Assembly (NCBI RefSeq): GCF_024199905.1
Contig: NZ_JANAFB010000010.1
Coordinates: forward strand, 1 to 64,000
Reading direction: 5' to 3'
Length of the DNA: 64,000 nt
Source of the DNA: Rothia santali
Lineage (GTDB): Bacteria; Actinomycetota; Actinomycetes; Actinomycetales; Micrococcaceae
Made by a program: the position numbers and the translations under genes. Of this stretch, positions 1 through 64,000 are shown piece by piece (position 1 is the stretch's first letter; every line of letters begins with the position of its first letter). The notes under the pieces were generated by a model. It was not told the DNA's origin. It was given only the letters and a program-made list of their open reading frames with translations, and did not search any database.

Positions 1-46
1 CCCCCCACCCCCCGCCGTCCCACCCCCACCACACCCCAGGAGACCC

Positions 47-898
47 ATGCCCGCCCCCCCCCCGGCCACACCGCAGCGCCCCGCCCTGAACCGCGACACC
101 ACCGTGTGCATCTCCCTCGCGGGGCGCCCCAGCAACCACGGGACCTTCTTCCACAACCACCTGTACGAGCGGTACGGCCTGGACTTCCTCTACAAGTCCA
201 TGACCACCGACGACGTCGAGGGCGCGATCCGCGGCGTCCGCGCCCTGGGCATCCGCGGCTGCTCGGTCTCGATGCCGTTCAAGCAGGCGGTGATCCCCCT
301 GGTCGACGCCGTGGACCACTCGGCGGAGGTCATCGGCGCGGTCAACACCATCGTCAACGACGCCGGCCGGCTGACCGCCTACAACACCGACGTCGTCGCC
401 GTGGCCTCGCTGCTGCGCACCCACCGGGTCGACCCGGCGTCCTCGTTCGCGCTGCGCGGCTCGGGCGGGATGGCCCGGGCCGTCGCGGGCGCCCTGCACG
501 ACGCCGGGTTCGCCCGCGGCACCGTCGTCGCGCGCAACGAGGAGGACGGTCGCGAGCTGGCCCGCCGGTACGGCTACGAGTGGGTCCCCGACGCCGCGGG
601 CCTGCGCGCCGACCTGCTCGTCAACGTGACGCCCGTGGGCATGGAGGGCGGCCCCGAGCGCGAGGAGCTCGCCTTCCCCGAGGAGGCGATCGACGCCGCC
701 CGGACCGTGTTCGACGTCGTCGCCCTGCCGGTCGAGACGCCCCTGATCCTCCGCGCCCGCGCCGCGGGGAAGGAGACGATCACCGGCGCCGAGGTCGCGG
801 CCCTCCAGGCGGCCGAGCAGTTCGCCCTCTACACCGGCGTCCGGCCCTCCCCGGAGGAGGTCGACGACGCCGAGGCGGCCACCCGCCGGGGCGCCTGA
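47..898 (+). CDS. Shikimate dehydrogenase-like protein (SdhL/HI0607 type)
   Basis: NAD(P)-dependent oxidoreductase of the shikimate dehydrogenase superfamily, 283 aa. The N-terminal SLAGRPSN stretch (about residues 23-30), SMPFK (75-79, with the Lys that is catalytic in AroE), NTD (113-115) and the dinucleotide-binding GSGGMA (138-143) match the SdhL/HI0607 subgroup better than canonical AroE. From family knowledge such paralogues act poorly on shikimate, so the true substrate is uncertain. A GGAG stands shortly before the ATG. The gene converges on the rhomboid gene across a 295-bp gap holding DnaA boxes and a hairpin. Its left neighbours are outside the window. Family assignment is firm; the in vivo reaction is not. 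Confidence 0.85.
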   Translation: MPAPPPATPQRPALNRDTTVCISLAGRPSNHGTFFHNHLYERYGLDFLYKSMTTDDVEGAIRGVRALGIRGCSVSMPFKQAVIPLVDAVDHSAEVIGAVNTIVNDAGRLTAYNTDVVAVASLLRTHRVDPASSFALRGSGGMARAVAGALHDAGFARGTVVARNEEDGRELARRYGYEWVPDAAGLRADLLVNVTPVGMEGGPEREELAFPEEAIDAARTVFDVVALPVETPLILRARAAGKETITGAEVAALQAAEQFALYTGVRPSPEEVDDAEAATRRGA

Positions 899-955
899 AT
901 GACAAGAATCCCCCCAGCGCGCCGGGCGCCCGTGATCCCCACCCCGTGCACAGAG

Positions 956-1110
956 TTATCCACAGGTGTGGGCAACTCCGGGGGATAACTCGCCGGGAAT
1001 ACGCCGGCACGGCCGTCATTCCGGGGTTTTCGACTATCCACAGCCTTGTTAACAGGTGTGGAGTTACACTCCTGTAGTTATTAACACCTGTGGGTCCACC
1101 CTGTGGATAA
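956..1110. other. DnaA-box cluster outside oriC
   Basis: The gap between the SdhL-type gene and the rhomboid gene contains TTATCCACA at 956-964, CTATCCACA (one mismatch) at 1034-1042 and the same box reversed, TGTGGATAA, at 1102-1110. A weaker GGGGATAAC lies near 982-989. An inverted repeat ACAGGTGT/ACACCTGT (1052-1059, 1084-1091) and an AT-rich GTTATTAACA patch sit between the boxes. No reading frame here looks coding. The arrangement resembles a DnaA-titrating or reactivating locus (datA/DARS-like) or an origin fragment. Function is inferred only. Confidence 0.6.
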
Positions 1111-1112
1111 AG

Positions 1113-1162
1113 GGAGAGGGTCCAGGGATTCCTGTAATCACAAGAATCCCCGGACCCTCTCC
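1113..1162. terminator. Long hairpin between convergent genes
   Basis: An 11-bp outer arm (1113-1123 with 1152-1162) and a 7-bp inner arm GGGATTC/GAATCCC (1125-1131 with 1144-1150) are separated by one mismatch. The 12-base loop (1132-1143) reads CTGTAATCACAA, the motif also seen in oriC. It lies just after the end of the minus-strand rhomboid gene and downstream of the plus-strand SdhL-type gene, so it can serve both as a terminator. There is no U-tract. The motif in the loop may make it more than a terminator. Confidence 0.6.
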
Positions 1163-1193
1163 GTTCCCGTGCCGGGGGCGCTCCGCGCGGTGC

Positions 1194-2024
1194 TCAGGTC
1201 CGCGCGGCGCCCCGGCGTCGTCCTCCGCGGCGGCCCCGGCGCCCCCGCGAGGTGAGCTCGAAGAGCCACGCGACCACGGCGCCCACCACCAGGCCGCCCA
1301 CGTGGGCCTGCCACGAGATCCCCGGCACCACGAACCCGAAGACGAGGTTCACGGCGATGAGGATGAGCAGCGCCCGGGTGTCGCCCCCGCGGAAGCGGGT
1401 CCAGGCGAAGAACGCGCCGAACAGCCCGAAGACGCCGCCGGAGGCGCCCACCACCAGCGTGTAGGGCGGCGTGAGCAGGTAGACCGCCGCCGAGCCGCCC
1501 ACGATGGACAGCAGGAACACCGCCAGGAACCGCCACCGCCCCATCCGCGGCTCGAGCGCCTGCCCGAAGAGGTACAGCGAGTACATGTTCAGCAGGATGT
1601 GGGCGATCCCCGAGTGGACGAATCCGCTGGTCAGCATGCGCCACGGCTCGGTAGCCGTCAGTCCCGGCATGTATGCGAGCTCGCGGATCACCAGCTGGTT
1701 CGGCACCAGGTACTGCAGGAGGAAGACGGCGAGGTTGATCGCGATCAGCGTCAGGGTCACCGGGGTCGCCCCGGCCCGCGGGAAGATCGAGCTCCTGCCG
1801 CGCACGACGCCGCCCCGCCGCTCGGCCTCCCGCCGCGCCTCCCGGGCGCAGTCGACGCACTGCACCCCGACCGGCGCCTGCACCTGGCACCGGGGGCAGA
1901 CCGGCCGATGGCAGCGGGTGCAGCTGACGTAGGCCACCGTGTCCGGGTGCCGGGGGCAGACCGGCCGCTGGGCGTCGTCGTGCTCGTCGGCGCGCTGCCC
2001 GTACCGCGGAGGTTCCTGGTCCAT
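1194..2024 (-). CDS. Rhomboid family intramembrane serine protease with N-terminal zinc-ribbon-like domain
   Basis: 276-aa polytopic membrane protease. Residues 23-59 hold four Cys/His pairs (C23/H26, C35/C38, C43/C46, C56/C59), a B-box-like zinc-binding region typical of actinobacterial rhomboids. The rhomboid core follows with H142 and N146 of the HxxxN oxyanion motif, GASGG with nucleophile Ser195, and His241 in the last catalytic helix. Six membrane segments are apparent from about residue 88 on. It cleaves substrates inside the membrane; its targets are unknown. It lies downstream of the cyclophilin gene on the same strand, as in many Micrococcales origins. The start ATG at 2024 places the Cys cluster in frame. 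Confidence 0.9.
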   Translation of the reverse strand: MDQEPPRYGQRADEHDDAQRPVCPRHPDTVAYVSCTRCHRPVCPRCQVQAPVGVQCVDCAREARREAERRGGVVRGRSSIFPRAGATPVTLTLIAINLAVFLLQYLVPNQLVIRELAYMPGLTATEPWRMLTSGFVHSGIAHILLNMYSLYLFGQALEPRMGRWRFLAVFLLSIVGGSAAVYLLTPPYTLVVGASGGVFGLFGAFFAWTRFRGGDTRALLILIAVNLVFGFVVPGISWQAHVGGLVVGAVVAWLFELTSRGRRGRRGGRRRGAART

Positions 2025-2138
2025 GTCTCTCCTGTGCTGGGTGTGCGTGGCGCGGGGCGTGAGAGCCCGCGGTATACACGTGAGGCCCGCTCGCGGTGAC
2101 GAGCGGGCCTCAGGTGCGTGCGGAGTCTGCGGCGGGCG

Positions 2139-2684
2139 CTAGGCCTGCTCGACGTCGATCGAGGAGATCACGACGTCCTCGACCGGGCGGTCCATCATGC
2201 CGGTGGCGACGCCCTCGATGGCGTCGACGACCTTCTTGGACTCGTCGTCGGCGACCTCGCCGAAGATGGTGTGCTTGCCCTGCAGCCAGGTGGTGGGGAT
2301 CGTGGTGATGAAGAACTGCGAGCCGTTGGTGCCCTTGCCGCCGCGGAGGCCCGCGTTGGCCATGGCCAGCTTGTAGGGCTCGTTGAAGTTCAGGTCGGGG
2401 CTGATCTCGTCGTCGAACTGGTAGCCCGGGCCGCCGGTCCCCTGGCCCAGGGGGTCGCCGCCCTGGATCATGAAGTCGCGGATGATGCGGTGGAAGACGA
2501 CACCGTCATACAGCGGGGTCCCGCTCTTCTTCTCGCCGCTCTTGGGGTCCACCCACTCCTGGGAGCCGTCGGCCAGGCCGATGAAGTTCTGCACCGTCTT
2601 GGGAGCGTGGTTGCCGTACAGGTTGACGGCGATGTCTCCGTGGTTGGTGTGGATGGTCGCTGTGGCAGTGGGGATGGCAGTCAT
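2139..2684 (-). CDS. ppiA: Peptidyl-prolyl cis-trans isomerase, cyclophilin type
   Basis: Cytoplasmic cyclophilin, 181 aa from the chosen ATG at 2684. The active-site run FHRIIRDFMIQGGD, the NGSQFFITT strand and the GKHTIFG loop are present, and there is no signal peptide. It catalyses prolyl isomerisation in folding proteins. The frame is open for another 34 codons upstream, but that stretch is basic and unlike cyclophilins, so I prefer 2684 even though it has no clear Shine-Dalgarno sequence. This gene usually sits near gyrA and the tRNA-Ile/Ala pair in Actinobacteria. Here about 16 kb of other genes separate them. Confidence 0.92.
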   Translation of the reverse strand: MTAIPTATATIHTNHGDIAVNLYGNHAPKTVQNFIGLADGSQEWVDPKSGEKKSGTPLYDGVVFHRIIRDFMIQGGDPLGQGTGGPGYQFDDEISPDLNFNEPYKLAMANAGLRGGKGTNGSQFFITTIPTTWLQGKHTIFGEVADDESKKVVDAIEGVATGMMDRPVEDVVISSIDVEQA

Positions 2685-2905
2685 GGCGCTATTTTCACAC
2701 GGGCTCGCGCGAGCCCCCAATACCGTTCCGCCTTCAGTGAAAACAAGGGGGTGGTGCCGGGACATTGACCGTGCGGACCGTGTCACCCGTCATAGGGTGA
2801 GTAAGGACGACAAACGACTCGATGTGCGTGCCCCGCCCCCGCCGGGACCGGGGCACCGCCGCGGACAGGCTCCGCGGCGCGTCGGTCAAGGAGGAGGTAA
2901 CCCCC

Positions 2906-3745
2906 ATGGCATGCAAGACCAAGAAGGCCCAGAAGCAGGCCGCCAAGGCCGCGCAGAAGGTCCAGAAGAACGCCGGAGAGCGCCTGCACGAGGGTGCTGA
3001 CAAGGCCTCCGAGCTCGCCACCGAGTGGGCGGCGCGGATCCAGGAGCGCGCCGGCCAGGCCAACGAGTGGGCCCAGAAGGAGGTCGCGCCGCGCGTCCAG
3101 GAGCAGCTCGAGAAGGCCAGCCCGGCCGTCGAGCAGGCGGTGCACTCGGCTCGCGCGAAGGCCAGCGTGGCCGCCGCGGGGCTCGCCGAGAAACTCGACT
3201 CCGCCGATGCCTCGCCGCAGCTGAAGACCGCGGTCGCCAAGCTCACCGGTGACAAGAAGGCGCTCAAGAAGGCCCAGAAGCAGGCCGCGCAGGCCGCCAA
3301 GGACTTCGCCAAGGAGCAGAAGAAGGCCAACAAGAAGTCCCACAAGGGCCTTTTGGTCTTCGGCATCCTGGCCGCCGCGACCGTCGCCGGCGTGGCCGCG
3401 TGGCGCGCCTCCCGCCCGGTGGAGGACCCCTGGCAGACCCCTGCCGACCCCAAGCCCGCCCCGGCCGCGAAGCCGGCCGCGCACGATGAGGAGTCCGGTG
3501 TGGCCGGTCGCGAGAACCTGGACGAGCAGAAGGTCACCAAGCCGGCCAACGCCCACGCGCCCTCCAACCAGGAGGTCACCGAGCACGCCGACCCGAAGAA
3601 CTCCGGTCACCCCGCGCCGGGTGCCCCGATGAACCGCGCGGCGACCGCCGACCCCTCGAACCGCAAGGGCGAGGACACGGTCAAGCCCGAGGTCCGTCGG
3701 AAGCCGAGCGGCGAGGAGCCGGCCAACAAGGACAAGAACACCTGA
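2906..3745 (+). CDS. Ala/Lys-rich coiled-coil protein with one membrane anchor (unknown function)
   Basis: 279-aa protein I cannot name. Residues 1-145 are amphipathic, Ala/Lys/Glu/Gln-rich helix with repeated KKAQKQAA-type units (about 6-18 and 121-130), resembling apolipoprotein- or LEA-like helices. A single hydrophobic segment at about 148-166 follows, then a Pro/Ala/Lys-rich hydrophilic tail of about 110 residues. The start ATG at 2906 is set by a very strong AAGGAGGAGG at 2888-2897. It is monocistronic with a strong terminator downstream. A role at the membrane or envelope is a guess. The strong ribosome site suggests high expression. Confidence 0.8.
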   Translation: MACKTKKAQKQAAKAAQKVQKNAGERLHEGADKASELATEWAARIQERAGQANEWAQKEVAPRVQEQLEKASPAVEQAVHSARAKASVAAAGLAEKLDSADASPQLKTAVAKLTGDKKALKKAQKQAAQAAKDFAKEQKKANKKSHKGLLVFGILAAATVAGVAAWRASRPVEDPWQTPADPKPAPAAKPAAHDEESGVAGRENLDEQKVTKPANAHAPSNQEVTEHADPKNSGHPAPGAPMNRAATADPSNRKGEDTVKPEVRRKPSGEEPANKDKNT

Positions 3746-3763
3746 TCCTCACCCGCTCAGAGG

Positions 3764-3809
3764 ACACGACGACGCCGCCGCGCATCCCAGCGCGGCGGCG
3801 TCGTCGTGT
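3764..3809 (+). terminator. Strong GC hairpin terminator
   Basis: A 20-bp perfect stem (3764-3783 with 3790-3809) has a 6-base loop, starting 18 bases after the stop of the coiled-coil gene. It probably also ends the convergent minus-strand small membrane gene. No U-tract follows. Confidence 0.75.
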
Positions 3810-3863
3810 GTGGGGACAGGGCTGTCCGGCGGACCGGGGCCTCGGCGCGAGGGAGACGCCGGC

Positions 3864-4157
3864 TCAGCGCGAGCCGAGGAAGGCGAACCCGGTGAGCTCG
3901 TGCAGGTACTCGCGGGCGATCCACAGCACCCCGGCCAGGATGACCAGGACGATGATCGCGTAGATGACCCCGGAGGCCGTCCGCGCGGCGACCGGGGCAC
4001 GGCGCACCTGCACCACGGTCCCGTCGGCCCGCCGCTCGGTGCGGCCGGCCGAGAGGCGCAGGGCGAGCGCGAAGAGCGCCGGCATGCCGGCCCCCAGGAC
4101 CAGCCCGGCCAGGGTCACGGGGATGATGTTGGATATCAGGGAGAGCAGCTCGTACAC
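3864..4157 (-). CDS. Small two-TM membrane protein linked to phosphate transporter
   Basis: 97-aa hydrophobic protein with predicted membrane helices at about residues 8-35 and 63-82, joined by a basic loop rich in Arg. It starts 3 bases after the stop of the PiT phosphate transporter, so the two are almost certainly cotranscribed and may be translationally coupled. Small membrane proteins in this position are common in actinobacterial pit operons, but I know of no assigned function. An accessory role to the transporter is inferred from position alone. Confidence 0.75.
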   Translation of the reverse strand: MYELLSLISNIIPVTLAGLVLGAGMPALFALALRLSAGRTERRADGTVVQVRRAPVAARTASGVIYAIIVLVILAGVLWIAREYLHELTGFAFLGSR

Positions 4158-4160
4158 GGG

Positions 4161-5432
4161 TCAGGCTCCGGGGGTGCGGCGGTGGTCGGGGGCGTCGTCG
4201 CCGGGGAGGTCGAGGTGGGTGGAGGCCTCGCCGGCGACCACCCCCGCGGGGACCTGGGAGATCACGCCGGTGATGGGGGCGAGGTCCTCCACCTCGGGCT
4301 CCCACTCCTCGTTGACGTTGCCGGCGTGGACGGGCTCCCGGCGCGAGCGGACGTACATCAGGGTGGACAGCGCCACCAGGATCGCGAAGACGACCCCGAC
4401 GCCGGTCAGCTCGGTGGTCGCGGCCCCCACGAAGTGCCCGATCAGCCAGCACGCCGCCCCGACCACGGCGGCCGCGGGGATGGTGATGAGCCAGGCGAGC
4501 ACCATGCGGCCGGCCACGCTCCAGCGCACCTCGGCTCCCTTGCGGCCCAGCCCGGTCCCCAGGATCGAGCCGGTGGCCACGTGCGTGGTGGACAGGGCCA
4601 TCCCGAAGTGGGAGGAGGTCAGGATGATGGCCGCGGAGGCGCCCTCGGCGGCCATGCCCTGCGGCGAGTCGATCTCCACCAGGCCCTTGCCGAGCGTGCG
4701 GATGATGCGCCAGCCGCCCAGGTAGGTCCCCAGGGCGATCGCGACGGCGCAGGTGAACTTGACCCAGAACGGGATGTCGGCCGTCGGCTCGATCGCGGAG
4801 GCCGCGACCAGGGCCAGGAAGATCACGCCCATGGTCTTCTGGGCGTCGTTGGTGCCGTGCGCCAGCGAGACCAGCGAGGCGGTGCCGACCTGACCCCAGC
4901 GGAACCCGCGGGTCTTCTGCCGGTCCCCCACGCGCGCCGTCATCCGGTAGATGAGCACCGTGCCCACCGTGGAGACCAGGGCCGCGATCACGGGAGCTAC
5001 GAGCGCGGGGACGATGACCTTGGCGACGACGCCGGTCCACAGCACCCCGCTGACCCCCAGGCCGGCGATGGTCGCGCCGATGAGCCCGCCGAACAGCGCG
5101 TGGGAGGAGCTGGAGGGCAGCCCGAGCAGCCAGGTCAGCAGGTTCCAGACGATGCCGCCCACGAGCCCGGTGAAGACGATGAGCATGAGCCCGTGGCCGT
5201 CCGTCATCTCGAGGTTGACCACCTCCCGGCCCACGGTCTTGGCGACCTCGATGGAGAGGAACGCGCCGACCAGATTGAGTACCGCGGAGAGGCCCACGGC
5301 GACCTTGGGCTTGAGGGCTCCGGTGGCGATCGACGTCGCCATCGCGTTCCCGGTGTCGTGGAAGCCGTTGGTGAAGTCGAAGACCAGTGCGGTGATGACC
5401 ACGATGCCGAGGATGATGAGTTCGGGAGTCAC
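4161..5432 (-). CDS. pitA: Inorganic phosphate transporter, PiT family
   Basis: 423-aa polytopic membrane protein of the PiT (PF01384) family, a low-affinity phosphate-metal/proton symporter. The duplicated family signatures are visible: FDFTNGFHDTGNAMATS near the N-terminus (about 18-34) and HGTNDAQKTMG in the second half. About ten to eleven membrane segments are apparent, and the tail from about 370 is hydrophilic. Start is GTG at 5432, giving an N-terminus that begins directly with the first helix. It heads a two-gene operon with the small membrane protein downstream. No pho-box-like repeat was recognised upstream. Confidence 0.92.
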   Translation of the reverse strand: MTPELIILGIVVITALVFDFTNGFHDTGNAMATSIATGALKPKVAVGLSAVLNLVGAFLSIEVAKTVGREVVNLEMTDGHGLMLIVFTGLVGGIVWNLLTWLLGLPSSSSHALFGGLIGATIAGLGVSGVLWTGVVAKVIVPALVAPVIAALVSTVGTVLIYRMTARVGDRQKTRGFRWGQVGTASLVSLAHGTNDAQKTMGVIFLALVAASAIEPTADIPFWVKFTCAVAIALGTYLGGWRIIRTLGKGLVEIDSPQGMAAEGASAAIILTSSHFGMALSTTHVATGSILGTGLGRKGAEVRWSVAGRMVLAWLITIPAAAVVGAACWLIGHFVGAATTELTGVGVVFAILVALSTLMYVRSRREPVHAGNVNEEWEPEVEDLAPITGVISQVPAGVVAGEASTHLDLPGDDAPDHRRTPGA

Positions 5433-5542
5433 ATAGGCATTATCCCGACCGCAGGGGGACGCGGACAGTTGAAGGGGTGAACTTTAGGTGAACATCAACG
5501 GGTCCGTGGTGGCGAGCACATGGCCATCCGGTGACGCGGCGC

Positions 5543-6538
5543 TCAGCCCTCCCGCGCCACCGCCTCGCGCAGCGCCGCCTTCTCGGCCTCCGGCAGGAAC
5601 GAGGCCTCGACGCCGTTGGCCACGAACTCGCGCCTCCGGTCCTCGCCCAGCAGGTCCACGGTGATCTCGAGCTCGCGGGCCAGCGTGGTCGGGAACAGCG
5701 CGGGGTCGTCCGAGTTGATGGTCACCTTCAGGCCGGCGTCGAGCATCTCGCGGATGGACTCGCGGCGCCACGGCCGCAGCGCCCGGCGCGAGGTGGTGAA
5801 CGCGGTGTTGAAGTACACGCCCTCGTCGGCGCAGCGCTTCACGACGTCGGCGTCCTTGAGCACGTGGTACCCGTGGTCGATCCGGTCGCAGCCGAGCAGG
5901 TCCAGGCACGTGGGGATGGTCTGCGCGGTGGGCACGTGCTCGCCGGCGTGCGCGGTGCGCTTGAGGCCGTGCCGCCCGGCCAGCTGGAAGGCCTCGGCGA
6001 ACGTGGCGGGCAGGCCCTTGCGCTCGTCGAAGTCCAGGCCGATCCCGACGACGGCGTCGGACGGGCGCGCCACGACCTCCTCGACCATCGCGAGCGCGAC
6101 CTCGGGGGTGTCCTCGCGGTTCACTGCGGCGAGCGCCCGGGCGTCGACGCCGAGGTCCTTGCGCGCCGCCTCGATCCCCTCCTCGATCCCGGCCACCATC
6201 TCCCGGTACTCGACGCCGGCCGCCAGGTGCACCGAGGGGCTGAACGCGAACTCGGAGTACACGGTCCCGCTCTGGTGGTACCCGTCCTGCATCGCCTCGT
6301 AGACGGTCCGGGCGAAGTCGCCGCGGGTGCGCAGGCTCGCCGAGATCAGCTCGTAGACCCGCAGCAGCGGGAACCACGGCCCGCGCGTCAGCTCCTCCTC
6401 GGTGGGGTCGGAGTTGATCCGGGGGTACAGCTCGGTGGCCGGCATCGGGAGCTCGACGCCGTTGGCCGCCGCCAGGTCCGCGAGGGTCGCGGCCCGGACG
6501 GTCCCGGGCAGGTGGATGTGCAGGTCGATGGTCTTCAT
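5543..6538 (-). CDS. add: Adenosine/adenine deaminase family protein
   Basis: 331-aa metal-dependent amidohydrolase converting adenosine to inosine (or adenine to hypoxanthine) for purine salvage. Metal and catalytic motifs are all present: the HIH pair at residues 7-9, HAGEH in mid-protein, RIDHGYH, and NSDDP near the C-terminus. I chose ATG 6538 because it starts the protein immediately before the HxH strand; the open frame extends 15 codons further upstream without a ribosome site. It lies downstream of the AzgA-type permease on the same strand, an import-then-deaminate pair. Distinguishing adenosine from adenine deaminase is not safe from sequence reading. Confidence 0.88.
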   Translation of the reverse strand: MKTIDLHIHLPGTVRAATLADLAAANGVELPMPATELYPRINSDPTEEELTRGPWFPLLRVYELISASLRTRGDFARTVYEAMQDGYHQSGTVYSEFAFSPSVHLAAGVEYREMVAGIEEGIEAARKDLGVDARALAAVNREDTPEVALAMVEEVVARPSDAVVGIGLDFDERKGLPATFAEAFQLAGRHGLKRTAHAGEHVPTAQTIPTCLDLLGCDRIDHGYHVLKDADVVKRCADEGVYFNTAFTTSRRALRPWRRESIREMLDAGLKVTINSDDPALFPTTLARELEITVDLLGEDRRREFVANGVEASFLPEAEKAALREAVAREG

Positions 6539-6671
6539 GGGGTGATGCGTGTCCGTTCGTGGGGGTTCGTCGAGCAGGGGCACCGGGGGCGCGGATGGCG
6601 CGGCCGGCGTCGAGGGGGCGTCGTTGCGAGGAGTCCGACGCCGGGGCGGCGGGTGGGCGCCCGCACCGGCG

Positions 6672-8012
6672 TCAGTGCGCGGCGGCGTAGAAGAAGTAGA
6701 CCAGGAAGGGCGTGAGCACCCACATGCCCGGGTGGATGTCCTTGAACTTGCCGGTCACGGCCTTGATCAGCACGTAGCTGAGCAGGCCGGTGGCGATGCC
6801 GGTGCCGAAGTTGCCCCACAGCAGGGTGCAGGCGACCAGCAGCGCCGCGGGGATGGCCTCGGTGAGGTCGGAGGTGTCGACCTTGCGGAAGCCCGTCAGC
6901 ATGGTGAGGCCGATGACGATCAGCACCGGCGCCGTCGCCGCCGAGGGGATCATCCCGGCGACCGGGATGAACGCGAGCACCACGGCGAACAGGCCGGCGG
7001 TAGTCCACGAGGTCAGCCCGGTCCGGCCGCCGCTGCCGGTGCCCGCGGTGGACTCGAGGTAGGTCGTCACGCTGGGTGCGCCGATCAGGGAGCCGCCCGT
7101 GATGGCCGCCGAGTCGACCAGGAACGGCCGCTTGAGGTCCACGGCCTTCCCGCCGGTGGCCTCGCGGATCTTGTCGGTCACGGTCAGCACGACGCCGGTC
7201 GCGGAGAAGAACTCGGCGGCGAAGAACGCGAAGAGGTAGGGGAAGTACTGGGGCGCCAGCGCGCCGACGACGTCGATGTCGAAGACCAGCGGCCCGGGGC
7301 TCGCGGGCGCGGCGAGGTAGCTCCCGGGCAGCTCGGTGACGCCCAGCGGGATGCCGACGACCGTGATCGCCAGGATCACGATGACGAAGGCGCCGGGCAC
7401 CTTGCGAGCCTGCAGCGCGACCAGCAGGACGATCCCGGCGAGGGCCAGCAGTGCTCCGGGCGCGGCGAGGTCGCCGAGGACCAGCGAGTCGCCGTCGCCC
7501 ACCACGAGCCCCGTGGAGCGGAAGCCGATGAAGGCGATGTAGAGCCCGATCCCGGATCCGATCGCGAGCCGCACGTTGGTCGGCATGATCCGGGTGACGA
7601 GGTTGCGGATGCCCAGGACCGTCAGGATCAGGAAGACGACGCCGGACCAGAAGACGATGCCCATCGCCACCCCGAAGGGGACCCCCTCGCCCTGCACGAG
7701 CGTGTAGGCGACCAGGGCGACGCCGCCCAGGCCCGGCGCGAGGACCAGCGGGAGGTTGGCGAACAGCCCCATCGCGAAGGTCGCGACGATGGCCACGATG
7801 ATCAGCGCGGTGGTCGCGGCGCCGCGGGGGACGCCGGCGTCGGCGAGCATGCTCGGGACGACGACGATCGTGTAGGCCGAGGCGAGGAACATGCTGAGCC
7901 CGGCGAGGAGCTCGGTCCGGATGCTGGAGCCGCGTTCCGAGATGCGGAACAGGCGCTCCGCCAGGGCGGGCGGACGACGAGTCCTCCCCGCGGTGGGCTG
8001 GGGTGTCTTCAC
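6672..8012 (-). CDS. azgA: NCS2-type purine permease, AzgA subfamily
   Basis: Polytopic membrane permease for hypoxanthine/guanine/adenine, 446 aa from GTG 8012. AzgA hallmarks include an N-terminal ELLAGLSMFLASAYTIVV-like helix, a GLGG in the second helix region, an AEFFSATG motif and SVTTYLESTAG. An upstream ATG at 8060 would add 16 residues. I prefer GTG 8012 because GAGGAAGG precedes it at good spacing, and because a LacI-type operator half-palindrome (8040-8053) would otherwise be coding. It is followed by the deaminase gene and transcribed divergently from a LacI regulator, so purine-responsive control is likely. Confidence 0.87.
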   Translation of the reverse strand: MKTPQPTAGRTRRPPALAERLFRISERGSSIRTELLAGLSMFLASAYTIVVVPSMLADAGVPRGAATTALIIVAIVATFAMGLFANLPLVLAPGLGGVALVAYTLVQGEGVPFGVAMGIVFWSGVVFLILTVLGIRNLVTRIMPTNVRLAIGSGIGLYIAFIGFRSTGLVVGDGDSLVLGDLAAPGALLALAGIVLLVALQARKVPGAFVIVILAITVVGIPLGVTELPGSYLAAPASPGPLVFDIDVVGALAPQYFPYLFAFFAAEFFSATGVVLTVTDKIREATGGKAVDLKRPFLVDSAAITGGSLIGAPSVTTYLESTAGTGSGGRTGLTSWTTAGLFAVVLAFIPVAGMIPSAATAPVLIVIGLTMLTGFRKVDTSDLTEAIPAALLVACTLLWGNFGTGIATGLLSYVLIKAVTGKFKDIHPGMWVLTPFLVYFFYAAAH

Positions 8013-8039
8013 GGCGGTACGACCTTCCTCGCGGCGCGA

Positions 8040-8053
8040 TGTAAGCGCTTGTA
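8040..8053. promoter_or_regulatory. Probable LacI-family operator (azgA proximal)
   Basis: TGTAAGCGCTTGTA is an imperfect palindrome with the central CG typical of LacI-family operators. It is just upstream of the azgA ribosome site and about 70 bp from the perfect operator at 8108-8123. It probably binds the same divergent regulator. Confidence 0.55.
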
Positions 8054-8107
8054 CGGTCATATGCTCGACCCCTCACCGCTCCCCTGTCAACCCGCGGCTG
8101 GGCAAAT

Positions 8108-8123
8108 GTGTAAACGTTTACAC
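8108..8123. promoter_or_regulatory. LacI-family operator
   Basis: GTGTAAACGTTTACAC is a perfect 16-bp palindrome centred on CG in the divergent azgA/lacI intergenic region, 57 bp upstream of the lacI start. It is the classical LacI/PurR operator form. It probably gives both autoregulation and control of azgA-add. Confidence 0.75.
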
Positions 8124-8179
8124 GACACGGTCTTCTCGCGGCACCCCCGCCACGGTACGGTGGTCGCGAGGGAGGTCAC

Positions 8180-9466
8180 ATGGTCAAGACAGCAGGGCCC
8201 GGCGCGAGCCCGGCGACGATCAACGACGTGGCTCGCGTCGCCGGGGTGTCCATCGCGACCGTCTCGCGGGCCATCCGGCAGCCGGAGATCGTCTCGGAGG
8301 GCACCCGGCGCCGCGTGCTCGCGGCCGTCTCGGAGGTCGGCTACACGCACAACCCAGCCGCCCGCGCGCTCGCGACCGGCACCAACGAGCTGCTGGGCCT
8401 GACCGTCCCCTCCCTGACCAACCCCTTCCTGACCCCGATCGTCTCCGGCGCCCAGCAGGCCGCCGAGGAGCACGGCTACGACCTCGTCATCACGGTCGAC
8501 GCCGCCGAGAGGGACCACCAGGCCACCCTCATGGCGCGGCTGCGGGGCAGGGTCGCGGGCCTGGTCGCCGTCTCGCCGCGCGGCGCCTCGCGGGTCTTCG
8601 CCGACCAGGCGCGCGCCCAGCCCCTCGCGACCGTGAACCGGCGGATCTCCGGGGTGAGCTCGGTCGTGCTCGACACGAGCGAGGGCCTCCGGGCGCTGGG
8701 ACGGCACCTGACGGCGCTGGGCCACCGCCGCATCGCCTACGTCGGGGGGCCGCGGGGCTCCCGCACGGACCGGGAGCGGCTCCGCGCGCTGGAGGGTGTG
8801 GTGCACGACGCCGCCGGGGAGGTCGAGGCGCTGCCCATCGCGGACCCGTCCTTCGCGGCCGGGACCGTGATCGCCAAGGACGTCGCGCGCAGCGGCTGCT
8901 CCGCGGTCATCGTCTACAACAGCGTCGTCACGGTGGGGCTGGTCCACCAGCTGCGGCTGATCGGCGTGGGCGTGCCCGAGGACCTCAGCGTGGCCTGCGC
9001 GGACGACCTGACCGACGCCGGCCTCTCGATCCCGCACCTCACCGCCCTGCACGTCCCCGCCCACGAGGCCGGGTACCGCGCGGCCGCGATGGTGCTGGGG
9101 AGGCTGGGACGCCGTCGCGACTCCACCGCGCCGCAGCGCGCCGAGCACCTGCTGCTCCCGGTGCAGCTGGTCCCCGGCACGACGGCGCGGCGGGTGGACG
9201 ACGCGACGGCCGGGCGCACGAACGGCACTGCGGAGGCGAGCCCGGGGGGCGGCGGGGCGGGGACGGGCTCGAGGAGGGACGCCGCCGCGGAGACGCGGCG
9301 AGCGGACGACGGCGCGATGCCCCCTCGGAGGAGCGGCGACGGCGCGAGCCCGGGTGGACCGCCAGACGGCGGCGAGGCGGCCCGCTCGACCCCCGCCGCG
9401 GCTCAGCCCGCGGCACCGAGGATCCGGACGACCTCCTCGTCGGGGGTCTGGTCGAAGACGTCGTAG
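8180..9466 (+). CDS. LacI-family regulator with long disordered tail (probable purine-salvage repressor)
   Basis: 428-aa transcription factor. The N-terminal helix-turn-helix (TINDVARVAGVSIATVSRAI, about 13-32) and hinge are followed by a periplasmic-binding-like effector domain to about residue 340. LacI proteins usually end there. This one continues for about 85 residues of Gly/Ala/Arg/Pro-rich, apparently disordered sequence, and its last 64 bases overlap the 3' end of the convergent phosphoribosyltransferase gene. A strong GGGAGGT precedes the ATG. Divergence from azgA and the two operators between them suggest it controls purine uptake and deamination. The effector is unknown. The tail may be a by-product of stop-codon loss. 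Confidence 0.85.
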   Translation: MVKTAGPGASPATINDVARVAGVSIATVSRAIRQPEIVSEGTRRRVLAAVSEVGYTHNPAARALATGTNELLGLTVPSLTNPFLTPIVSGAQQAAEEHGYDLVITVDAAERDHQATLMARLRGRVAGLVAVSPRGASRVFADQARAQPLATVNRRISGVSSVVLDTSEGLRALGRHLTALGHRRIAYVGGPRGSRTDRERLRALEGVVHDAAGEVEALPIADPSFAAGTVIAKDVARSGCSAVIVYNSVVTVGLVHQLRLIGVGVPEDLSVACADDLTDAGLSIPHLTALHVPAHEAGYRAAAMVLGRLGRRRDSTAPQRAEHLLLPVQLVPGTTARRVDDATAGRTNGTAEASPGGGGAGTGSRRDAAAETRRADDGAMPPRRSGDGASPGGPPDGGEAARSTPAAAQPAAPRIRTTSSSGVWSKTS

Positions 9467-10158
9467 AAGGCGCCCACTGCCCCGAACCACCGCGGGGCGT
9501 GGAGGCAGACGACGTCGTCGGCCTCGCCCGAGGCGGCGAGCGAGCGCACGACGTCGGGCGGGGCGACCGGCGTCGCGAGGACGACGCGCTCGGCCCCGAG
9601 GGCGCGGGCGATCTGGCAGGCGGCCCGTGCGGTGGCCCCGGTGGCGACGCCGTCGTCCACGATCACCGCGGTCCGCCCGGACAGCTCCGGCGCGGGACCC
9701 TCAGCTGGCGCGGATTCCCGAGCATACGCGGGGCCGCCGGACGGTGCGGGTCCCTCGGCCGGCGTGAGACCCTCGGCCGGTGCGGAGCCCTCGGCCTGCA
9801 CCGACCCGGCCCGCCCCCGGCGGAACCGCGCCGCGCGCTCCCGGACCTCGGCGCGCTCACGCCGAGCCGCCTCCTCCAGCTGCGCCTCGCTCACGCGGGA
9901 GGAGCGCACGACGTCGGGGTTCAGCACCGTGACGCCGCCCTCCCCCACGGCGCCCATCGCCAGCTCCGGGTAGCTCGGCACCCCGAGCTTGCGCACCACC
10001 AGGACGTCCAGCGGGGCGCCGAGCAGCGCGGCGACCTCGGCGGCCACGGGGACGCCGCCGCGGGGCAGGCCGAGGACCACCGGGGCGCGCAGGGCCCGCC
10101 CGGCCAGCTCGCGGCCCAGCTGCCGGCCGGCATCGCCTCGGTCCCGGAACCGGGCCAT
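9403..10158 (-). CDS. Phosphoribosyltransferase domain protein with repeat insertion
   Basis: 251-aa protein of the PRTase superfamily (the standalone actinobacterial type, similar to Rv0571c-like N-domains). LGLPRGGVPVAAEVA (about 29-43) is the conserved N-terminal loop and VIVDDGVATGATA (about 165-177) the PRPP-binding motif. Between them, about residues 118-157, sits a low-complexity insert built from a hexapeptide of the form APAEG plus one residue, encoded by 18-bp DNA repeats near 9700-9810. The insert is unusual inside a catalytic domain and probably loops out. The 3' end overlaps the convergent LacI gene. The substrate is unknown; proximity to purine salvage genes may be coincidental. 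Confidence 0.8.
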   Translation of the reverse strand: MARFRDRGDAGRQLGRELAGRALRAPVVLGLPRGGVPVAAEVAALLGAPLDVLVVRKLGVPSYPELAMGAVGEGGVTVLNPDVVRSSRVSEAQLEEAARRERAEVRERAARFRRGRAGSVQAEGSAPAEGLTPAEGPAPSGGPAYARESAPAEGPAPELSGRTAVIVDDGVATGATARAACQIARALGAERVVLATPVAPPDVVRSLAASGEADDVVCLHAPRWFGAVGAFYDVFDQTPDEEVVRILGAAG

Positions 10159-10240
10159 GCCGCACCTTCCCTTCCGCTCCGCGCCGCGAGGCCGCCCCTC
10201 GCGGGTCTCACTTACGGTGTACCTCCGCCGGGAGGCGGGG

Positions 10241-11134
10241 TCAAGGGCCGCCGGTGTGCGCGAGGACCTCGCCGATCACGAGGTCCCACAGGGGCTCGGG
10301 CGGGTACTGGTGCCCCGCGCCCGGCAGCGGGACCAGTCGGGCTCCGGGGATCTCCGCGGCCAGGGCCTCGCCGTGGGCGAGGGGGAACAGCGGGTCGGCC
10401 GTCCCGTGGAGGACCAGCGTCGGCGCGGCGATCTCGCCCAGGCGCCTGCTCGACGGCTCGCCGTCGCCCGCCGCGAGCCAGTGGTTGGTCTGCAGGGCGG
10501 CCATGTCGGCGGTGCGGTCGTAGGCGCGGGCGGCGATGCGGCGCATCTGCCCGGCGTCGAAGGGCAGGGTCCCGGCGAAGGCGCGCTCGGTCTCGACCAT
10601 CGCCCCGACGGCCGCCTCCCGGTCCGTCCAGTCCGTCCCGGCGGCGGCGGCGTCGGTAGCGTCGGCGTCGGCGGCGAAGGCCTCCGCGAGCCGCGGCTCG
10701 GGCGGGGGCAGCGGGGGACGGTCCGGGCCACCGGGGACGGCCGGGCTCGTGGACTCGAGGACGAGGCTGGCCACCCGCTCGGGGTGCTCCAGGGCGATCT
10801 CCTGCGCGATCCCGCCACCCATCGAGAGCCCGTAGAGGTGCGCGGCCGCGACGCCGACGCCGTCGAGCACCGCGAGCGCGTCCGCCGTCAGGTCCGCGCC
10901 CGTGTAGGCGGGGGCGCTGGGCGGGGAGGAGGTGGAGCGGCCGGCGTCGCGCTGGTCGTAGCGGATCACGTGCCGGCCGGCGTCGGCCAGGCGGGCGCAG
11001 AACTCGTCCTCCCAGAAGTCGAGGGTCGAGGCCGCGCCGCCGAGGAGCAGGATCGCGGGATCGCCCGGGCTGCCGAAGGTCTCGACGCAGAGGCGAGCGG
11101 CGCGGGAGAGGACGAATCGCTCGCGCGGCGTCAT
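10241..11134 (-). CDS. Alpha/beta hydrolase
   Basis: 297-aa alpha/beta-fold hydrolase. LLLGGAASTLDFW (oxyanion strand region), YDQRDAGRS, the nucleophile elbow GLSMGG (about residues 102-107), a late LHGTADPLFP acid region and GAGHQYP with the catalytic His are recognisable. Similar proteins are annotated as esterases, lactonases or haloperoxidase-like; no specific substrate can be inferred. I chose ATG 11134 because it overlaps the stop of the upstream nucleotidyltransferase gene by four bases (ATGA), implying translational coupling. An in-frame ATG at 11152 is possible. Confidence 0.82.
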   Translation of the reverse strand: MTPRERFVLSRAARLCVETFGSPGDPAILLLGGAASTLDFWEDEFCARLADAGRHVIRYDQRDAGRSTSSPPSAPAYTGADLTADALAVLDGVGVAAAHLYGLSMGGGIAQEIALEHPERVASLVLESTSPAVPGGPDRPPLPPPEPRLAEAFAADADATDAAAAGTDWTDREAAVGAMVETERAFAGTLPFDAGQMRRIAARAYDRTADMAALQTNHWLAAGDGEPSSRRLGEIAAPTLVLHGTADPLFPLAHGEALAAEIPGARLVPLPGAGHQYPPEPLWDLVIGEVLAHTGGP

Positions 11135-11694
11135 GGGCGGGCCTCGAGCCATTCCGTCGCGCGCGTCGCCGCATCTCGGTGACGTTCGGAGATCGTCGAC
11201 AGGCGATGGGTGATGGTCGGCTTCTGTACGAGGCCGGCGACCAACAGAGCGTCTACGAAACGCCGGTCCTTCTCCCGGAAGGCGCAGAGCTTCGCAACGC
11301 AGAGGTCGTGCCTCTCAAGACACCACCCCGTGAAACGAGGCGTTCCGGAAGGCGCACTGGTATTGGCGTTCTGAACCCTGACAAGGCGATCACGCCAACC
11401 AAACGGAAGCACGGCGGTCTCCAGATCGACGCCGTCGATGCTGAATCCGTGCGTCTGCTCGAAAGAGGAGAACTCACCGGCGACCCCTTCAATCAGGTCA
11501 GCCAGCCGGGAGGTCTCCTGCTGGTCAGCGGCCATAGGCAGAATGTCGATCTCGACCGACATGGTCGCATCCGCCGGAAGTTGCTCCTCACGGTATGAGC
11601 CGAGAATCGCTTGGGAACCGACCACGATGACCTCCGCATGACCGATGATCTGACATGCTGCGCGGATCGCATGCTCTAACTGGTCCCGTCGCAT
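11131..11694 (-). CDS. Nucleotidyltransferase-like protein (DUF6036/MNT type), putative toxin partner
   Basis: 187-aa protein with a nucleotidyltransferase core: VIVVGSQAILGSY (about 23-35, the GSxA helix start) and VEIDILPM (about 47-54, the acidic metal pair). It follows an XRE-type regulator gene with a one-base TGATG overlap. That pairing is typical of DUF6036/MNT- or AbiE-like toxin-antitoxin modules, in which the enzyme nucleotidylates tRNA or its partner. GC content is visibly lower than the flanks, suggesting acquisition. Toxicity is inferred from family and context only. The stop overlaps the start of the alpha/beta hydrolase gene. Confidence 0.65.
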   Translation of the reverse strand: MRRDQLEHAIRAACQIIGHAEVIVVGSQAILGSYREEQLPADATMSVEIDILPMAADQQETSRLADLIEGVAGEFSSFEQTHGFSIDGVDLETAVLPFGWRDRLVRVQNANTSAPSGTPRFTGWCLERHDLCVAKLCAFREKDRRFVDALLVAGLVQKPTITHRLSTISERHRDAATRATEWLEARP

Positions 11695-12215
11695 CAGGCC
11701 ACCCTCGCCAACACCGCGAGTCGATCCTCTTCGGACAGAATTCCTCCGAAGGGAGACACCTCCCGCATCTCCATCGAGTCTCGACCGAGGCCCGTCATCA
11801 CCCGCTTCAGACCGGCCAGGTCACGCGCCCGGATCAACGCCTCCCACCGGTCGAGGTTGTGACTATGCGGTTGACCCCTCACACCCTCGCGCAGGCGCCT
11901 CACATTGCGTTCGACCGTAGAAAGCCAGTCGGTCAGGCTCACCCGATCGAGCCGGGCCGAAAGCTCACAATGCAAGGACCACGATCGGCGTTCACTGCGG
12001 GTCATCTCCGGCTCCACCACTCGCCATTCCACCTCGAGCCGGTACCCCATGCAGGCCAGGAGGCGGTCCGCCTGTTCATCGCTGACGTCGATCTTGCCGG
12101 AGAGGAACTGGCTGATGCTGGGCTGGTGGACGCCGCTGATCCGCGCCAGCTCGCTTTGAGTGGTTCCCGTCGATCTCATCGCCTGGCGCACCAGGTTCCC
12201 TCGTCCATCCACCAT
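11694..12215 (-). CDS. XRE-family helix-turn-helix protein, putative antitoxin
   Basis: 173-aa protein. The N-terminal 60 residues form an XRE helix-turn-helix (TTQSELARISGVHQPSISQF, about 18-37, followed by LSGKIDVSDEQADRLL). The remainder is a basic domain I do not recognise. Two ATG codons lie at 12218 and 12215. A TATAAT ends four bases before the first, so transcription should start at or next to 12215; I chose the second ATG as a leaderless start. It is translationally linked to the nucleotidyltransferase gene and likely represses its own promoter. Low GC and isolation suggest horizontal transfer. Confidence 0.68.
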   Translation of the reverse strand: MVDGRGNLVRQAMRSTGTTQSELARISGVHQPSISQFLSGKIDVSDEQADRLLACMGYRLEVEWRVVEPEMTRSERRSWSLHCELSARLDRVSLTDWLSTVERNVRRLREGVRGQPHSHNLDRWEALIRARDLAGLKRVMTGLGRDSMEMREVSPFGGILSEEDRLAVLARVA

Positions 12216-12220
12216 CATCT

Positions 12221-12247
12221 TATTATAGTACGAACTGCTATATTATC
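12221..12247 (-). promoter_or_regulatory. Leaderless promoter and probable autoregulatory operator of the XRE gene
   Basis: On the minus strand TATAAT lies at 12227-12222, immediately before the XRE gene. It is inside an AT-rich imperfect inverted repeat (TATAGT...GCTATA) at 12221-12247. The overlap of -10 box and palindrome is what an autorepressing antitoxin would use. Confidence 0.6.
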
Positions 12248-12336
12248 GACCCCTCGAGATCGCTGCGCATCGACAACGATCTTCTGCCATCGACCAATGC
12301 ATCACCGGAACAACGACCGCGCTATCGTCGTCCCTC

Positions 12337-12531
12337 GTGACGCGCACGACGACGGGGCCACCCCTCCCATAGTTCCCACGGAGGACTCCTGGGGACGGTG
12401 AGCCCTACCGGAGGCTGGACCCCATCCGATGAGGAGTACGACCAGCGACCCGCTGTGGACTCCACCCGATATCATCCACTCGTGCTATCAAGGGTGTGAT
12501 GTGCTGGTGGCCTGAGGCGCCATCGACGAAC
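12337..12531 (+). pseudogene. Relic of a lacI 3' end plus downstream region (repeat copy A)
   Basis: Bases 12337-12369 read as the last residues of a LacI-type gene (VTRTTTGPPLP then TAG), nearly identical to the end of the intact lacI at 16782-17768. Similarity continues roughly 150 bases past the stop, to about 12512. By eye about 80% of bases match copy B (17736-17904). No coding similarity to LacI remains upstream of 12337, so this is a decayed end fragment. The rest of the 12216-12618 gap holds the XRE promoter and the gntR terminator, and no other gene. Confidence 0.7.
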
Positions 12532-12551
12532 AAGGTCCAAAGCCGCTCGGT

Positions 12552-12580
12552 ACCGGTGGGGCCCTCCTCACCCCACCGGT
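12552..12580 (-). terminator. Hairpin downstream of gntR
   Basis: ACCGGTGGGG (12552-12561) pairs with CCCCACCGGT (12571-12580) around a 9-base loop, 39 bases past the end of the minus-strand gntR gene. Confidence 0.6.
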
Positions 12581-12618
12581 GCATCGCGAGGACGATGCCG
12601 CGGTGATCGCTCTGGGGA

Positions 12619-13410
12619 TCACCTCCCCACCAGCATCGCCTGGACTGCATACAGATCCGGGAGATAGCACTCGCTCCCGTACCCGAGCACCCCGCCGGGG
12701 GCCCCGAGGATGCAACGATCCACCGTGAGCAGCGGATCCCCCACGGTGATGCCGAGGAGCTCGACGTCGTCCGCGAGCGCGAGCCTGGCCCCGACGGAGA
12801 GTTCGGTGCTGCGGATCGCCACACCGAGCTCGCGCAGCAACGCGGACAGACTCCGGGTGTCAGGTTCGCCGACGCCGCCGTCCGCGAGCGCGGTGGGCAG
12901 GTAGCCGTCGACGATTGCGGCCGGGCGGCCGTTGGAGTGCCTCAGCCGCCGCATGTACAGCACGTCCGCTCCCTCGCGAATCCGCAGCCTCGCCGCAATG
13001 CCGGCCGAGGCGGGAATCACCTCGTGGACGAGGATCCGGTCGCCCGATTCGCGGTCCGCGTCCCCGGGGTCGTCGAGGGCCGTCAGCTCCAGCGGTCGCG
13101 GGGCGCGGCTCTGCAGCACCTGCGTTCCGATGCCCCGGCGTCGGACCAGCAGGCCCCTGTCGACGAGGGACCGGATGGACCTCTGAGCGGTGGCTCGGGA
13201 GATCCCCAGGCGCTGCGCGAGGGCGGTCTCGCTCTCCAGGCGCTCGCCAACGGCGATCGCCCCGTCGCGGATCGCCTGCTCGAGCCGCTCGGAGACCTGA
13301 GCATGGAGGGGGACCGGGCCGTGGGGGTCGAGGTCGGCGAAGTATTCTCCGAAAGACCCCCGCCCCGCCGGGCGGTGACCGTTCGCGGGGTGCTCACTCG
13401 TCGTCGTCAT
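12619..13410 (-). CDS. GntR-family regulator, HutC subfamily (UTRA domain)
   Basis: 263-aa transcription factor. The winged-helix domain (about 28-95) includes LHAQVSERLEQAIRDGAI and ALAQRLGISRATAQRSIRSL. The C-terminal UTRA ligand domain begins near residue 115 and contains RRLRHSNGRPAAIVDGYLP. ATG 13410 is chosen because GAGGA precedes it; the open frame extends further upstream without family similarity. It lies downstream of the sugar porter gene on the same strand, so it probably senses a sugar or sugar phosphate and regulates this block. Its operator was not identified. Confidence 0.85.
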   Translation of the reverse strand: MTTTSEHPANGHRPAGRGSFGEYFADLDPHGPVPLHAQVSERLEQAIRDGAIAVGERLESETALAQRLGISRATAQRSIRSLVDRGLLVRRRGIGTQVLQSRAPRPLELTALDDPGDADRESGDRILVHEVIPASAGIAARLRIREGADVLYMRRLRHSNGRPAAIVDGYLPTALADGGVGEPDTRSLSALLRELGVAIRSTELSVGARLALADDVELLGITVGDPLLTVDRCILGAPGGVLGYGSECYLPDLYAVQAMLVGR

Positions 13411-13569
13411 GGTGTCCTCACATCGTTCGCATCCGAGGCATGTCCCCAAGCCGTCCGCGGAGGGAGCGTGACCGCCGGTCGTCCGCGGGGAGAGCACGCT
13501 CCCCCGCGGCGGAAGGGCCCCGCCCGGTGCCGGGACGGCGGATCCGGGGCCCTCACGAGCGCCGACCGC

Positions 13570-15006
13570 TCACCTCCTCTTGACCGCGTAGATCTGCCCG
13601 GTCGTGACTCCCACCTCGATGGACTCGAGCGTGCGCCCGCGCGTCTCCGGCAGCAGCCGGAGCATGAAGATCAGCGCGACGAGATTGAAGGCCGCCAGGA
13701 GGTAGAAGACCGAGAGCCCCATCGCGGCCTCGAGCGTCGGGAAGAACAGGCCGAGGGTCGCGTTCGCGATCCACATGCAGAACACGGCGATCCCGATGCC
13801 GAGCCCGCGCATGTGCAGGGGGAAGATCTCCGAGAGGATCACCCAGGTCGCGACGTTCAGGAAGGTCTGCATCGACCCGACGAACAGGACGACCAGGGTC
13901 AGGATCACGTACGGCTTGGCGGTGCCCTCCGGAAGCGCCATCGCGGCGGTGCCGATGAGCACGTGGCACAGGGTCACGAGCCCGTAGCCGGTGAGGAACA
14001 TGGTCCGCCGGTTGACCCGGTCCATGAGGTAGAGCGAGACGATGCTGCCGATCACCCCGATGAGCCCGGGCACCACGTTGGCGATGAGCGCGGCGTCGGC
14101 GTCGAACCCGGCCTGGATGAGCACGGTCTGGCCGTAGTAGACGATCGTGTTGATGCCGGTCAGCTGCTGGAACACGGCGATGCCGATCCCGATCACGAGG
14201 ATGCGGACCAGCCACTTGTTCGCCAGCACCGCCCGGATGCCCACCGCGTGCTGCCGCTCCTCCTCCTCGGCGACGTGCTCGACGTCCCCGAGCTCGGCGA
14301 CCGCCCGCTCCTCGGGGCGGACCGTCCTCATCACGGCGAGCGCCTCCTCGTGACGACCCTTCTCCACGAGCCACCGCGGCGACTCGGGCATCCGGAGCAT
14401 CCCGACGAACAGGCCGATCGCGGGGATCGCGCAGATCGCGAGCATGATGCGCCACACGCCGTCGAGGTGGCCCCAGACGTTGCCGATGAGGGCGTTCACC
14501 GCGAACGCCGCGAAGGCGCCGACGGCGATCATCACCTCGTTGCGCCCGGCCAGGGACCCGCGGATCTCGTAGGGCGCCAGCTCGGCGAGGTAGACCGGCA
14601 CCACGGTGGAGGCGCCGCCCACGGCGAGGCCGAGGACGACGCGCCCCACGACCATGACGCCGAAGTTCGGGGCGACGACGACCAGGACCGTCCCCGCCAG
14701 GAACGCCAGCGAGAGCAGCAGGATGGTGCTGCGGCGCCCCCGGGCGTCGGAGAGCCGCCCGCCGAGGATCGCACCCACCGCGGCGCCGAAGAGGAGCGAG
14801 CTGGTCACGACCCCGGCGGTGAGCGGCGTCAGCCCGAGCTCCTCGGACATGGGGCGCAGGGCGCCGTTGATCACGCCGGTGTCGTAGCCGAAGAGCAGGC
14901 CGCCGATGGTCGCGACGAAGGCGACGATGGTCAGCCGCTTGCGGTGCGGGCCGTCGGTGAGCGGCGGCAGCTTCTTCTCCGCCGAGGTCGGCGATTCGGA
15001 ACTCAT
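13570..15006 (-). CDS. MFS sugar porter (IolT/XylE-like)
   Basis: 478-aa major facilitator with 12 predicted membrane helices. The sugar-porter motifs are present: GGLLFGYDTGVINGAL in helix 1, GGRLSDARGRR after helix 2, PESPRWLVEKGR before the central loop, FQQLTGINTIVYYG in helix 7, and LPETRGRTLE after helix 12. Proton-coupled uptake of a hexose, pentose or inositol is expected. ATG 15006 follows AAGGGAGT; a start 9 codons upstream is less likely. It lies between the Gfo/Idh dehydrogenase gene and gntR, all on the minus strand, suggesting a small catabolic operon. Confidence 0.9.
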   Translation of the reverse strand: MSSESPTSAEKKLPPLTDGPHRKRLTIVAFVATIGGLLFGYDTGVINGALRPMSEELGLTPLTAGVVTSSLLFGAAVGAILGGRLSDARGRRSTILLLSLAFLAGTVLVVVAPNFGVMVVGRVVLGLAVGGASTVVPVYLAELAPYEIRGSLAGRNEVMIAVGAFAAFAVNALIGNVWGHLDGVWRIMLAICAIPAIGLFVGMLRMPESPRWLVEKGRHEEALAVMRTVRPEERAVAELGDVEHVAEEEERQHAVGIRAVLANKWLVRILVIGIGIAVFQQLTGINTIVYYGQTVLIQAGFDADAALIANVVPGLIGVIGSIVSLYLMDRVNRRTMFLTGYGLVTLCHVLIGTAAMALPEGTAKPYVILTLVVLFVGSMQTFLNVATWVILSEIFPLHMRGLGIGIAVFCMWIANATLGLFFPTLEAAMGLSVFYLLAAFNLVALIFMLRLLPETRGRTLESIEVGVTTGQIYAVKRR

Positions 15007-15214
15007 GGTGACTCCCTTGTCTAAGTGGTGCATCCGGCGGGGTCGGCGTCGCCGCCGCCGCCGGGGTGCGCGTCGTCGCGCACGCTGGGGGTGCGCTCTC
15101 GAGCGCGCGGCCGGTGTGCGCTCGGGAGCGCACGGATGGCCTGCGGGTCCTCGCGCACGCCGTGGACCGTCCCCGGGGCGCTCGCCGGACGTGCCGGCGG
15201 GCGCCCCGCGCGGG

Positions 15215-16411
15215 TCACGGCACGTGGACCGGCGCGGGCCGGGCCGAGGGCACCTCGACGCGGGTGCCGGCGCGGTGGGACTCGAGCGCCGCCCCGACGA
15301 CGTTCATCATCTCGGTCGCCGTGGCGAAGTCGGTGTCCATGCGCTCCCCCGCCGAGACGGCCCGGAGGAACTGCTGGATCTCGGCGGTGAAGGCCTCGGC
15401 GTACCCGGTCCCGACGCCGGCGCCCGGCATGGCCGCGACGTCGGCGAAGTACGGGTGGGCCGGGCCCGTGAAGATCCGGCGGGGACCGTTGAAGGCGACG
15501 TCGTCGGCGTCGTTCTCGAAGAGGTGGAACTCGCCCGAGGAGATCGAGTCGAAGGAGCCGCTGCCGCGGGTGCCGATGACCTCGATGGTGAGCGCGTTGG
15601 GCGTGCCCGTGGCGATCCGGCTGAGCGCGATCTGCCCGACCGCCCCGTTGGCGAACCCCACGTTGAGCAGGGCGGTGTCGTCGTTGGTGACCGGGCCGGT
15701 GCGGTCCGAGGCCGAGGCGCCGTGGCCGATCGCGCCCCGGACCGGGAGCGGCCGCTCGGCGATCACGGTGCGCAGGACGGCGCTGTGCACCTCGCTGATG
15801 CCGCCGGCCACGAACTGCAGGGCGTCGATCGCGTGGGCCCCGATGTCCAGCAGCGCGCCCCCGCCGGACTGCTCCTGCGAGTAGCGCCAGGAGAGCGCCC
15901 CGGCGGGGTCGGCGGCGTAGTCGGCGTAGTAGGACCCGCGGACGGTGTGGACCTCGCCCAGCCGCCCCTCGGCGACCGCCTGCGCGAGCGCCGCCAGGCC
16001 GGGCAGGCGCCGGAAGGAGAAGCCGACGCCGGTGACGGCCGACGACGACTCGGCGAGCGCCTGCAGCGCGGCGGACTCCTCGGGGGTGCAGCCGATGGGC
16101 TTCTCCGCGAAGACGTGCTTGCCCGAGGCGATGACCTTCGGCAGGACCTCGGCGTGCAGGAAGTTGGGGAGCGCCACGCTGATGACGTCGACGTCGCTCG
16201 CGATCAGCGCCTCGACGTCGGCGGTCGCCTCCCGGAACCCGTAGCGGCGGGCGACCGACTCGGCGAGCTCGAGGTTCGGGTCCGCGATGGTCGCCAGCTC
16301 GACGTCGATCCGGGAGCCCACGGCCATCATGGCGTTGCGGTACCCGAAGGCGTGGGCCTGTCCGGCCATGCCGGCGCCGATCACGCCGATGCGGAGAGGG
16401 GTGGTGGTCAT
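15215..16411 (-). CDS. Gfo/Idh/MocA family oxidoreductase
   Basis: 398-aa NAD(P)-dependent sugar/inositol-type dehydrogenase. The N-terminal Rossmann motif GVIGAGMAGQAHA (about 9-21), the catalytic EKPIG (about 103-107) and the GGGALLDIGAHAID segment (about 187-200) mark the family. It is the first gene after the divergent LacI regulator and probably cotranscribed with the MFS porter, forming an uptake-and-oxidise pair. Its substrate is unknown; inositols, hexoses and their derivatives are all used by relatives. The 208-bp gap to the porter contains short GC palindromes near 15115-15131 that may be a processing or attenuation site. Confidence 0.88.
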   Translation of the reverse strand: MTTTPLRIGVIGAGMAGQAHAFGYRNAMMAVGSRIDVELATIADPNLELAESVARRYGFREATADVEALIASDVDVISVALPNFLHAEVLPKVIASGKHVFAEKPIGCTPEESAALQALAESSSAVTGVGFSFRRLPGLAALAQAVAEGRLGEVHTVRGSYYADYAADPAGALSWRYSQEQSGGGALLDIGAHAIDALQFVAGGISEVHSAVLRTVIAERPLPVRGAIGHGASASDRTGPVTNDDTALLNVGFANGAVGQIALSRIATGTPNALTIEVIGTRGSGSFDSISSGEFHLFENDADDVAFNGPRRIFTGPAHPYFADVAAMPGAGVGTGYAEAFTAEIQQFLRAVSAGERMDTDFATATEMMNVVGAALESHRAGTRVEVPSARPAPVHVP

Positions 16412-16460
16412 GGGAACTCCTGTTCTGGAAGTGGAAATGGGGGAGCTGTGGGAGATGTCA

Positions 16461-16476
16461 ACTAGAGCGCTTCAGC
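16461..16476. promoter_or_regulatory. LacI-type operator half-matched to 16723 site
   Basis: ACTAGAGCGCTTCAGC sits about 50 bp before the dehydrogenase start. It shares the ACTAGA half-site and central GC pair with the better palindrome at 16723-16738, so the two probably form a looping operator pair for the adjacent LacI. Confidence 0.5.
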
Positions 16477-16722
16477 TTGTTTCAGAGGCCGCCCCCTGTT
16501 CTCTCGACGAGTCCATCATCACGGACATTCCGCGTCGACGGACGCAGCGAGAGGCGCCCCTGCTGGCGCGATGCCGGGAACGCGCGGGTCAGTCGGCGAG
16601 CAAGCGCCTTCGAAGAGGCGACCGGGCGTCCGATCCCCGCCATGGCGGCCTCGCGACAGATTCGCGATGCATCGAAGCGGTCATCGGTGACCTCCCTCAC
16701 GTGGGTGTTAGCTAGAATGTAG

Positions 16723-16738
16723 ACTAGAACGCTCTAGT
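16723..16738. promoter_or_regulatory. LacI-type operator in divergent promoter
   Basis: ACTAGAACGCTCTAGT is palindromic but for one pair. On the minus strand it lies just downstream of a TTGACT at 16751-16746, inside the likely promoter spacer toward the dehydrogenase gene, and it is 44 bp upstream of lacI. The 370-bp divergent region (16412-16781) otherwise holds only a 34-codon minus-strand frame from ATG 16684 preceded by GGGAGG, which I do not count as a gene. Confidence 0.6.
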
Positions 16739-16781
16739 TTGTACAGTCAATAAGCGTAGGCAGTCAGAACGGGCGGTAACG

Positions 16782-17768
16782 ATGAGAATCACCATGGAGG
16801 ACGTGGCGAGCCGCGCGGGCGTCTCGCGCGCGCTCGTCTCCCTCGCCTACCGCGACCGCCCGGGGGTGAGCACCGAGACCCGGGACCGCATCCTCAGCGC
16901 CGGGCGCGAGCTGGGCTACGTCCCCAACCGCGTCGCGGCGCGCCTGGCCAGCCGCGGCGGCAACACCCTCGGCGTCTTCCTGCAGGACCTGCACAACGAC
17001 CTCTTCGCCGACCTCTTCGAAGGGTCCCGCACCGTCGCGGACGGGGCCGGCAAGCAGCTGATGCTGGGCGTCGGGGCGCTGGACGGCGGCCGGGACGCCG
17101 AGGTGCTGGAGACCCTCGCCCAGAGCTGGGTCGACGTCGTCATCGCCTTCGGCCTCCAGATGCCCGACGCCGAGGTGCGGGAGATGGCCGAGCGGGTGCC
17201 CCTGGTGTGCGTCCTGCGGGGCGTCGCGGACATCGACAGCGTCGTCTCGGACAATCGCCACGGGGCCAGGGCGGCCACCCGGCACCTGATCGAGCTGGGG
17301 CATCGCGAGATCGCGTTCCTGGCGAACCCGCCGTCGGACGGCTACATGGACCGCCGCCACGGGTACGCCGAGACGATGACGGCGGCCGGACTGCGCCCCC
17401 GGGTGGTCGAGACCACCTACTCCCGCGAGACCGCCGCCGCGGACGCGGGCGCCCTGCTCGACGCCGGGGATCCCCCGACGGCGATCTTCGCCCACAACGA
17501 CCAGGCGGCGATGGGCGTCCTGGACGCCCTCTTCCGCCGCGGGCTGACGCCCGGCCGCGAGGTCTCCGTCGTCGGGTACGACAACAGCTCCCCCAGCAAG
17601 GTGCCTGGCGTCGCGCTCACGAGCGTGGACGTCGACGGCGTCGCCCTGGGGCGCAGCGCGGCCGAGCTCGCCCTCCGCCGCATCGCCTCCCCCATGGCCC
17701 CCGCGGAGTGGCGGACCTCCTTCCCCACCCTGATGGTGCGCACGACGACGGGGCCGCCCCTCCCGTAG
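16782..17768 (+). CDS. LacI-family regulator of the sugar block
   Basis: 328-aa repressor of normal family length. ITMEDVASRAGVSRALVSLA (about 3-22) is the helix-turn-helix. The effector domain contains the usual DNRHGARAATRHLIELGHR and AIFAHNDQAAMGVLDAL segments. It is divergent from the Gfo/Idh dehydrogenase, with two matching operators in the gap, so it most likely represses the catabolic genes until their sugar is present. Its last 10 codons and the sequence after the stop are repeated at 12337-12512. Confidence 0.88.
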   Translation: MRITMEDVASRAGVSRALVSLAYRDRPGVSTETRDRILSAGRELGYVPNRVAARLASRGGNTLGVFLQDLHNDLFADLFEGSRTVADGAGKQLMLGVGALDGGRDAEVLETLAQSWVDVVIAFGLQMPDAEVREMAERVPLVCVLRGVADIDSVVSDNRHGARAATRHLIELGHREIAFLANPPSDGYMDRRHGYAETMTAAGLRPRVVETTYSRETAAADAGALLDAGDPPTAIFAHNDQAAMGVLDALFRRGLTPGREVSVVGYDNSSPSKVPGVALTSVDVDGVALGRSAAELALRRIASPMAPAEWRTSFPTLMVRTTTGPPLP

Positions 17769-17904
17769 TTTCTGCAGAGGGCTCTTGGGGACGGCGAGCT
17801 CCGCTAGAAGCTGGACCCCATCCGATGAGAAGCACGACTAGCGACCCGCTGGAAGTTCACCCGATGTCATTTACTCCGATTTTTAGGATGTGATTTGCTG
17901 GTGA
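17736..17904 (+). repeat. lacI-tail repeat, copy B
   Basis: The final codons of lacI and about 135 bases beyond match copy A at 12337-12512 in the same orientation, with about 80% identity by eye and few gaps. The repeat ends about 30 bases before the antitoxin start. The two copies bracket the gntR-MFS-Gfo-lacI block (about 5.2 kb). Confidence 0.7.
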
Positions 17905-17933
17905 TTGACGATGTCATCGACGATACTGGAGGC

Positions 17934-18323
17934 ATGAGCACTTCAGCATCGCCCATCATGTCGTCCTATCTCGATTCCGTGCGGTTGAACGAAGCTGACC
18001 TCATCACGCGCCTCCTCGACTGCCTGGGAGGAAAGCTGACCGCCTACCTCGGCGGCGTGCGCGAGACCCGAGCCGTGCGCCAATGGGCGGAGGGAGTGCG
18101 GAAGCCATCTTCCGAGTCGATGGAGCGCCTGCGCCTGGCCTTCCAAGCAGCCGGCATGATCGTCGAGGCCGGAAATGCTCCTCAGGTGGTCCAGGCATGG
18201 TTCCAGGGGATGAATCCTCAGCTGGAGGACCGATCCCCCGCTCGCGTGATCCGCGAGGGCGACCCTCACGCCGTCGGACCCGAGGTGCTTGCGGCGGCAC
18301 GCGCCTTCGCTCGGGTCGGATGA
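17934..18323 (+). CDS. MbcA/ParS/Xre-type antitoxin (DUF2384 family)
   Basis: 129-aa protein preceding a RES-domain gene with a four-base ATGA overlap. The C-terminal two-thirds look like the Xre/MbcA/ParS toxin-binding domain (RQWAEGVRKPSSESMERLRLA followed by VVQAWFQGMNPQLEDRSP, the conserved substrate-mimic end region). It should neutralise the RES toxin and repress the operon. ATG 17934 was chosen; a TTG at 17895 and an ATG at 17997 are alternatives, and no ribosome site settles the choice. It begins right after repeat copy B. Confidence 0.75.
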   Translation: MSTSASPIMSSYLDSVRLNEADLITRLLDCLGGKLTAYLGGVRETRAVRQWAEGVRKPSSESMERLRLAFQAAGMIVEAGNAPQVVQAWFQGMNPQLEDRSPARVIREGDPHAVGPEVLAAARAFARVG

Positions 18324-19027
18324 GGTTCCGCGAGCTCGCCCGGCACCCGGTCTGGCGCGTCGGCTACCGGCCGGATCCGTGGAGCTGGCCCGATTGGCGC
18401 TGGGCGGGTCCTTCCGGTCGGTTCAACGGACGGTGGGACGCCCTGGACCCGGGGCTCTACAGGACCCTTTATGCAGGTGATTCGCTGTTCTCGTGCTTGG
18501 TGGAGGTTCTCGCGCCCTTCCGACCCGACCCGGAGCTGGCAGGCGAAATGGGCCTGATCGTCGATGACGAGCCGACGATGAGCCGATCCTCGCCGAGCGG
18601 CACCCTGGATCTGGCGGCATGGCTCTCACCGCGGCAGGCGTCGACCGCCCGCCTGTCGGGAACCTACTGCAGGGTGACCGACTCGACGAGCGTCGCGGCT
18701 CTCTACGGCCGCTTCAGCCCCCGGGCCAGGCTCTACGGGCTCCCGGACTTCGATGCGTCGGCCCTCAAGATCGCGGAGCCTCGCCTGCTCACCCAGGAGA
18801 TCTCCCAACACCTGTGGGAGGCGAAGAACGAGGATGAGGGCCATCTCTGCGATGGAGTGGAGTTCTCGTCGCGGCACGGGGACGACCTGCTTCTCTGGGC
18901 TGTCTACGAGCGCCCTGGAGATCCAGAGGTCTCTCCGTACGTCGTGAGCCCCCAGCAGGTGGCACTGGGCAGAGATCATCCGGAGTTGAGGCGAGCCCTG
19001 GCCCTCCTGGGCATCACGGCTGCATGA
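18320..19027 (+). CDS. RES-domain toxin (NAD-consuming type)
   Basis: 235-aa RES-domain protein. WRVGY near the N-terminus, GRFNGRWD (about 34-41), the LYAGDSLFSCLVEVL stretch (about 50-64) and a late Ser/Asp-rich region follow the RES pattern of Arg, Tyr and Glu catalytic residues. Characterised members (MbcT, ParT) degrade NAD or ADP-ribosylate targets. The start overlaps the antitoxin stop (ATGA), typical of the module. It sits beside the tRNA-Ala 3' end, a common place for acquired DNA. Length is somewhat greater than the minimal 150-190 aa RES proteins. Confidence 0.78.
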   Translation: MRFRELARHPVWRVGYRPDPWSWPDWRWAGPSGRFNGRWDALDPGLYRTLYAGDSLFSCLVEVLAPFRPDPELAGEMGLIVDDEPTMSRSSPSGTLDLAAWLSPRQASTARLSGTYCRVTDSTSVAALYGRFSPRARLYGLPDFDASALKIAEPRLLTQEISQHLWEAKNEDEGHLCDGVEFSSRHGDDLLLWAVYERPGDPEVSPYVVSPQQVALGRDHPELRRALALLGITAA

Positions 19028-19091
19028 GGTAGGTGCACCTTCCACCCATCGGCCCTCATCGGGCGTCATCCATGGATCCTCTGAAACCACG

Positions 19092-19120
19092 AAAAAGCGA
19101 CCCGGCAGATGCCGAGTCGC
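19092..19120 (-). terminator. Intrinsic terminator of the tRNA operon
   Basis: On the minus strand GCGACTCGGCA...TGCCGGGTCGC (19120-19097, one mismatch) is followed by five T residues (19096-19092), 14 bases past the tRNA-Ala end. It is the cleanest U-tract terminator in the window. Confidence 0.85.
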
Positions 19121-19133
19121 TTCTTCGTCACAA

Positions 19134-19209
19134 TGGTGGAGGCGAGGGGACTCGAACCCCTAACCCTCTGCTTGCAAAGCAGATGCGCTACCAATTGCGC
19201 CACGCCCCC
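19134..19209 (-). tRNA. tRNA-Ala (TGC)
   Basis: The cloverleaf reads on the minus strand from G at 19209. The acceptor GGGGGCG pairs with CGCCTCC with one G-T wobble, the anticodon loop CTTTGCAAG gives TGC, the T arm contains GGTTCGAGTCC, and CCA is encoded (19136-19134). It is the last gene of the gyrA-side cluster, with a terminator directly downstream. Confidence 0.95.
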
Positions 19210-19214
19210 GTGGG

Positions 19215-19334
19215 TCAGTCGACCCGGTCCGTGGAGGCCTCCCACGTGGACCGGTTCTCCCGGACGTCCCTCAGCCGCCTGGCCGCCGAGAAGGCGAGGG
19301 CTCCCGCGATGATGATGGCGAGTGCTTTCTTCAT
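19215..19334 (-). CDS. DLW-39 family small membrane peptide
   Basis: 39-aa peptide: MKKALAIIIAGALAFSAARR, then a charged tail ending STWEASTDRVD. It has one N-terminal hydrophobic helix. Size, sequence style and location between tRNA-Ile and tRNA-Ala near gyrA match the DLW-39 family found in Micrococcales (the DLW signature is degenerate here, TWEA). AAGGAGGA stands 6 bases before the ATG, a strong ribosome site that supports expression. Function is unknown for the family. Confidence 0.8.
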   Translation of the reverse strand: MKKALAIIIAGALAFSAARRLRDVRENRSTWEASTDRVD

Positions 19335-19357
19335 CGGGTCCTCCTTGAGGGAATCGG

Positions 19358-19431
19358 TGGGCGTACCAGGAATTGAACCTGGGACCTCTTCGTTATCAGC
19401 GAAGCGCTCTAACCGTCTGAGCTATACGCCC
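19358..19431 (-). tRNA. tRNA-Ile (GAT)
   Basis: Minus-strand cloverleaf of 74 nt. The acceptor GGGCGTA/TACGCCC is perfect, the D arm has AGCTCAGACGGTTAGAGC, the anticodon loop CTGATAA gives GAT, and the T arm has GGTTCAATTCC. CCA is not encoded. It precedes the DLW-39 peptide and tRNA-Ala in the order conserved near actinobacterial gyrA. Confidence 0.96.
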
Positions 19432-19672
19432 TCGTGGCCTTGGACCGAGACTAGACTCTACACGATGCTCTCGGGAGAGCCAAACCGGGGATTCCGTGAG
19501 GTGCGGCACAGGACGTGCGGCGCCGCGCCCGGACGGCGCGCCCGGACGACGTCGCACACCCGCACGGTGGCGGGCCGCGGATCGCACGCCCCACGGCGTC
19601 GTCCCGCGACCCGCTGCCCCCGGCCGGATCCGATCCGTTCCGACCGAATCCGACCGGAGGCCGGCCGGCCGC

Positions 19673-20295
19673 TCAGTCGTCGGTCAGTGTGACCCCGATG
19701 CCGCCGACCAGCTTGGCCGCGACGTTGTAGAGGAACGCGGAGATGATCCCCAGCAGGGTCATGAGCACCACGTTCAGCACCGAGAGGATGGTCGCGTACA
19801 CGGCTACCTGACCCAGCGAGAGGTAGTCAGTGATCTCGATGCCGCTGCCCTGGCTCGAGAGCATCGACAGCACCTCGTTGATGCCGTTGAACACCCCCGT
19901 GACCTCGAAGACCAGCCACAGGATCACGGTGGCCACCACGGTCACGATGCCCACGGCCACCGAGAGCAGGAAGACCAGCTTGGCGATCGACCAGAGGTCG
20001 ACCCGAGCGATCGTCAGGTGCGCGCGGCGCACCTTGGAACGGGGCGCCGGGCGCACGAGGGGCCGGCCCCCGGTCGCCTTGCGCGGCGCGGACCCCTTGC
20101 CCGACCCGCCGGTGGACTTCCCCGCCCCCGCAGGAGCCTTGCCGGACCCAGAAGGTCCCCGGCCGGACCCGCCGGCGGACGTTCCCGCCGCACCGGCGCC
20201 CTGGGACCCCGAGGCGGACGCCCTGCCCGCCGACGCGGATCCCTCGACGCCGGCCGCGGAGGCCTGACCCGCCGAGGAATTCGGTGTGTTGCTGC

Positions 20296-20299
<4 letters not shown>
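19673..20299 (-). CDS. DUF3566 membrane protein
   Basis: 208-aa protein with a 90-residue Gly/Ser/Ala-rich, probably disordered N-terminus, then the conserved DUF3566 region ([20 protein letters not shown], about 88-107), two membrane helices and the [15 protein letters not shown] ending. The family is found just downstream of gyrA across Actinobacteria. Its function is unknown; related CwsA/Rv0007-type proteins have been linked to cell shape. The start overlaps the gyrA stop by four bases (ATGA), so it is translated from the gyrA message. Confidence 0.9.
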
Positions 20300-22965
<2,666 letters not shown>

Positions 22966-23056
22966 GCTGTCTGCCTGTCCCGTCCTGCTGATAATCGTGC
23001 GGCGCCCGAGGGTGCCTCATCGGGAATATTCACATCCCGGAATATGAACTGGTCCC

Positions 23057-25096
<2,040 letters not shown>

Positions 25097-25437
25097 TCAG
25101 CTCCTTGCTTCCGGACGTCCGTGGACCCCGGTCCGAGTGGGCGCACTCCCCTGACGCGCTCGGCGGACGGGCCGCGAGCCGCAGGGAGAGGAGAACGCGA
25201 TGTTTGACCTCCCCTCATTCTACCGGACGCGGGGCGTTAAAAGGGTCACAGCGGGCTCTCTGTGAGCGTTCGAACGAGGTCGATGTGGCGCTCACAGGTC
25301 TGTCGAGGCCCTTCAGGGCCTCCCGACCCCCCGCCGTGTGGGTGCACCCCAAACGAGGGCCGAGCACCAGAGAGCGGATTCTGGACGCTCCGGCCGAAGC
25401 CCGACGCCGCCCCGCCGGACGGGCCGCGCCGCGCCCC

Positions 25438-26148
25438 TCAGCCGTAGGTGTCCCGCGGACCCCGGCCCCCGGGCGCGACCCGGCGGCCCTTCTTCCACGA
25501 GGGCACCGACGGTCCCAGGACGCTGATCTTGGTGACGATCCCGTGCCCCAGCTCGCGCTCGAAGGTCTGCATCAGCTGCGGGATCATGGTGCGCAGCACG
25601 GTCGCGTAGTTGGTCGAGTCGCAGCGGATCGTGACCTCGGAGTTCTCGAAGTGCTCCGGGGAGGTGTGCGCCGCGAGCGCGGGGCCGACGAGGTCGCCCC
25701 ACCGGGCGAGCACGCTGCCCACCGCGACCGGTTCCTTCCACCCGCGCGAGGCGATCATGTGGCCCATGACCGACCCCAGGCCCTGGGGATCCCTCGAGGA
25801 CTTGCCCGGGCCGCTGTAACCGCCCAGGATCCGAGGGTCCCAGCCCTCCTCGCGCCACCGGTTCTTCTTGGCCTGGCCCGGCTCGGCGGAGACGACCTCG
25901 CCGAACTCGCGGATGACCTTCTTGGCCGCGTTGCCGGTCAGCCGCCCCTCACCGCGCGCCACCGCCGCGCTGCGCAGGCGCTGGAGCAGCGAGGCCGGCG
26001 CATCCACCTCGTCGTGCTCCAGCTCCCGGCGCCGCTGCCGCTCGGCGGGCGTCTCGGCAGCCGGCCCGACGCCGCCGTGCCCGCCCGGACCGGACCGGCC
26101 GCCCTCCGCGTCGGGGAGCCGGCGCGGGTCCTCGGGCCCCTCACCCAT
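25438..26148 (-). CDS. dciA: DciA-like helicase loader protein (DUF721)
   Basis: 236-aa protein with the DUF721/DciA core in the C-terminal half (WGDLVGPALAAHTSPEHFEN and LTIRCDSTNYA-type strands, about 145-190). This family loads or stimulates DnaB in bacteria lacking DnaC/DnaI. The first 120 residues are hydrophilic and low complexity, as in other Actinobacteria. Its start overlaps the recF end by 8 bases, so it is part of the dnaA-dnaN-recF operon. A basic C-terminal tail follows the core. Confidence 0.85.
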   Translation of the reverse strand: MGEGPEDPRRLPDAEGGRSGPGGHGGVGPAAETPAERQRRRELEHDEVDAPASLLQRLRSAAVARGEGRLTGNAAKKVIREFGEVVSAEPGQAKKNRWREEGWDPRILGGYSGPGKSSRDPQGLGSVMGHMIASRGWKEPVAVGSVLARWGDLVGPALAAHTSPEHFENSEVTIRCDSTNYATVLRTMIPQLMQTFERELGHGIVTKISVLGPSVPSWKKGRRVAPGGRGPRDTYG

Positions 26149-27334
26149 CCCGGGCGCCGGTCCTCTCCTCGACCGCCACGGCCTCCCCCGGCCTGACGCG
26201 CACGACCCGGCGGACGACGTCGAGCTCGTCCGGCAGGTCCTCCTCGACGGCGCAGGTCACCAGCACCTGCTCGGCGTCGGTCACGATCCGCGCGAGGCGG
26301 GCGCGGCGGACGGCGTCGAGCTCGGCGAAGACGTCGTCGAGGATCAGGATCGGGGAGGCCCCGGGCACGTCCCCGGCGTCGGCCCGGTGGACGTACCAGG
26401 AGCCCAGCCGCAGGGCGAGCGCGTAGGACCAGGTCTCCCCTTGGGAGGCGTAGCCGCGCGCCGGGATCCCGCCGAGCATCAGGGCCAGCTCGTCGCGGTG
26501 GGGGCCGACGAGGCTCATGCCCCGGTCCAGCTCGTCCTCGGCGCGCTCCTCGATCGCGCTGGTCAGCATGTCCGAGAGCTCCGGAAGGGTGAGGGCCGCG
26601 AGCGCCGACATGTCCGAGGCCTCGCGCCGGCCCAGCGTGCTCGACTCGTAGACGAAGCCGAGCTCCTTGCCGCCGTCGGTCAGCTGGCCGTAGGCGCGGT
26701 CCGCCTCCGGCAGCAGCTCGGCCAGCACCTGGAACCGGGCCTGCAGGAGGCGGGCGCCGAGGTTCACGAGCTGGCCGTTCCAGACCTCGAGGGTCGCGCG
26801 CTCGTCCTCGCCGGCGCGCCGGGTGCGGCGCATGGACTTCAGCAGGGCGTTGCGCTGGCGCAGCACGCGCTCGTAGTCGGCGCGGTACCCGGCCACCACG
26901 GGACGCAGGGAGACCGCGAGGTCGTCCAGGAAGCGGCGCCGCGCGGCCGGCTCGCCCTTGACGAGCGCGAGGTCCTCCGGCGAGAACAGCACCGTCTGGC
27001 AGATCCCGAGGGCCTCCCGGACCCGCACCGGTGCGGCCCGGTTGATCCGGACGCGGTTGGCCTTGCCGGGGGTGACCTCGAGCTCCATCGTGGTCTGCTG
27101 GTGCGCCCGCACCACCCGGGTCCGGATGTAGGCGCGGTCGTTGCCGACCTTGACCAGCGGCGCGTCGTTGCTGACCCGGTGCGAGGACAGGTTGGCGCAG
27201 TAGTCGATGGCCTCGACGATGTTGGTCTTGCCCACGCCGTTGGGACCCACCAGGACCGTCAGCCCCGGGGCGAGCCCGAGGTCCAGGAACCCGTAGGTCC
27301 TGAACCCCATGAGCGAGAGGTGATCGACGTACAA
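26141..27334 (-). CDS. recF: DNA replication and repair protein RecF
   Basis: 397-aa SMC-like ATPase that helps load RecA at gaps. Walker A GPNGVGKTN is at 30-38, the signature region around SYALALRLG in the C-terminal half, and Walker B ILILDDVFAELD near residue 330. Start is TTG at 27334, nine bases after the dnaN stop, with the N-terminus MYVDHLSLMGFR matching the family. It is cotranscribed with dnaN and overlaps dciA. Confidence 0.96.
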   Translation of the reverse strand: MYVDHLSLMGFRTYGFLDLGLAPGLTVLVGPNGVGKTNIVEAIDYCANLSSHRVSNDAPLVKVGNDRAYIRTRVVRAHQQTTMELEVTPGKANRVRINRAAPVRVREALGICQTVLFSPEDLALVKGEPAARRRFLDDLAVSLRPVVAGYRADYERVLRQRNALLKSMRRTRRAGEDERATLEVWNGQLVNLGARLLQARFQVLAELLPEADRAYGQLTDGGKELGFVYESSTLGRREASDMSALAALTLPELSDMLTSAIEERAEDELDRGMSLVGPHRDELALMLGGIPARGYASQGETWSYALALRLGSWYVHRADAGDVPGASPILILDDVFAELDAVRRARLARIVTDAEQVLVTCAVEEDLPDELDVVRRVVRVRPGEAVAVEERTGARDG

Positions 27335-27343
27335 CCGCGGCCC

Positions 27344-28468
27344 CTACTGCTGCGGGAGGCGCACGGGCATCAGCAGGTAGCGGTACTCCCGGTTCTCGTC
27401 GCCGTCGGGCTCCTGCTGGGCGGAGAGCACCGCGGGCTTGGGCGGCGTCGTGAAGGAGAACCGCACGTAGTCGCTGCCGAAGGCGTGCAGCCCCTCGCTG
27501 AGGTAGACCGGGTTGAAGGCGACCGTGATGTCGTCGCCGGTGAGCTGGGCGCCGAGGACCTCGTTGGCCTGGGCGTCCTCGCCCGTGCCGGCGTCGAGCG
27601 CCAGCTGGCCCTGCGAGAAGGCGAGGCGGACCGGGGTGTTCCGCTCGGCCACGAGCGAGACGCGGCGCACGGCCTCGACCAGCTCGGAGGTGCGCACGAC
27701 GGCGTGGATCGGCGTCTGCTCGGGGAAGAGCGAGCGGATCTTCGGGTAGTCGCCGTCGACCAGCAGGCTCGTGGTCCGGCGGCCGCCGGACTCGAAGCCG
27801 ACGAGCTCGTGGGCGTCCGAGAGGGCGATCTTCAGCTGCCCCGCGTTGCCGAGGGTCTTGGCGACCTCGTTCAGGGTCTTGGCCTTGATGAGGGCCGCGG
27901 TGGAGATCTGCGGGTCGGCCGGGTCCCAGCTCAGCTCGCGCATCGCGAGCCGGTAGCGGTCCGTGGCCAGCAGGGTCATGGTGGGGCCCTCGATCTCGAC
28001 GCGGACGCCGGTCAGGATCGGCAGGGTGTCGTCCTTGCTGGCGGCGATGATGACCTGCGAGACGGCCTGGGCGAAGGCCGCGCCGTCGGCCGTGCCCGAG
28101 ACCTCGGGCAGACCGGGCAGCTCCGGGTAGTCGGAGACCGGCATCGCCGCGAGGTTGAACTTGGCGGGGCCGCAGCTGAGGTAGACCTTCGAGTCGTGGG
28201 TCTGGAAGTCCACCGGCGCCGAGGGCAGCGAGCGGCAGATGTCCGCGAGGAGGCGGCCGGAGACCAGGGTCTCCCCGTCCTCGAAGACCTCGGCGGCGAT
28301 CTTCAGCTTGGCCGAGGTCTCGTAGTCGAAGCTCGCGATGGAGACCTCGTTGTTCTCCGCCTTGATGAGCAGCCCGGAGAGGACCGGTACGGGCGGGCGG
28401 GGCGAGAGGGAGCGGGCGGTCCAGGTGACGGCCTCGGCGAGCACGTCTCGGTCAACTGAGAATTTCAC
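27344..28468 (-). CDS. dnaN: DNA polymerase III beta sliding clamp
   Basis: 374-aa clamp, the standard length, with three repeated clamp folds. The N-terminus KFSVDRDVLAEAVTWTARSL and the C-terminal end YRYLLMPVRLP are characteristic. Start is GTG at 28468. It tethers polymerase III and other factors to DNA. It lies 610 bp from dnaA across the left half of the origin, and immediately precedes recF. Confidence 0.98.
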   Translation of the reverse strand: MKFSVDRDVLAEAVTWTARSLSPRPPVPVLSGLLIKAENNEVSIASFDYETSAKLKIAAEVFEDGETLVSGRLLADICRSLPSAPVDFQTHDSKVYLSCGPAKFNLAAMPVSDYPELPGLPEVSGTADGAAFAQAVSQVIIAASKDDTLPILTGVRVEIEGPTMTLLATDRYRLAMRELSWDPADPQISTAALIKAKTLNEVAKTLGNAGQLKIALSDAHELVGFESGGRRTTSLLVDGDYPKIRSLFPEQTPIHAVVRTSELVEAVRRVSLVAERNTPVRLAFSQGQLALDAGTGEDAQANEVLGAQLTGDDITVAFNPVYLSEGLHAFGSDYVRFSFTTPPKPAVLSAQQEPDGDENREYRYLLMPVRLPQQ

Positions 28469-28554
28469 GTCTGCGAAGTCCCTCTCTGCGGGTCTGGGGG
28501 CGAGTGCTTCGGATCTGGTGTCAGCTTACCGGAGCGCTCCTCGTCATCGATCTT

Positions 28555-28860
28555 CTGTAATTACAGGTGTCCCGTCCTCCCGGGGCCGCGCAGCGGGCCT
28601 CAGGGACCCTGCCGGCAGGCTCGGCGGACGAGATGAATAGTTATTCGGAATGATCTCTTTAAAGGACAGGAGTGTTAATAACCCGTGTGGATACTGTGGA
28701 TAACCCACGTTTGCCCTGCCGGCGCGCACTTTGGCCTGTAGACAGATTGTGATTTAACGACGCCGCTTCGGTGGGCGGCGTGTGGAGCCGCGATCCGCTG
28801 ATTTCCTGTAATTCACAGATGACGTCGATTCGTCCACCGCGGACCCCTGGTTATCCCCGG
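28555..28860. other. oriC: oriC, dnaA-dnaN intergenic part
   Basis: The 610-bp gap 28469-29078 has two abutting reversed DnaA boxes, TGTGGATAC (28686-28694) and perfect TGTGGATAA (28695-28703), and a weak TTATCCCCG at 28851-28859. An AT-rich stretch at about 28632-28682 just before the boxes is the best unwinding-element candidate in this GC-rich DNA. CTGT-N-ACAG palindromes lie at 28555-28566 (CTGTAATTACAG), 28736-28745 and 28806-28818. Position between dnaA and dnaN fits a standard actinobacterial origin. The rest of the gap is GC-rich with no gene. Confidence 0.8.
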
Positions 28861-29078
28861 CGGCTCCACAGGTGGGTCCACACCCCCGTGAATCGGCGTT
28901 ACGGCGGCCGCTGAAGCCTGGGGAGAGGGGCTCCCCGAGCCTCGATCCGGCCTGCATCTTGCCTTGTAGGACGCCGTCTCCTCCGGTCTGCGTCGTCCCG
29001 GGTGGGGGGGTGTCGTCTCCCCCGGCCGTACGACGCTGTGCCCTCCCCCGGAACGCGGCGCCGTGCGACGTCGTCGGC

Positions 29079-30788
29079 TCAGCCGTCCCGGTGCTGCTGC
29101 TTGATCCGGTTGGTGAGCTCGGTGACCTGGTTGAAGATGTTGCGCCGCTCGGCCATGAGCTTCCGGATCTTCCGGTCCGCGTGCATCACGGTGGTGTGGT
29201 CGCGCCCGCCGAGCTCCTGCCCGATCTTCGGCAGCGACATGTCGGTCAGCTCCCGCAGCAGGTACATGGCGATCTGGCGCGCGGTGACCAGCGTCCGGTT
29301 GCGCGACTTGCTCCGCAGCTCCTCGAGGGTCACCTCGAAGTAGCCGGCGGTCTGCCCCAGGATCGTCGAGGCGGTGATCTCGGAGATCCCCTCCTCCGTG
29401 ATGAGGTCCTTGAGCACCAGCTCCGCGAGCGGCAGGTCCATGCGCTGCTTGTTCAGGGAGGCGTAGGCCGTGACGCGGGTCAGGGCCCCCTCGAGCTCGC
29501 GGATGTTGGTGGTGATGTGCGTGGCGATGTACTCCATGACGTCGCTCGGCGCATCCAGGTTCTCGCTCTGGGCCTTCTTCCGCAGGATCGCGATGCGCGT
29601 CTCCAGCTCGGGCGGCTGCACATCGGTGATCAGGCCCCACTCGAAGCGGGAGCGCATCCGCTCGGCGAAGCCCGTCAGCTGCTTGGGCGGCAGGTCGGAG
29701 GTGATGACCACCTGCTTCTCGTGGTTGTGCAGCGCGTTGAAGGTGTGGAAGAACTCCTCCTGCGTGTGCTCCTTGCCCGCCAGGAACTGGATGTCGTCGA
29801 TCAGCAGCAGGTCCACGTTGCGGTAGATCTGCTTGAAGCTCGAACCCTCGTCGTCGCGGATGGAGTTGATGAAATCGTTGGTGAACTCCTCCGAGTTCAC
29901 GTACCGCACGCGCATCTCCGGGTACATCCGCTTGGTGTAGTGGCCGATCGCGTGCAGCAGGTGCGTCTTCCCCAGGCCGGAGTCGCCGTAGATGAACAGC
30001 GGGTTATATGCCTTCGCCGGGGACTCCGAGACGGCGAACGCCGCGGCGTGGGCGAAGCGGTTGGACTGGCCGATGACGAAGGTGTCGAAGACGTAGCTGT
30101 TGTTGAGGCGGGCGGTGCTCTCCCACTCGGCCTCGCCGCCGGTCCGGGAGGATGCCGTTTCCGGAATATCTCGGGCGGCCGGGGGCGGCGTCGTGCGGGG
30201 GGCGGGCAGGCGCACCTCGGGCGCGGTGCGGTCGGCGACGACCGAGAACTCCTGGTCGGACGGCACGTGCAGGGCCGACGGCGCGGAGGTCGCGTAGCCC
30301 CTCTCGGCCTCGAGCTCGTCGATCGGGGGGAGGCCGGAGTCGTGGGCCTCGGGCTCCGCGGCGCGCTGAGGGGCGGCGGGTGCCGGGCTCGGGTACGAGT
30401 GCGGCTCGGAGCGGGCGCCGGTGGGAACCCGCGGGGCCGTCGCGGGTGCCGGGGCCGCCGCCTCGGGCGACGACGTCGCACCGGCCGGCTGCGTCCGGGG
30501 AGGCGCGCTGGGGGCGGTCATGTCCGGGTCGATCACGAACGCCTCGATCGTGTCCGAGGAGAAGAACCGCGAGAGGGCGTCCTTGAACGCCCCCGTGATG
30601 TCCCGCTGGAAGACGTCGCGGGTCAGGTCGTTGGGGACGGCGATGATCAGGGTGTTGCCGAACAGGCCCTGGGGCTGGGCCATGCGGAGGAAGGCCTTGT
30701 TGCGGCGCGAGACGTTCTCGTTGGCGTGCAGGTCCGTGATGCACGCGTCCCATCGGGACTGGATCTCTTCGTTCCCCTGAACGCTCAC
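29079..30788 (-). CDS. dnaA: Chromosomal replication initiator DnaA
   Basis: 569-aa AAA+ initiator. Domain I (about 1-88) is followed by a roughly 130-residue Pro/Ala/Ser-rich domain II, longer than in E. coli but common in high-GC Actinobacteria. Domain III has Walker [10 protein letters not shown] (about 265) and Walker [15 protein letters not shown]. Domain IV ends with the box-binding signature [18 protein letters not shown] 30788 was chosen because GAGGAGAA precedes it and the protein then begins [13 protein letters not shown] like its relatives; the frame extends 38 codons further upstream into the origin. DnaA boxes lie on both sides of the gene. Confidence 0.97.
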
Positions 30789-30882
30789 GGTTCTCCTCGC
30801 TGTCGGATGCGGTGTCGGCGATGGCGGCCCACCACGGCCGACGACGGCGCCGCGGCGGTGGTTTCCACGGGCTGTACCCATC

Positions 30883-31062
30883 CTGTCCACATGGTTGTGC
30901 ACAGGATCGCCCCTTGTGGATAACTACGGGGGCACCCGTTCAGCTTAGGCCATGAACGGGGCGCTCTGCCCCTAGATCTCGCGGGTTCCTGTAATCACAG
31001 GACTGTAGTTCCCCGGCATCCCGGGGGTGCGGTCGGCATAAATGTCGTTAAAATTATCCACA
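30883..31062. other. oriC: oriC, dnaA-rpmH intergenic part
   Basis: The 654-bp divergent gap 30789-31442 contains perfect boxes TGTGGATAA (30915-30923) and TTATCCACA (31054-31062), and single-mismatch relatives of TTGTCCACA at 30883-30891 and 30895-30903. Between them a near-perfect palindrome, TTCCTGTAATCACAGGA, lies at 30986-31002. AT-rich TCGTTAAAATTATCC borders the 31054 box. Together with the dnaA-dnaN gap this forms a split origin. Boxes near the dnaA start may also mediate autoregulation. Confidence 0.75.
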
Positions 31063-31226
31063 GATGGGGGTTGCGTCATCCCCACAGGTTGTTGACGAGC
31101 CGATCGGGGTGTGCGGTGGGTCTCGGCGCCCCTCGATCTCTTCCGCTGGCACCCGGGGGCGGTGGACCTGGCCGGGGTGCGGGAGTGTGGCGCCCGTCCG
31201 ATTTCCGTCCCGGGGCGGATTGCGAC

Positions 31227-31256
31227 TTGACCCGGCGATCCGGACTCTCTTAGAGT
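31227..31256 (+). promoter_or_regulatory. Promoter of rpmH
   Basis: TTGACC (31227-31232), an 18-base spacer and TAGAGT (31251-31256) form a housekeeping-type promoter, giving a leader of about 180 nt before rpmH. It is probably the main promoter for rpmH-rnpA-yidD-yidC. Confidence 0.6.
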
Positions 31257-31442
31257 TGATGAGTCGTTTATTCGGCGAAGTGCGCCCTGCGCCAGGAGAT
31301 GTTCCTGAGCCGAGCAGGATGCGGAACCGGCTCAGGCCGGGCCTCGCCGGATGGATGTCGTAAGGCAACGCGTCAACCTGCAAGATTCCTCTGAGGTCTT
31401 AGGCCAAGGGTTGCGCCCGAACCAATCGTCTTGGAGTAACCA

Positions 31443-31580
31443 GTGAGCAAGCGGACTTTTCAGCCGAATAACCGCCGTCGTGCCAAGAAGCACGGCTTCC
31501 GTCTTCGTATGCGCACCCGCGCCGGCCGCGCCATCCTGGCGCACCGCCGGTCCAAGGGCCGCGCCACGGTCTCGGCCTGA
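31443..31580 (+). CDS. rpmH: 50S ribosomal protein L34
   Basis: 45-aa basic ribosomal protein, [20 protein letters not shown]..., a full-length match to the L34 pattern. Start is GTG at 31443 with GGAG at 31433-31436. It sits next to oriC and upstream of rnpA as in most bacteria. High expression is expected from the strong promoter upstream. Confidence 0.97.
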
Positions 31581-31683
31581 CGCAGCATCCCTGCCTGGGA
31601 CTGATCGACTCCTCGCACGGCGCCTGACACAGCGCTCGCACCGGGGATCGGCGATCCCGGTCGACGCCTGAAGGAGCCGTCAC

Positions 31684-32046
31684 GTGCTGGCACAGCAGCA
31701 CCGGATGCGGACCTCGGTCCAATTCTCTGAAACTACACGTTCCGGCGCCCGCAGCGGGCGCCGGAACTTAGTTCTATATGCGCACCTGACGGACGAATCC
31801 TCCCCCAGCCTCGGCGGCTTCATCGTCTCCAAGGCGGTGGGCAACGCCGTCGTGCGCAACAGGGTCAAGCGGCGCCTGCGGGAGCTGGCCGCCGTGACCC
31901 TGGCCGAGTCCCCCACGGGACTCGACCTCGTGGTCCGCGCCCTTCCCCCGGCCTCCGACGCCGGCTGGCAGGACCTCCGCGAGGAGTACCGCGGAGCCCT
32001 CAGGACCGCGCTGCGCAAGGCGCGAGCCAGGGCGGAGGGCCGATGA
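31684..32046 (+). CDS. rnpA: Ribonuclease P protein component
   Basis: 120-aa protein subunit that helps the RNase P RNA cut tRNA 5' leaders. The RNA-binding signature AVVRNRVKRRLRE is at 55-67, preceded by the GFIVSKAVGNAV strand. It lies 103 bp after rpmH and overlaps yidD by four bases (ATGA), so it is translated in the same operon. Confidence 0.96.
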   Translation: MLAQQHRMRTSVQFSETTRSGARSGRRNLVLYAHLTDESSPSLGGFIVSKAVGNAVVRNRVKRRLRELAAVTLAESPTGLDLVVRALPPASDAGWQDLREEYRGALRTALRKARARAEGR

Positions 32047-32468
32047 CCCACGACGCCGGCCCCCTCCACGGCCCCGCAGCGGCCGCGGCCCCCTCGCACG
32101 GCGACCCCCTCGACGGGGCGCCGACCGAGTACGTGCATCCCCTCACTCCGGGCCTGGCCGTGTGGACGCTGCCGCAGAACCTGGCCATCGCCTTCCTGCG
32201 GCTCTACCGCCGCCTGGTCTCCCCGCTCTACGGGGACGTGTGCCGCCACTTCCCCACCTGCTCCGCCTACGCGCTGGAGGCCTTCACCACCCACGGGGCC
32301 GTGAGGGGCCTGGCCCTGACCGTGAGACGATTGTTGAAGTGCCACCCGTGGGCCACGGGCGGGGTCGATCCGGTGCCGCCCGGCTCGCGCCGTTTCGAGC
32401 CGCACTCCGAACCCAGAATTTTGCTGTTGAACCATCCGCCGCTCGCGGATTCAGAACACGCCCCGTGA
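32043..32468 (+). CDS. yidD: Membrane protein insertion efficiency factor YidD
   Basis: 141-aa protein. Core YidD motifs RLYRRLVSPLYGDVCRHFPTCS and LLKCHPWATGGVDPVP (about 54-112) are intact. The first 40 residues and the last 25 are extra compared with the usual 70-100 aa family members. It overlaps rnpA (ATGA) and is followed by yidC after 28 bases. It assists YidC-dependent insertion at the membrane surface. Confidence 0.93.
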   Translation: MTHDAGPLHGPAAAAAPSHGDPLDGAPTEYVHPLTPGLAVWTLPQNLAIAFLRLYRRLVSPLYGDVCRHFPTCSAYALEAFTTHGAVRGLALTVRRLLKCHPWATGGVDPVPPGSRRFEPHSEPRILLLNHPPLADSEHAP

Positions 32469-32496
32469 GCCTCAGGGGCTAGGAGCCGATTTTCGC

Positions 32497-33468
32497 ATGA
32501 ACTTCCTCGACATCATCTTGTGGCCCTTCAAATGGATCGTCTCCGCGGTCCTCTGGGTCTTCCACAACCTCTTCGAGGCGGTGGGCATGGATCCCACCTC
32601 CGGGTGGACCTGGGTGCTGGCCATCATCGGCCTGACCCTGGTCATGAGGACGCTGACCATCCCGCTGTTCGTCAAGCAGATCAAGTCCATGCGCGGCATG
32701 CAGGAGCTGCAGCCGGAGATGGCCAAGATCCAGGCCAAGTACAAGGGCAAGAAGGACCAGCTCTCCCGCCAGGCCCAGGCGCAGGAGCAGATGGCCCTGT
32801 ACAAGAGGACCGGCGCCAACCCATTCTCCTCGTGCCTGCCGATCATCGTCCAGATGCCGATCTTCTTCGGCCTCTTCCACGTGCTCAACGGCGTCCCCAG
32901 CGCGGCCGCGAACGACGAGGGCATCCTGCTGCTGACGCCGCAGATGATCCACCAGTTCAACGACGCCTACGTGCTCGGCGCCCCGCTGTTCTCGACCCTG
33001 CTGCGCCCGGGCGACGGCAACCACGCCGCGACCATCGCGATGGCGATCATCATGATCGTCCTGATGTCCGGCACGCAGTTCTTCACCCAGAAGCAGCTCA
33101 TGGCCAAGAACATGAGCGAGCAGGCCAAGCAGTCGCCGATGTACCGCCAGCAGCAGATGCTGGTCTACATCTTCCCCGTGATCTTCGCGGTCGGCGGCAT
33201 CAACTTCCCCCTCGGCGTCCTCGTCTACTGGACCATCTCCAACTTCTGGACGATGGGCCAGCAGTGGTGGGTCATCCGCAACAACCCGACCCCGGGATCC
33301 GACGCGGAGAGGGAGCTCAACGAGCGTCGGGCGGCCAAGGGCCTGCCCCCTCGCGGCAAGAGCAAGGAGGAGCACGAGGCCGAGCTGGAGGTCCAGCGGG
33401 AGAAGGCCCGCGGCGGCCAGCGCCAGCAGCCCGTGAGCAGGCAGCGCAACAAGAAGAAGAAGCGCTAG
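32497..33468 (+). CDS. yidC: Membrane protein insertase YidC
   Basis: 323-aa Oxa1/YidC insertase of the short Gram-positive type. Five membrane helices are apparent, the first near residue 8-25. The conserved groove Arg lies in LVMRTLTIPLF (about 48-58), followed by the KQIKSMRGMQELQPEM cytoplasmic hairpin. The last 60 residues are strongly basic (ending NKKKKR), suited to ribosome contact. It inserts membrane proteins alone or with Sec. Confidence 0.97.
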   Translation: MNFLDIILWPFKWIVSAVLWVFHNLFEAVGMDPTSGWTWVLAIIGLTLVMRTLTIPLFVKQIKSMRGMQELQPEMAKIQAKYKGKKDQLSRQAQAQEQMALYKRTGANPFSSCLPIIVQMPIFFGLFHVLNGVPSAAANDEGILLLTPQMIHQFNDAYVLGAPLFSTLLRPGDGNHAATIAMAIIMIVLMSGTQFFTQKQLMAKNMSEQAKQSPMYRQQQMLVYIFPVIFAVGGINFPLGVLVYWTISNFWTMGQQWWVIRNNPTPGSDAERELNERRAAKGLPPRGKSKEEHEAELEVQREKARGGQRQQPVSRQRNKKKKR

Positions 33469-33476
33469 TCGGAGGC

Positions 33477-33504
33477 GGCCGGTCATCGAGGGAGATGACC
33501 GGCC
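33477..33504 (+). terminator. Hairpin between yidC and khpB
   Basis: GGCCGGTCATC (33477-33487) pairs perfectly with GATGACCGGCC (33494-33504) around a GAGGGA loop, 9 bases past the yidC stop. Without a U-tract it may be a partial terminator or an mRNA processing site within the operon. Confidence 0.6.
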
Positions 33505-33566
33505 GGTTCGCTACGATCCCCGGTCGGACCCACCGCGCAGCCGGCGCGGGCACGAGGAGAGCACCC

Positions 33567-34382
33567 ATGCCAGAAGAACACGAGACGATGAGCGGCGAGG
33601 CCTTCGAGCGCGAGGACGCGGCGTCGGGCGCCCCCGCCTCGCGCGCCGCGGACGAGCGGCCGGTGGCGGACGAGTCGGCCGCGAATGGGCGGCCGGCCGC
33701 GGACGAGCCGGCCGCGAGCGAGCAGCCCGTGGCGAGCGAGCAGCCGGCGGCGGACGGGCAGTCCGCTGACGGGCAGTCGTCGGACGAGCGGGCCGCGGAC
33801 GGAGCCGCTTCCGGGTCCGAGGCCGCCGCGGCGTCGTCCTCGGAGCCGACGCCGGCCGGGTCCGCCGGGGAATCCGCCCCTGCCGAGGAGGACGAGAGCG
33901 AGATCGCGGCCGACTACCTCGAGGAGCTGCTCGACATCGCCGACCTGGACGGCGACATCGACATCGAGATCCGCCAGAACCGCACCTACCTCTCGGTCGT
34001 GGCCGAGGGCGACGCCGAGGAGGAGCTGTCCCTGCTGGTCGGCCGCCACGGCGAGGTCCTCGACGCGCTGCAGGAGCTCGTGCGGCTCGCCGTCCTGGCG
34101 GCGACGGGCCACCGCTCGCGCCTGATCCTGGACGTCGCGGGGCACCGCGAGCAGCGGGAGGGTGAGCTGAAGGTGCTCGCCGAGAAGGCGCTGGAGTCGG
34201 TCCGAACCACCGGGGAGCCCTACCACCTGAAGCCCCTCGGGTCCTACGAGCGGAAGATGGTGCACGACATCGTCGCCGAGCACGGGATGCACTCGGCCTC
34301 CGAGGGGGAGGGCTCGCGTCGGCACATCGTCGTCTCGCCGTACCAGGCCCCCGTCGAGGACCGTTCCGGAGCCGACGCATGA
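33567..34382 (+). CDS. khpB: RNA-binding protein KhpB/Jag (KH-R3H)
   Basis: 271-aa RNA-binding protein. Residues 1-110 are acidic and repetitive (many A-DE-P/R-A-A units) and probably disordered. The KH domain follows at about 112-185 (ADYLEELLDIADLDGDIDI, then LLVGRHGEVLDALQELVRL), and the R3H domain ends the protein (YERKMVHDIVAEH). ATG 33567 has GAGGAGA upstream. Its position after yidC is universal in this group. It is thought to act in post-transcriptional control linked to cell wall and division. The stop overlaps the rsmG start (ATGA). Confidence 0.94.
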   Translation: MPEEHETMSGEAFEREDAASGAPASRAADERPVADESAANGRPAADEPAASEQPVASEQPAADGQSADGQSSDERAADGAASGSEAAAASSSEPTPAGSAGESAPAEEDESEIAADYLEELLDIADLDGDIDIEIRQNRTYLSVVAEGDAEEELSLLVGRHGEVLDALQELVRLAVLAATGHRSRLILDVAGHREQREGELKVLAEKALESVRTTGEPYHLKPLGSYERKMVHDIVAEHGMHSASEGEGSRRHIVVSPYQAPVEDRSGADA

Positions 34383-35110
34383 GCGCCCGGGAGCACCGCG
34401 CGGGTGCGGATGCACGGCAGGCCGCAGACGCCGACGTCGCCGCCTCCCCCGGCGTGGACGGGCACGATGCCGCCCCGGCGGCCCCCGAGCTCTCAGACGG
34501 CGAGCTGCGGGCCGCCGAGGAGGTCTTCGGCGACCGCCTGGACCTCGCTCGACGCTACGTGGAGCACCTGGCCACCAGCGGCATCGAGCGCGGTCTCATC
34601 GGGCCCCGCGAGGTGCCTCGTCTGTGGACCCGGCACGTGCTGAACTGCGCCGTCGTGCAGGAGCTCATCCCGCAGGGGGCACGGCTCGCGGACGTGGGCT
34701 CAGGCGCGGGGCTTCCGGGCCTGTGCCTGGCGATCGCCCGGCCCGACCTGGACATCACCCTGATCGAGCCCCTCGAGCGGCGCGTCATCTGGCTGGACGA
34801 GGTCATCGAGGACCTCGGCTTGGACAACGTGGGGATCCTGCGCTCGCGCGGGGAGCAGGCCGTGGGGCAGATCGACGTCGACGTCGTGACCGCCCGGGCC
34901 GTCTCCGCCCTGGTGGGTCTGGTGGACATCACCCTCCCGCTACTCCGTGGCACGGGCCAGCTGCTCGCCCTCAAGGGGCGGACGGCCGAGGAGGAGATCC
35001 AGAAGGCCCAGAAGAAGCTCGACCGGTACGGGGTCCGCGAGGCCGCGATCCTCCAGGCCGGGCAGGAGCTGCTGGAGGAGCCGACGACGGTGGTCCGCGT
35101 CGTCCTCTGA
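34379..35110 (+). CDS. rsmG: 16S rRNA (guanine527-N7)-methyltransferase
   Basis: 243-aa SAM-dependent methyltransferase (GidB). After about 45 extra N-terminal residues, the family core carries the SAM loop DVGSGAGLPGL and the VTARAVSAL region. It methylates G527 of 16S rRNA. It is coupled to khpB by a four-base overlap. The 356 bp after it (35111-35466) holds no gene, only GC-rich sequence and a TAGTCT -10-like element at 35409-35414 likely belonging to the parA promoter. Confidence 0.95.
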   Translation: MSAREHRAGADARQAADADVAASPGVDGHDAAPAAPELSDGELRAAEEVFGDRLDLARRYVEHLATSGIERGLIGPREVPRLWTRHVLNCAVVQELIPQGARLADVGSGAGLPGLCLAIARPDLDITLIEPLERRVIWLDEVIEDLGLDNVGILRSRGEQAVGQIDVDVVTARAVSALVGLVDITLPLLRGTGQLLALKGRTAEEEIQKAQKKLDRYGVREAAILQAGQELLEEPTTVVRVVL

Positions 35111-35466
35111 CGCTGGCGTGGTTCTCCCTGGTGCCGCCCGATCTGCCTCGTCCGGCCCGGGCGGTGCGGGCGCGGGGGGCTCTGTGCTCGGGGACCGGTG
35201 CCCGCAGGGGGATCGCGTGCGGCGTTCCGCGCGCGACGGCGGGTGGGCCGCGCGGCGCGATGCGCGGCCTGTGGGGGGAGGGCGATGGGCGACCATCACC
35301 CCGCGGGGTCCGGGCGCGGTGGCCTTCCCGTCCGGGACGCCTCTTCGGGGTTGGAAGATCGCCCTGTTCTCCGGTCCAAGACGTCCGAGTTCGGCCGACC
35401 CCACCGGGTAGTCTGGGGGAGAAGAATGCACTTCACTCACCGGAGAGCGATGGATCGGAAAATGCC

Positions 35467-36492
35467 ATGAGACGTGTTCTGGACGTCGGCCTGCCCCCAA
35501 ATCCCATTGATCAACCCGGGAAAGTTGTCCCGGATGCATGCACCCGTGTTTCACGTGAAACATTGGAACTGATGACCCCCGTGCTGGAGACGTCCTCCGG
35601 CATGGTCGAAACACCTGTGATGAGAGAGCTGATGAACGAGAAGAAGCGGTGGAAGAGGCTGGCCCAACAGAATGTGGCTGCTCCCGAGGAGACGCGCATC
35701 TTCACGATCAGCAATCAGAAGGGCGGCGTCGGCAAGACGAGCACGGCCGTGAACCTCGCGGCCGCGATGGCCGAGCGGGGGTTGGAGACGCTGGTCATCG
35801 ACATCGATCCCCAGGGGAACGCATCGACGGCCCTCAACATCGATCACGGCCTGGACGTACCGTCGACCTACGACATCCTCATCGAGGGGACGTCGATGGC
35901 GGAGATCGTCAAGGCGTGCCCCGATATCTCCCGTCTCTCATGCGTACCGGCGAACATCGACCTGGCCGGAGCGGAGATCGAGCTCGTGTCCCAGGTGGCT
36001 CGTGAGCAGCGCCTGAATCGGGCGCTCCAGGAGTACACGGAGTACCGAGAGCGCGAGGGGCTTCCCCGGCTCGACTACGTCTTCATCGACTGCCCTCCGT
36101 CCCTGGGCCTGCTGACCATCAACGCCTTCGTGGCGGCCAGGGAAGTGCTCATCCCCATCCAGAGCGAGTACTACGCTCTCGAGGGGCTGAGCCAGCTTCT
36201 GAACAACATCGAGATGGTCAAGAAGCACCTCAACTCAACTCTCCACGTGAGCACCATTCTGCTCACGATGTACGACGGACGGACCAATCTCGCCTCTCAG
36301 GTGGCGGACGAGGTACGTCAGCACTTCCCGGAGGAGGTGCTGGAAGCGCTCATTCCACGTTCGGTCCGCATCTCCGAGGCGCCCAGCTACCAGCAGACCG
36401 TGCTGAGCTACGACCCCCACTCAAGCGGTGCCCTGGCCTACCTGGAGGCGGCCGTGGAGATCGCACAGCGGAGCCGCACGCTCGCCTCCTGA
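35467..36492 (+). CDS. parA: Chromosome partitioning ATPase ParA (Soj)
   Basis: 341-aa Walker-type ATPase that binds nucleoid DNA and moves ParB-bound origins. The deviant Walker A is KGGVGKT at 85-91, followed by IDIDPQGNAST, and VFIDCPPSLGLLT marks Walker B. ATG 35467 overlaps the stop of a six-codon frame (ATG 35450, with GGAGAG) by ATGA. An alternative ATG at 35572 would leave the parS site at 35547-35562 upstream of the gene instead of inside it. The start is therefore uncertain, the identity is not. Confidence 0.95.
   Translation: MRRVLDVGLPPNPIDQPGKVVPDACTRVSRETLELMTPVLETSSGMVETPVMRELMNEKKRWKRLAQQNVAAPEETRIFTISNQKGGVGKTSTAVNLAAAMAERGLETLVIDIDPQGNASTALNIDHGLDVPSTYDILIEGTSMAEIVKACPDISRLSCVPANIDLAGAEIELVSQVAREQRLNRALQEYTEYREREGLPRLDYVFIDCPPSLGLLTINAFVAAREVLIPIQSEYYALEGLSQLLNNIEMVKKHLNSTLHVSTILLTMYDGRTNLASQVADEVRQHFPEEVLEALIPRSVRISEAPSYQQTVLSYDPHSSGALAYLEAAVEIAQRSRTLAS
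35548..35561. other. parS: parS site 1
   Basis: GTTTCACGTGAAAC, extended to a perfect 16-bp palindrome with flanking T and A. It lies in the 5' part of parA, encoding VSRET if the upstream start is used. Confidence 0.95.
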
Positions 36493-36658
36493 CTGAGGCC
36501 CCCGTAGGAGCCCGTGGGGGCGCTCCAGCGAGGACTCGAGACGTGCGAGGGGTCTTCATCAGCCGCGGCCGCAGACGTTCGTCTCCGAGGGGTGCGACGA
36601 GATCTGAGCCCCTCTCGCTACTGTGCGCGGAAGCGTGAAGTCGTCGATTTCTCGTCAT

Positions 36659-36672
36659 GTTTCACGTGAAAC
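36659..36672. other. parS: parS site 2 (parA-parB gap)
   Basis: Perfect 14-bp GTTTCACGTGAAAC in the 464-bp gap between parA and parB (36493-36956). The gap holds two parS sites, a TAGACT -10-like element at 36915-36920 for parB, and no gene. Confidence 0.95.
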
Positions 36673-36779
36673 GCGATGGAGGTCGGGTGGAGGCGGAGCG
36701 GTGGACGAGTGCTCGGGAAGTGTTCCGAGCACCGCATCGCATTCATCGTCACCAGTAGCAATGGGTCGACAATTGAGCC

Positions 36780-36793
36780 GTTTCACGTGAAAC
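36780..36793. other. parS: parS site 3 (parA-parB gap)
   Basis: Perfect GTTTCACGTGAAAC, flanked so that 20 bp (36777-36796) are palindromic. It lies 164 bp upstream of the parB start. Confidence 0.95.
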
Positions 36794-36956
36794 GGCCACT
36801 TGACTCTCCCTCCCAGGTGGGGGCGGGCATGCTTTCGGTCGCCTTGCACTTCGATGGCATTCTCCGGAGAAGCGTCACAACGTGCATGAGGCAGGTTCTT
36901 CTCGCCGCACCCACTAGACTGAAGACACGGATCGACTGTCTAGCGTAGGAGCAATT

Positions 36957-38513
36957 GTGGCGGAACGTCGTAGAGGACTGGGGCGTGGACTTGGTGCGCT
37001 CATTCCATCATCACCCGAGCTCGAGGAATCTCAGACTGCAGTGGCGGGTGGGACCGACAGCCTCTTCGACGCGGATGCTGGCACTGACGTTTCACGTGAA
37101 ACAGAGGAGACCCCAGCGGCCACCCCCTCGAAGCGTGGAAAGACGACATCGGCTAAGAGTTCGGGCTCACGGCGCACGCCTCAGACCTCGACCAAAGACG
37201 CCTCCGGTTCGCCCGCAGAGGGGAAGCGCGAACTCAACGACTCCTCCATTGACGCCACCGCGGCCAATGACCCAGCTGCCTCATCAAAGCAGAAAGCTAT
37301 CAAAGCAACCCCTAGAAACCGTCCTTCGTCGTCCAAGTCATCGAAATCGCGTGACGAAGTGACCAGCTCCACCTCAGCGTCCAAGAGCTCAGCAGCTGCG
37401 ACGAAGCGAGCGGATATGGGGGCCGCCCTGCGCAAGAGCGGGACAGGACGACGCCCCGTGGACTTCTTCTTCCAGCCGAGCGAACCGGCGAGCCCTGCGG
37501 ATGTCGAGGCCGTCGAAGCCGATTCCTCTTCAGCTTCCTCGATGCAGAGCGAACTTCCCGTATCCAGAGGAACGACTGCCTCAGCCGCGGATCCGGCGTC
37601 GACCACGTCGGCGTCCGTCGGCGGCGATGTTTCACGTGAAACGAGCGCAGATCAGTCGGTGTCTGACAACGGTTCCGAGAACCTCGTCTCGGTTCCCGGC
37701 GCGCACTTCGGCGAGATCGGGGTGCATGACATCCACCCTAACCGCAAGCAGCCGCGGCAGGACTTCGACGAGGACGAGATGGAGGAGCTGGTTCACTCCA
37801 TCCGCGAGATCGGGGTGCTTCAGCCGATCGTCGTTCGACGCAGCCGCGAAGAGGGGGATGCGCCCTACGAGCTCGTCATGGGCGAGCGACGCTGGCGGGC
37901 ATCCCAGCGGGCGGAGATCGCAACCATCCCCGCCATCGTCCGGGACACTCAGGACGTCGATCTGCTGCGCGATGCGCTGCTGGAGAACCTGCACCGCAGT
38001 CAGCTGAATCCGCTGGAGGAGGCCGCCGCATATCAGCAGCTACTCCACGAGTTCGGCACCACCCAGGAGGAACTCGCGCGGCGCATCGGTCGTTCGCGCC
38101 CGCAGATCAGCAACACCATCCGACTCCTGCGACTGCCCGCGCTGGTGCAGCGCCGGGTGGCTGCGGGCATTCTCTCCGCGGGACACGCTCGTGCGCTCCT
38201 GGTGCTCGAGGACCCGGCCGCCATCGAGCGCTTGGCGCAGCGCATCGTGGCGGAAGGCCTATCGGTGCGAGCGGTCGAAGAGATCGCGCAGGCTGGCGAG
38301 GGGGAGAAAAAGCCCAAGGAGCGTAAGGCAACCCCCTCCAATCGTCATCATGAGCGCCTCGACTACATTGCGGACGCGTTCGCCGACAAGCTGGACACCA
38401 GCGTCAAGATCAATCTCGGGGCCCGGAAGGGTAGGATGACGATCGAGTTCGCCTCGGTGGACGATCTGAACCGCATCATCTCCGTCCTCGACCCGAAGAT
38501 CGAGCGGGACTGA
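36957..38513 (+). CDS. parB: Chromosome partitioning protein ParB (Spo0J) with very long N-terminal linker
   Basis: 518-aa CTP-dependent DNA clamp; relatives are usually 300-400 aa. Residues 1-15 (MAERRRGLGRGLGAL) are the ParA-stimulating motif. Residues 16-245 are Ser/Thr/Ala/Lys-rich linker with a short conserved-looking PVDFFFQP (167-174). The CTP domain starts at about 246, with GERRWRA at 309-315. The helix-turn-helix (TQEELARRIGRSRPQISNTI) and the C-terminal dimer domain follow. Start is GTG 36957 with TAGGAG upstream. Two parS sites lie inside the linker coding region, each read as VSRET. Base composition is less GC-rich than neighbouring genes. Confidence 0.97.
   Translation: MAERRRGLGRGLGALIPSSPELEESQTAVAGGTDSLFDADAGTDVSRETEETPAATPSKRGKTTSAKSSGSRRTPQTSTKDASGSPAEGKRELNDSSIDATAANDPAASSKQKAIKATPRNRPSSSKSSKSRDEVTSSTSASKSSAAATKRADMGAALRKSGTGRRPVDFFFQPSEPASPADVEAVEADSSSASSMQSELPVSRGTTASAADPASTTSASVGGDVSRETSADQSVSDNGSENLVSVPGAHFGEIGVHDIHPNRKQPRQDFDEDEMEELVHSIREIGVLQPIVVRRSREEGDAPYELVMGERRWRASQRAEIATIPAIVRDTQDVDLLRDALLENLHRSQLNPLEEAAAYQQLLHEFGTTQEELARRIGRSRPQISNTIRLLRLPALVQRRVAAGILSAGHARALLVLEDPAAIERLAQRIVAEGLSVRAVEEIAQAGEGEKKPKERKATPSNRHHERLDYIADAFADKLDTSVKINLGARKGRMTIEFASVDDLNRIISVLDPKIERD
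37089..37102. other. parS: parS site 4 (inside parB)
   Basis: Perfect GTTTCACGTGAAAC within the parB linker, reading VSRET at residues 45-49. Confidence 0.95.
37629..37642. other. parS: parS site 5 (inside parB)
   Basis: Perfect GTTTCACGTGAAAC within the parB linker, reading VSRET at residues 225-229. Confidence 0.95.
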
Positions 38514-38529
38514 TCTCCCGGGACCACGA

Positions 38530-38569
38530 AAAGGCCCGCCCCGTTTCACGTGAAACGGGGCGGGCCTTT
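38530..38569. terminator. parS: Bidirectional terminator built around parS site 6
   Basis: A 40-bp perfect palindrome starts AAAGGCCCGCCCC and ends with its complement, with GTTTCACGTGAAAC (38543-38556) at the centre. It lies 17 bases past the parB stop and 27 bases before the end of the convergent trxA gene. A GC stem flanked by A and T runs gives intrinsic-terminator character on both strands, while the tip is a full ParB site. Confidence 0.9.
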
Positions 38570-38595
38570 CTCGTGGGACTCGACGAGAGGAGGTG

Positions 38596-38922
38596 TCAGC
38601 CGAGGAAGTCGGCGAACTCCTTCTCGAGTGCCGCCTTGGGCTTCGCTCCCACAGAGGTCTTGGCGACCTCCCCGTCCTTGAAGACGTAGATGGCCGGGAT
38701 CGAGGTGATTCCGTACTTGGCGGCGGTCTCACCGTTCTCGTCGACGTTCAGCTTCACGACGTCGACCGACTCGGCGTGCTCCTCGGCGATCTGGTCGAGG
38801 ATCGGGCCGACCATGCGGCACGGACCGCACCACTCGGCCCAGAAGTCGACGATGACCGGGCGGTCGCTCTTCAGGACGTCCTCTTCGAAGGACGCGTCGG
38901 TGACGGCTTTGGCGTTGCTCAT
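38596..38922 (-). CDS. trxA: Thioredoxin
   Basis: 108-aa cytoplasmic thioredoxin with the WCGPC redox motif in DFWAEWCGPCRMVGP (about 27-41) and the cis-Pro segment SIPAIYVFKDGE. It reduces protein disulfides and is recharged by the thioredoxin reductase encoded just upstream on the same strand (62-bp gap). It converges on parB and shares the parS-containing terminator. Confidence 0.97.
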   Translation of the reverse strand: MSNAKAVTDASFEEDVLKSDRPVIVDFWAEWCGPCRMVGPILDQIAEEHAESVDVVKLNVDENGETAAKYGITSIPAIYVFKDGEVAKTSVGAKPKAALEKEFADFLG

Positions 38923-38984
38923 GGTGTTTTCCTTTCCTGAGCGTCTGGGGATGAGAGGGTCTGAGGGCCCGGACGGCCGGAGGG

Positions 38985-40001
38985 TCAGAGGGACTCGAGG
39001 TAGTGCTGCGCGTCGATGGCGGCGACGCAGCCGGAACCGGCGGCCGTGATGGCCTGTCGGTAGGTGGGGTCCACGACGTCGCCCGCTGCGAAGACTCCGG
39101 GCAGCGCCGTCTTGGAGGACCGCCCGTGGACGGCGATCGTACCGTCGGGGGTCAGCTCCAGCTGCTCCCGGACGAGGTCGGTCCGGGGGTCGGAGCCGAT
39201 GGCCACGAACAGCCCCTCGACCTCCAGGCGCTGGGTCACCCCCGAGCGCAGGTTCTCGATCTGGAGGGCCTCCGTCTTCTGCTCGCCCTCGATGCCCACG
39301 ACCGCGGAATCCCAGACGAAGGTGATCTTGGGGTGGTTGAGGGCCCGCTCCTGCATGATCTCCGAGGCGCGGAGGGTGTCCCGCCGGTGGATCACGGTGA
39401 CGGAGGAGGCGAAGTTGGTCAGGAAGAGGGCCTCCTCGAGGGCCGAGTCGCCGCCGCCCACGACGGCGATGGGCTTCTCCTTAAAGAAGAAACCGTCGCA
39501 GGTTGCGCACCAGCTGACACCGTGCCCGGACAGCCTCTTCTCGTCCTCGAGTCCGAGCTTGCGGTACTCGGAGCCGGTGGAGAGGATGACGGACTTGGCC
39601 AGGGTGACCGAACCGTCGTCGAGCACGATCTTCTTGACCTCGCCGGAGAGGTCGACCTGGGCCACGTCCTCGTAGCGGACGTCGGCGCCGAAGCGCTCGG
39701 CCTGCTGCTGCATGTTGGCCATGAGCTCGGGGCCCTGGATGCCCTCGATGAAGCCCGGGTAGTTCTCCACCTCGGTCGTGGTCATCAGGTCGCCACCCGC
39801 CGCCACGGAACTGGCGAAGACCACGGGCTTGAGGTTGGCGCGGGCCGTGTACACGGCGGCCGTGTACCCGGCGGGGCCCGAGCCGACGATCACGACGTCG
39901 TGGACGGTCGCGTCGCCCTCCTGCTCGGCTCGCGGCGCGGGCTCGCTCTGCTGCAGATTGATGAGCGGGGCGGAGGCCGCGGAGAACACGCTGTCGGTCA
40001 A
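38985..40001 (-). CDS. trxB: Thioredoxin reductase
   Basis: 338-aa NADPH-dependent flavoenzyme. The FAD motif VIVGSGPAGYTAAVYTA begins near residue 37. The redox pair is in WCATCDG, the NADPH loop VVGGGDSALEEALFL, and the late FAD motif GVFAAGDVVDP. The start is taken as TTG 40001 because AAAGGTGA precedes it, giving about 35 residues before the flavin fold; an internal GTG close to VHDVVIVG is an alternative. A SigR/SigH-like promoter is upstream and trxA downstream, so the pair should respond to disulfide stress. Confidence 0.95.
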   Translation of the reverse strand: MTDSVFSAASAPLINLQQSEPAPRAEQEGDATVHDVVIVGSGPAGYTAAVYTARANLKPVVFASSVAAGGDLMTTTEVENYPGFIEGIQGPELMANMQQQAERFGADVRYEDVAQVDLSGEVKKIVLDDGSVTLAKSVILSTGSEYRKLGLEDEKRLSGHGVSWCATCDGFFFKEKPIAVVGGGDSALEEALFLTNFASSVTVIHRRDTLRASEIMQERALNHPKITFVWDSAVVGIEGEQKTEALQIENLRSGVTQRLEVEGLFVAIGSDPRTDLVREQLELTPDGTIAVHGRSSKTALPGVFAAGDVVDPTYRQAITAAGSGCVAAIDAQHYLESL

Positions 40002-40082
40002 GGGTCACCTTTCGGTCGTGGCCGTCGCCGGCCGAGGAGGCACGCCGACCCTGGGGGCGGCGCGGAGGTTTCTATGGGTGAG

Positions 40083-40108
40083 AACCGGTTCGCGGGGCAT
40101 TATATTCC
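40083..40108 (-). promoter_or_regulatory. SigR/SigH-type promoter of trxB-trxA
   Basis: On the minus strand GGAAT (40108-40104), exactly 18 bases, then GTT (40085-40083) match the thiol-stress sigma factor consensus known from Streptomyces SigR and mycobacterial SigH. A TATAAT overlaps it at 40104-40099. It would start transcription about 70 bases upstream of trxB. The rest of the 347-bp gap 40002-40348 shows no gene. Confidence 0.65.
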
Positions 40109-40348
40109 GGTACGCCCCGGGCGCGCCCGGAGCGCGCCCGCACGACTCCCTGCGGTGGAGAACCCTCCCAGAGGATCACCGGACGGTCGAGGGATCGCCT
40201 CACGGTCAGAGGCCGTGGACGACGCGTCCGAGAGGGACGCAACTGGAAGCGGATGCGGGCCGGGAGGGCCACAACCGGAACCGGAGGGCGGGCCCGCCGA
40301 GGCGAGCCGGGATCGGAACGGCCCCGGAACCCCGGGCCGCCCCCGGCG

Positions 40349-41746
40349 TCACTCCACGGAGATGTCGTTGATGCGCAGCCCGTAGGAGTAGCCGGCGATC
40401 GGCTCGCTGAGCTGGGCCGCCTGGGTGAAGTAGACGATGACGTAGGAGGCGTCCTCGGAGCTGGCCTGATCGGACAGGTCCACGGTGGTTGAGGGTCCGT
40501 CGAGGGTCCCGGTGCCCGCCTCCGTCGCGCCCTCGATGCTGGGGGAGTCGCTCGTGTACACGGTGAACTGGCCGCCCGTCCCGCCGTCCTGGCCCACCGT
40601 GACGCTCGAGACCTCGCTGGGCTGCTGCAGCTCGACCGCCAGGCCGACGCCGGGCACCAGGTTGCCGAAGGAGGCCGAGGAGAATCCGTAGCTGCTCCAG
40701 GAGGTCGAGGGGTCGCCGTCGGTCGCCAGTCCCAGCGTGCCGTCCTGGTCCCCCATGAAGCCGACGTTGCCGGGCACCACGCGGCTGATCCCGGAGATCT
40801 CCGGGGAGCCCGCGCCGCCGGTGGGCGAGGGCGAGGCGCTGGCGGAGGGCGACGACGTCGGCCCCTCCGGCGCGGAGCTGACCGTGCCGCTGGGGGAGGG
40901 ATCCGCGAACCCGGCCACGAGGGAGCCGAGGCGCGTGAAGCCGAAGATCGCGAGGCCGACCAGCAGGACCACCACCACGACCGCGGTGATCCACAGGCCG
41001 CCGCCCGCGCGTCGCCGCCGGGGCCGCTCCTCCTCGTCCTCGTACTGGACGCCCGGGATGAAGTCCTCCTCCTCGGGCTCGTAGCGGTTGTCGCCGTCGT
41101 AGCCCGCGTCCAGCCCCTGGAAGGCTGACGCCGCGCCGGCCGCGCCCGCCACGCCCGCGGTCCCGCCGGAGGCGTCCGACGCCGCTCGGTCGAAGAGGGT
41201 CCCGTCGCTCGAGCCCGCACGGGGCTGGCGCTGCGCGGGCGGCTCCTCGCCGAAGGCCTCGTAGTCCGCCTCGGACCACTCCTGGACCGCCGGCATGGGC
41301 CCGGTGTCCCCCGAGCGCCCCGAGACCGCGCTCTGGGGCGAGGTGTCGGTGCCGAGCTGCTCGTAGTCGGCGTCGGTGGCCGCCGTGCTGGAGCCGAAGA
41401 TCTCGGTGCCGAGACCCTCGGGGTCCTCGGGCTCGAAGTCCTCGGTGAGCAGGAGGTCCAGGAGCTCGTTGGCGGGGGCGTGGGAGGTGATCAGGTAGGT
41501 GACGTCCTCGGACTGCCCCAGGTCCAGGATCTGGAGGTTGCCGGCCCGCGGGCCCGCGGCGACCTCGCGCGCGTGCTCGATGAGCAGGTCGCTGTGCGCC
41601 GCGCTCGCCACGAGGATCGAGACCCGGCGCCCCAGCACCTGATCCCGCCCCTCCAGGACCTGGTCCTGGGCGGCGGTGGCCACCACCTGGGTGGTCACCT
41701 TGTAGCGCCCGCCGAGGACGGCGCCTAGCTGAATGGCCTGCGTCAC
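40349..41746 (-). CDS. MurJ-associated membrane protein: truncated pseudokinase plus extracellular discoidin-like domain
   Basis: 465-aa single-pass protein. Residues 7-100 resemble only the N-lobe of a Ser/Thr kinase (LGGRYKVTTQVVATAAQDQVLEGRD...), without the catalytic loop or DFG. An acidic disordered stretch follows, then one membrane helix at about 250-270 and a Ser/Pro/Thr linker. An external domain of about 130 residues (ATDGDPSTSWSSYGF and the VELQQPSEVSSVTV-type strands) resembles F5/8-type carbohydrate-binding folds. In mycobacteria equivalent domains are fused to MurJ (MviN). Here they form the gene just after murJ. Start is GTG 41746 with GGGAGGG. A role in regulating lipid II flipping is inferred. 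Confidence 0.8.
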   Translation of the reverse strand: MTQAIQLGAVLGGRYKVTTQVVATAAQDQVLEGRDQVLGRRVSILVASAAHSDLLIEHAREVAAGPRAGNLQILDLGQSEDVTYLITSHAPANELLDLLLTEDFEPEDPEGLGTEIFGSSTAATDADYEQLGTDTSPQSAVSGRSGDTGPMPAVQEWSEADYEAFGEEPPAQRQPRAGSSDGTLFDRAASDASGGTAGVAGAAGAASAFQGLDAGYDGDNRYEPEEEDFIPGVQYEDEEERPRRRRAGGGLWITAVVVVVLLVGLAIFGFTRLGSLVAGFADPSPSGTVSSAPEGPTSSPSASASPSPTGGAGSPEISGISRVVPGNVGFMGDQDGTLGLATDGDPSTSWSSYGFSSASFGNLVPGVGLAVELQQPSEVSSVTVGQDGGTGGQFTVYTSDSPSIEGATEAGTGTLDGPSTTVDLSDQASSEDASYVIVYFTQAAQLSEPIAGYSYGLRINDISVE

Positions 41747-41808
41747 GAGCCCTCCCACGCTGATTACGGTCGATGTCTGCTGTCGATGATACCGGCGCGT
41801 ACCTCCGG

Positions 41809-43455
41809 TTAGCGTCCCACACGCGCTCTGATCGGGGCCATCAGGCCGTCCAGCTCGCGGACCCTCAGGAGCTTCAGGGCGCCCAGGTAGACGATCCCCA
41901 TGACGGCGAGGCCCAGGAGGGAGAACAGCATCCCGCTGAGCGGGCTCCGCCACGGGAAGCCATCGATCGAGTAGCCCCCAGTCAGCTGGAGGAGCACGTA
42001 TCCGGCCAAGCCGGCGACGACCGCCGCGAGGGAGACCCGGAGGTGGGTCTTGACGATGTGCGCGACGTCGTAGTCCCCGAGCCACCGCTTCAGGGCCCGG
42101 TGGTAGAGCGCGGCGGAGAATATGTTCATGAACACATATAGGCCGGCCACGTAGAAGGTGGTGTACTGCGGCGGGACCACGGCCAGGACCAGGGCGCCGA
42201 GCGCGATGGTGATGATCGCGGAGATGACCTGCACCACCAGCGGCGTCCGGGCGTCCTCCGAGGCGTAGAACATCCGCCCCATCATGAACGCGATGGTCAG
42301 GAACGGCCCGCCCAGCGCGATCACGGTGACGAGCTGGCCCATGACCGCGCCGGCCCCCTGCTCGCCGCCGCTGAACATCATGCCCACCGGCCCGGCGTAG
42401 ACGATGAGGGCGACGGCGCAGAAGATCGTGGCCACCGAGGCCACCCGCAGTCCCTGCGACAGCGAGGCGACCATCCCGCCGTGGTCCCGCTCCCCGGCCG
42501 AGTGCGCCATGCGGTTGAACAGCACGGTCGCGATGGACAGCCCGATCACCCCGTGGGGCAGCTGGTACAGCATGGTCGAGTACTCGAGCAGCGCGGGGCC
42601 GGCCACCGCCTGGCCCGTGGCCTCCACGACCGCCTCGCGCGCGCCGGTCGCCGAGGAGGCGACCTTGGTCAGGAACAGGAAGGAGAGGTTGGCGATGATG
42701 CCGGTGGCGAGCGTCCAGCTGGCGATCCGCGCCGCCGTCGAGAGCCCGATCCCGCGCCAGCCCACCTTGACGCCCAGCCCCAGCCGGAGCCGCTTGAGGG
42801 GGATGAACAGGATGAGCGCCTGCGCCGCGACGCCGACCGTAGCCATCCCCGCGAGCCAGAAGGTCTGCGCGCCGGTCCAGTTGCCGAGCGAGTGGTCGGC
42901 GGTGGCGTTGCTGCCGAACATCCAGATGAAGACCAGCAGCGCCGCGATGGCGACGACGTTGTTCAATGCCGGCGCCCACATATACGCCCCGAAGGCCCCG
43001 CGCGCGTTGAGGATCTGCCCCACGACCGTGTACAGCCCGTAGAAGAACAGCTGCGGGAAGCACCAGAGGGCGAAGGTGACGCCGAAGTCGATCTGGTCCT
43101 GCGTCCACCCGGTCGAGACGAGCGTGATGATCGGCCGGGCGAGGAGCACGACGACGGTGGTGAGCACGGCCAGGCCGATCACGGCGAGCGAGAGGAGCCG
43201 CGAGATGTAGTCGGCCCCGCCGTCGGGGTTCTTGGCGGCCTTGATGATCTGCGGCACCAGCACCGCGTTGAAGACGCCGCCGGCCACGAGCACGTAGATG
43301 AGGTTGGGCAGCTGGTTGGCCAGCTGGAAGATGTCACCGGTGGTCTGCGCGCCGATCGCGGTGGCGATCAGGAGCGCCTTGACGAACCCCAGGACCCGGG
43401 AGACCAGGGTCCCCGCGGCCATGATGGCGCTCGAGCGCGCACCGGTTGCTGCCAT
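41809..43455 (-). CDS. murJ: Lipid II flippase MurJ
   Basis: 548-aa MOP-superfamily flippase with about 14 membrane helices. The N-terminal AAGTLVSRVLGFVKALLIA and the QLPNLIYVLVAGGVFNAVLVPQ segment are typical. It moves lipid-linked peptidoglycan precursor across the membrane. It does not carry the cytoplasmic pseudokinase domain of the mycobacterial version, which is encoded separately downstream. The NUDIX gene lies only 62 bp upstream, where many Actinobacteria have an additional large DUF6049 membrane protein gene. Confidence 0.95.
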   Translation of the reverse strand: MAATGARSSAIMAAGTLVSRVLGFVKALLIATAIGAQTTGDIFQLANQLPNLIYVLVAGGVFNAVLVPQIIKAAKNPDGGADYISRLLSLAVIGLAVLTTVVVLLARPIITLVSTGWTQDQIDFGVTFALWCFPQLFFYGLYTVVGQILNARGAFGAYMWAPALNNVVAIAALLVFIWMFGSNATADHSLGNWTGAQTFWLAGMATVGVAAQALILFIPLKRLRLGLGVKVGWRGIGLSTAARIASWTLATGIIANLSFLFLTKVASSATGAREAVVEATGQAVAGPALLEYSTMLYQLPHGVIGLSIATVLFNRMAHSAGERDHGGMVASLSQGLRVASVATIFCAVALIVYAGPVGMMFSGGEQGAGAVMGQLVTVIALGGPFLTIAFMMGRMFYASEDARTPLVVQVISAIITIALGALVLAVVPPQYTTFYVAGLYVFMNIFSAALYHRALKRWLGDYDVAHIVKTHLRVSLAAVVAGLAGYVLLQLTGGYSIDGFPWRSPLSGMLFSLLGLAVMGIVYLGALKLLRVRELDGLMAPIRARVGR

Positions 43456-43517
43456 GTCGTATATGCCCTATCCGTGATGAACCGTGGTCTTACCCGCTGG
43501 GCACGGGTCATCCCATC

Positions 43518-44027
43518 CTAGATCTGATGGATGATGTACTCCCGGGCGATGTCCGCGATCCGGCGCTCGTTGGGGAAGGAGAGCTTGCGCCCCAGGTCGT
43601 CGATGTTGACCCACGCGACGTCGATGGCCTCGTGGTCCGGGTCCTTCTCGGTGGTGAGGTAGCCGCCGGTGGCCTCGAGCAGGAAGTGGTGCACCGTCTT
43701 GTGCACGCGGTGGCCGGAGACCGTGAACCAGTAGTCGATCGACCCCAGCGGGGCGAGCATCCGGCCCTCGATGCCGGTCTCCTCCTCGATCTCCCGGCAC
43801 GCGGCCTCGTCGTGCCCCTCCTCGCCCTCGGGGTGGCCCTTGGGCAGGCACCACTCGAGCCGCCCGCCGCGATTGATGCGGGCGATGATGGCCACGGGGT
43901 GCCCGGGGGTCTCCAGGTCGACGACGATGCCCCCGGCAGAGACTTCTTCCACCGTGGGCAGAGGGGAAGCGGGAGTGAACGCCCGCTTCTTCGGTGCCCT
44001 GGGTACTGGAAAAGTCATACCGTCCAT
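43518..44027 (-). CDS. NUDIX hydrolase (MutT/RppH-like)
   Basis: 169-aa pyrophosphohydrolase. The complete NUDIX box GHPEGEEGHDEAACREIEEETGI begins near residue 64. A basic N-terminus (PRAPKKRAF) precedes the VSAGGIVVDL strand. It presumably hydrolyses nucleoside diphosphate derivatives; the substrate is unknown. ATG 44027 or the in-frame ATG at 44018 could start it. It is divergent from the CCA enzyme gene, the standard actinobacterial arrangement, and leads into murJ. Confidence 0.92.
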   Translation of the reverse strand: MDGMTFPVPRAPKKRAFTPASPLPTVEEVSAGGIVVDLETPGHPVAIIARINRGGRLEWCLPKGHPEGEEGHDEAACREIEEETGIEGRMLAPLGSIDYWFTVSGHRVHKTVHHFLLEATGGYLTTEKDPDHEAIDVAWVNIDDLGRKLSFPNERRIADIAREYIIHQI

Positions 44028-44154
44028 TTTACAGAGTTCGCCTGCCGGACGCGTTCGCCGGGCCGCCGGGGCGTCGTCGGCCGCGCGCGCCGTCGCCCGG
44101 CAGCCCGGGCCCGGCCCCTCGCCCCGGGGCGTTTTCTGGCACGATTGGACGATC

Positions 44155-45567
44155 ATGGTTAACCTCTTCGACAGCTCTGCGATCCACCCCGCCGCCCTCG
44201 AGCTCGGCCGTCTCTTCGAGTCCGCCGGCTTCGAGCTCTCCCTCGTGGGCGGGCCGGTGCGGGACCTCTTCCTCGGCTCGCAGGCGCTGGACCTGGACTT
44301 CACCACCAACGCGACGCCGGACGAGACGCTGCGCGTGGCCCGCGGCTGGGCGGACGCGCACTGGGAGATCGGCCGCGACTTCGGCACGATCGGCCTGCGC
44401 AAGGGCGACGCCATGATCGAGGTGACCACCTACCGCGCCGAGGCCTACGATCCGGACTCGCGCAAGCCCACGGTCGCCTTCGGCCGCCGGCTCGAGGACG
44501 ACCTCTACCGGCGCGACTTCACCATCAACTCGATGGCGCTGCGCCTGCCCTCCCTCGAGCTGGTGGACCCCTACGGCGGCATCAGCGACCTCTCCTCCGG
44601 CGTCCTCAAGACCCCCGGCCTGCCCCAGGACTCCTTCTCCGACGACCCGCTGCGGATGATGCGCGCGGCCCGCTTCGCCGCCCGCCTGGACATCGACCCC
44701 GCCCACGAGGTGGTCCTGGCGATGAAGGAGATGGCCGGGCGCATCGAGATCATCTCGGCCGAGCGGGTGCGGGACGAGCTGGTGAAGCTGATCAACGGGA
44801 AGAACCCGCGGCGCGGCGTCGACCTCATGGTGGACACCGGGCTCGCGGACCGGGTGCTGCCCGAGATCCCCGCCCTGAAGATGGAGATCGATGAGCACCA
44901 CCGCCACAAGGACGTCTACCAGCACTCGCTCACGGTGCTCATGCAGGCCGCGGACCTGGAGACCGACGCCGAGGGCCCCGTCCCCGGCCCCGACTTCACC
45001 CTGCGCTTCGCGGCCCTGATGCACGACGTCGGCAAGCCCGCCACCCGCCGCGTGGAGAAGGGGGGAGCGGTCAGCTTCCGCCACCACGACGTCGTCGGCG
45101 CCAAGCAGGTCAAGAAGCGGATGCGGGAGCTGCGCTTTGACAACGAGACGATCAGGAACGTCGCGCGGCTGGTCGAGCTGCACATGCGCTTCTACGGCTA
45201 CGGCGAGGCGGGGTGGACCGACTCCGCGGTGCGCCGCTACGTCCGCGACGCCGGGGACCAGCTGGAGCGCCTGCACCGCCTGACCCGCTCCGACGTGACC
45301 ACGCGCAACAAGCGCAAGGCCCAGCGCCTCGAGTTCGCCTACGACGACCTGGAGCACCGCATCGAGGAGCTCTCCGCGCAGGAGGAGCTGGACGCCATCC
45401 GCCCCGAGCTGGACGGCCGGGAGATCATGGAGATCCTGGGGATCCCCCCGGGCCCCGAGGTGGGGGAGGCGTACTCCCACCTGCTCAACCTCCGCCTGGA
45501 CGAGGGCGCCCTGGGGCACGACGCCGCCGTGGAGCGCCTGCGGGCGTGGTGGGCCGAGCGGGGCTGA
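44155..45567 (+). CDS. cca: CCA tRNA nucleotidyltransferase
   Basis: 470-aa enzyme adding or repairing the 3' CCA of tRNAs. The catalytic LVGGPVRDLFLG (about 28-39) and LDLDFTTNA with the metal-binding DxD are at the N-terminus, followed by RRDFTINSMA and RMMRAARFAARL. An HD-type phosphohydrolase domain (HRHKDVYQHSLTVL, ALMHDVGKP) follows, as usual in Actinobacteria. ATG 44155 gives the standard N-terminus. It is useful here because at least one tRNA gene in this window (Ile) does not encode CCA. After it the conserved origin neighbourhood ends abruptly at ftsQ. Confidence 0.95.
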   Translation: MVNLFDSSAIHPAALELGRLFESAGFELSLVGGPVRDLFLGSQALDLDFTTNATPDETLRVARGWADAHWEIGRDFGTIGLRKGDAMIEVTTYRAEAYDPDSRKPTVAFGRRLEDDLYRRDFTINSMALRLPSLELVDPYGGISDLSSGVLKTPGLPQDSFSDDPLRMMRAARFAARLDIDPAHEVVLAMKEMAGRIEIISAERVRDELVKLINGKNPRRGVDLMVDTGLADRVLPEIPALKMEIDEHHRHKDVYQHSLTVLMQAADLETDAEGPVPGPDFTLRFAALMHDVGKPATRRVEKGGAVSFRHHDVVGAKQVKKRMRELRFDNETIRNVARLVELHMRFYGYGEAGWTDSAVRRYVRDAGDQLERLHRLTRSDVTTRNKRKAQRLEFAYDDLEHRIEELSAQEELDAIRPELDGREIMEILGIPPGPEVGEAYSHLLNLRLDEGALGHDAAVERLRAWWAERG

Positions 45568-45586
45568 CGGGGGAGTTCCCGCAGGA

Positions 45587-45621
45587 TCCAGGAACGGTTT
45601 CCCGGGGGTCCAGGAACGGTT
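45587..45621. repeat. 13-bp direct repeats upstream of ftsQ
   Basis: TCCAGGAACGGTT occurs at 45587-45599 and 45609-45621, 22 bp apart, two helical turns on one DNA face. A TAGCGT -10-like element follows at 45624-45629. The repeats may be an activator or regulator site for ftsQ. Confidence 0.5.
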
Positions 45622-45668
45622 GGTAGCGTCGTGGGGAGAACCCTTCCCCTCCCACGATCGAGGTATTC

Positions 45669-46583
45669 GTGTCCGAGACCGGAGACAGCAGAGACGCCCG
45701 CACCCCGGCAGAGACGCCGGGCGGCCCGCCGCCGGATGGCCCGCCCGCAGAGCCCGGGCCCGCGGAGTCTCAGCCCGCGGCGTCCCCCGCCGCCGGGCGC
45801 GTAACCCCGTGGTCGACGTCGTCCGCCCCCTCCGACGACTCCGCGGACGTCCTGGACTTCCCGCGGCGCGGCGCCGAGGAGCGGCGCGTCCGGCGACCCC
45901 TGCGCTGGCTGGTCGGCGTGCTCGTCGCGCTGGCCGCGGTGGGGGCCTTCGCCGCGGTGGTCTTCTACTCCCCGCTCCTGGCCGTCCGCGAGATCACCGT
46001 GGAGGGCACCGACCGGCTCGACGCGGGTGAGATCAGCGAGGCGCTCCAGCCCCTGGAGGGCGTGCCCCTGACGCGCGTGGACGACGCCACCGTGCGGGAC
46101 CTGGTCGGCGAGAACATCCTGGTGCGGGACGTGCGGGCCGAGGCGCATCCGCCGCACGAGCTCGTCGTCGAGGTGACGGAGCGCGTCCCGGTCGCCACCG
46201 TGCAGGAGGGCGACCAGTACGTCCTGGTGGACGCGGACGGCGTGGCCGTCGGCGCGGTGGGCTCCGCGGAGGAGGCGGGCGTGCCGCTGGTCGACGGCGG
46301 CCTCGACGCGGTCGGCGGCGAGGGGTTCGGCGAGCTGGTGCGGGTGCTCCAGGCCCTGCCGCAGTCGCTGCTGGAGCAGATGCAGAAGGCCGAGGCCGTC
46401 TCCGACTCCGAGCTGCGCCTGCAGATGCGCAACGGCTCGACCGTCGTGTGGGGCACCGCCGAGGACAGCGAGTTCAAGGCGGAGGTGCTGCTGAGCCTGA
46501 CCCGAGCGCTGGGCCAGCAGGGCGCGGGGCTGACCTACGACGTCTCCAGTCCCGAGTACCCCGTGACGCGGGGCGCCGGCTGA
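45669..46583 (+). CDS. ftsQ: Cell division protein FtsQ
   Basis: 304-aa bitopic division protein. An 80-residue Pro/Ala-rich cytoplasmic tail is followed by a membrane helix at about 83-105 (LVGVLVALAAVGAFAAVVFY), a POTRA domain starting LLAVREITVEGTDRLDAGEI, and the FtsQ domain. It links FtsB/L with the rest of the divisome. Start is GTG 45669 after GAGGT. Normally murC or murG lies upstream. Here the CCA enzyme gene does, with a 101-bp gap. Confidence 0.93.
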   Translation: MSETGDSRDARTPAETPGGPPPDGPPAEPGPAESQPAASPAAGRVTPWSTSSAPSDDSADVLDFPRRGAEERRVRRPLRWLVGVLVALAAVGAFAAVVFYSPLLAVREITVEGTDRLDAGEISEALQPLEGVPLTRVDDATVRDLVGENILVRDVRAEAHPPHELVVEVTERVPVATVQEGDQYVLVDADGVAVGAVGSAEEAGVPLVDGGLDAVGGEGFGELVRVLQALPQSLLEQMQKAEAVSDSELRLQMRNGSTVVWGTAEDSEFKAEVLLSLTRALGQQGAGLTYDVSSPEYPVTRGAG

Positions 46584-46896
46584 GCGACGCGTGCCCTCGG
46601 CCCGGCGAGGCATGTCCTCGGCTGTACGACGCGTGCCCCCGCAGGCGCCTCACCCCCGACCGGGTTCAATCTCGACTTGAAGTTCAGGTGTGACGTGGGT
46701 GAATGCGACCCGGCGCGTAATTGACAGGAAAATCTTAGGTGCGACACCCACTTTTGATGCCCCAGCATTTTCGGACTTGATAGTCTGTATCAGGTATTGA
46801 AAGACGCCGTCCCCCCAGCATCTGACGCGGAACTTTGACCTTGAAGTCGAAGTTGAAGGATGTGGTCGGCGGCTCCACGCGCTAATCGAGGAACTC
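46584..46896 (+). promoter_or_regulatory. ftsZ upstream regulatory region
   Basis: 313 bp without a gene. It is markedly more AT-rich than its surroundings from 46675 on. TTGACA is at 46721-46726, and a TTTGAT (46753-46758) with TTGATA 18 bases on is a plausible alternative promoter. TTGAAGT repeats occur at 46677-46683 and 46850-46856, the latter just before ftsZ. Several promoters are usual before actinobacterial ftsZ. The exact start sites cannot be fixed by reading. Confidence 0.5.
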
Positions 46897-48123
46897 ATGG
46901 ACGTTACTACTCCCCAGAACTACCTGGCCGTCATCAAGGTCGTCGGCATCGGCGGCGGCGGCGTCAACGCTGTCAACCGGATGATCGAGGTCGGGCTCCG
47001 CGGCGTTGAATTCATCGCCATCAACACCGACGCCCAGGCGCTGCTGATGTCGGATGCCGACGTCAAGCTCGACGTCGGCCGCGAGATGACCCGGGGCCTC
47101 GGCGCCGGCGCCAACCCCGAGGTCGGCCGCCAGGCGGCCGAGGACCACGAGGAGGAGATCCAGGAGGTCCTCAAGGGCGCCGACATGGTCTTCGTGACCG
47201 CCGGCGAGGGCGGCGGCACCGGCACCGGCGGCGCGCCCGTCGTGGCCCGCATCGCCCGCTCGCTCGGCGCGCTGACCATCGGCGTCGTGACCCGTCCCTT
47301 CACCTTCGAGGGCCGCCGCCGCTCCAACCAGGCCGAGACCGGCATCGAGGCGCTGCGCGACGAGGTCGACACCCTCATCGTCATCCCCAACGACCGCCTG
47401 CTCTCGATCTCGGACCGCAACGTCTCGATGCTCGACGCGTTCAAGTCGGCGGACCAGGTCCTGCTCTCGGGCGTCCAGGGCATCACCGACCTGATCACCA
47501 CCCCGGGCCTGATCAACCTCGACTTCGCCGATGTCAAGTCGGTCATGCAGGGCGCCGGCTCGGCGCTCATGGGCATCGGCTCGGCGCAGGGCGAGGACCG
47601 GGCCGTCAAGGCCGCGGAGCTCGCGATCGCCTCGCCGCTGCTCGAGGCCTCGATCGACGGCGCTCACGGCGTGCTGCTGTCCATCCAGGGCGGCTCCGAC
47701 CTCGGCCTCTTCGAGATCAACGAGGCGGCCCGCCTGGTCCAGGAGGTCGCGCACCCCGACGCCAACATCATCTTCGGCGCCGTGATCGACGACGCCCTGG
47801 GCGACGAGGCGCGGGTCACCGTGATCGCGGCCGGCTTCGACTCCCTGAACCCGGAGACCAACAGCAGCAACGGCCACCAGGCCGCGCAGCAGGCGGCTCG
47901 TCAGCAGCAGTCCTTCGGTGGCGGGTCCAAGCAGCCGGCGCAGGCGGCGAGCGCCCCGCAGCGCGGCGGTTCCTACGCCGGTGCGAGCCAGTGGCAGGAC
48001 CACTCCGACGTCCCGGCCAACGCCGGCTTCGACGTCGACCTGCCCCCGGCCGTCGAGCCCCAGGAGGAGTCGGTCGGCTCCTCCCGCAAGGACTCGCTGG
48101 ACGTGCCCGACTTCCTGAAGTAG
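46897..48123 (+). CDS. ftsZ: Cell division GTPase FtsZ
   Basis: 408-aa tubulin homologue forming the Z ring. The GTP-binding loop GGGTGTG is at 105-111 and the T7-loop region NLDFADVK near 207-214. A Gln/Ala/Ser-rich linker leads to the conserved C-terminal tip DVPDFLK, which binds SepF and other anchors. GAGGAACT precedes the ATG. Strong GC hairpins follow the stop. Confidence 0.98.
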
Positions 48124-48129
48124 GCGACA

Positions 48130-48156
48130 GGCGCCCCGGCCGCCGGCCGGGGCGCC
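48130..48156 (+). terminator. First hairpin after ftsZ
   Basis: 12-bp perfect stem (48130-48141 with 48145-48156) with a 3-base loop, 7 bases past the ftsZ stop. No U-tract. Confidence 0.6.
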
Positions 48157-48235
48157 ACGAGGCCCGTCTCGTCCCCGGTCGACCCGGTCGCCGCCAGCGC
48201 GGTGGGCGGGGTCGATCCCGGGGGACGGGGCATCC

Positions 48236-48268
48236 GAGGGCGGGGCGGTCGAGGACCGCCCCGCCCTC
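48236..48268 (+). terminator. Second, larger hairpin after ftsZ
   Basis: 15-bp perfect stem (48236-48250 with 48254-48268) with loop GAG, enclosed by an outer GGGGCATC/GATGCCCC pairing. It lies 62 bp before the pgeF-yggS start and probably separates the two transcription units. Confidence 0.65.
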
Positions 48269-48329
48269 GTCGTACCGAGATGCCCCGCGACGACGGCGGG
48301 GCTCCACTCACGCGAGAGGAGCAGGCGAG

Positions 48330-49919
48330 ATGGCCGAGTCATCGACCGGGGCGCCCGAGGGGGCCCCGCCGCGGACCGTCATCGCGCGCGCCGACCTCCC
48401 CGAGGGGGTGAGCCTCGCCTTCACGGGGACCGGGGCCGGCAACCTCGGCCTGCACGTCGGCGACGACCCGGCCGGCGTCCAGCGCAACCGCACCTCCCTC
48501 GAGGCGCACCTGGGGATCCCGGAGCGGGAGACGCTGTTCCTGGAGCAGGTGCACGGCGTCGCGGTCGTCCGCGCCGAGGGGCAGCCGCGGCGCCCGCTCG
48601 GGGCGGCGGCGGAGCGTGCCGCGGCGCCCCTCGCGGACGCGGCCGTGACCGCCGCGGGCCGGCCGCTGGCCGTCCTGACCGCCGACTGCCTGCCCGTCGT
48701 CCTCACCACCGGCTCGCCCGAGGTCTACGGCGTCGCCCACGCCGGCCGGCGGGGGCTGCTGGACGGGGTGCTCGAGGAGGCCGTGGAGGCCCTGCGCGCG
48801 CTCGGCGCGGCGGAGGTGACCGCGTGGATCGGGCCGGCCGTGTGCGGCGCCTGCTACGAGGTGCCGGAGGAGATGGCGGCGGAGGCCGGCCGCCTCTCGC
48901 CCGGCATCGCGTCCCGGACCTCGTGGGGGACCCCCTCGCTGGACCTGCGCGCCGCCGCCGAGGCGCGGCTGCGGGCGGTGGGAGTCGCGGTCGCGCCCGG
49001 CGCGGCACCGTGCACGGCCGAGGACCCCGGACTGTACTCCCACCGGCGGGACCCCGGCTCCGGCCGCATCGCCGGCGTCGTCTGGCACCGCGCCCCGCCC
49101 CGAACCACGAGAGGACCGACGCCCATGGATGAGCTGCGCTGCGAGCCGTTCCGCGCCCGCGAGCTGACGCAGGCCTATCGACGGATCGAGGGCGAGGTGG
49201 CCGCCGAGGCGGCTCGCGTGGACCCTCAGATCAGGCCGGCCGACCTCGGCGTCGAGCTCCTGCCGGTGACCAAGTTCTTCCCCGCCTCGGACGTCGCCGC
49301 CCTGTACGACGCCGGCGTCCGCGTCGCGGGGGAGAACCGCGACCAGGAGGCCTCCGCGAAGGCGGCCCGCCTGGCGGCGTCGGGCCGCCCGGACCTGCGC
49401 TGGCACTACATCGGGCAGCTGCAGACGAACAAGGCGAAGTCGGTGGTCTCCTACGCGACCAGCATCCACTCCGTGGACCGCCGCTCCCTCGTGGACGCGC
49501 TGGCCAAGGCGTACCGGCGCCGCATCGAGGCCTTCGAGGCGGGCGAGGCGCCGGCCCCTCCGGCGCACGCGCACGGCGGCCTCGAGTGCCTCCTCCAGGT
49601 GAACCTCGAGGAGGGGGCCGAGGGCCGCGGGGGCGCCGCACCGGGCGAGCTCGCGCAGCTGGCCGACGCCGTCGAGGCGGCGGAGGGGCTGCGGCTGGGC
49701 GGGCTCATGGCGGTCGCGCCCCTGGGGGCCGAGCCCGGGCCGAGCTTCGAGCGCCTCTGGGAGCTCAGCCAGCGGCTGCGCGAGGACCACCCGCGGGCCC
49801 GCCACATCTCGGCGGGGATGAGCGGAGACTGGGCCGAGGCGATAGGATGGGGGTCCACGAGGGTCAGGCTCGGCAGCTCCATCATGGGCCCCCGCCCCGC
49901 GGGTCCCGGCGGCGCCTGA
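48330..49919 (+). CDS. Fused PgeF (YlmD, multicopper-oxidase-like) and YggS (PLP homeostasis) protein
   Basis: One uninterrupted 529-codon frame encodes two proteins normally separate. Residues 1-265 are PgeF/YlmD: LEQVHG, LTADCLPV, the AHAGRRG His and CGACYEV, a purine nucleoside phosphorylase/peptidoglycan-editing family. Residues 266-529 are YggS/PLPBP: VTKFFP with the PLP Lys, HYIGQLQTNK, and SAGMSGDWAEAIGWGSTRVRLG at the phosphate end. An internal ATG at 49125 with GAGAGGA upstream could still start YggS separately. In relatives the two genes overlap but are not fused. Located between ftsZ and sepF as usual. Confidence 0.82.
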   Translation: MAESSTGAPEGAPPRTVIARADLPEGVSLAFTGTGAGNLGLHVGDDPAGVQRNRTSLEAHLGIPERETLFLEQVHGVAVVRAEGQPRRPLGAAAERAAAPLADAAVTAAGRPLAVLTADCLPVVLTTGSPEVYGVAHAGRRGLLDGVLEEAVEALRALGAAEVTAWIGPAVCGACYEVPEEMAAEAGRLSPGIASRTSWGTPSLDLRAAAEARLRAVGVAVAPGAAPCTAEDPGLYSHRRDPGSGRIAGVVWHRAPPRTTRGPTPMDELRCEPFRARELTQAYRRIEGEVAAEAARVDPQIRPADLGVELLPVTKFFPASDVAALYDAGVRVAGENRDQEASAKAARLAASGRPDLRWHYIGQLQTNKAKSVVSYATSIHSVDRRSLVDALAKAYRRRIEAFEAGEAPAPPAHAHGGLECLLQVNLEEGAEGRGGAAPGELAQLADAVEAAEGLRLGGLMAVAPLGAEPGPSFERLWELSQRLREDHPRARHISAGMSGDWAEAIGWGSTRVRLGSSIMGPRPAGPGGA

Positions 49920-50051
49920 GCGTTGCCTGGGAGGGGCGTGTTGCCCCGCGGAAACCGGCGCCCGCCCGGCGATAATTGATCGAAACGCGACGGCGCCCGG
50001 TGGCGACCCCACCGGCTCCCGTCGCCACGAACGTCTTCGAGGAGTCTGAAC

Positions 50052-50684
50052 ATGGCCGGAACTCTGCGGCAGGCGATGGTCTTCCTGGGCCTCGCCGACG
50101 ACGGGTACGAGCAGCAGCCCGCACCCCAGAAGCGCCGGGCCGAGCCGGAGCCCGCGGCCGAGGAGGACTACGAGCCCGCCGACCTGCCGGTCGACGAGGA
50201 GCCCGCCTACGAGCCGGCCCCGGCCCGGACCTCCCGCCGCGCGAGCCGCCAGCAGGAGAGCCCGGCGCCCGTGCTCGAGACCGTCGTGGAGCCGGAGGAG
50301 GACGACGCCCCGCCCCCGGCCGAGCGGACCGAGCACCGGGCCCCCGTGACACCCATCAAACGTGCCGAGGCACAGAGCGAAAGCGACAACGAATTGCGAC
50401 GCATCACCACCATCCACCCGCGCTCCTACAAGGACGCCAAGGTGATCGGCGAGTCCTTCCGGGACAACATCCCCGTGATCATGAACGTGACGGACATGGA
50501 CGTCTCCGAGGCCAAGCGGCTGATCGACTTCTCCTCGGGCCTCACCTTCGCCCTCAACGGCAGCATCGAGCGGGTCACCGAGCAGGTCTTCCTCCTCACC
50601 CCGGCCAACCTCGAGGTCCTGGAGAACGAGGTCGCGGACGCCGGCTACGAGCACGAGGACGTCCCCGTCTTCAACCAGCGATAG
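50052..50684 (+). CDS. sepF: Cell division protein SepF
   Basis: 210-aa FtsZ membrane anchor. The N-terminal amphipathic helix ([14 protein letters not shown]) binds membrane, followed by about 100 acidic disordered residues. The C-terminal domain from about 118 ([20 protein letters not shown] through [14 protein letters not shown]) binds the FtsZ tail. GAGGAG precedes the ATG closely. It is followed by yggT after 31 bases. Confidence 0.96.
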
Positions 50685-50715
50685 CCCGTTCCCCGCCCAC
50701 CCGAGTAGGTATCCC

Positions 50716-51018
50716 GTGGTCTCCATCCTCGCCCTGGTCAACTTCGTCCTGTACCTGATGCTGCTGGTCCTCATGTTCCGGCTGGTGCTGGACTGGGTGC
50801 AGAGCTTCGCCCGCTCCTGGCGCCCGCGGGGCCTGGTGCTGGTCTTCGCCTCCACCGTCTACTCGGTGACCGACCCGCCGATGCGGGCGCTGCGGCGGAT
50901 CATCCCCCCGCTGAACCTGGGCGGGATCCGGCTGGACATGGGATTCCTGATCCTGGTCCTTGCCATCGGCCTCCTGCGGGCCATCGTGGGCGGCGCGATG
51001 TACTCCGCCGCGATGTGA
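50716..51018 (+). CDS. yggT: YggT family membrane protein
   Basis: 100-aa protein with two membrane helices (about 4-24 and 76-95) and the family pattern FRLVLDWVQSF and VYSVTDPPMRALRRIIPPL. It always sits between sepF and divIVA in this group. The role is probably in envelope or division; a link to osmotic or potassium handling is reported in other bacteria. Confidence 0.92.
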   Translation: MVSILALVNFVLYLMLLVLMFRLVLDWVQSFARSWRPRGLVLVFASTVYSVTDPPMRALRRIIPPLNLGGIRLDMGFLILVLAIGLLRAIVGGAMYSAAM

Positions 51019-51175
51019 GTCCGACCCGGGGCGTGACGCGCGCCGGGTCGACCCGCGTGAAGAACCCGGACCGTCCCGGCGGCGCGCGTTAGGATGAGGG
51101 ACGGGCCGGTTACTGACCGGTTCCCGGCGCACACCGGGACTCCGGGCCCCATTCCTAGACACTGAGGTGACATCC

Positions 51176-51859
51176 ATGGCATTGACTCCCGAGCAGGTCA
51201 TCAACAAGACCTTCCAGCCGACCAAGTTCCGCGAGGGCTACGACCAGGAAGAGGTGGACCTCTTCCTCGACGAGGTCGTCGCGGAGCTGCGACGCCTCCA
51301 CGCGGAGAACGACGACCTGCGCCAGCAGCTGGGCGAGGCCGGCGTCTCCAGTCCGGCGATCGGCGCCGAGGACGACGTCGTCGTCACGGACCCCATGCCC
51401 TCGACCGGCGAGACGGTCGAGGCCGACGAGGTCGAGTCGGATGCGGTCGCCGGGGAGGCCCCCGTCGAGCGCGAGTCCGACGAGCTGCCCCCGCTCGGGG
51501 AGCCGGCCGAGGAGCGGCACGCGCCGGAGTCGGCCGCCGCGCCGACCTCCTCCTCCGAGTCCGCCGCGGCCGTGATCGCCATGGCCCAGCGCCTGCACGA
51601 CGAGTACGTGGCCCAGGGCGAGGCCGAGCGCCAGCGCCTCATCGACGAGGGCCAGGCCGCGGCCGACACCCTCGTCACGGACGCGGAGACCCGCCGCGAC
51701 GACGTCCTCTCCAGCCTCGAGGAGTCGAAGGCGGGCCTCGAGTCCGACGTCGAGTCCCTCCGCGGCTTCGAGGCCGCCTACCGCTCGGGGCTGCGCAGCT
51801 ACCTCCAGGATCGCCTCGAGGACCTCGAGAGCGGCCCGTCGCTCGAGCCGGTGTCCTGA
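51176..51859 (+). CDS. divIVA: Polar growth and division protein DivIVA (Wag31)
   Basis: 227-aa coiled-coil scaffold. The N-terminal membrane-binding domain MALTPEQVINKTFQPTKFRE is followed by YDQEEVDLFLDEVVAELRRL, an acidic linker (about 60-120), and a second coiled coil. It marks curved membrane and poles and recruits cell wall machinery. ATG 51176 follows GAGGTGA; three further codons upstream are open. A strong hairpin follows. Confidence 0.96.
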   Translation: MALTPEQVINKTFQPTKFREGYDQEEVDLFLDEVVAELRRLHAENDDLRQQLGEAGVSSPAIGAEDDVVVTDPMPSTGETVEADEVESDAVAGEAPVERESDELPPLGEPAEERHAPESAAAPTSSSESAAAVIAMAQRLHDEYVAQGEAERQRLIDEGQAAADTLVTDAETRRDDVLSSLEESKAGLESDVESLRGFEAAYRSGLRSYLQDRLEDLESGPSLEPVS

Positions 51860-51910
51860 CCCTCGGGTTGGATCCCTCCGGGGCCTGCGGCGCAGCGTCC
51901 CCGGGCACCC

Positions 51911-51941
51911 GCGGCCCGGGGCGCCGGACGCCCCGGGCCGC
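51911..51941 (+). terminator. Hairpin after divIVA
   Basis: 13-bp perfect GC stem (51911-51923 with 51929-51941) and loop CCGGA, 52 bases past the divIVA stop. More GC inverted repeats fill the gap to lspA. Confidence 0.65.
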
Positions 51942-52053
51942 ATCAGCCCCGGACGCCGTCCGGGTCCCGGGGCGGGCCGCCTCGGGCCCGGACGGCGTCG
52001 TCGCCGCGGCCCCGCGGCGTCGTCACCGTTCAGACCAGGAGCACTGAAGACCC

Positions 52054-52796
52054 GTGAGCACCCAGCCCGCCGAGCGCCCCGAGGGCGCCGGGACCCCGTC
52101 CCGCCGGGACCGCCGACGCCGCCCGCTCACGGGAGCGCGGCTGCTCAGGGCGCGCCTGCTGGCGCTTTCGCTGCTGGCCGTGGGCTACGGCGCCGACCAG
52201 CTGACCAAGTGGTGGGTCGAGACCGGGATGCGCGAGGGCCAGTCGATCACGGTTATCGATGGCCTGCTGTGGTGGCGGTTCATCCGCAACCCCGGGGCGG
52301 CGTTCTCGATGGGGAGTCGCACACCTGGATCTTCACCATCGTCATGGCGGTGGTCGCGGTCGTCGTGGTGGCGGTGCTGCCGCGGGCGCGGAACCTCTGG
52401 TGGCTGCTCGCGCTGGGCGGGCTGCTGGCCGGCGTCCTGGGCAACCTGACCGATCGGCTGTTCCGGCTGCCGGGCTTCGGCGTCGGGCACGTGGTCGACT
52501 TCATCTCCGTGCCCCGCTTCGCCATCTTCAACATCGCCGACTCGTTCATCTGCGTCTGCATCGCGGGCATCGCGCTGCTGACGCTGAGGGACGTACCGCT
52601 CGGCGAGCCGCGCCGCGGCGCCGAGGAGGCGCGGGAGACCAGCGGATCCGGTTCCGAGGAGGCGCGGGAGACCAGCGGAACCGGCTCCGACGACGGGCGG
52701 AACACCAGCGGACCCGGCGCCGAGGGCGCGCGGGACGCCGGCGCCCGGCACGCCGGAACCGCACGAGACATCGAGGAAGAGGGTGACCGCGCGTGA
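52054..52796 (+). pseudogene. lspA: Lipoprotein signal peptidase LspA, frameshifted
   Basis: Prolipoprotein-cleaving aspartic protease encoded in two frames. The first frame from GTG 52054 covers GYGADQLTKWWVE and NPGAAFSMG, then goes out of frame at the GGGG at 52311-52314. The second frame continues exactly where it should (ESHTWIFTIV) and carries both catalytic Asp motifs GNLTDR and FNIADSF. One missing base, or a -1 shift, restores a 247-aa protein. Its C-terminus carries three 11-residue repeats of the EEARETSGSGS type. Its end overlaps the next gene by ATGA, consistent with the restored frame. This could be a sequencing error, a real mutation, or recoding. Confidence 0.85.
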
Positions 52797-53755
52797 GCGA
52801 GACGATTGACCGGGAAGAGGCCTGGACCGTGGGCCCCGAGGAGGAGGGCGTCCGGCTCGACGCCGCGATCGCCGAGCGCACCGGGGCCTCGCGCTCCGCG
52901 GCCGCCGCGTGGTGCGGCGAGGGGCGGGTGGGCGTCGAGCAGGCCGGCAGGCCGGTGCGCCCGGCTAAGTCCCTGCGCCTGCCGGAGGGCGCCCGCGTGA
53001 CGGTCTCGGTGCCCCCGCCCGGTGCCTCCGTGCGCGTGATCGCGGAGACGGTGGACGGGTTCTCCATCCTGCACGAGGACGCGGACATCGTGGTCGTGGA
53101 CAAGCCCGCCGGCGTCGCCGCGCACCCGAGCCCGGGCTGGCACGGGCCCACCGTCGTCGGGGCGCTGGCGGCCGCGGGCGTGGCGATCAGCACCTCGGGC
53201 GCGGCCGAGCGCCGCGGCGTCGTCCACCGGCTCGACGTCGGGACCTCCGGGCTCATGGTCGTGGCCAAGCGGGAGTCCTCGTACTCGGCGCTCAAGCGCG
53301 CGTTCAAGGAGCGGACGGTCGAGAAGGTCTACCACACGATGGTCCAGGGCATCCCGGACCCGCTCCGGGGCACCATCGACGCCCCGATCGGCCGCCACCC
53401 CGGCCACGAGTGGCGCTTCGCCGTGGTCGAGGACGGCCGGGACTCGGTGACCCACTACGAGGTCCTCGAGGCGTTCGGCCCCGCGGCCCTGGCCGAGGTG
53501 CACCTCGAGACCGGGCGCACCCACCAGATCCGCGTCCACTTCTCGGCGCTGCACCACCCGTGCTGCGGCGACCTCACCTACGGCGCCGACCCGCGGCTGT
53601 CCGCGCGGCTGGGCCTCACCCGCCAGTGGCTGCACGCGCGGCGGCTCGGATTCCAGCATCCCGGCACGGGCTCGGACGTCGAGTTCGTCAGCGAGTACCC
53701 CGCCGACCTGCGCTTCGCCCTCGAGTCCATGCGCTCAGGGGACGCCCTCGGCTGA
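52793..53755 (+). CDS. rluD: RluA/RluD-family 23S rRNA pseudouridine synthase
   Basis: 320-aa enzyme. The N-terminal S4 RNA-binding domain ([21 protein letters not shown]) is followed by the synthase core with the catalytic Asp in [15 protein letters not shown] (about 143-157) and the RTHQIRVH motif. It modifies U to pseudouridine, probably in helix 69 of 23S rRNA. GTG 52793 overlaps the restored lspA stop, the usual lspA-rluD coupling. Confidence 0.92.
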
Positions 53756-53815
53756 GGCTCCGGCCCGGTCCCGCCGGCCTCGGCCGGTCCGGCGCCGATG
53801 GCCTAGAATGGTCGG

Positions 53816-56800
53816 GTGACTTCCACGGCATCCTCCCAAGGCTTCGCACACCTGCACGTCCACACCGAGTACTCGATGCTCGACGGCGCGGCCCGCCTGG
53901 ACGACCTCTTCGAGCACGCCCACGAGCTCGGCATGGACTCGGTCGCGACCACCGACCACGGCTACCTCTTCGGCGCCTTCGACTTCTGGAACAAGGCCCG
54001 CAACGCCGGCATCAAGCCGATCATCGGCGTCGAGGCCTACGTGACCCCCGGCACCGCCCGGCAGGACCGCACCCGCGTGAAGTACGCCGAGGGCGGGCGC
54101 GGGGACGTCTCGGGCGGCGGTGCGTACACGCACATGACCCTGCTCGCGGAGACCACCCAGGGCATGCACAACCTGTTCCGGGCGTCGTCGCTGGCGTCCC
54201 TGGAGGGCCACTTCTATAAGCCGCGCATGGACCGCGAGCTGCTCGAGACCTACTCCAACGGCCTGATCGCGACGACGGGCTGCCCCTCCGGCGAGGTCCA
54301 GACCCGCCTGCGCCTGGGCCAGTACAACGAGGCCCGCCAGGCCGCCGCCGAGCTGCGCGACATCTTCGGCAAGGAGAACTACTACTGCGAGCTGATGGAC
54401 CACGGGCTCGCGATCGAGAAGAACGTCACGAGCGACCTGCTGCGCCTGGCCAAGGACCTGCAGCTGCCGCTGGTCGCGACCAATGACCTCCACTACACCC
54501 GGGCCGAGGACGCCAAGGCCCACTCCGCGCTGCTGTGCGTCCAGTCCGGCTCCACGATCCAGGACCCCAAGCGGTTCAAGTTCGACGCCGACGAGTTCTA
54601 CCTGAAGTCCCCGGCCGAGATGCGCGAGATCTTCCGCGACTTCCCCGACGCCTGCGACAACACCCTGGCGATCGCCGAGCGGTGCGAGGTCGAGTTCGAC
54701 ACCAGCGCCAACTACATGCCCAACTTCCCCTGCCCGGAGGGGGAGAACGAGGAGTCCTGGTTCGTCAAGGAGGTCGAGAAGGGCCTCCACTACCGCTTCC
54801 CCCAGGGCATCCCCGACGACGTCCGCCGCCAGGCCGAGTACGAGACCGGGATCATCATCCAGATGGGCTTCCCCGGCTACTTCCTCGTGGTCGCCGACTT
54901 CATCAACTGGGCCAAGAGCCAGGGGATCCGCGTGGGACCGGGCCGCGGCTCCGGCGCGGGCTCCATGGTCGCCTACGCGATGCGCATCACCGACCTGAAC
55001 CCGCTCGAGCACGGCCTGATCTTCGAGCGCTTCCTCAACCCGGACCGCGTGTCCATGCCCGACTTCGACGTCGACTTCGACGACCGCCGCCGCTCCGAGG
55101 TCATCCACTACGTGACGGAGAAGTACGGCGAGGACAAGGTGGCGATGATCGTCACCTACGGGACGATCAAGGCCAAGCAGGCGCTGAAGGACTCCTCGCG
55201 CGTGCAGGGCTACCCCTTCTCGATGGGCGAGCGCCTGACCAAGGCGATGCCGCCGGACGTCATGGGCAAGGGCATCAACCTGACCGACGTCTACGACAAG
55301 GACGCCAAGCGCTACGGCGAGGCCGAGGAGCTGCGCGAGCTGCTGGCCGGGGACGAGGACGCCCGCAAGGTCTTCGAGACCGCCGAGGGACTCGAGGGGC
55401 TCAAGCGCCAGTGGGGCGTGCACGCGGCCGGCGTCATCATGTCCAGCCGGAACCTGATCGACGTCATCCCCATCATGCGGCGCGAGCAGGACAACCAGGT
55501 CATCACGCAGTTCGACTACCCGACCTGCGAGGGCCTGGGCCTGATCAAGATGGACTTCCTGGGCCTGCGCAACCTGACCATCATCTCCGACGCGCTGGCC
55601 AACATCGAGGCCAATCGGGACGAGACCCTGGACCTGGAGACGCTGGGGCTCGAGGACCGCGCGGCCTACGAGCTGCTGGCCCGGGGCGACACGCTCGGGG
55701 TGTTCCAGCTCGACGGCGGGCCCATGCGGCAGCTGCTGAAGCTCATGCGCCCCGACAACTTCGAGGACATCTCCGCGGTCATCGCGCTGTACCGGCCCGG
55801 CCCGATGGGCGCGAACTCGCACACCAACTACGCGCTGCGCAAGACCGGGGCGCAGGAGATCACCCCGATCCACCCGGAGCTGGAGAAGCCGCTCGCGGAG
55901 ATCCTGGACACGACCTACGGCCTGATCGTCTACCAGGAGCAGGTCATGGCGATCGCGCAGAAGGTGGCCGGGTACTCGCTCGGCCAGGCGGACATCCTCC
56001 GCCGCGCGATGGGCAAGAAGAAGAAGGCCGAGCTGGACAAGCAGTACGCCGGCTTCCACCAGGGCATGATCGACAACGGCTACTCCGAGGACGCGATCAA
56101 GACCCTCTGGGCCATCCTCCTGCCCTTCTCGGACTACGCGTTCAACAAGGCGCATTCGGCCGCCTACGGGCTCGTGGCGTACTGGACGGCCCACCTCAAG
56201 GCGCACTACCCGCAGGAGTACATGGCCGCGCTGCTCACCTCGGTGGGCGACGACAAGGACAAGCTCGCGCTCTACCTCAACGAGTGCCGGCGGATGGGGA
56301 TCACGGTCTTCCCACCGGACGTCAACGAGTCCGCGCTGAACTTCACCCCGGTGGGCCAGGACATCCGCTTCGGCATGGGCGCGGTGCGCAACGTGGGGGC
56401 CAACGTGGTGGACGCGATGGTCGGCGCCCGGCAGGAGCAGGGCAAGTTCACCTCGTTCCACGACTTCCTCAAGAAGGTCCCGGCGATCGTCTGCAACAAG
56501 CGGACCATCGACTCGATGATCAAGGCGGGGGCCTTCGACGACCTGGGCCACCGGCGTCGGGCGCTGTCCCAGATCCACGAGGAGGCGATCGACGCGACCG
56601 TCTCGGTCAAGCGCCAGGAGGCGGCGGGGCAGTTCGACCTGTTCGGCGGGATGGGCGTCGAGGAGGCCGACCCCAGCACGGACCTGACGGTCGCGATCCC
56701 GGACGTGCCCGAGTGGGAGCGCCGGGACAAGCTCAACTTCGAGCGCGAGATGCTGGGCCTGTACGTCTCGGACCATCCGTTGCGGGGGCTCGACGACGTC

Positions 56801-57367
56801 CTGGGCCAGCTCGCCGACTCCTCGGTCCAGTCGCTGCTGGACGAGGACGGCAAGCCCGACGGCACCACCGTGACGCTCGCCGGGATGATCACCTCGGTGC
56901 AGCGCAAGGTCGCCAAGTCCAGCGGCAACGCCTACGCGCGGATCGAGCTCGAGGACCGCAGCGGCTCGATGGAGATCATGTTCTTCGGCAAGGTCTACGC
57001 CCCGATCTCCGGGGTGCTGGCCGAGGACCTGATCTGCACCATCAAGGGCCGGCTGCAGCGGCGCGACGACGGGACGGTCACCGTCTCCGCGCAGGAGCTG
57101 AAGGTCCCGGACATCGACCCGGACGGGCAGAAGGGCCCCGTGGTGATCTCGCTGCAGGAGCACCGCGCGACCGAGCAGAACCTCCGCGATCTCGAGGGCA
57201 TCCTGCAGAACCACCGGGGCGACACCGAGGTGCGGATGAACCTGCAGTGCCGTACCAAGGACGTGCTGATGCGGCTCTCGCCCCGGCTGAGGGTCAATCC
57301 CAACCCCGCCCTGTACGGCGACCTCAAGGTGCTGTTCGGCTCGGCGTGCCTGGAGAAGGCGTCCTGA
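53816..57367 (+). CDS. dnaE: DNA polymerase III subunit alpha
   Basis: 1183-aa replicative polymerase of the DnaE1 type. A PHP domain ([19 protein letters not shown]) begins at residue 10, and the catalytic acidic motif is [12 protein letters not shown]. Finger/thumb, HhH, OB-fold ([19 protein letters not shown]) and C-terminal domains follow in order. Start is GTG 53816. The length is typical for Actinobacteria. It is flanked by rluD and hisD. Confidence 0.98.
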
Positions 57368-57393
57368 CGGCCGGCGGGCGTTAAGCTGGTGGC

Positions 57394-58776
57394 ATGACAT
57401 CCACTTCCAGCACCGTCCCCACCGCCGGAGCGCCCGCGGCCGAGCTGCGCGTCATCGACCTCAGGGGAGGCGGCCTGAGCGACGCCCAGCTGCGCGCCGT
57501 CGTGCCCCGGCAGAGCGGCGACTTCGTCCACTCCGCCGAGGAGGCGGTGGCCGGCATCCTGGAGGACGTCAGGCTGCGGGGGCCCGAGGCGCTGCGCGAG
57601 CTCGCCGCGCGCTTCGACGGCGTCGAGCAGGAGCGCCTGCGCGTCCCGCCCGAGGCCATCGCCGAGGCCGTGGCCGGCCTGGACCCGGAGGTGCGCCGCG
57701 GCCTGGAGACCGCGATCGCCCGCACCCGCGCGTTCGCCGAGGCCCAGCGGCCCCAGGACTCCTCGATCGAGGTCGCTCCCGGGGCGCGGCTGAGCAACCG
57801 GTGGACCCCGATGCGCCGGTCGGGCCTCTACGTCCCGGGCGGCCTCGCGGTCTACCCCTCCTCGGTCGTCATGAACGTGGTGCCGGCGCAGGCGGCCGGC
57901 GTCGAGTCGGTGGTCCTGTGCACCCCGCCGCAGCGGGAATTCGGCGGCCTCCCGCACTCGACGACGCTCGCCGCGGCCGGCCTGCTCGGCGTGGACGAGG
58001 TCTGGGCCATCGGCGGGGCGCAGGCGCTGGGCGCGATGACCTACGGCGTCGAGGACGGCGGGGACGTCCTGGAGCCGGTGGACATCCTGACCGGGCCGGG
58101 CAACATCTACGTCGCGATGGCCAAGCGGCAGCTGCGCGCGCGGGTCGGCGTGGACGGCGAGGCCGGCACCACCGAGATCGCGGTGGTCGCCGACGACTCG
58201 GCGCGCCCCGACTTCGTCGCGGCGGACCTGATCTCGCAGGCCGAGCACGACCCCCACGCCGGCTCGCTGCTGATCACCCACTCGCAGGAGACGGCCGACG
58301 CCGTCGCGGCGGCCGTCGCGGAGCAGGCGGCGGCCACGCCCCACCGGGAGCGCGTGGCCACCGCGCTGTCCGGCGAGCAGTCGGGGATCATCCTCACCGA
58401 CGACCTCGCCGAGAGCATCCGCGTGGCCGACGCCTACGCCGCCGAGCACCTCGAGATCCACACGCACGACGCCGCGGGGGTCGCCGCGCGCATCCGCAAC
58501 GCCGGCGCGATCTTCCTGGGCCCCTACAGCCCCGTGCCGCTGGGCGACTACGCCGCCGGGTCCAACCACGTGCTGCCCACGGGCGGCTCCGCGGCCTACA
58601 CCGGCGGGCTCTCGACCGCGACCTTCCTCAAGGCCGTGCAGATCGTCGACTACACGGCCGAGGCGCTGGCCGAGGTGGGCGACGCCGTCGTCGCGCTCGC
58701 GCACGCCGAGGACCTGCCCGCCCACGGCGCGGCGATCACCGTGCGCGGGGGCTCCGGCCCGAAGGAGCGTTCCTGA
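57394..58776 (+). CDS. hisD: Histidinol dehydrogenase
   Basis: 460-aa zinc enzyme for the last two steps of histidine synthesis. The signature [13 protein letters not shown] and zinc-binding regions are present, along with [20 protein letters not shown] and TGPGNIYVA. The rest of the his operon is not adjacent. Its stop TGA overlaps the nrdR ATG (TGATG), so nrdR is translated behind it. Confidence 0.96.
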
Positions 58777-59399
58777 TGCACTGCCCCTACTGCCGCCACT
58801 CGGACTCCCGCGTGGTCGACTCCCGGGTCGCCGACGACGGCTCGGCCATCCGCCGGCGCCGCCAGTGCGCGGCGTGCGGCCGCCGGTTCTCGACGCTCGA
58901 GACGACCACCGTCAACGTCATCAAGCGCTCGGGCGCCACGGAGCCGTTCATTCGCTCCAAGATCGTCTCGGGCGTCCGCAAGGCCTGCCAGGGCCGGCCG
59001 GTCAGCGAGGACGACCTCGCCCTGCTGGCCCAGGAGGTCGAGGAGAGCATCCGCGCCCGGGGCCTGGCCGAGATCGACGCGAACGACGTCGGGCTGGCCA
59101 TCCTCGCGCCGCTGCAGCGCCTGGACGAGATCGCCTACCTCCGCTTCGCGAGCGTGTACCAGGCCTTCGAGGGCCTCGAGGACTTCGAGCGGGCGATCGC
59201 GGACCTGCGCGGCCGGGCCGGGGGCGGGGGCGCGGAGGCCGCCGAACCGGTTGCGGAGGACGCGGCCGAGGAGGAGGCGGGGGAGTCGCAGAAGCCCCGC
59301 CGCGCCCGGTCCTCCCGGGGCGCCGCACGGCAGACGACGCCGCGGCGGAAGCGCCCCGCCGAGCACGCCGAGGAGCCGGACCAGCCGCGCCTGCTGTGA
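58776..59399 (+). CDS. nrdR: Transcriptional repressor NrdR with C-terminal tail
   Basis: 207-aa repressor of ribonucleotide reductase genes; usual length about 150. The zinc ribbon [17 protein letters not shown]...[10 protein letters not shown] is at 2-37 and the ATP-cone domain ([11 protein letters not shown] to about residue 150) is complete. The last 55 residues are extra: an acidic Glu/Ala segment, then an Arg/Lys-rich basic end. The start overlaps the hisD stop. NrdR boxes were not found in the window. Confidence 0.94.
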
Positions 59400-59434
59400 C
59401 GCGGCGACGGCCCCGGATCCGGGGGTGAACACCC

Positions 59435-59513
59435 TTGGACTGGACCCGGGCATGTGGTTAGATGGATGTGGACGCCGATACTTGCGGAGGGGAAGCCGCC
59501 AAGTGTCGGCGTC
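59435..59513 (+). ncRNA. Candidate small RNA or leader: promoter followed by long stem-loop
   Basis: TTGGAC (59435-59440), 17 bases, TTAGAT (59458-59463) make a good promoter pointing into non-coding DNA. The RNA would fold a 14-bp stem (59471-59484 with 59500-59513, one G-T), extended by CGG/CCG, with loop AGGGGAAG. The loop resembles a ribosome-binding site. No convincing gene follows before the minus-strand ppgK. I do not recognise a known RNA family. Confidence 0.4.
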
Positions 59514-59580
59514 TTCGCGCGCCGTGGGTTCCGCGGGGCCCGAGGACCCGACGGCGGGCCACGGCTCGCCCGCCAACGAC

Positions 59581-59622
59581 GAGGGCCCGGGCCCACCGGC
59601 TGTCCGATGCGCCCGGGCCCTC
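59581..59622. terminator. Terminator between nrdR side and ppgK
   Basis: GAGGGCCCGGGC (59581-59592) pairs perfectly with GCCCGGGCCCTC (59611-59622), 8 bases past the end of minus-strand ppgK. It probably ends ppgK and any convergent transcript. Confidence 0.65.
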
Positions 59623-59630
59623 GCACCCGG

Positions 59631-60512
59631 CTAGGCGTCGGCCGCCCGGTCGCGGCGCTCCCGCTCGCCGGGCTGCCCCGCGGCGAACAGCACCGCCCCG
59701 ACGATGCCCGCATTGTTCTGCAGGGCCGCCGGGACGATCGGGGTCTTCAAGTCCAGGTAGGGCATGAACTTCTCCGGCTTGCGGGAGACGCCGCCGCCCA
59801 CCACGAAGAGGTCGGGGGTGAACAGGCGCTGCACCTTGCTGAAGAAGCGCTGCAGCCGGACCCCGTACTCCTCCCAGGACAGGCCCTCGCGCTCGCGCGC
59901 CCGGACCGAGGCGCGCGCCTCGGCGTCGGTCCCGTCGAGCTCCATCGCCCCCAGCTCCAGGTTCGGCACCAGGACGCCGTTGTGGACGATGGCGGACCCG
60001 ATCCCGGTGCCGAGCGTGATGGTCATGACCAGGCCGTTCTGGTGGCGGCCCTCGCCGTAGATCGCCTCCGCGAGGCCGACGGCGTCGGCGTCGTTGACCA
60101 CGTGCACCGGGCGGCCCAGGGCCTGCTGGATGGGACCGGCGAGGTCGGCGCCGATCCACGCGTCGTCGATGTTGGTCGCGGACCAGCTCCTGCCGTCCTT
60201 GATGATGGCGGGGAAGCCCAGGCCCACGGCCGCCTCCGGCTCCGGCGCCGGCTCGCGCTGCTGCAGGGTGTCGACGATCTGCGCGATCACCGGGATCACG
60301 GCCTCCGGGGTGGCCGGCTGGGGCGTGTCGATGCGGTACCGCTCGCCCACGAGCTGGCCGGTCCGCAGGTCCACGATGCCGCCCTTGATGCCGGTGCCGC
60401 CGAAGTCGACGCCGATGGCCAGGTGATGCGCGGAAGGCGGGGGCAGCTCCCCCGCGCGGTCAAGGTCCGTGGCGACGGCCATCTCGGGGCGGATGAAGGC
60501 GTTCTGGCTCAT
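59631..60512 (-). CDS. ppgK: Polyphosphate glucokinase
   Basis: 293-aa ROK-family kinase that phosphorylates glucose using polyphosphate or ATP, a typical actinobacterial enzyme. The phosphate loop GVDFGGTGIKGGIVDL (about 34-49), the catalytic Asp in HVVNDADAVGLAEA and TLGTGIGSA are present, as is the PpgK feature RFFSKVQRLFTPDLFVVGGG. ATG 60512 follows GAGGAG. It lies downstream of map on the same strand, 41 bp apart. Confidence 0.93.
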   Translation of the reverse strand: MSQNAFIRPEMAVATDLDRAGELPPPSAHHLAIGVDFGGTGIKGGIVDLRTGQLVGERYRIDTPQPATPEAVIPVIAQIVDTLQQREPAPEPEAAVGLGFPAIIKDGRSWSATNIDDAWIGADLAGPIQQALGRPVHVVNDADAVGLAEAIYGEGRHQNGLVMTITLGTGIGSAIVHNGVLVPNLELGAMELDGTDAEARASVRAREREGLSWEEYGVRLQRFFSKVQRLFTPDLFVVGGGVSRKPEKFMPYLDLKTPIVPAALQNNAGIVGAVLFAAGQPGERERRDRAADA

Positions 60513-60553
60513 TGCTGCTCCTCGGTGCTCAACGTGGAAGGGGTGAGGGGACG

Positions 60554-61468
60554 CTAGGGGAGGGTCAGGACGTCCGCGCCGTCGGCCGTCACCACGAGGG
60601 TGTGCTCGAACTGCGCGGAGCGGCGGCGGTCCCGCGTGACCACGGTCCAGTCGTCCTCCCACAGGTCCCACGCGATCGCGCCGAGGTTCAGCATCGGCTC
60701 GATCGTGAAGACCATGCCCTCCTCCATCACCGTGCTGTACTGCGGCGCGGCGTCGTAGTGGGGGACGATCAGGCCGGAGTGGAACTCGCGACCCACGCCG
60801 TGCCCCGTGAAATCTCTCACAACACCGTACCCGAAGCGGGAGGCGTACTTCTCGATGACCCGGCCGATGACGTTGATCTCCCGGCCCGGGCGCACCGCCT
60901 TGATCGCGCGGCGCAGCGACTCCTCGGTGCGCTCGACCAGCTGGCGCGACTCCTCGTCCACCTCGCCCACCAGCAGCGTCCGGTTGGTGTCCCCGTGCAT
61001 CCCGTTCTTGAACGCGGTCACGTCCAGGTTGATGATGTCCCCGTCCTCCAGGACGGTGGAGTCGGGGATGCCGTGGCAGACGACCTCGTTGAGCGAGGTG
61101 CACACGGACTTCCAGAAGTTCCGGTACCCCAGGGTCGAGGGATAGGCGCCGTGGTCGCAGATGTACTCGTGCACGACGGCGTCGATCCGGTCGGTCGTGA
61201 CGCCCGGCACGCAGTGCTCCTCGGCGGCCACGATGGCCCCGGCCGCGATCCGCCCGGACTCGCGGATCAGCTCGACCTCCTCGGGGGAGTAGAGGTTGGA
61301 GCCGTGGCCCTCGTCGGCGGTGGTCCGGCCCACGTACTCGGGCCGCTCGATGCCCTCGGGGACCCTGCGCACCGGGCTCGTCCGGCCCGGGACGAGGGTC
61401 CCGAGCGGGGCGCGTCCGGGATCCGCCGGCGCGTTGTGGGTTGTCGATTCTGTGTTGGTTTCAGGCAT
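60554..61468 (-). CDS. map: Methionine aminopeptidase, type I
   Basis: 304-aa metalloprotease removing initiator Met. The metal ligands lie in [30 protein letters not shown] and MVFTIEPML. About 50 N-terminal residues precede the catalytic fold and include RPEYVGR, the linker seen in actinobacterial type Ic enzymes. ATG 61468 is chosen; there is no clear ribosome site, and a TACAGT seven bases upstream hints at a leaderless mRNA. It is divergent from the SPOR-like gene. Confidence 0.94.
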
Positions 61469-61513
61469 ATCATCAACTGTAAGTGAAGTCGTCGCCGACC
61501 GAGGAGCGTAGTC

Positions 61514-61756
61514 ATGAGCTACAAGGACGCCAGTCATCTGCCCCCGGAGCAGCAGTTCTGGTACAACACGTACAGCAAGTCCGTCGAGCAGGGAGCCCAG
61601 TCGGACTATCGGCAGCTCATTGGCCCCTACTCCAGCCGCGAGGAGGCCCAGCACGCCCTGGAGCGCGCGGCCCAGCGCAACGAGGAGTGGGAGGACAACA
61701 ACGCCCGCTGGGCGGCTGGGCACGCGCCCGGCCACCACCACGGGCAGCACCACTAG
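61514..61756 (+). CDS. Small SPOR-like protein with His-rich tail
   Basis: 80-aa protein. [20 protein letters not shown] and [19 protein letters not shown] resemble the short SPOR-type proteins of Actinobacteria, though it lacks a signal peptide or membrane helix. It ends [12 protein letters not shown], which could bind metal or be chance. GAGGAG stands 7 bases before the ATG. It is divergent from map. Function is unknown. Confidence 0.8.
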
Positions 61757-61793
61757 CCCGGACGGCGTCGTCCGCGGGCGGGCGCCCGGCGGG

Positions 61794-62657
61794 CTACTGG
61801 TCGAAGACGTGCTCGGCGGCGGGGAACGCCCCGTCGAGCACGTCTTTTCTGTACGCGCCGGCCGCCTGCGAGACGACGCCGCGCAGGTCCGCGTACTTCT
61901 TGACGAACCGGGGCGTCCGCCCCTCGCCCAGGCCGAGCATGTCCTGCCACACCAGGACCTGGCCGGTGGTCGAGCCGCCCGCGCCGATGCCCACGGTGGG
62001 CACGCGCAGCGCCTCCTCGGCGGCCCGCACGGCCGGCTCGGCGGTCATCTCGATCAGGACCGAGAAGGCGCCGGCCTCCTCGAGGGCGAGGGCGTCGTCG
62101 AGGAGCCGCTGGGCGGCGTCGTCCCGCCCCTGGACGCGGTGCCCGCCGAGGGTGTTCTCGCTCTGCGGGGTGTAGCCGATGTGGGCCATCACGGCGACGC
62201 CGGCCTGCGTCATCGCGCGCACGTGCTCGGCGTAGTACGCGCCGCCCTCCATCTTGACCGCGTGCGCCCCGCCCTCCTTCATGAGCCGCACCGCGCTGCG
62301 GACCGCCTGCGCGGGCGACTCCTCGTAGGTGCCGAAGGGCAGGTCGGTGACGACCATGGCCCGGCGCGCCGAACCCGCGACGGCGCGGGTCAGGGGGATC
62401 AGCTCCTCGAGCGTGACGGGCACGGTCGAGGGGTAGCCGAAGACGGTGTTGCCGGCCGAGTCGCCGATGAGCAGGACCTCGATGCCCGCCTCGTCGAAGA
62501 TGCGGGCGGTCATCGCGTCGTAGCTGGTGAGCATCGAGAACCGGTGCCCACGGTCCTTGCAGCGCTGCAGGTGGGCGGTGCGGATCCGGCTCACGCGGTC
62601 GAGCCAGTCGCCGTCGGACGCGGCGTTCTCCGGGGTGTCGTGCAGATATGAGGCCAT
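61794..62657 (-). CDS. panB: 3-methyl-2-oxobutanoate hydroxymethyltransferase
   Basis: 287-aa first enzyme of pantothenate synthesis, transferring a hydroxymethyl group to alpha-ketoisovalerate. [29 protein letters not shown] with a metal-binding Asp, and the catalytic Glu in [10 protein letters not shown] are intact. ATG 62657 follows CTGGAG. It is divergent from glnA2, as in Mycobacterium where panB and glnA2 are also near neighbours. Confidence 0.95.
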
Positions 62658-62776
62658 GGGCTCCAGTTTACGACCCATCCCGCGCGTCGCGCCCGCGGGT
62701 GCCGCCGGGAGCGGCCGCGCGAGCGGATAGAGTGGTGGGCGTACGGCCGGGAACGGATGAACTGACGAGGAGAGCC

Positions 62777-64000
62777 ATGGATCGCCAGCAGGAGTACGTG
62801 CTCCGCACCATCGAGGAGCGGGACGTCAGGTTCGTCCGGATGTGGTTCACCGACGTCGTCGGCACGCTGAAGTCGGTGGCGCTCGCCCCGGCCGAGGTCG
62901 AGAGCGCGTTCGAGGAGGGCCTCGGCTTCGACGGCTCCTCGATCGAGGGGCTCTCCCGGGTCCACGAGTCGGACATGCTGCTGCAGCCGGACCCCTCGAC
63001 CTTCCAGATCCTGCCGTGGCGCGGCGAGGTGGAGCCCACCTCGCGCATGTTCTGCGACATCCTGACCCCCGACGGCGAGCCCTCCTCCGCCGACTCCCGG
63101 GGCGTGCTCAAGCGCGTCCTGGCCAAGGCCGCGGACATGGGCTTCACCTGCTATACCGCCCCCGAGGTCGAGTTCTACCTGCTGAAGTCGCCCGAGCTCA
63201 ACGCCGACGGCGAGCCCGAGCCCGTGGACCGCGACGGCTACTTCGACCACGTCTACGGCGGCGTCGTCCAGGACTTCCGCCGGCGCGCGGTGACGATGCT
63301 CGAGGAGGTCGGCATCTCGGTGGAGTTCAGCCACCACGAGGACGGCCCCGGCCAGAACGAGATCGACCTGCGCCACGCCGACGCCCTCCAGACGGCCGAC
63401 AACATCATGACCTTCCGCTCGGTCATCAAGGAGGTCGCCTACTCGCAGGGCATCTACGCGACCTTCATGCCCAAGCCCTTCACCCAGTACCCGGGCTCGG
63501 GCATGCACACCCACTTCTCCCTGTTCGAGGGCGACTCCAACGCGTTCTTCGAGGCCGGCGCCGAGTACCAGCTCTCGCGCACCGCGCGGCACTTCATCGC
63601 CGGCGTCCTGCGCCACGCCCCCGAGTTCACCTCGGTCACCAACCAGTTCGTGAACTCCTACAAGCGGCTCTGGGGCGGCGGCGAGGCTCCGAGCTACCTC
63701 TCCTGGGGCCACAACAACCGCTCCGCGCTGGTCCGCGTGCCGCTGTACAAGCCCTCCAAGATGCAGTCGGCGCGGATCGAGTACCGCGGCATCGACTCGG
63801 CGGTGAACCCCTACCTCGGGTACGCCGTGATCCTCGCGGCGGGCCTGAAGGGCATCGAGAACGAGTACGAGCTGCCCCTGTCCGAGGCCGAGGACGTCGC
63901 CTCGATGTCCGCGGCCGAGCGCCGCAGCCTGGGCCACAGCCCCCTGCCGTCCTCGCTCCACGACGCGATCCGCCAGACCGAGGAGTCGGAGTTCATGGCC
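62777..64000 (+). CDS. glnA2: Glutamine synthetase GlnA2 (cut by window end)
   Basis: The first 408 residues of a type I glutamine synthetase; the 3' end lies outside. The N-terminus MDRQQEYVLRTIEERDVRFV and FDGSSIEGLSRVHESDM match the GlnA2 paralogue rather than GlnA1. Metal and substrate motifs include PEVEFYLL, SHHEDGPGQNEIDLR and GSGMHTHFSL. The region of the adenylylation site in GlnA1 reads ENEYELPL here. GAGGAGAG precedes the ATG. Relatives act in nitrogen or polyamine metabolism and are not always regulated like GlnA1. Confidence 0.94.
   Translation, partial: MDRQQEYVLRTIEERDVRFVRMWFTDVVGTLKSVALAPAEVESAFEEGLGFDGSSIEGLSRVHESDMLLQPDPSTFQILPWRGEVEPTSRMFCDILTPDGEPSSADSRGVLKRVLAKAADMGFTCYTAPEVEFYLLKSPELNADGEPEPVDRDGYFDHVYGGVVQDFRRRAVTMLEEVGISVEFSHHEDGPGQNEIDLRHADALQTADNIMTFRSVIKEVAYSQGIYATFMPKPFTQYPGSGMHTHFSLFEGDSNAFFEAGAEYQLSRTARHFIAGVLRHAPEFTSVTNQFVNSYKRLWGGGEAPSYLSWGHNNRSALVRVPLYKPSKMQSARIEYRGIDSAVNPYLGYAVILAAGLKGIENEYELPLSEAEDVASMSAAERRSLGHSPLPSSLHDAIRQTEESEFMA

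Follow-up and report, generated by a model that had tools for sequence, protein, structure and literature searches.

A conserved DnaA-box cluster beside the rhomboid gene near oriC of Rothia: a candidate DnaA control element

To our knowledge, the restraint of replication after initiation in actinobacteria is little understood. Smulczyk-Krawczyszyn reportedly described, in 2006, three DnaA-box clusters near oriC of S. coelicolor, the deletion of one of which is said to have raised initiation, and a 2012 study by Okumura is said to be the one behind the DnaA-box clusters near oriC of B. subtilis. According to the accessible parts of two reviews (PMC5742627, PMC4585315), DnaA-box clusters near oriC repress untimely initiation in B. 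subtilis and S. coelicolor, and near-origin clusters have been reported to restrain re-initiation in E. coli, S. coelicolor and B. subtilis.

The locus described here resembles the clusters of S. coelicolor and B. subtilis in that its DnaA boxes are grouped close to oriC, and in Rothia it differs from them by a motif, M, and by the lack of an adjacent crgA. E. coli datA is likewise a near-origin, non-coding box cluster whose boxes leave space between them for the site of a partner protein, but its essential boxes point in the same direction (accessible part of PMC5742627), whereas the strong boxes of Rothia face each other (26/30 loci).

DARS1 and DARS2 of E. coli share with the present element a three-box unit in which one box is inverted, with a tandem spacing of 12 bp there and 12–13 bp here. 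The total, however, is 26 bp and the head-to-head step 14 bp in E. coli, as against 22–24 bp and mostly 10–11 bp in the present element, which moreover lies close to oriC. We derived the shared core in E. coli K-12 as boxes at 0, 12, and 26 (++-) in the bioD-uvrB and rppH-mutH gaps, which we take to hold DARS1 and DARS2.

The titles and abstract openings among the matches listed contained no description of the rhomboid-gap element, in a coverage that leaves out most subscription journals. Should the rhomboid/crgA gap be among the S. coelicolor clusters, the Streptomyces member is already known; what is new is then the conservation over many actinobacteria, the architecture and, in Rothia, the motif common to oriC.

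The rhomboid gap and its DnaA boxes

The window, that is, the whole stretch of 64,000 nucleotides that was analyzed, is the start of one contig of a 3.3-Mb assembly in 84 contigs. The gap under study occupies 899–1193 (295 bp), lies approximately 28 kb from oriC, has a GC content of 61% as compared with 70.5% for the whole window, and is bordered by an AroE-like gene and a rhomboid gene, whose 3′ ends both point toward it. The former had been labeled ‘SdhL-type’ in the original prediction, a label that we have replaced, since the gene matches PF08501, the shikimate dehydrogenase substrate-binding domain, and is thus AroE-like. Because the genes converge in the window, as they do in 64 of 72 other loci, the gap there is not a promoter of either neighbor. 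The features of the gap and its genes are as follows.

47..898, + strand: shikimate dehydrogenase-type gene (AroE-like), convergent with the rhomboid gene (open-reading-frame list and Pfam)
897..906, - strand: TTGTCATTCA, a partial second copy of motif M that overlaps the stop codon of aroE at the far end (alignment)
944..952, + strand: weak box CCGTGCACA, which leads a ++- triad completed by the 956 and 967 boxes, at offsets 0, 12, and 23 (conserved column; geometry in relatives)
956..964, + strand: strong outer DnaA box, a perfect TTATCCACA (motif scan; aligned in relatives)
967..975, - strand: weak box TTGCCCACA, head-to-head with the 956 box over a 2-bp gap (alignment, geometry)
1034..1042, + strand: one-mismatch DnaA box CTATCCACA (column kept in the window's clade)
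1064..1077, no strand: palindrome TTACA-CTCC-TGTAG, which is conserved more widely than any other part of the element in the remaining families of the order
1078..1086, + strand: TTATTAACA, a one-mismatch TTNTNCACA site (geometry in relatives)
1089..1097, - strand: degenerate box GGACCCACA, second of a triad with the 1102 and 1078 boxes at offsets 0, 13, and 24 (alignment, geometry)
1102..1110, - strand: strong outer DnaA box, again a perfect TTATCCACA, 146 bp from the 956 box and facing it (motif scan)
1113..1162, no strand: 18-bp two-part hairpin, possibly a bidirectional terminator (folding)
1132..1143, - strand: motif M in the hairpin loop, reading TTGTGATTACAG on this strand and common to oriC
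1194..2024, - strand: rhomboid protease gene, the conserved neighbor (Pfam and relatives)

The two perfect boxes and the single-mismatch box that had been predicted were all recovered, the perfect pair spanning 155 bp. The degenerate position 1089..1097 reads TTACCCACA or TTATCCACA in many relatives. The window as a whole contained five perfect TTATNCACA as against 0.04 expected from shuffles, and the 3.3-Mb assembly contained 11 copies of TTATCCACA, whereas the pattern read backward occurred twice. The 11 copies were distributed as two in the gap, three at oriC, four in one cluster on contig C5, and two single ones, of which one is on C11 and the other directly upstream of dnaB on C34. At the genomic density, the Poisson probability of finding at least two perfect boxes in one given 295-bp gap was 4.8e-7, uncorrected for the number of gaps. 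Thus, the genome-wide scan that had been proposed as a check showed that box density is not equal elsewhere and that the gap, with two of the 11 perfect boxes, is enriched. The gap is thus a place other than oriC where DnaA boxes are clustered beyond the background level and, in Rothia, it is non-coding and close to oriC. In other Rothia, perfect boxes elsewhere are plentiful, with up to 61 per genome, so that the element accounts for a small share of all sites in those genomes.

Conservation and architecture of the element

The rhomboid gene was found in 33 of 35 Rothia genomes, and the two genomes without it are 72% and 65% complete. The rhomboid proteins of the window and of R. halotolerans share 87% identity. 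Strict DnaA boxes were present 3′ of the rhomboid stop codon in all 30 Rothia loci fetched, the window included; in two of them (L043 and L044), a second rhomboid copy stands between the first one and the boxes. A facing pair of strict boxes, 128–146 bp apart, was seen in 26/30 loci, and the spacing was 145–146 bp in all eight loci of the window's clade, which comprises the eight genomes with a rhomboid identity of at least 66%. A profile built from 28 Rothia loci recovered the element in 30/30 and, in addition, in a genome outside the profile (G001) at 130 bits, and in two genomes whose loci were not fetched (G013 and G027) motif hits lay approximately 250–300 nt 3′ of the rhomboid genes. The gene on the far side is variable, with an aroE match in 8/30 Rothia loci. 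There was no crgA within 1,300 nt past the rhomboid gene in Rothia (0/30 loci), and the boxes were still beside the rhomboid gene. The GC content of the rhomboid locus is 58 to 71% in the window's clade versus 47 to 59% in other Rothia.

The distance between dnaA and the rhomboid gene was 27.1 kb in the window and 13.9–21.6 kb in 30/30 other Rothia, counted where both genes are on one contig (in two further genomes they are on separate contigs). The stretch from rhomboid to dnaA in the window (2024–29082) is thus longer than in the 30 other Rothia, suggesting that the window's genome has extra DNA between these two genes.

Outside Rothia, we analyzed 72 actinobacterial loci, i.e. 80 named loci minus six from Rothia and two with fewer than 150 bases past the rhomboid gene (L084 and L112); these loci were picked by rhomboid similarity and are phylogenetically uneven. 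In 64/72, crgA (PF06781, Pfam-confirmed in three) faces the rhomboid gene within 1,300 nt. At least one strict TTNTNCACA was present in 57 of the 64 rhomboid/crgA gaps as compared with none inside the 64 crgA genes; four of the seven gaps that had no strict box are at most 24 nt long. TTATCCACA occurred within 500 nt in 47/72 loci, with 64 sites in 35,651 bp versus 16 in 800,212 bp elsewhere, so that perfect boxes were approximately 90 times denser in the 500-nt stretches than in the rest of the 72 loci. Reversed and scrambled box patterns gave zero and zero matches in the same 500-nt stretches.

A separate Streptomyces-type sample, taken from one genus of another order, showed a convergent crgA and boxes in the gap in 30 of its 30 best loci, and none inside crgA. 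Each of these gaps contained three to six strict-box matches, a few of which are one palindromic site counted on both strands. dnaA (dnaA/dnaN) lay approximately 18–21 kb from the gap in 3/3 Streptomyces-type genomes checked and approximately 20 kb away in another genome (G233), whereas in three others (G209, G231, and G264) neither side yielded a dnaA within 20 kb. Outside Rothia, dnaA was thus within approximately 22 kb in four of the seven genomes checked. The look at close relatives that the original prediction had called for accordingly found the boxes beside the rhomboid gene kept in all 30 Rothia loci and beyond the genus.

The boxes recur in a triad, in which two tandem boxes are 12–13 bp apart and a third, inverted box stands 22–24 bp from the first. 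This geometry was chosen as the commonest one in the same gaps that were later counted. The ++- triad was found in 26/72 gaps versus three matches in 786,102 bp elsewhere, and TACA-N4-TGTA beside a box in 35/72 gaps versus none in the other 772,501 bp; since both the palindrome and the triad spacing were first noticed in the gaps counted, the sole control is how often they occur in the remainder of the loci. The triad was also present in 23/30 Rothia loci and in 12/30 Streptomyces-type gaps. In the window's own copy there was no triad at the threshold passed by the 23 Rothia loci: its boxes keep the triad spacing and are too degenerate for that threshold.

The central palindrome was found in none of the 30 Streptomyces-type loci. 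By itself, AAYTACANNNNTGTAR had matches in 64 of 119 genomes of the order. Among 30 such loci fetched, 12 had a rhomboid homolog, one had dnaA, three others had a box within 250 bp, and 14 had none of these, indicating that the palindrome is not exclusive to the element. In one other family, AATTACA-N4-TGTAA occurs away from DnaA boxes with partly similar flanks (L203–L206), where it is probably the site of another regulator.

Motif M, oriC, and the hairpin

The loop motif of the gap had been predicted to recur in both halves of the origin, and it was indeed located in each of them. The oriC features are as follows.

28555..28566, no strand: motif M in the dnaN-dnaA half of oriC, CTGTAATTACAG (motif scan)
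28674..28703, - strand: oriC segment with two DnaA boxes, a short spacer, and TTATTAAC (motif scan)
30989..31000, - strand: motif M in the upstream half of oriC, CTGTAATCACAG, which reads CTGTGATTACAG on the - strand (motif scan)

Apart from M, the gap and oriC have in common TTATTAAC, found at the 1078..1086 site and at 28674–28681, and CTATCCACA-GCC-TTGTTAACA of the gap loosely resembles oriC 28674–28703. In approximately 23 Mb from the eight genomes of the window's clade, TGTGATTACA occurred 15 times, always at oriC or in the gap, and once when read backward. Eight of the 15 copies are in the element and seven upstream of dnaA in oriC, one of the latter being assigned across the ends of a circular contig. 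As TGTGATTACA was suggested by the window, only the other seven genomes, which are related, serve as a test.

In other Rothia, the palindrome TGTAATTACA was found at oriC in 20/22 loci, and twice in the dnaA-dnaN gap in 19/22, mostly 46–49 bp apart (range 37–139). It occurred in 28/35 Rothia genomes, with 3–12 copies in 24 of them and one copy in four, whereas the control gave 0–3. We examined its position in eight genomes with one main contig, the length of which was taken as that of the chromosome, and considered only copies more than 30 kb from dnaA. These 35 sites all lay within 41% of the half-chromosome, as compared with a different AT-rich palindrome, of which 7/11 sites lay beyond that limit (Fisher p 6e-6); with one genome per clade, 25 sites gave p 1.5e-10 for uniformity. 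Related genomes inherit common sites, and these p values are therefore optimistic. The TGTAATTACA sites of Rothia outside the window's clade (e.g. G014) are confined to an origin-centered part of the chromosome, both in long open frames and outside them. The same mixture was seen among 21 distal sites (20 stretches from five genomes), and, as judged from such placement, M would suit chromosome organizing better than a regulon.

Several other identities of M were rejected. As a regulon motif of the window's own genome, TGTAATT gave 19 sites (control 4), of which three are at oriC and the other 16 showed no clustering or common context. As a family-wide motif, YTGTAATTACAR was present in 7/9 Rothia and 9/140 other genomes versus 12/140 for the backward control; the nine non-Rothia genomes, among 149 genomes of the family, have one site each and belong to only four genera. 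M is not parS either, as GTTTCACGTGAAAC was absent from the gap even at two mismatches. Six perfect parS GTTTCACGTGAAAC are present within approximately 3 kb at 35548–38556 of the window.

The 18-bp two-part stem with its 12-base loop, as originally predicted, was confirmed in the window. It consists of 11 + 7 pairs (1113–1123 with 1152–1162 and 1125–1131 with 1144–1150) around the loop CTGTAATCACAA at 1132–1143. The fold had a z-score of -10.8 in the window and -10.0 in the nearest relative (a R. halotolerans-type genome), in which the arms have changed and remain complementary. The other 16 of the 18 Rothia loci folded gave z-scores of -2.8 or weaker. The motif pattern that guided the folding was absent from 12/30 Rothia loci, and several further loci were folded around an inner match. 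No clear run of T follows the hairpin on the + strand, and the other strand has CTTTAT only. Contrary to the expectation that the hairpin would be kept along with the boxes, it is not conserved as a unit, and with a strong fold in only 2/18 loci we rejected it as a functional unit; what recurs is the loop motif. Most plausibly, the hairpin is of local significance and may be a terminator, and it encloses the recurring motif by chance.

The gap as a probable DnaA control element

As judged from sequence, the gap is best explained, with a probability of about 0.65, as a control element close to the origin that binds DnaA and belongs to the datA or DnaA-box-cluster type; it would probably limit re-initiation. 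We infer that DnaA would bind the two facing outer groups of boxes together with several weak boxes between them, and that the central TTACA-N4-TGTAA palindrome and, in Rothia, M would be sites of a putative partner protein that also binds oriC. The element would be copied soon after oriC has fired, doubling a DnaA sink or a site of DnaA inactivation; duplicated so soon after initiation, it would most likely delay the next one. M may bring the element and oriC together. Since near-origin clusters have been reported to restrain re-initiation, a brake acting by sequestration or inactivation of DnaA is favored, and the inferred sign of the effect is thus negative. The original prediction of a DnaA titration or reactivation locus stands as far as control of DnaA is concerned, for which the sequence gives good support; of titration and reactivation, a brake would fit the near-origin position better.

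Reactivation would mean a DARS-like site, at which the boxes hold ADP-DnaA and promote its exchange to ATP-DnaA, favoring initiation. The topology of the triad, with two tandem boxes and a third inverted, matches the E. coli DARS core, and head-to-head contact is named as the prominent DARS feature in the accessible part of PMC5742627. We nevertheless regard this reading as unlikely, as the head-to-head step of 14 bp in E. coli compares with mostly 10–11 bp here, and a place next to oriC fits a brake better than late reactivation. It was also predicted that the gap could be a displaced piece of an older origin, in this case a spare oriC still able to unwind. The DnaA boxes, TTATTAAC, and M are common to the gap and oriC, and the most AT-rich 40 bp of the gap (37.5% GC, at 1045) are comparable to those of the two oriC halves (32.5% and 40%), which slightly raises the odds. 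However, TTATTAACA holds the place of the inverted box of the triad in relatives and so need not be an unwinding feature, and TTATTAAC, a possible DnaA-trio, has a box position as its place in relatives. A displaced origin is not favored, and we consider it quite improbable, because other families and Streptomyces-type genomes also have boxes at the rhomboid gap, with dnaA/dnaN approximately 18–21 kb off in the 3/3 Streptomyces-type genomes checked.

The gap could also be a transcription feature only, i.e. a bidirectional terminator of convergent genes, with the DnaA boxes as passengers or roadblocks. The convergence of the genes and the two strong folds with altered, matching stems speak for such a function, which is nonetheless very improbable as the whole explanation, given that the fold is weak in 16/18 Rothia loci, yet the boxes are present in 30/30. 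We give still less credence to M and the palindrome being sites of the response regulator MtrA. According to the accessible part of PMC5487470, oriC, dnaA, and dnaN of M. tuberculosis and S. venezuelae are targets of MtrA binding, but the published sites are, in the accessible parts of the sources, direct repeats of GTNAC or (A/G)TAACAAT (PMC3353115, PMC13189361, PMC6265350). A by-eye comparison with the published consensus showed M to be a palindrome with GTNAT, unlike the MtrA direct repeat, and M was rejected as an MtrA site.

Beyond the preferred reading of the gap as a DnaA control element, we tentatively propose that a Rothia DNA-binding protein might recognize YTGTAATTACAR (TGTGATTACA in the window's clade), marking oriC, the element, and an origin-centered domain reaching to approximately 40% of each arm, and tying the element to oriC, and that the rhomboid-gap element might be an ancient actinomycete DnaA control site. 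If this is true, the M protein would play in actinobacteria the role that IHF has at oriC and datA, or that of origin-domain organizers. Its motif, found in the window's clade only at oriC and in the element, makes such a partner protein findable by DNA-affinity capture. The fixed non-coding address of the element, 3′ of the rhomboid gene and opposite crgA in most loci examined, offers one deletion target that harmless model strains would make accessible.

DnaA boxes were also noted at two further places in the window's own genome. A second intergenic cluster, at approximately 75220–75860 of C5 (L012 5220–5860), has four perfect boxes and two triads and is flanked by genes for a hydroxyethylthiazole kinase and an aldehyde dehydrogenase (Pfam). 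Similarly composed multi-box clusters are present in two other Rothia (L125 6340–6850 and L126 4880–5390), beside which the C5 aldehyde dehydrogenase had no match. On C34 (L014 5620–5745), DnaA-like boxes, one of them perfect, are situated directly upstream of dnaB (PF00772), which encodes the replicative helicase.
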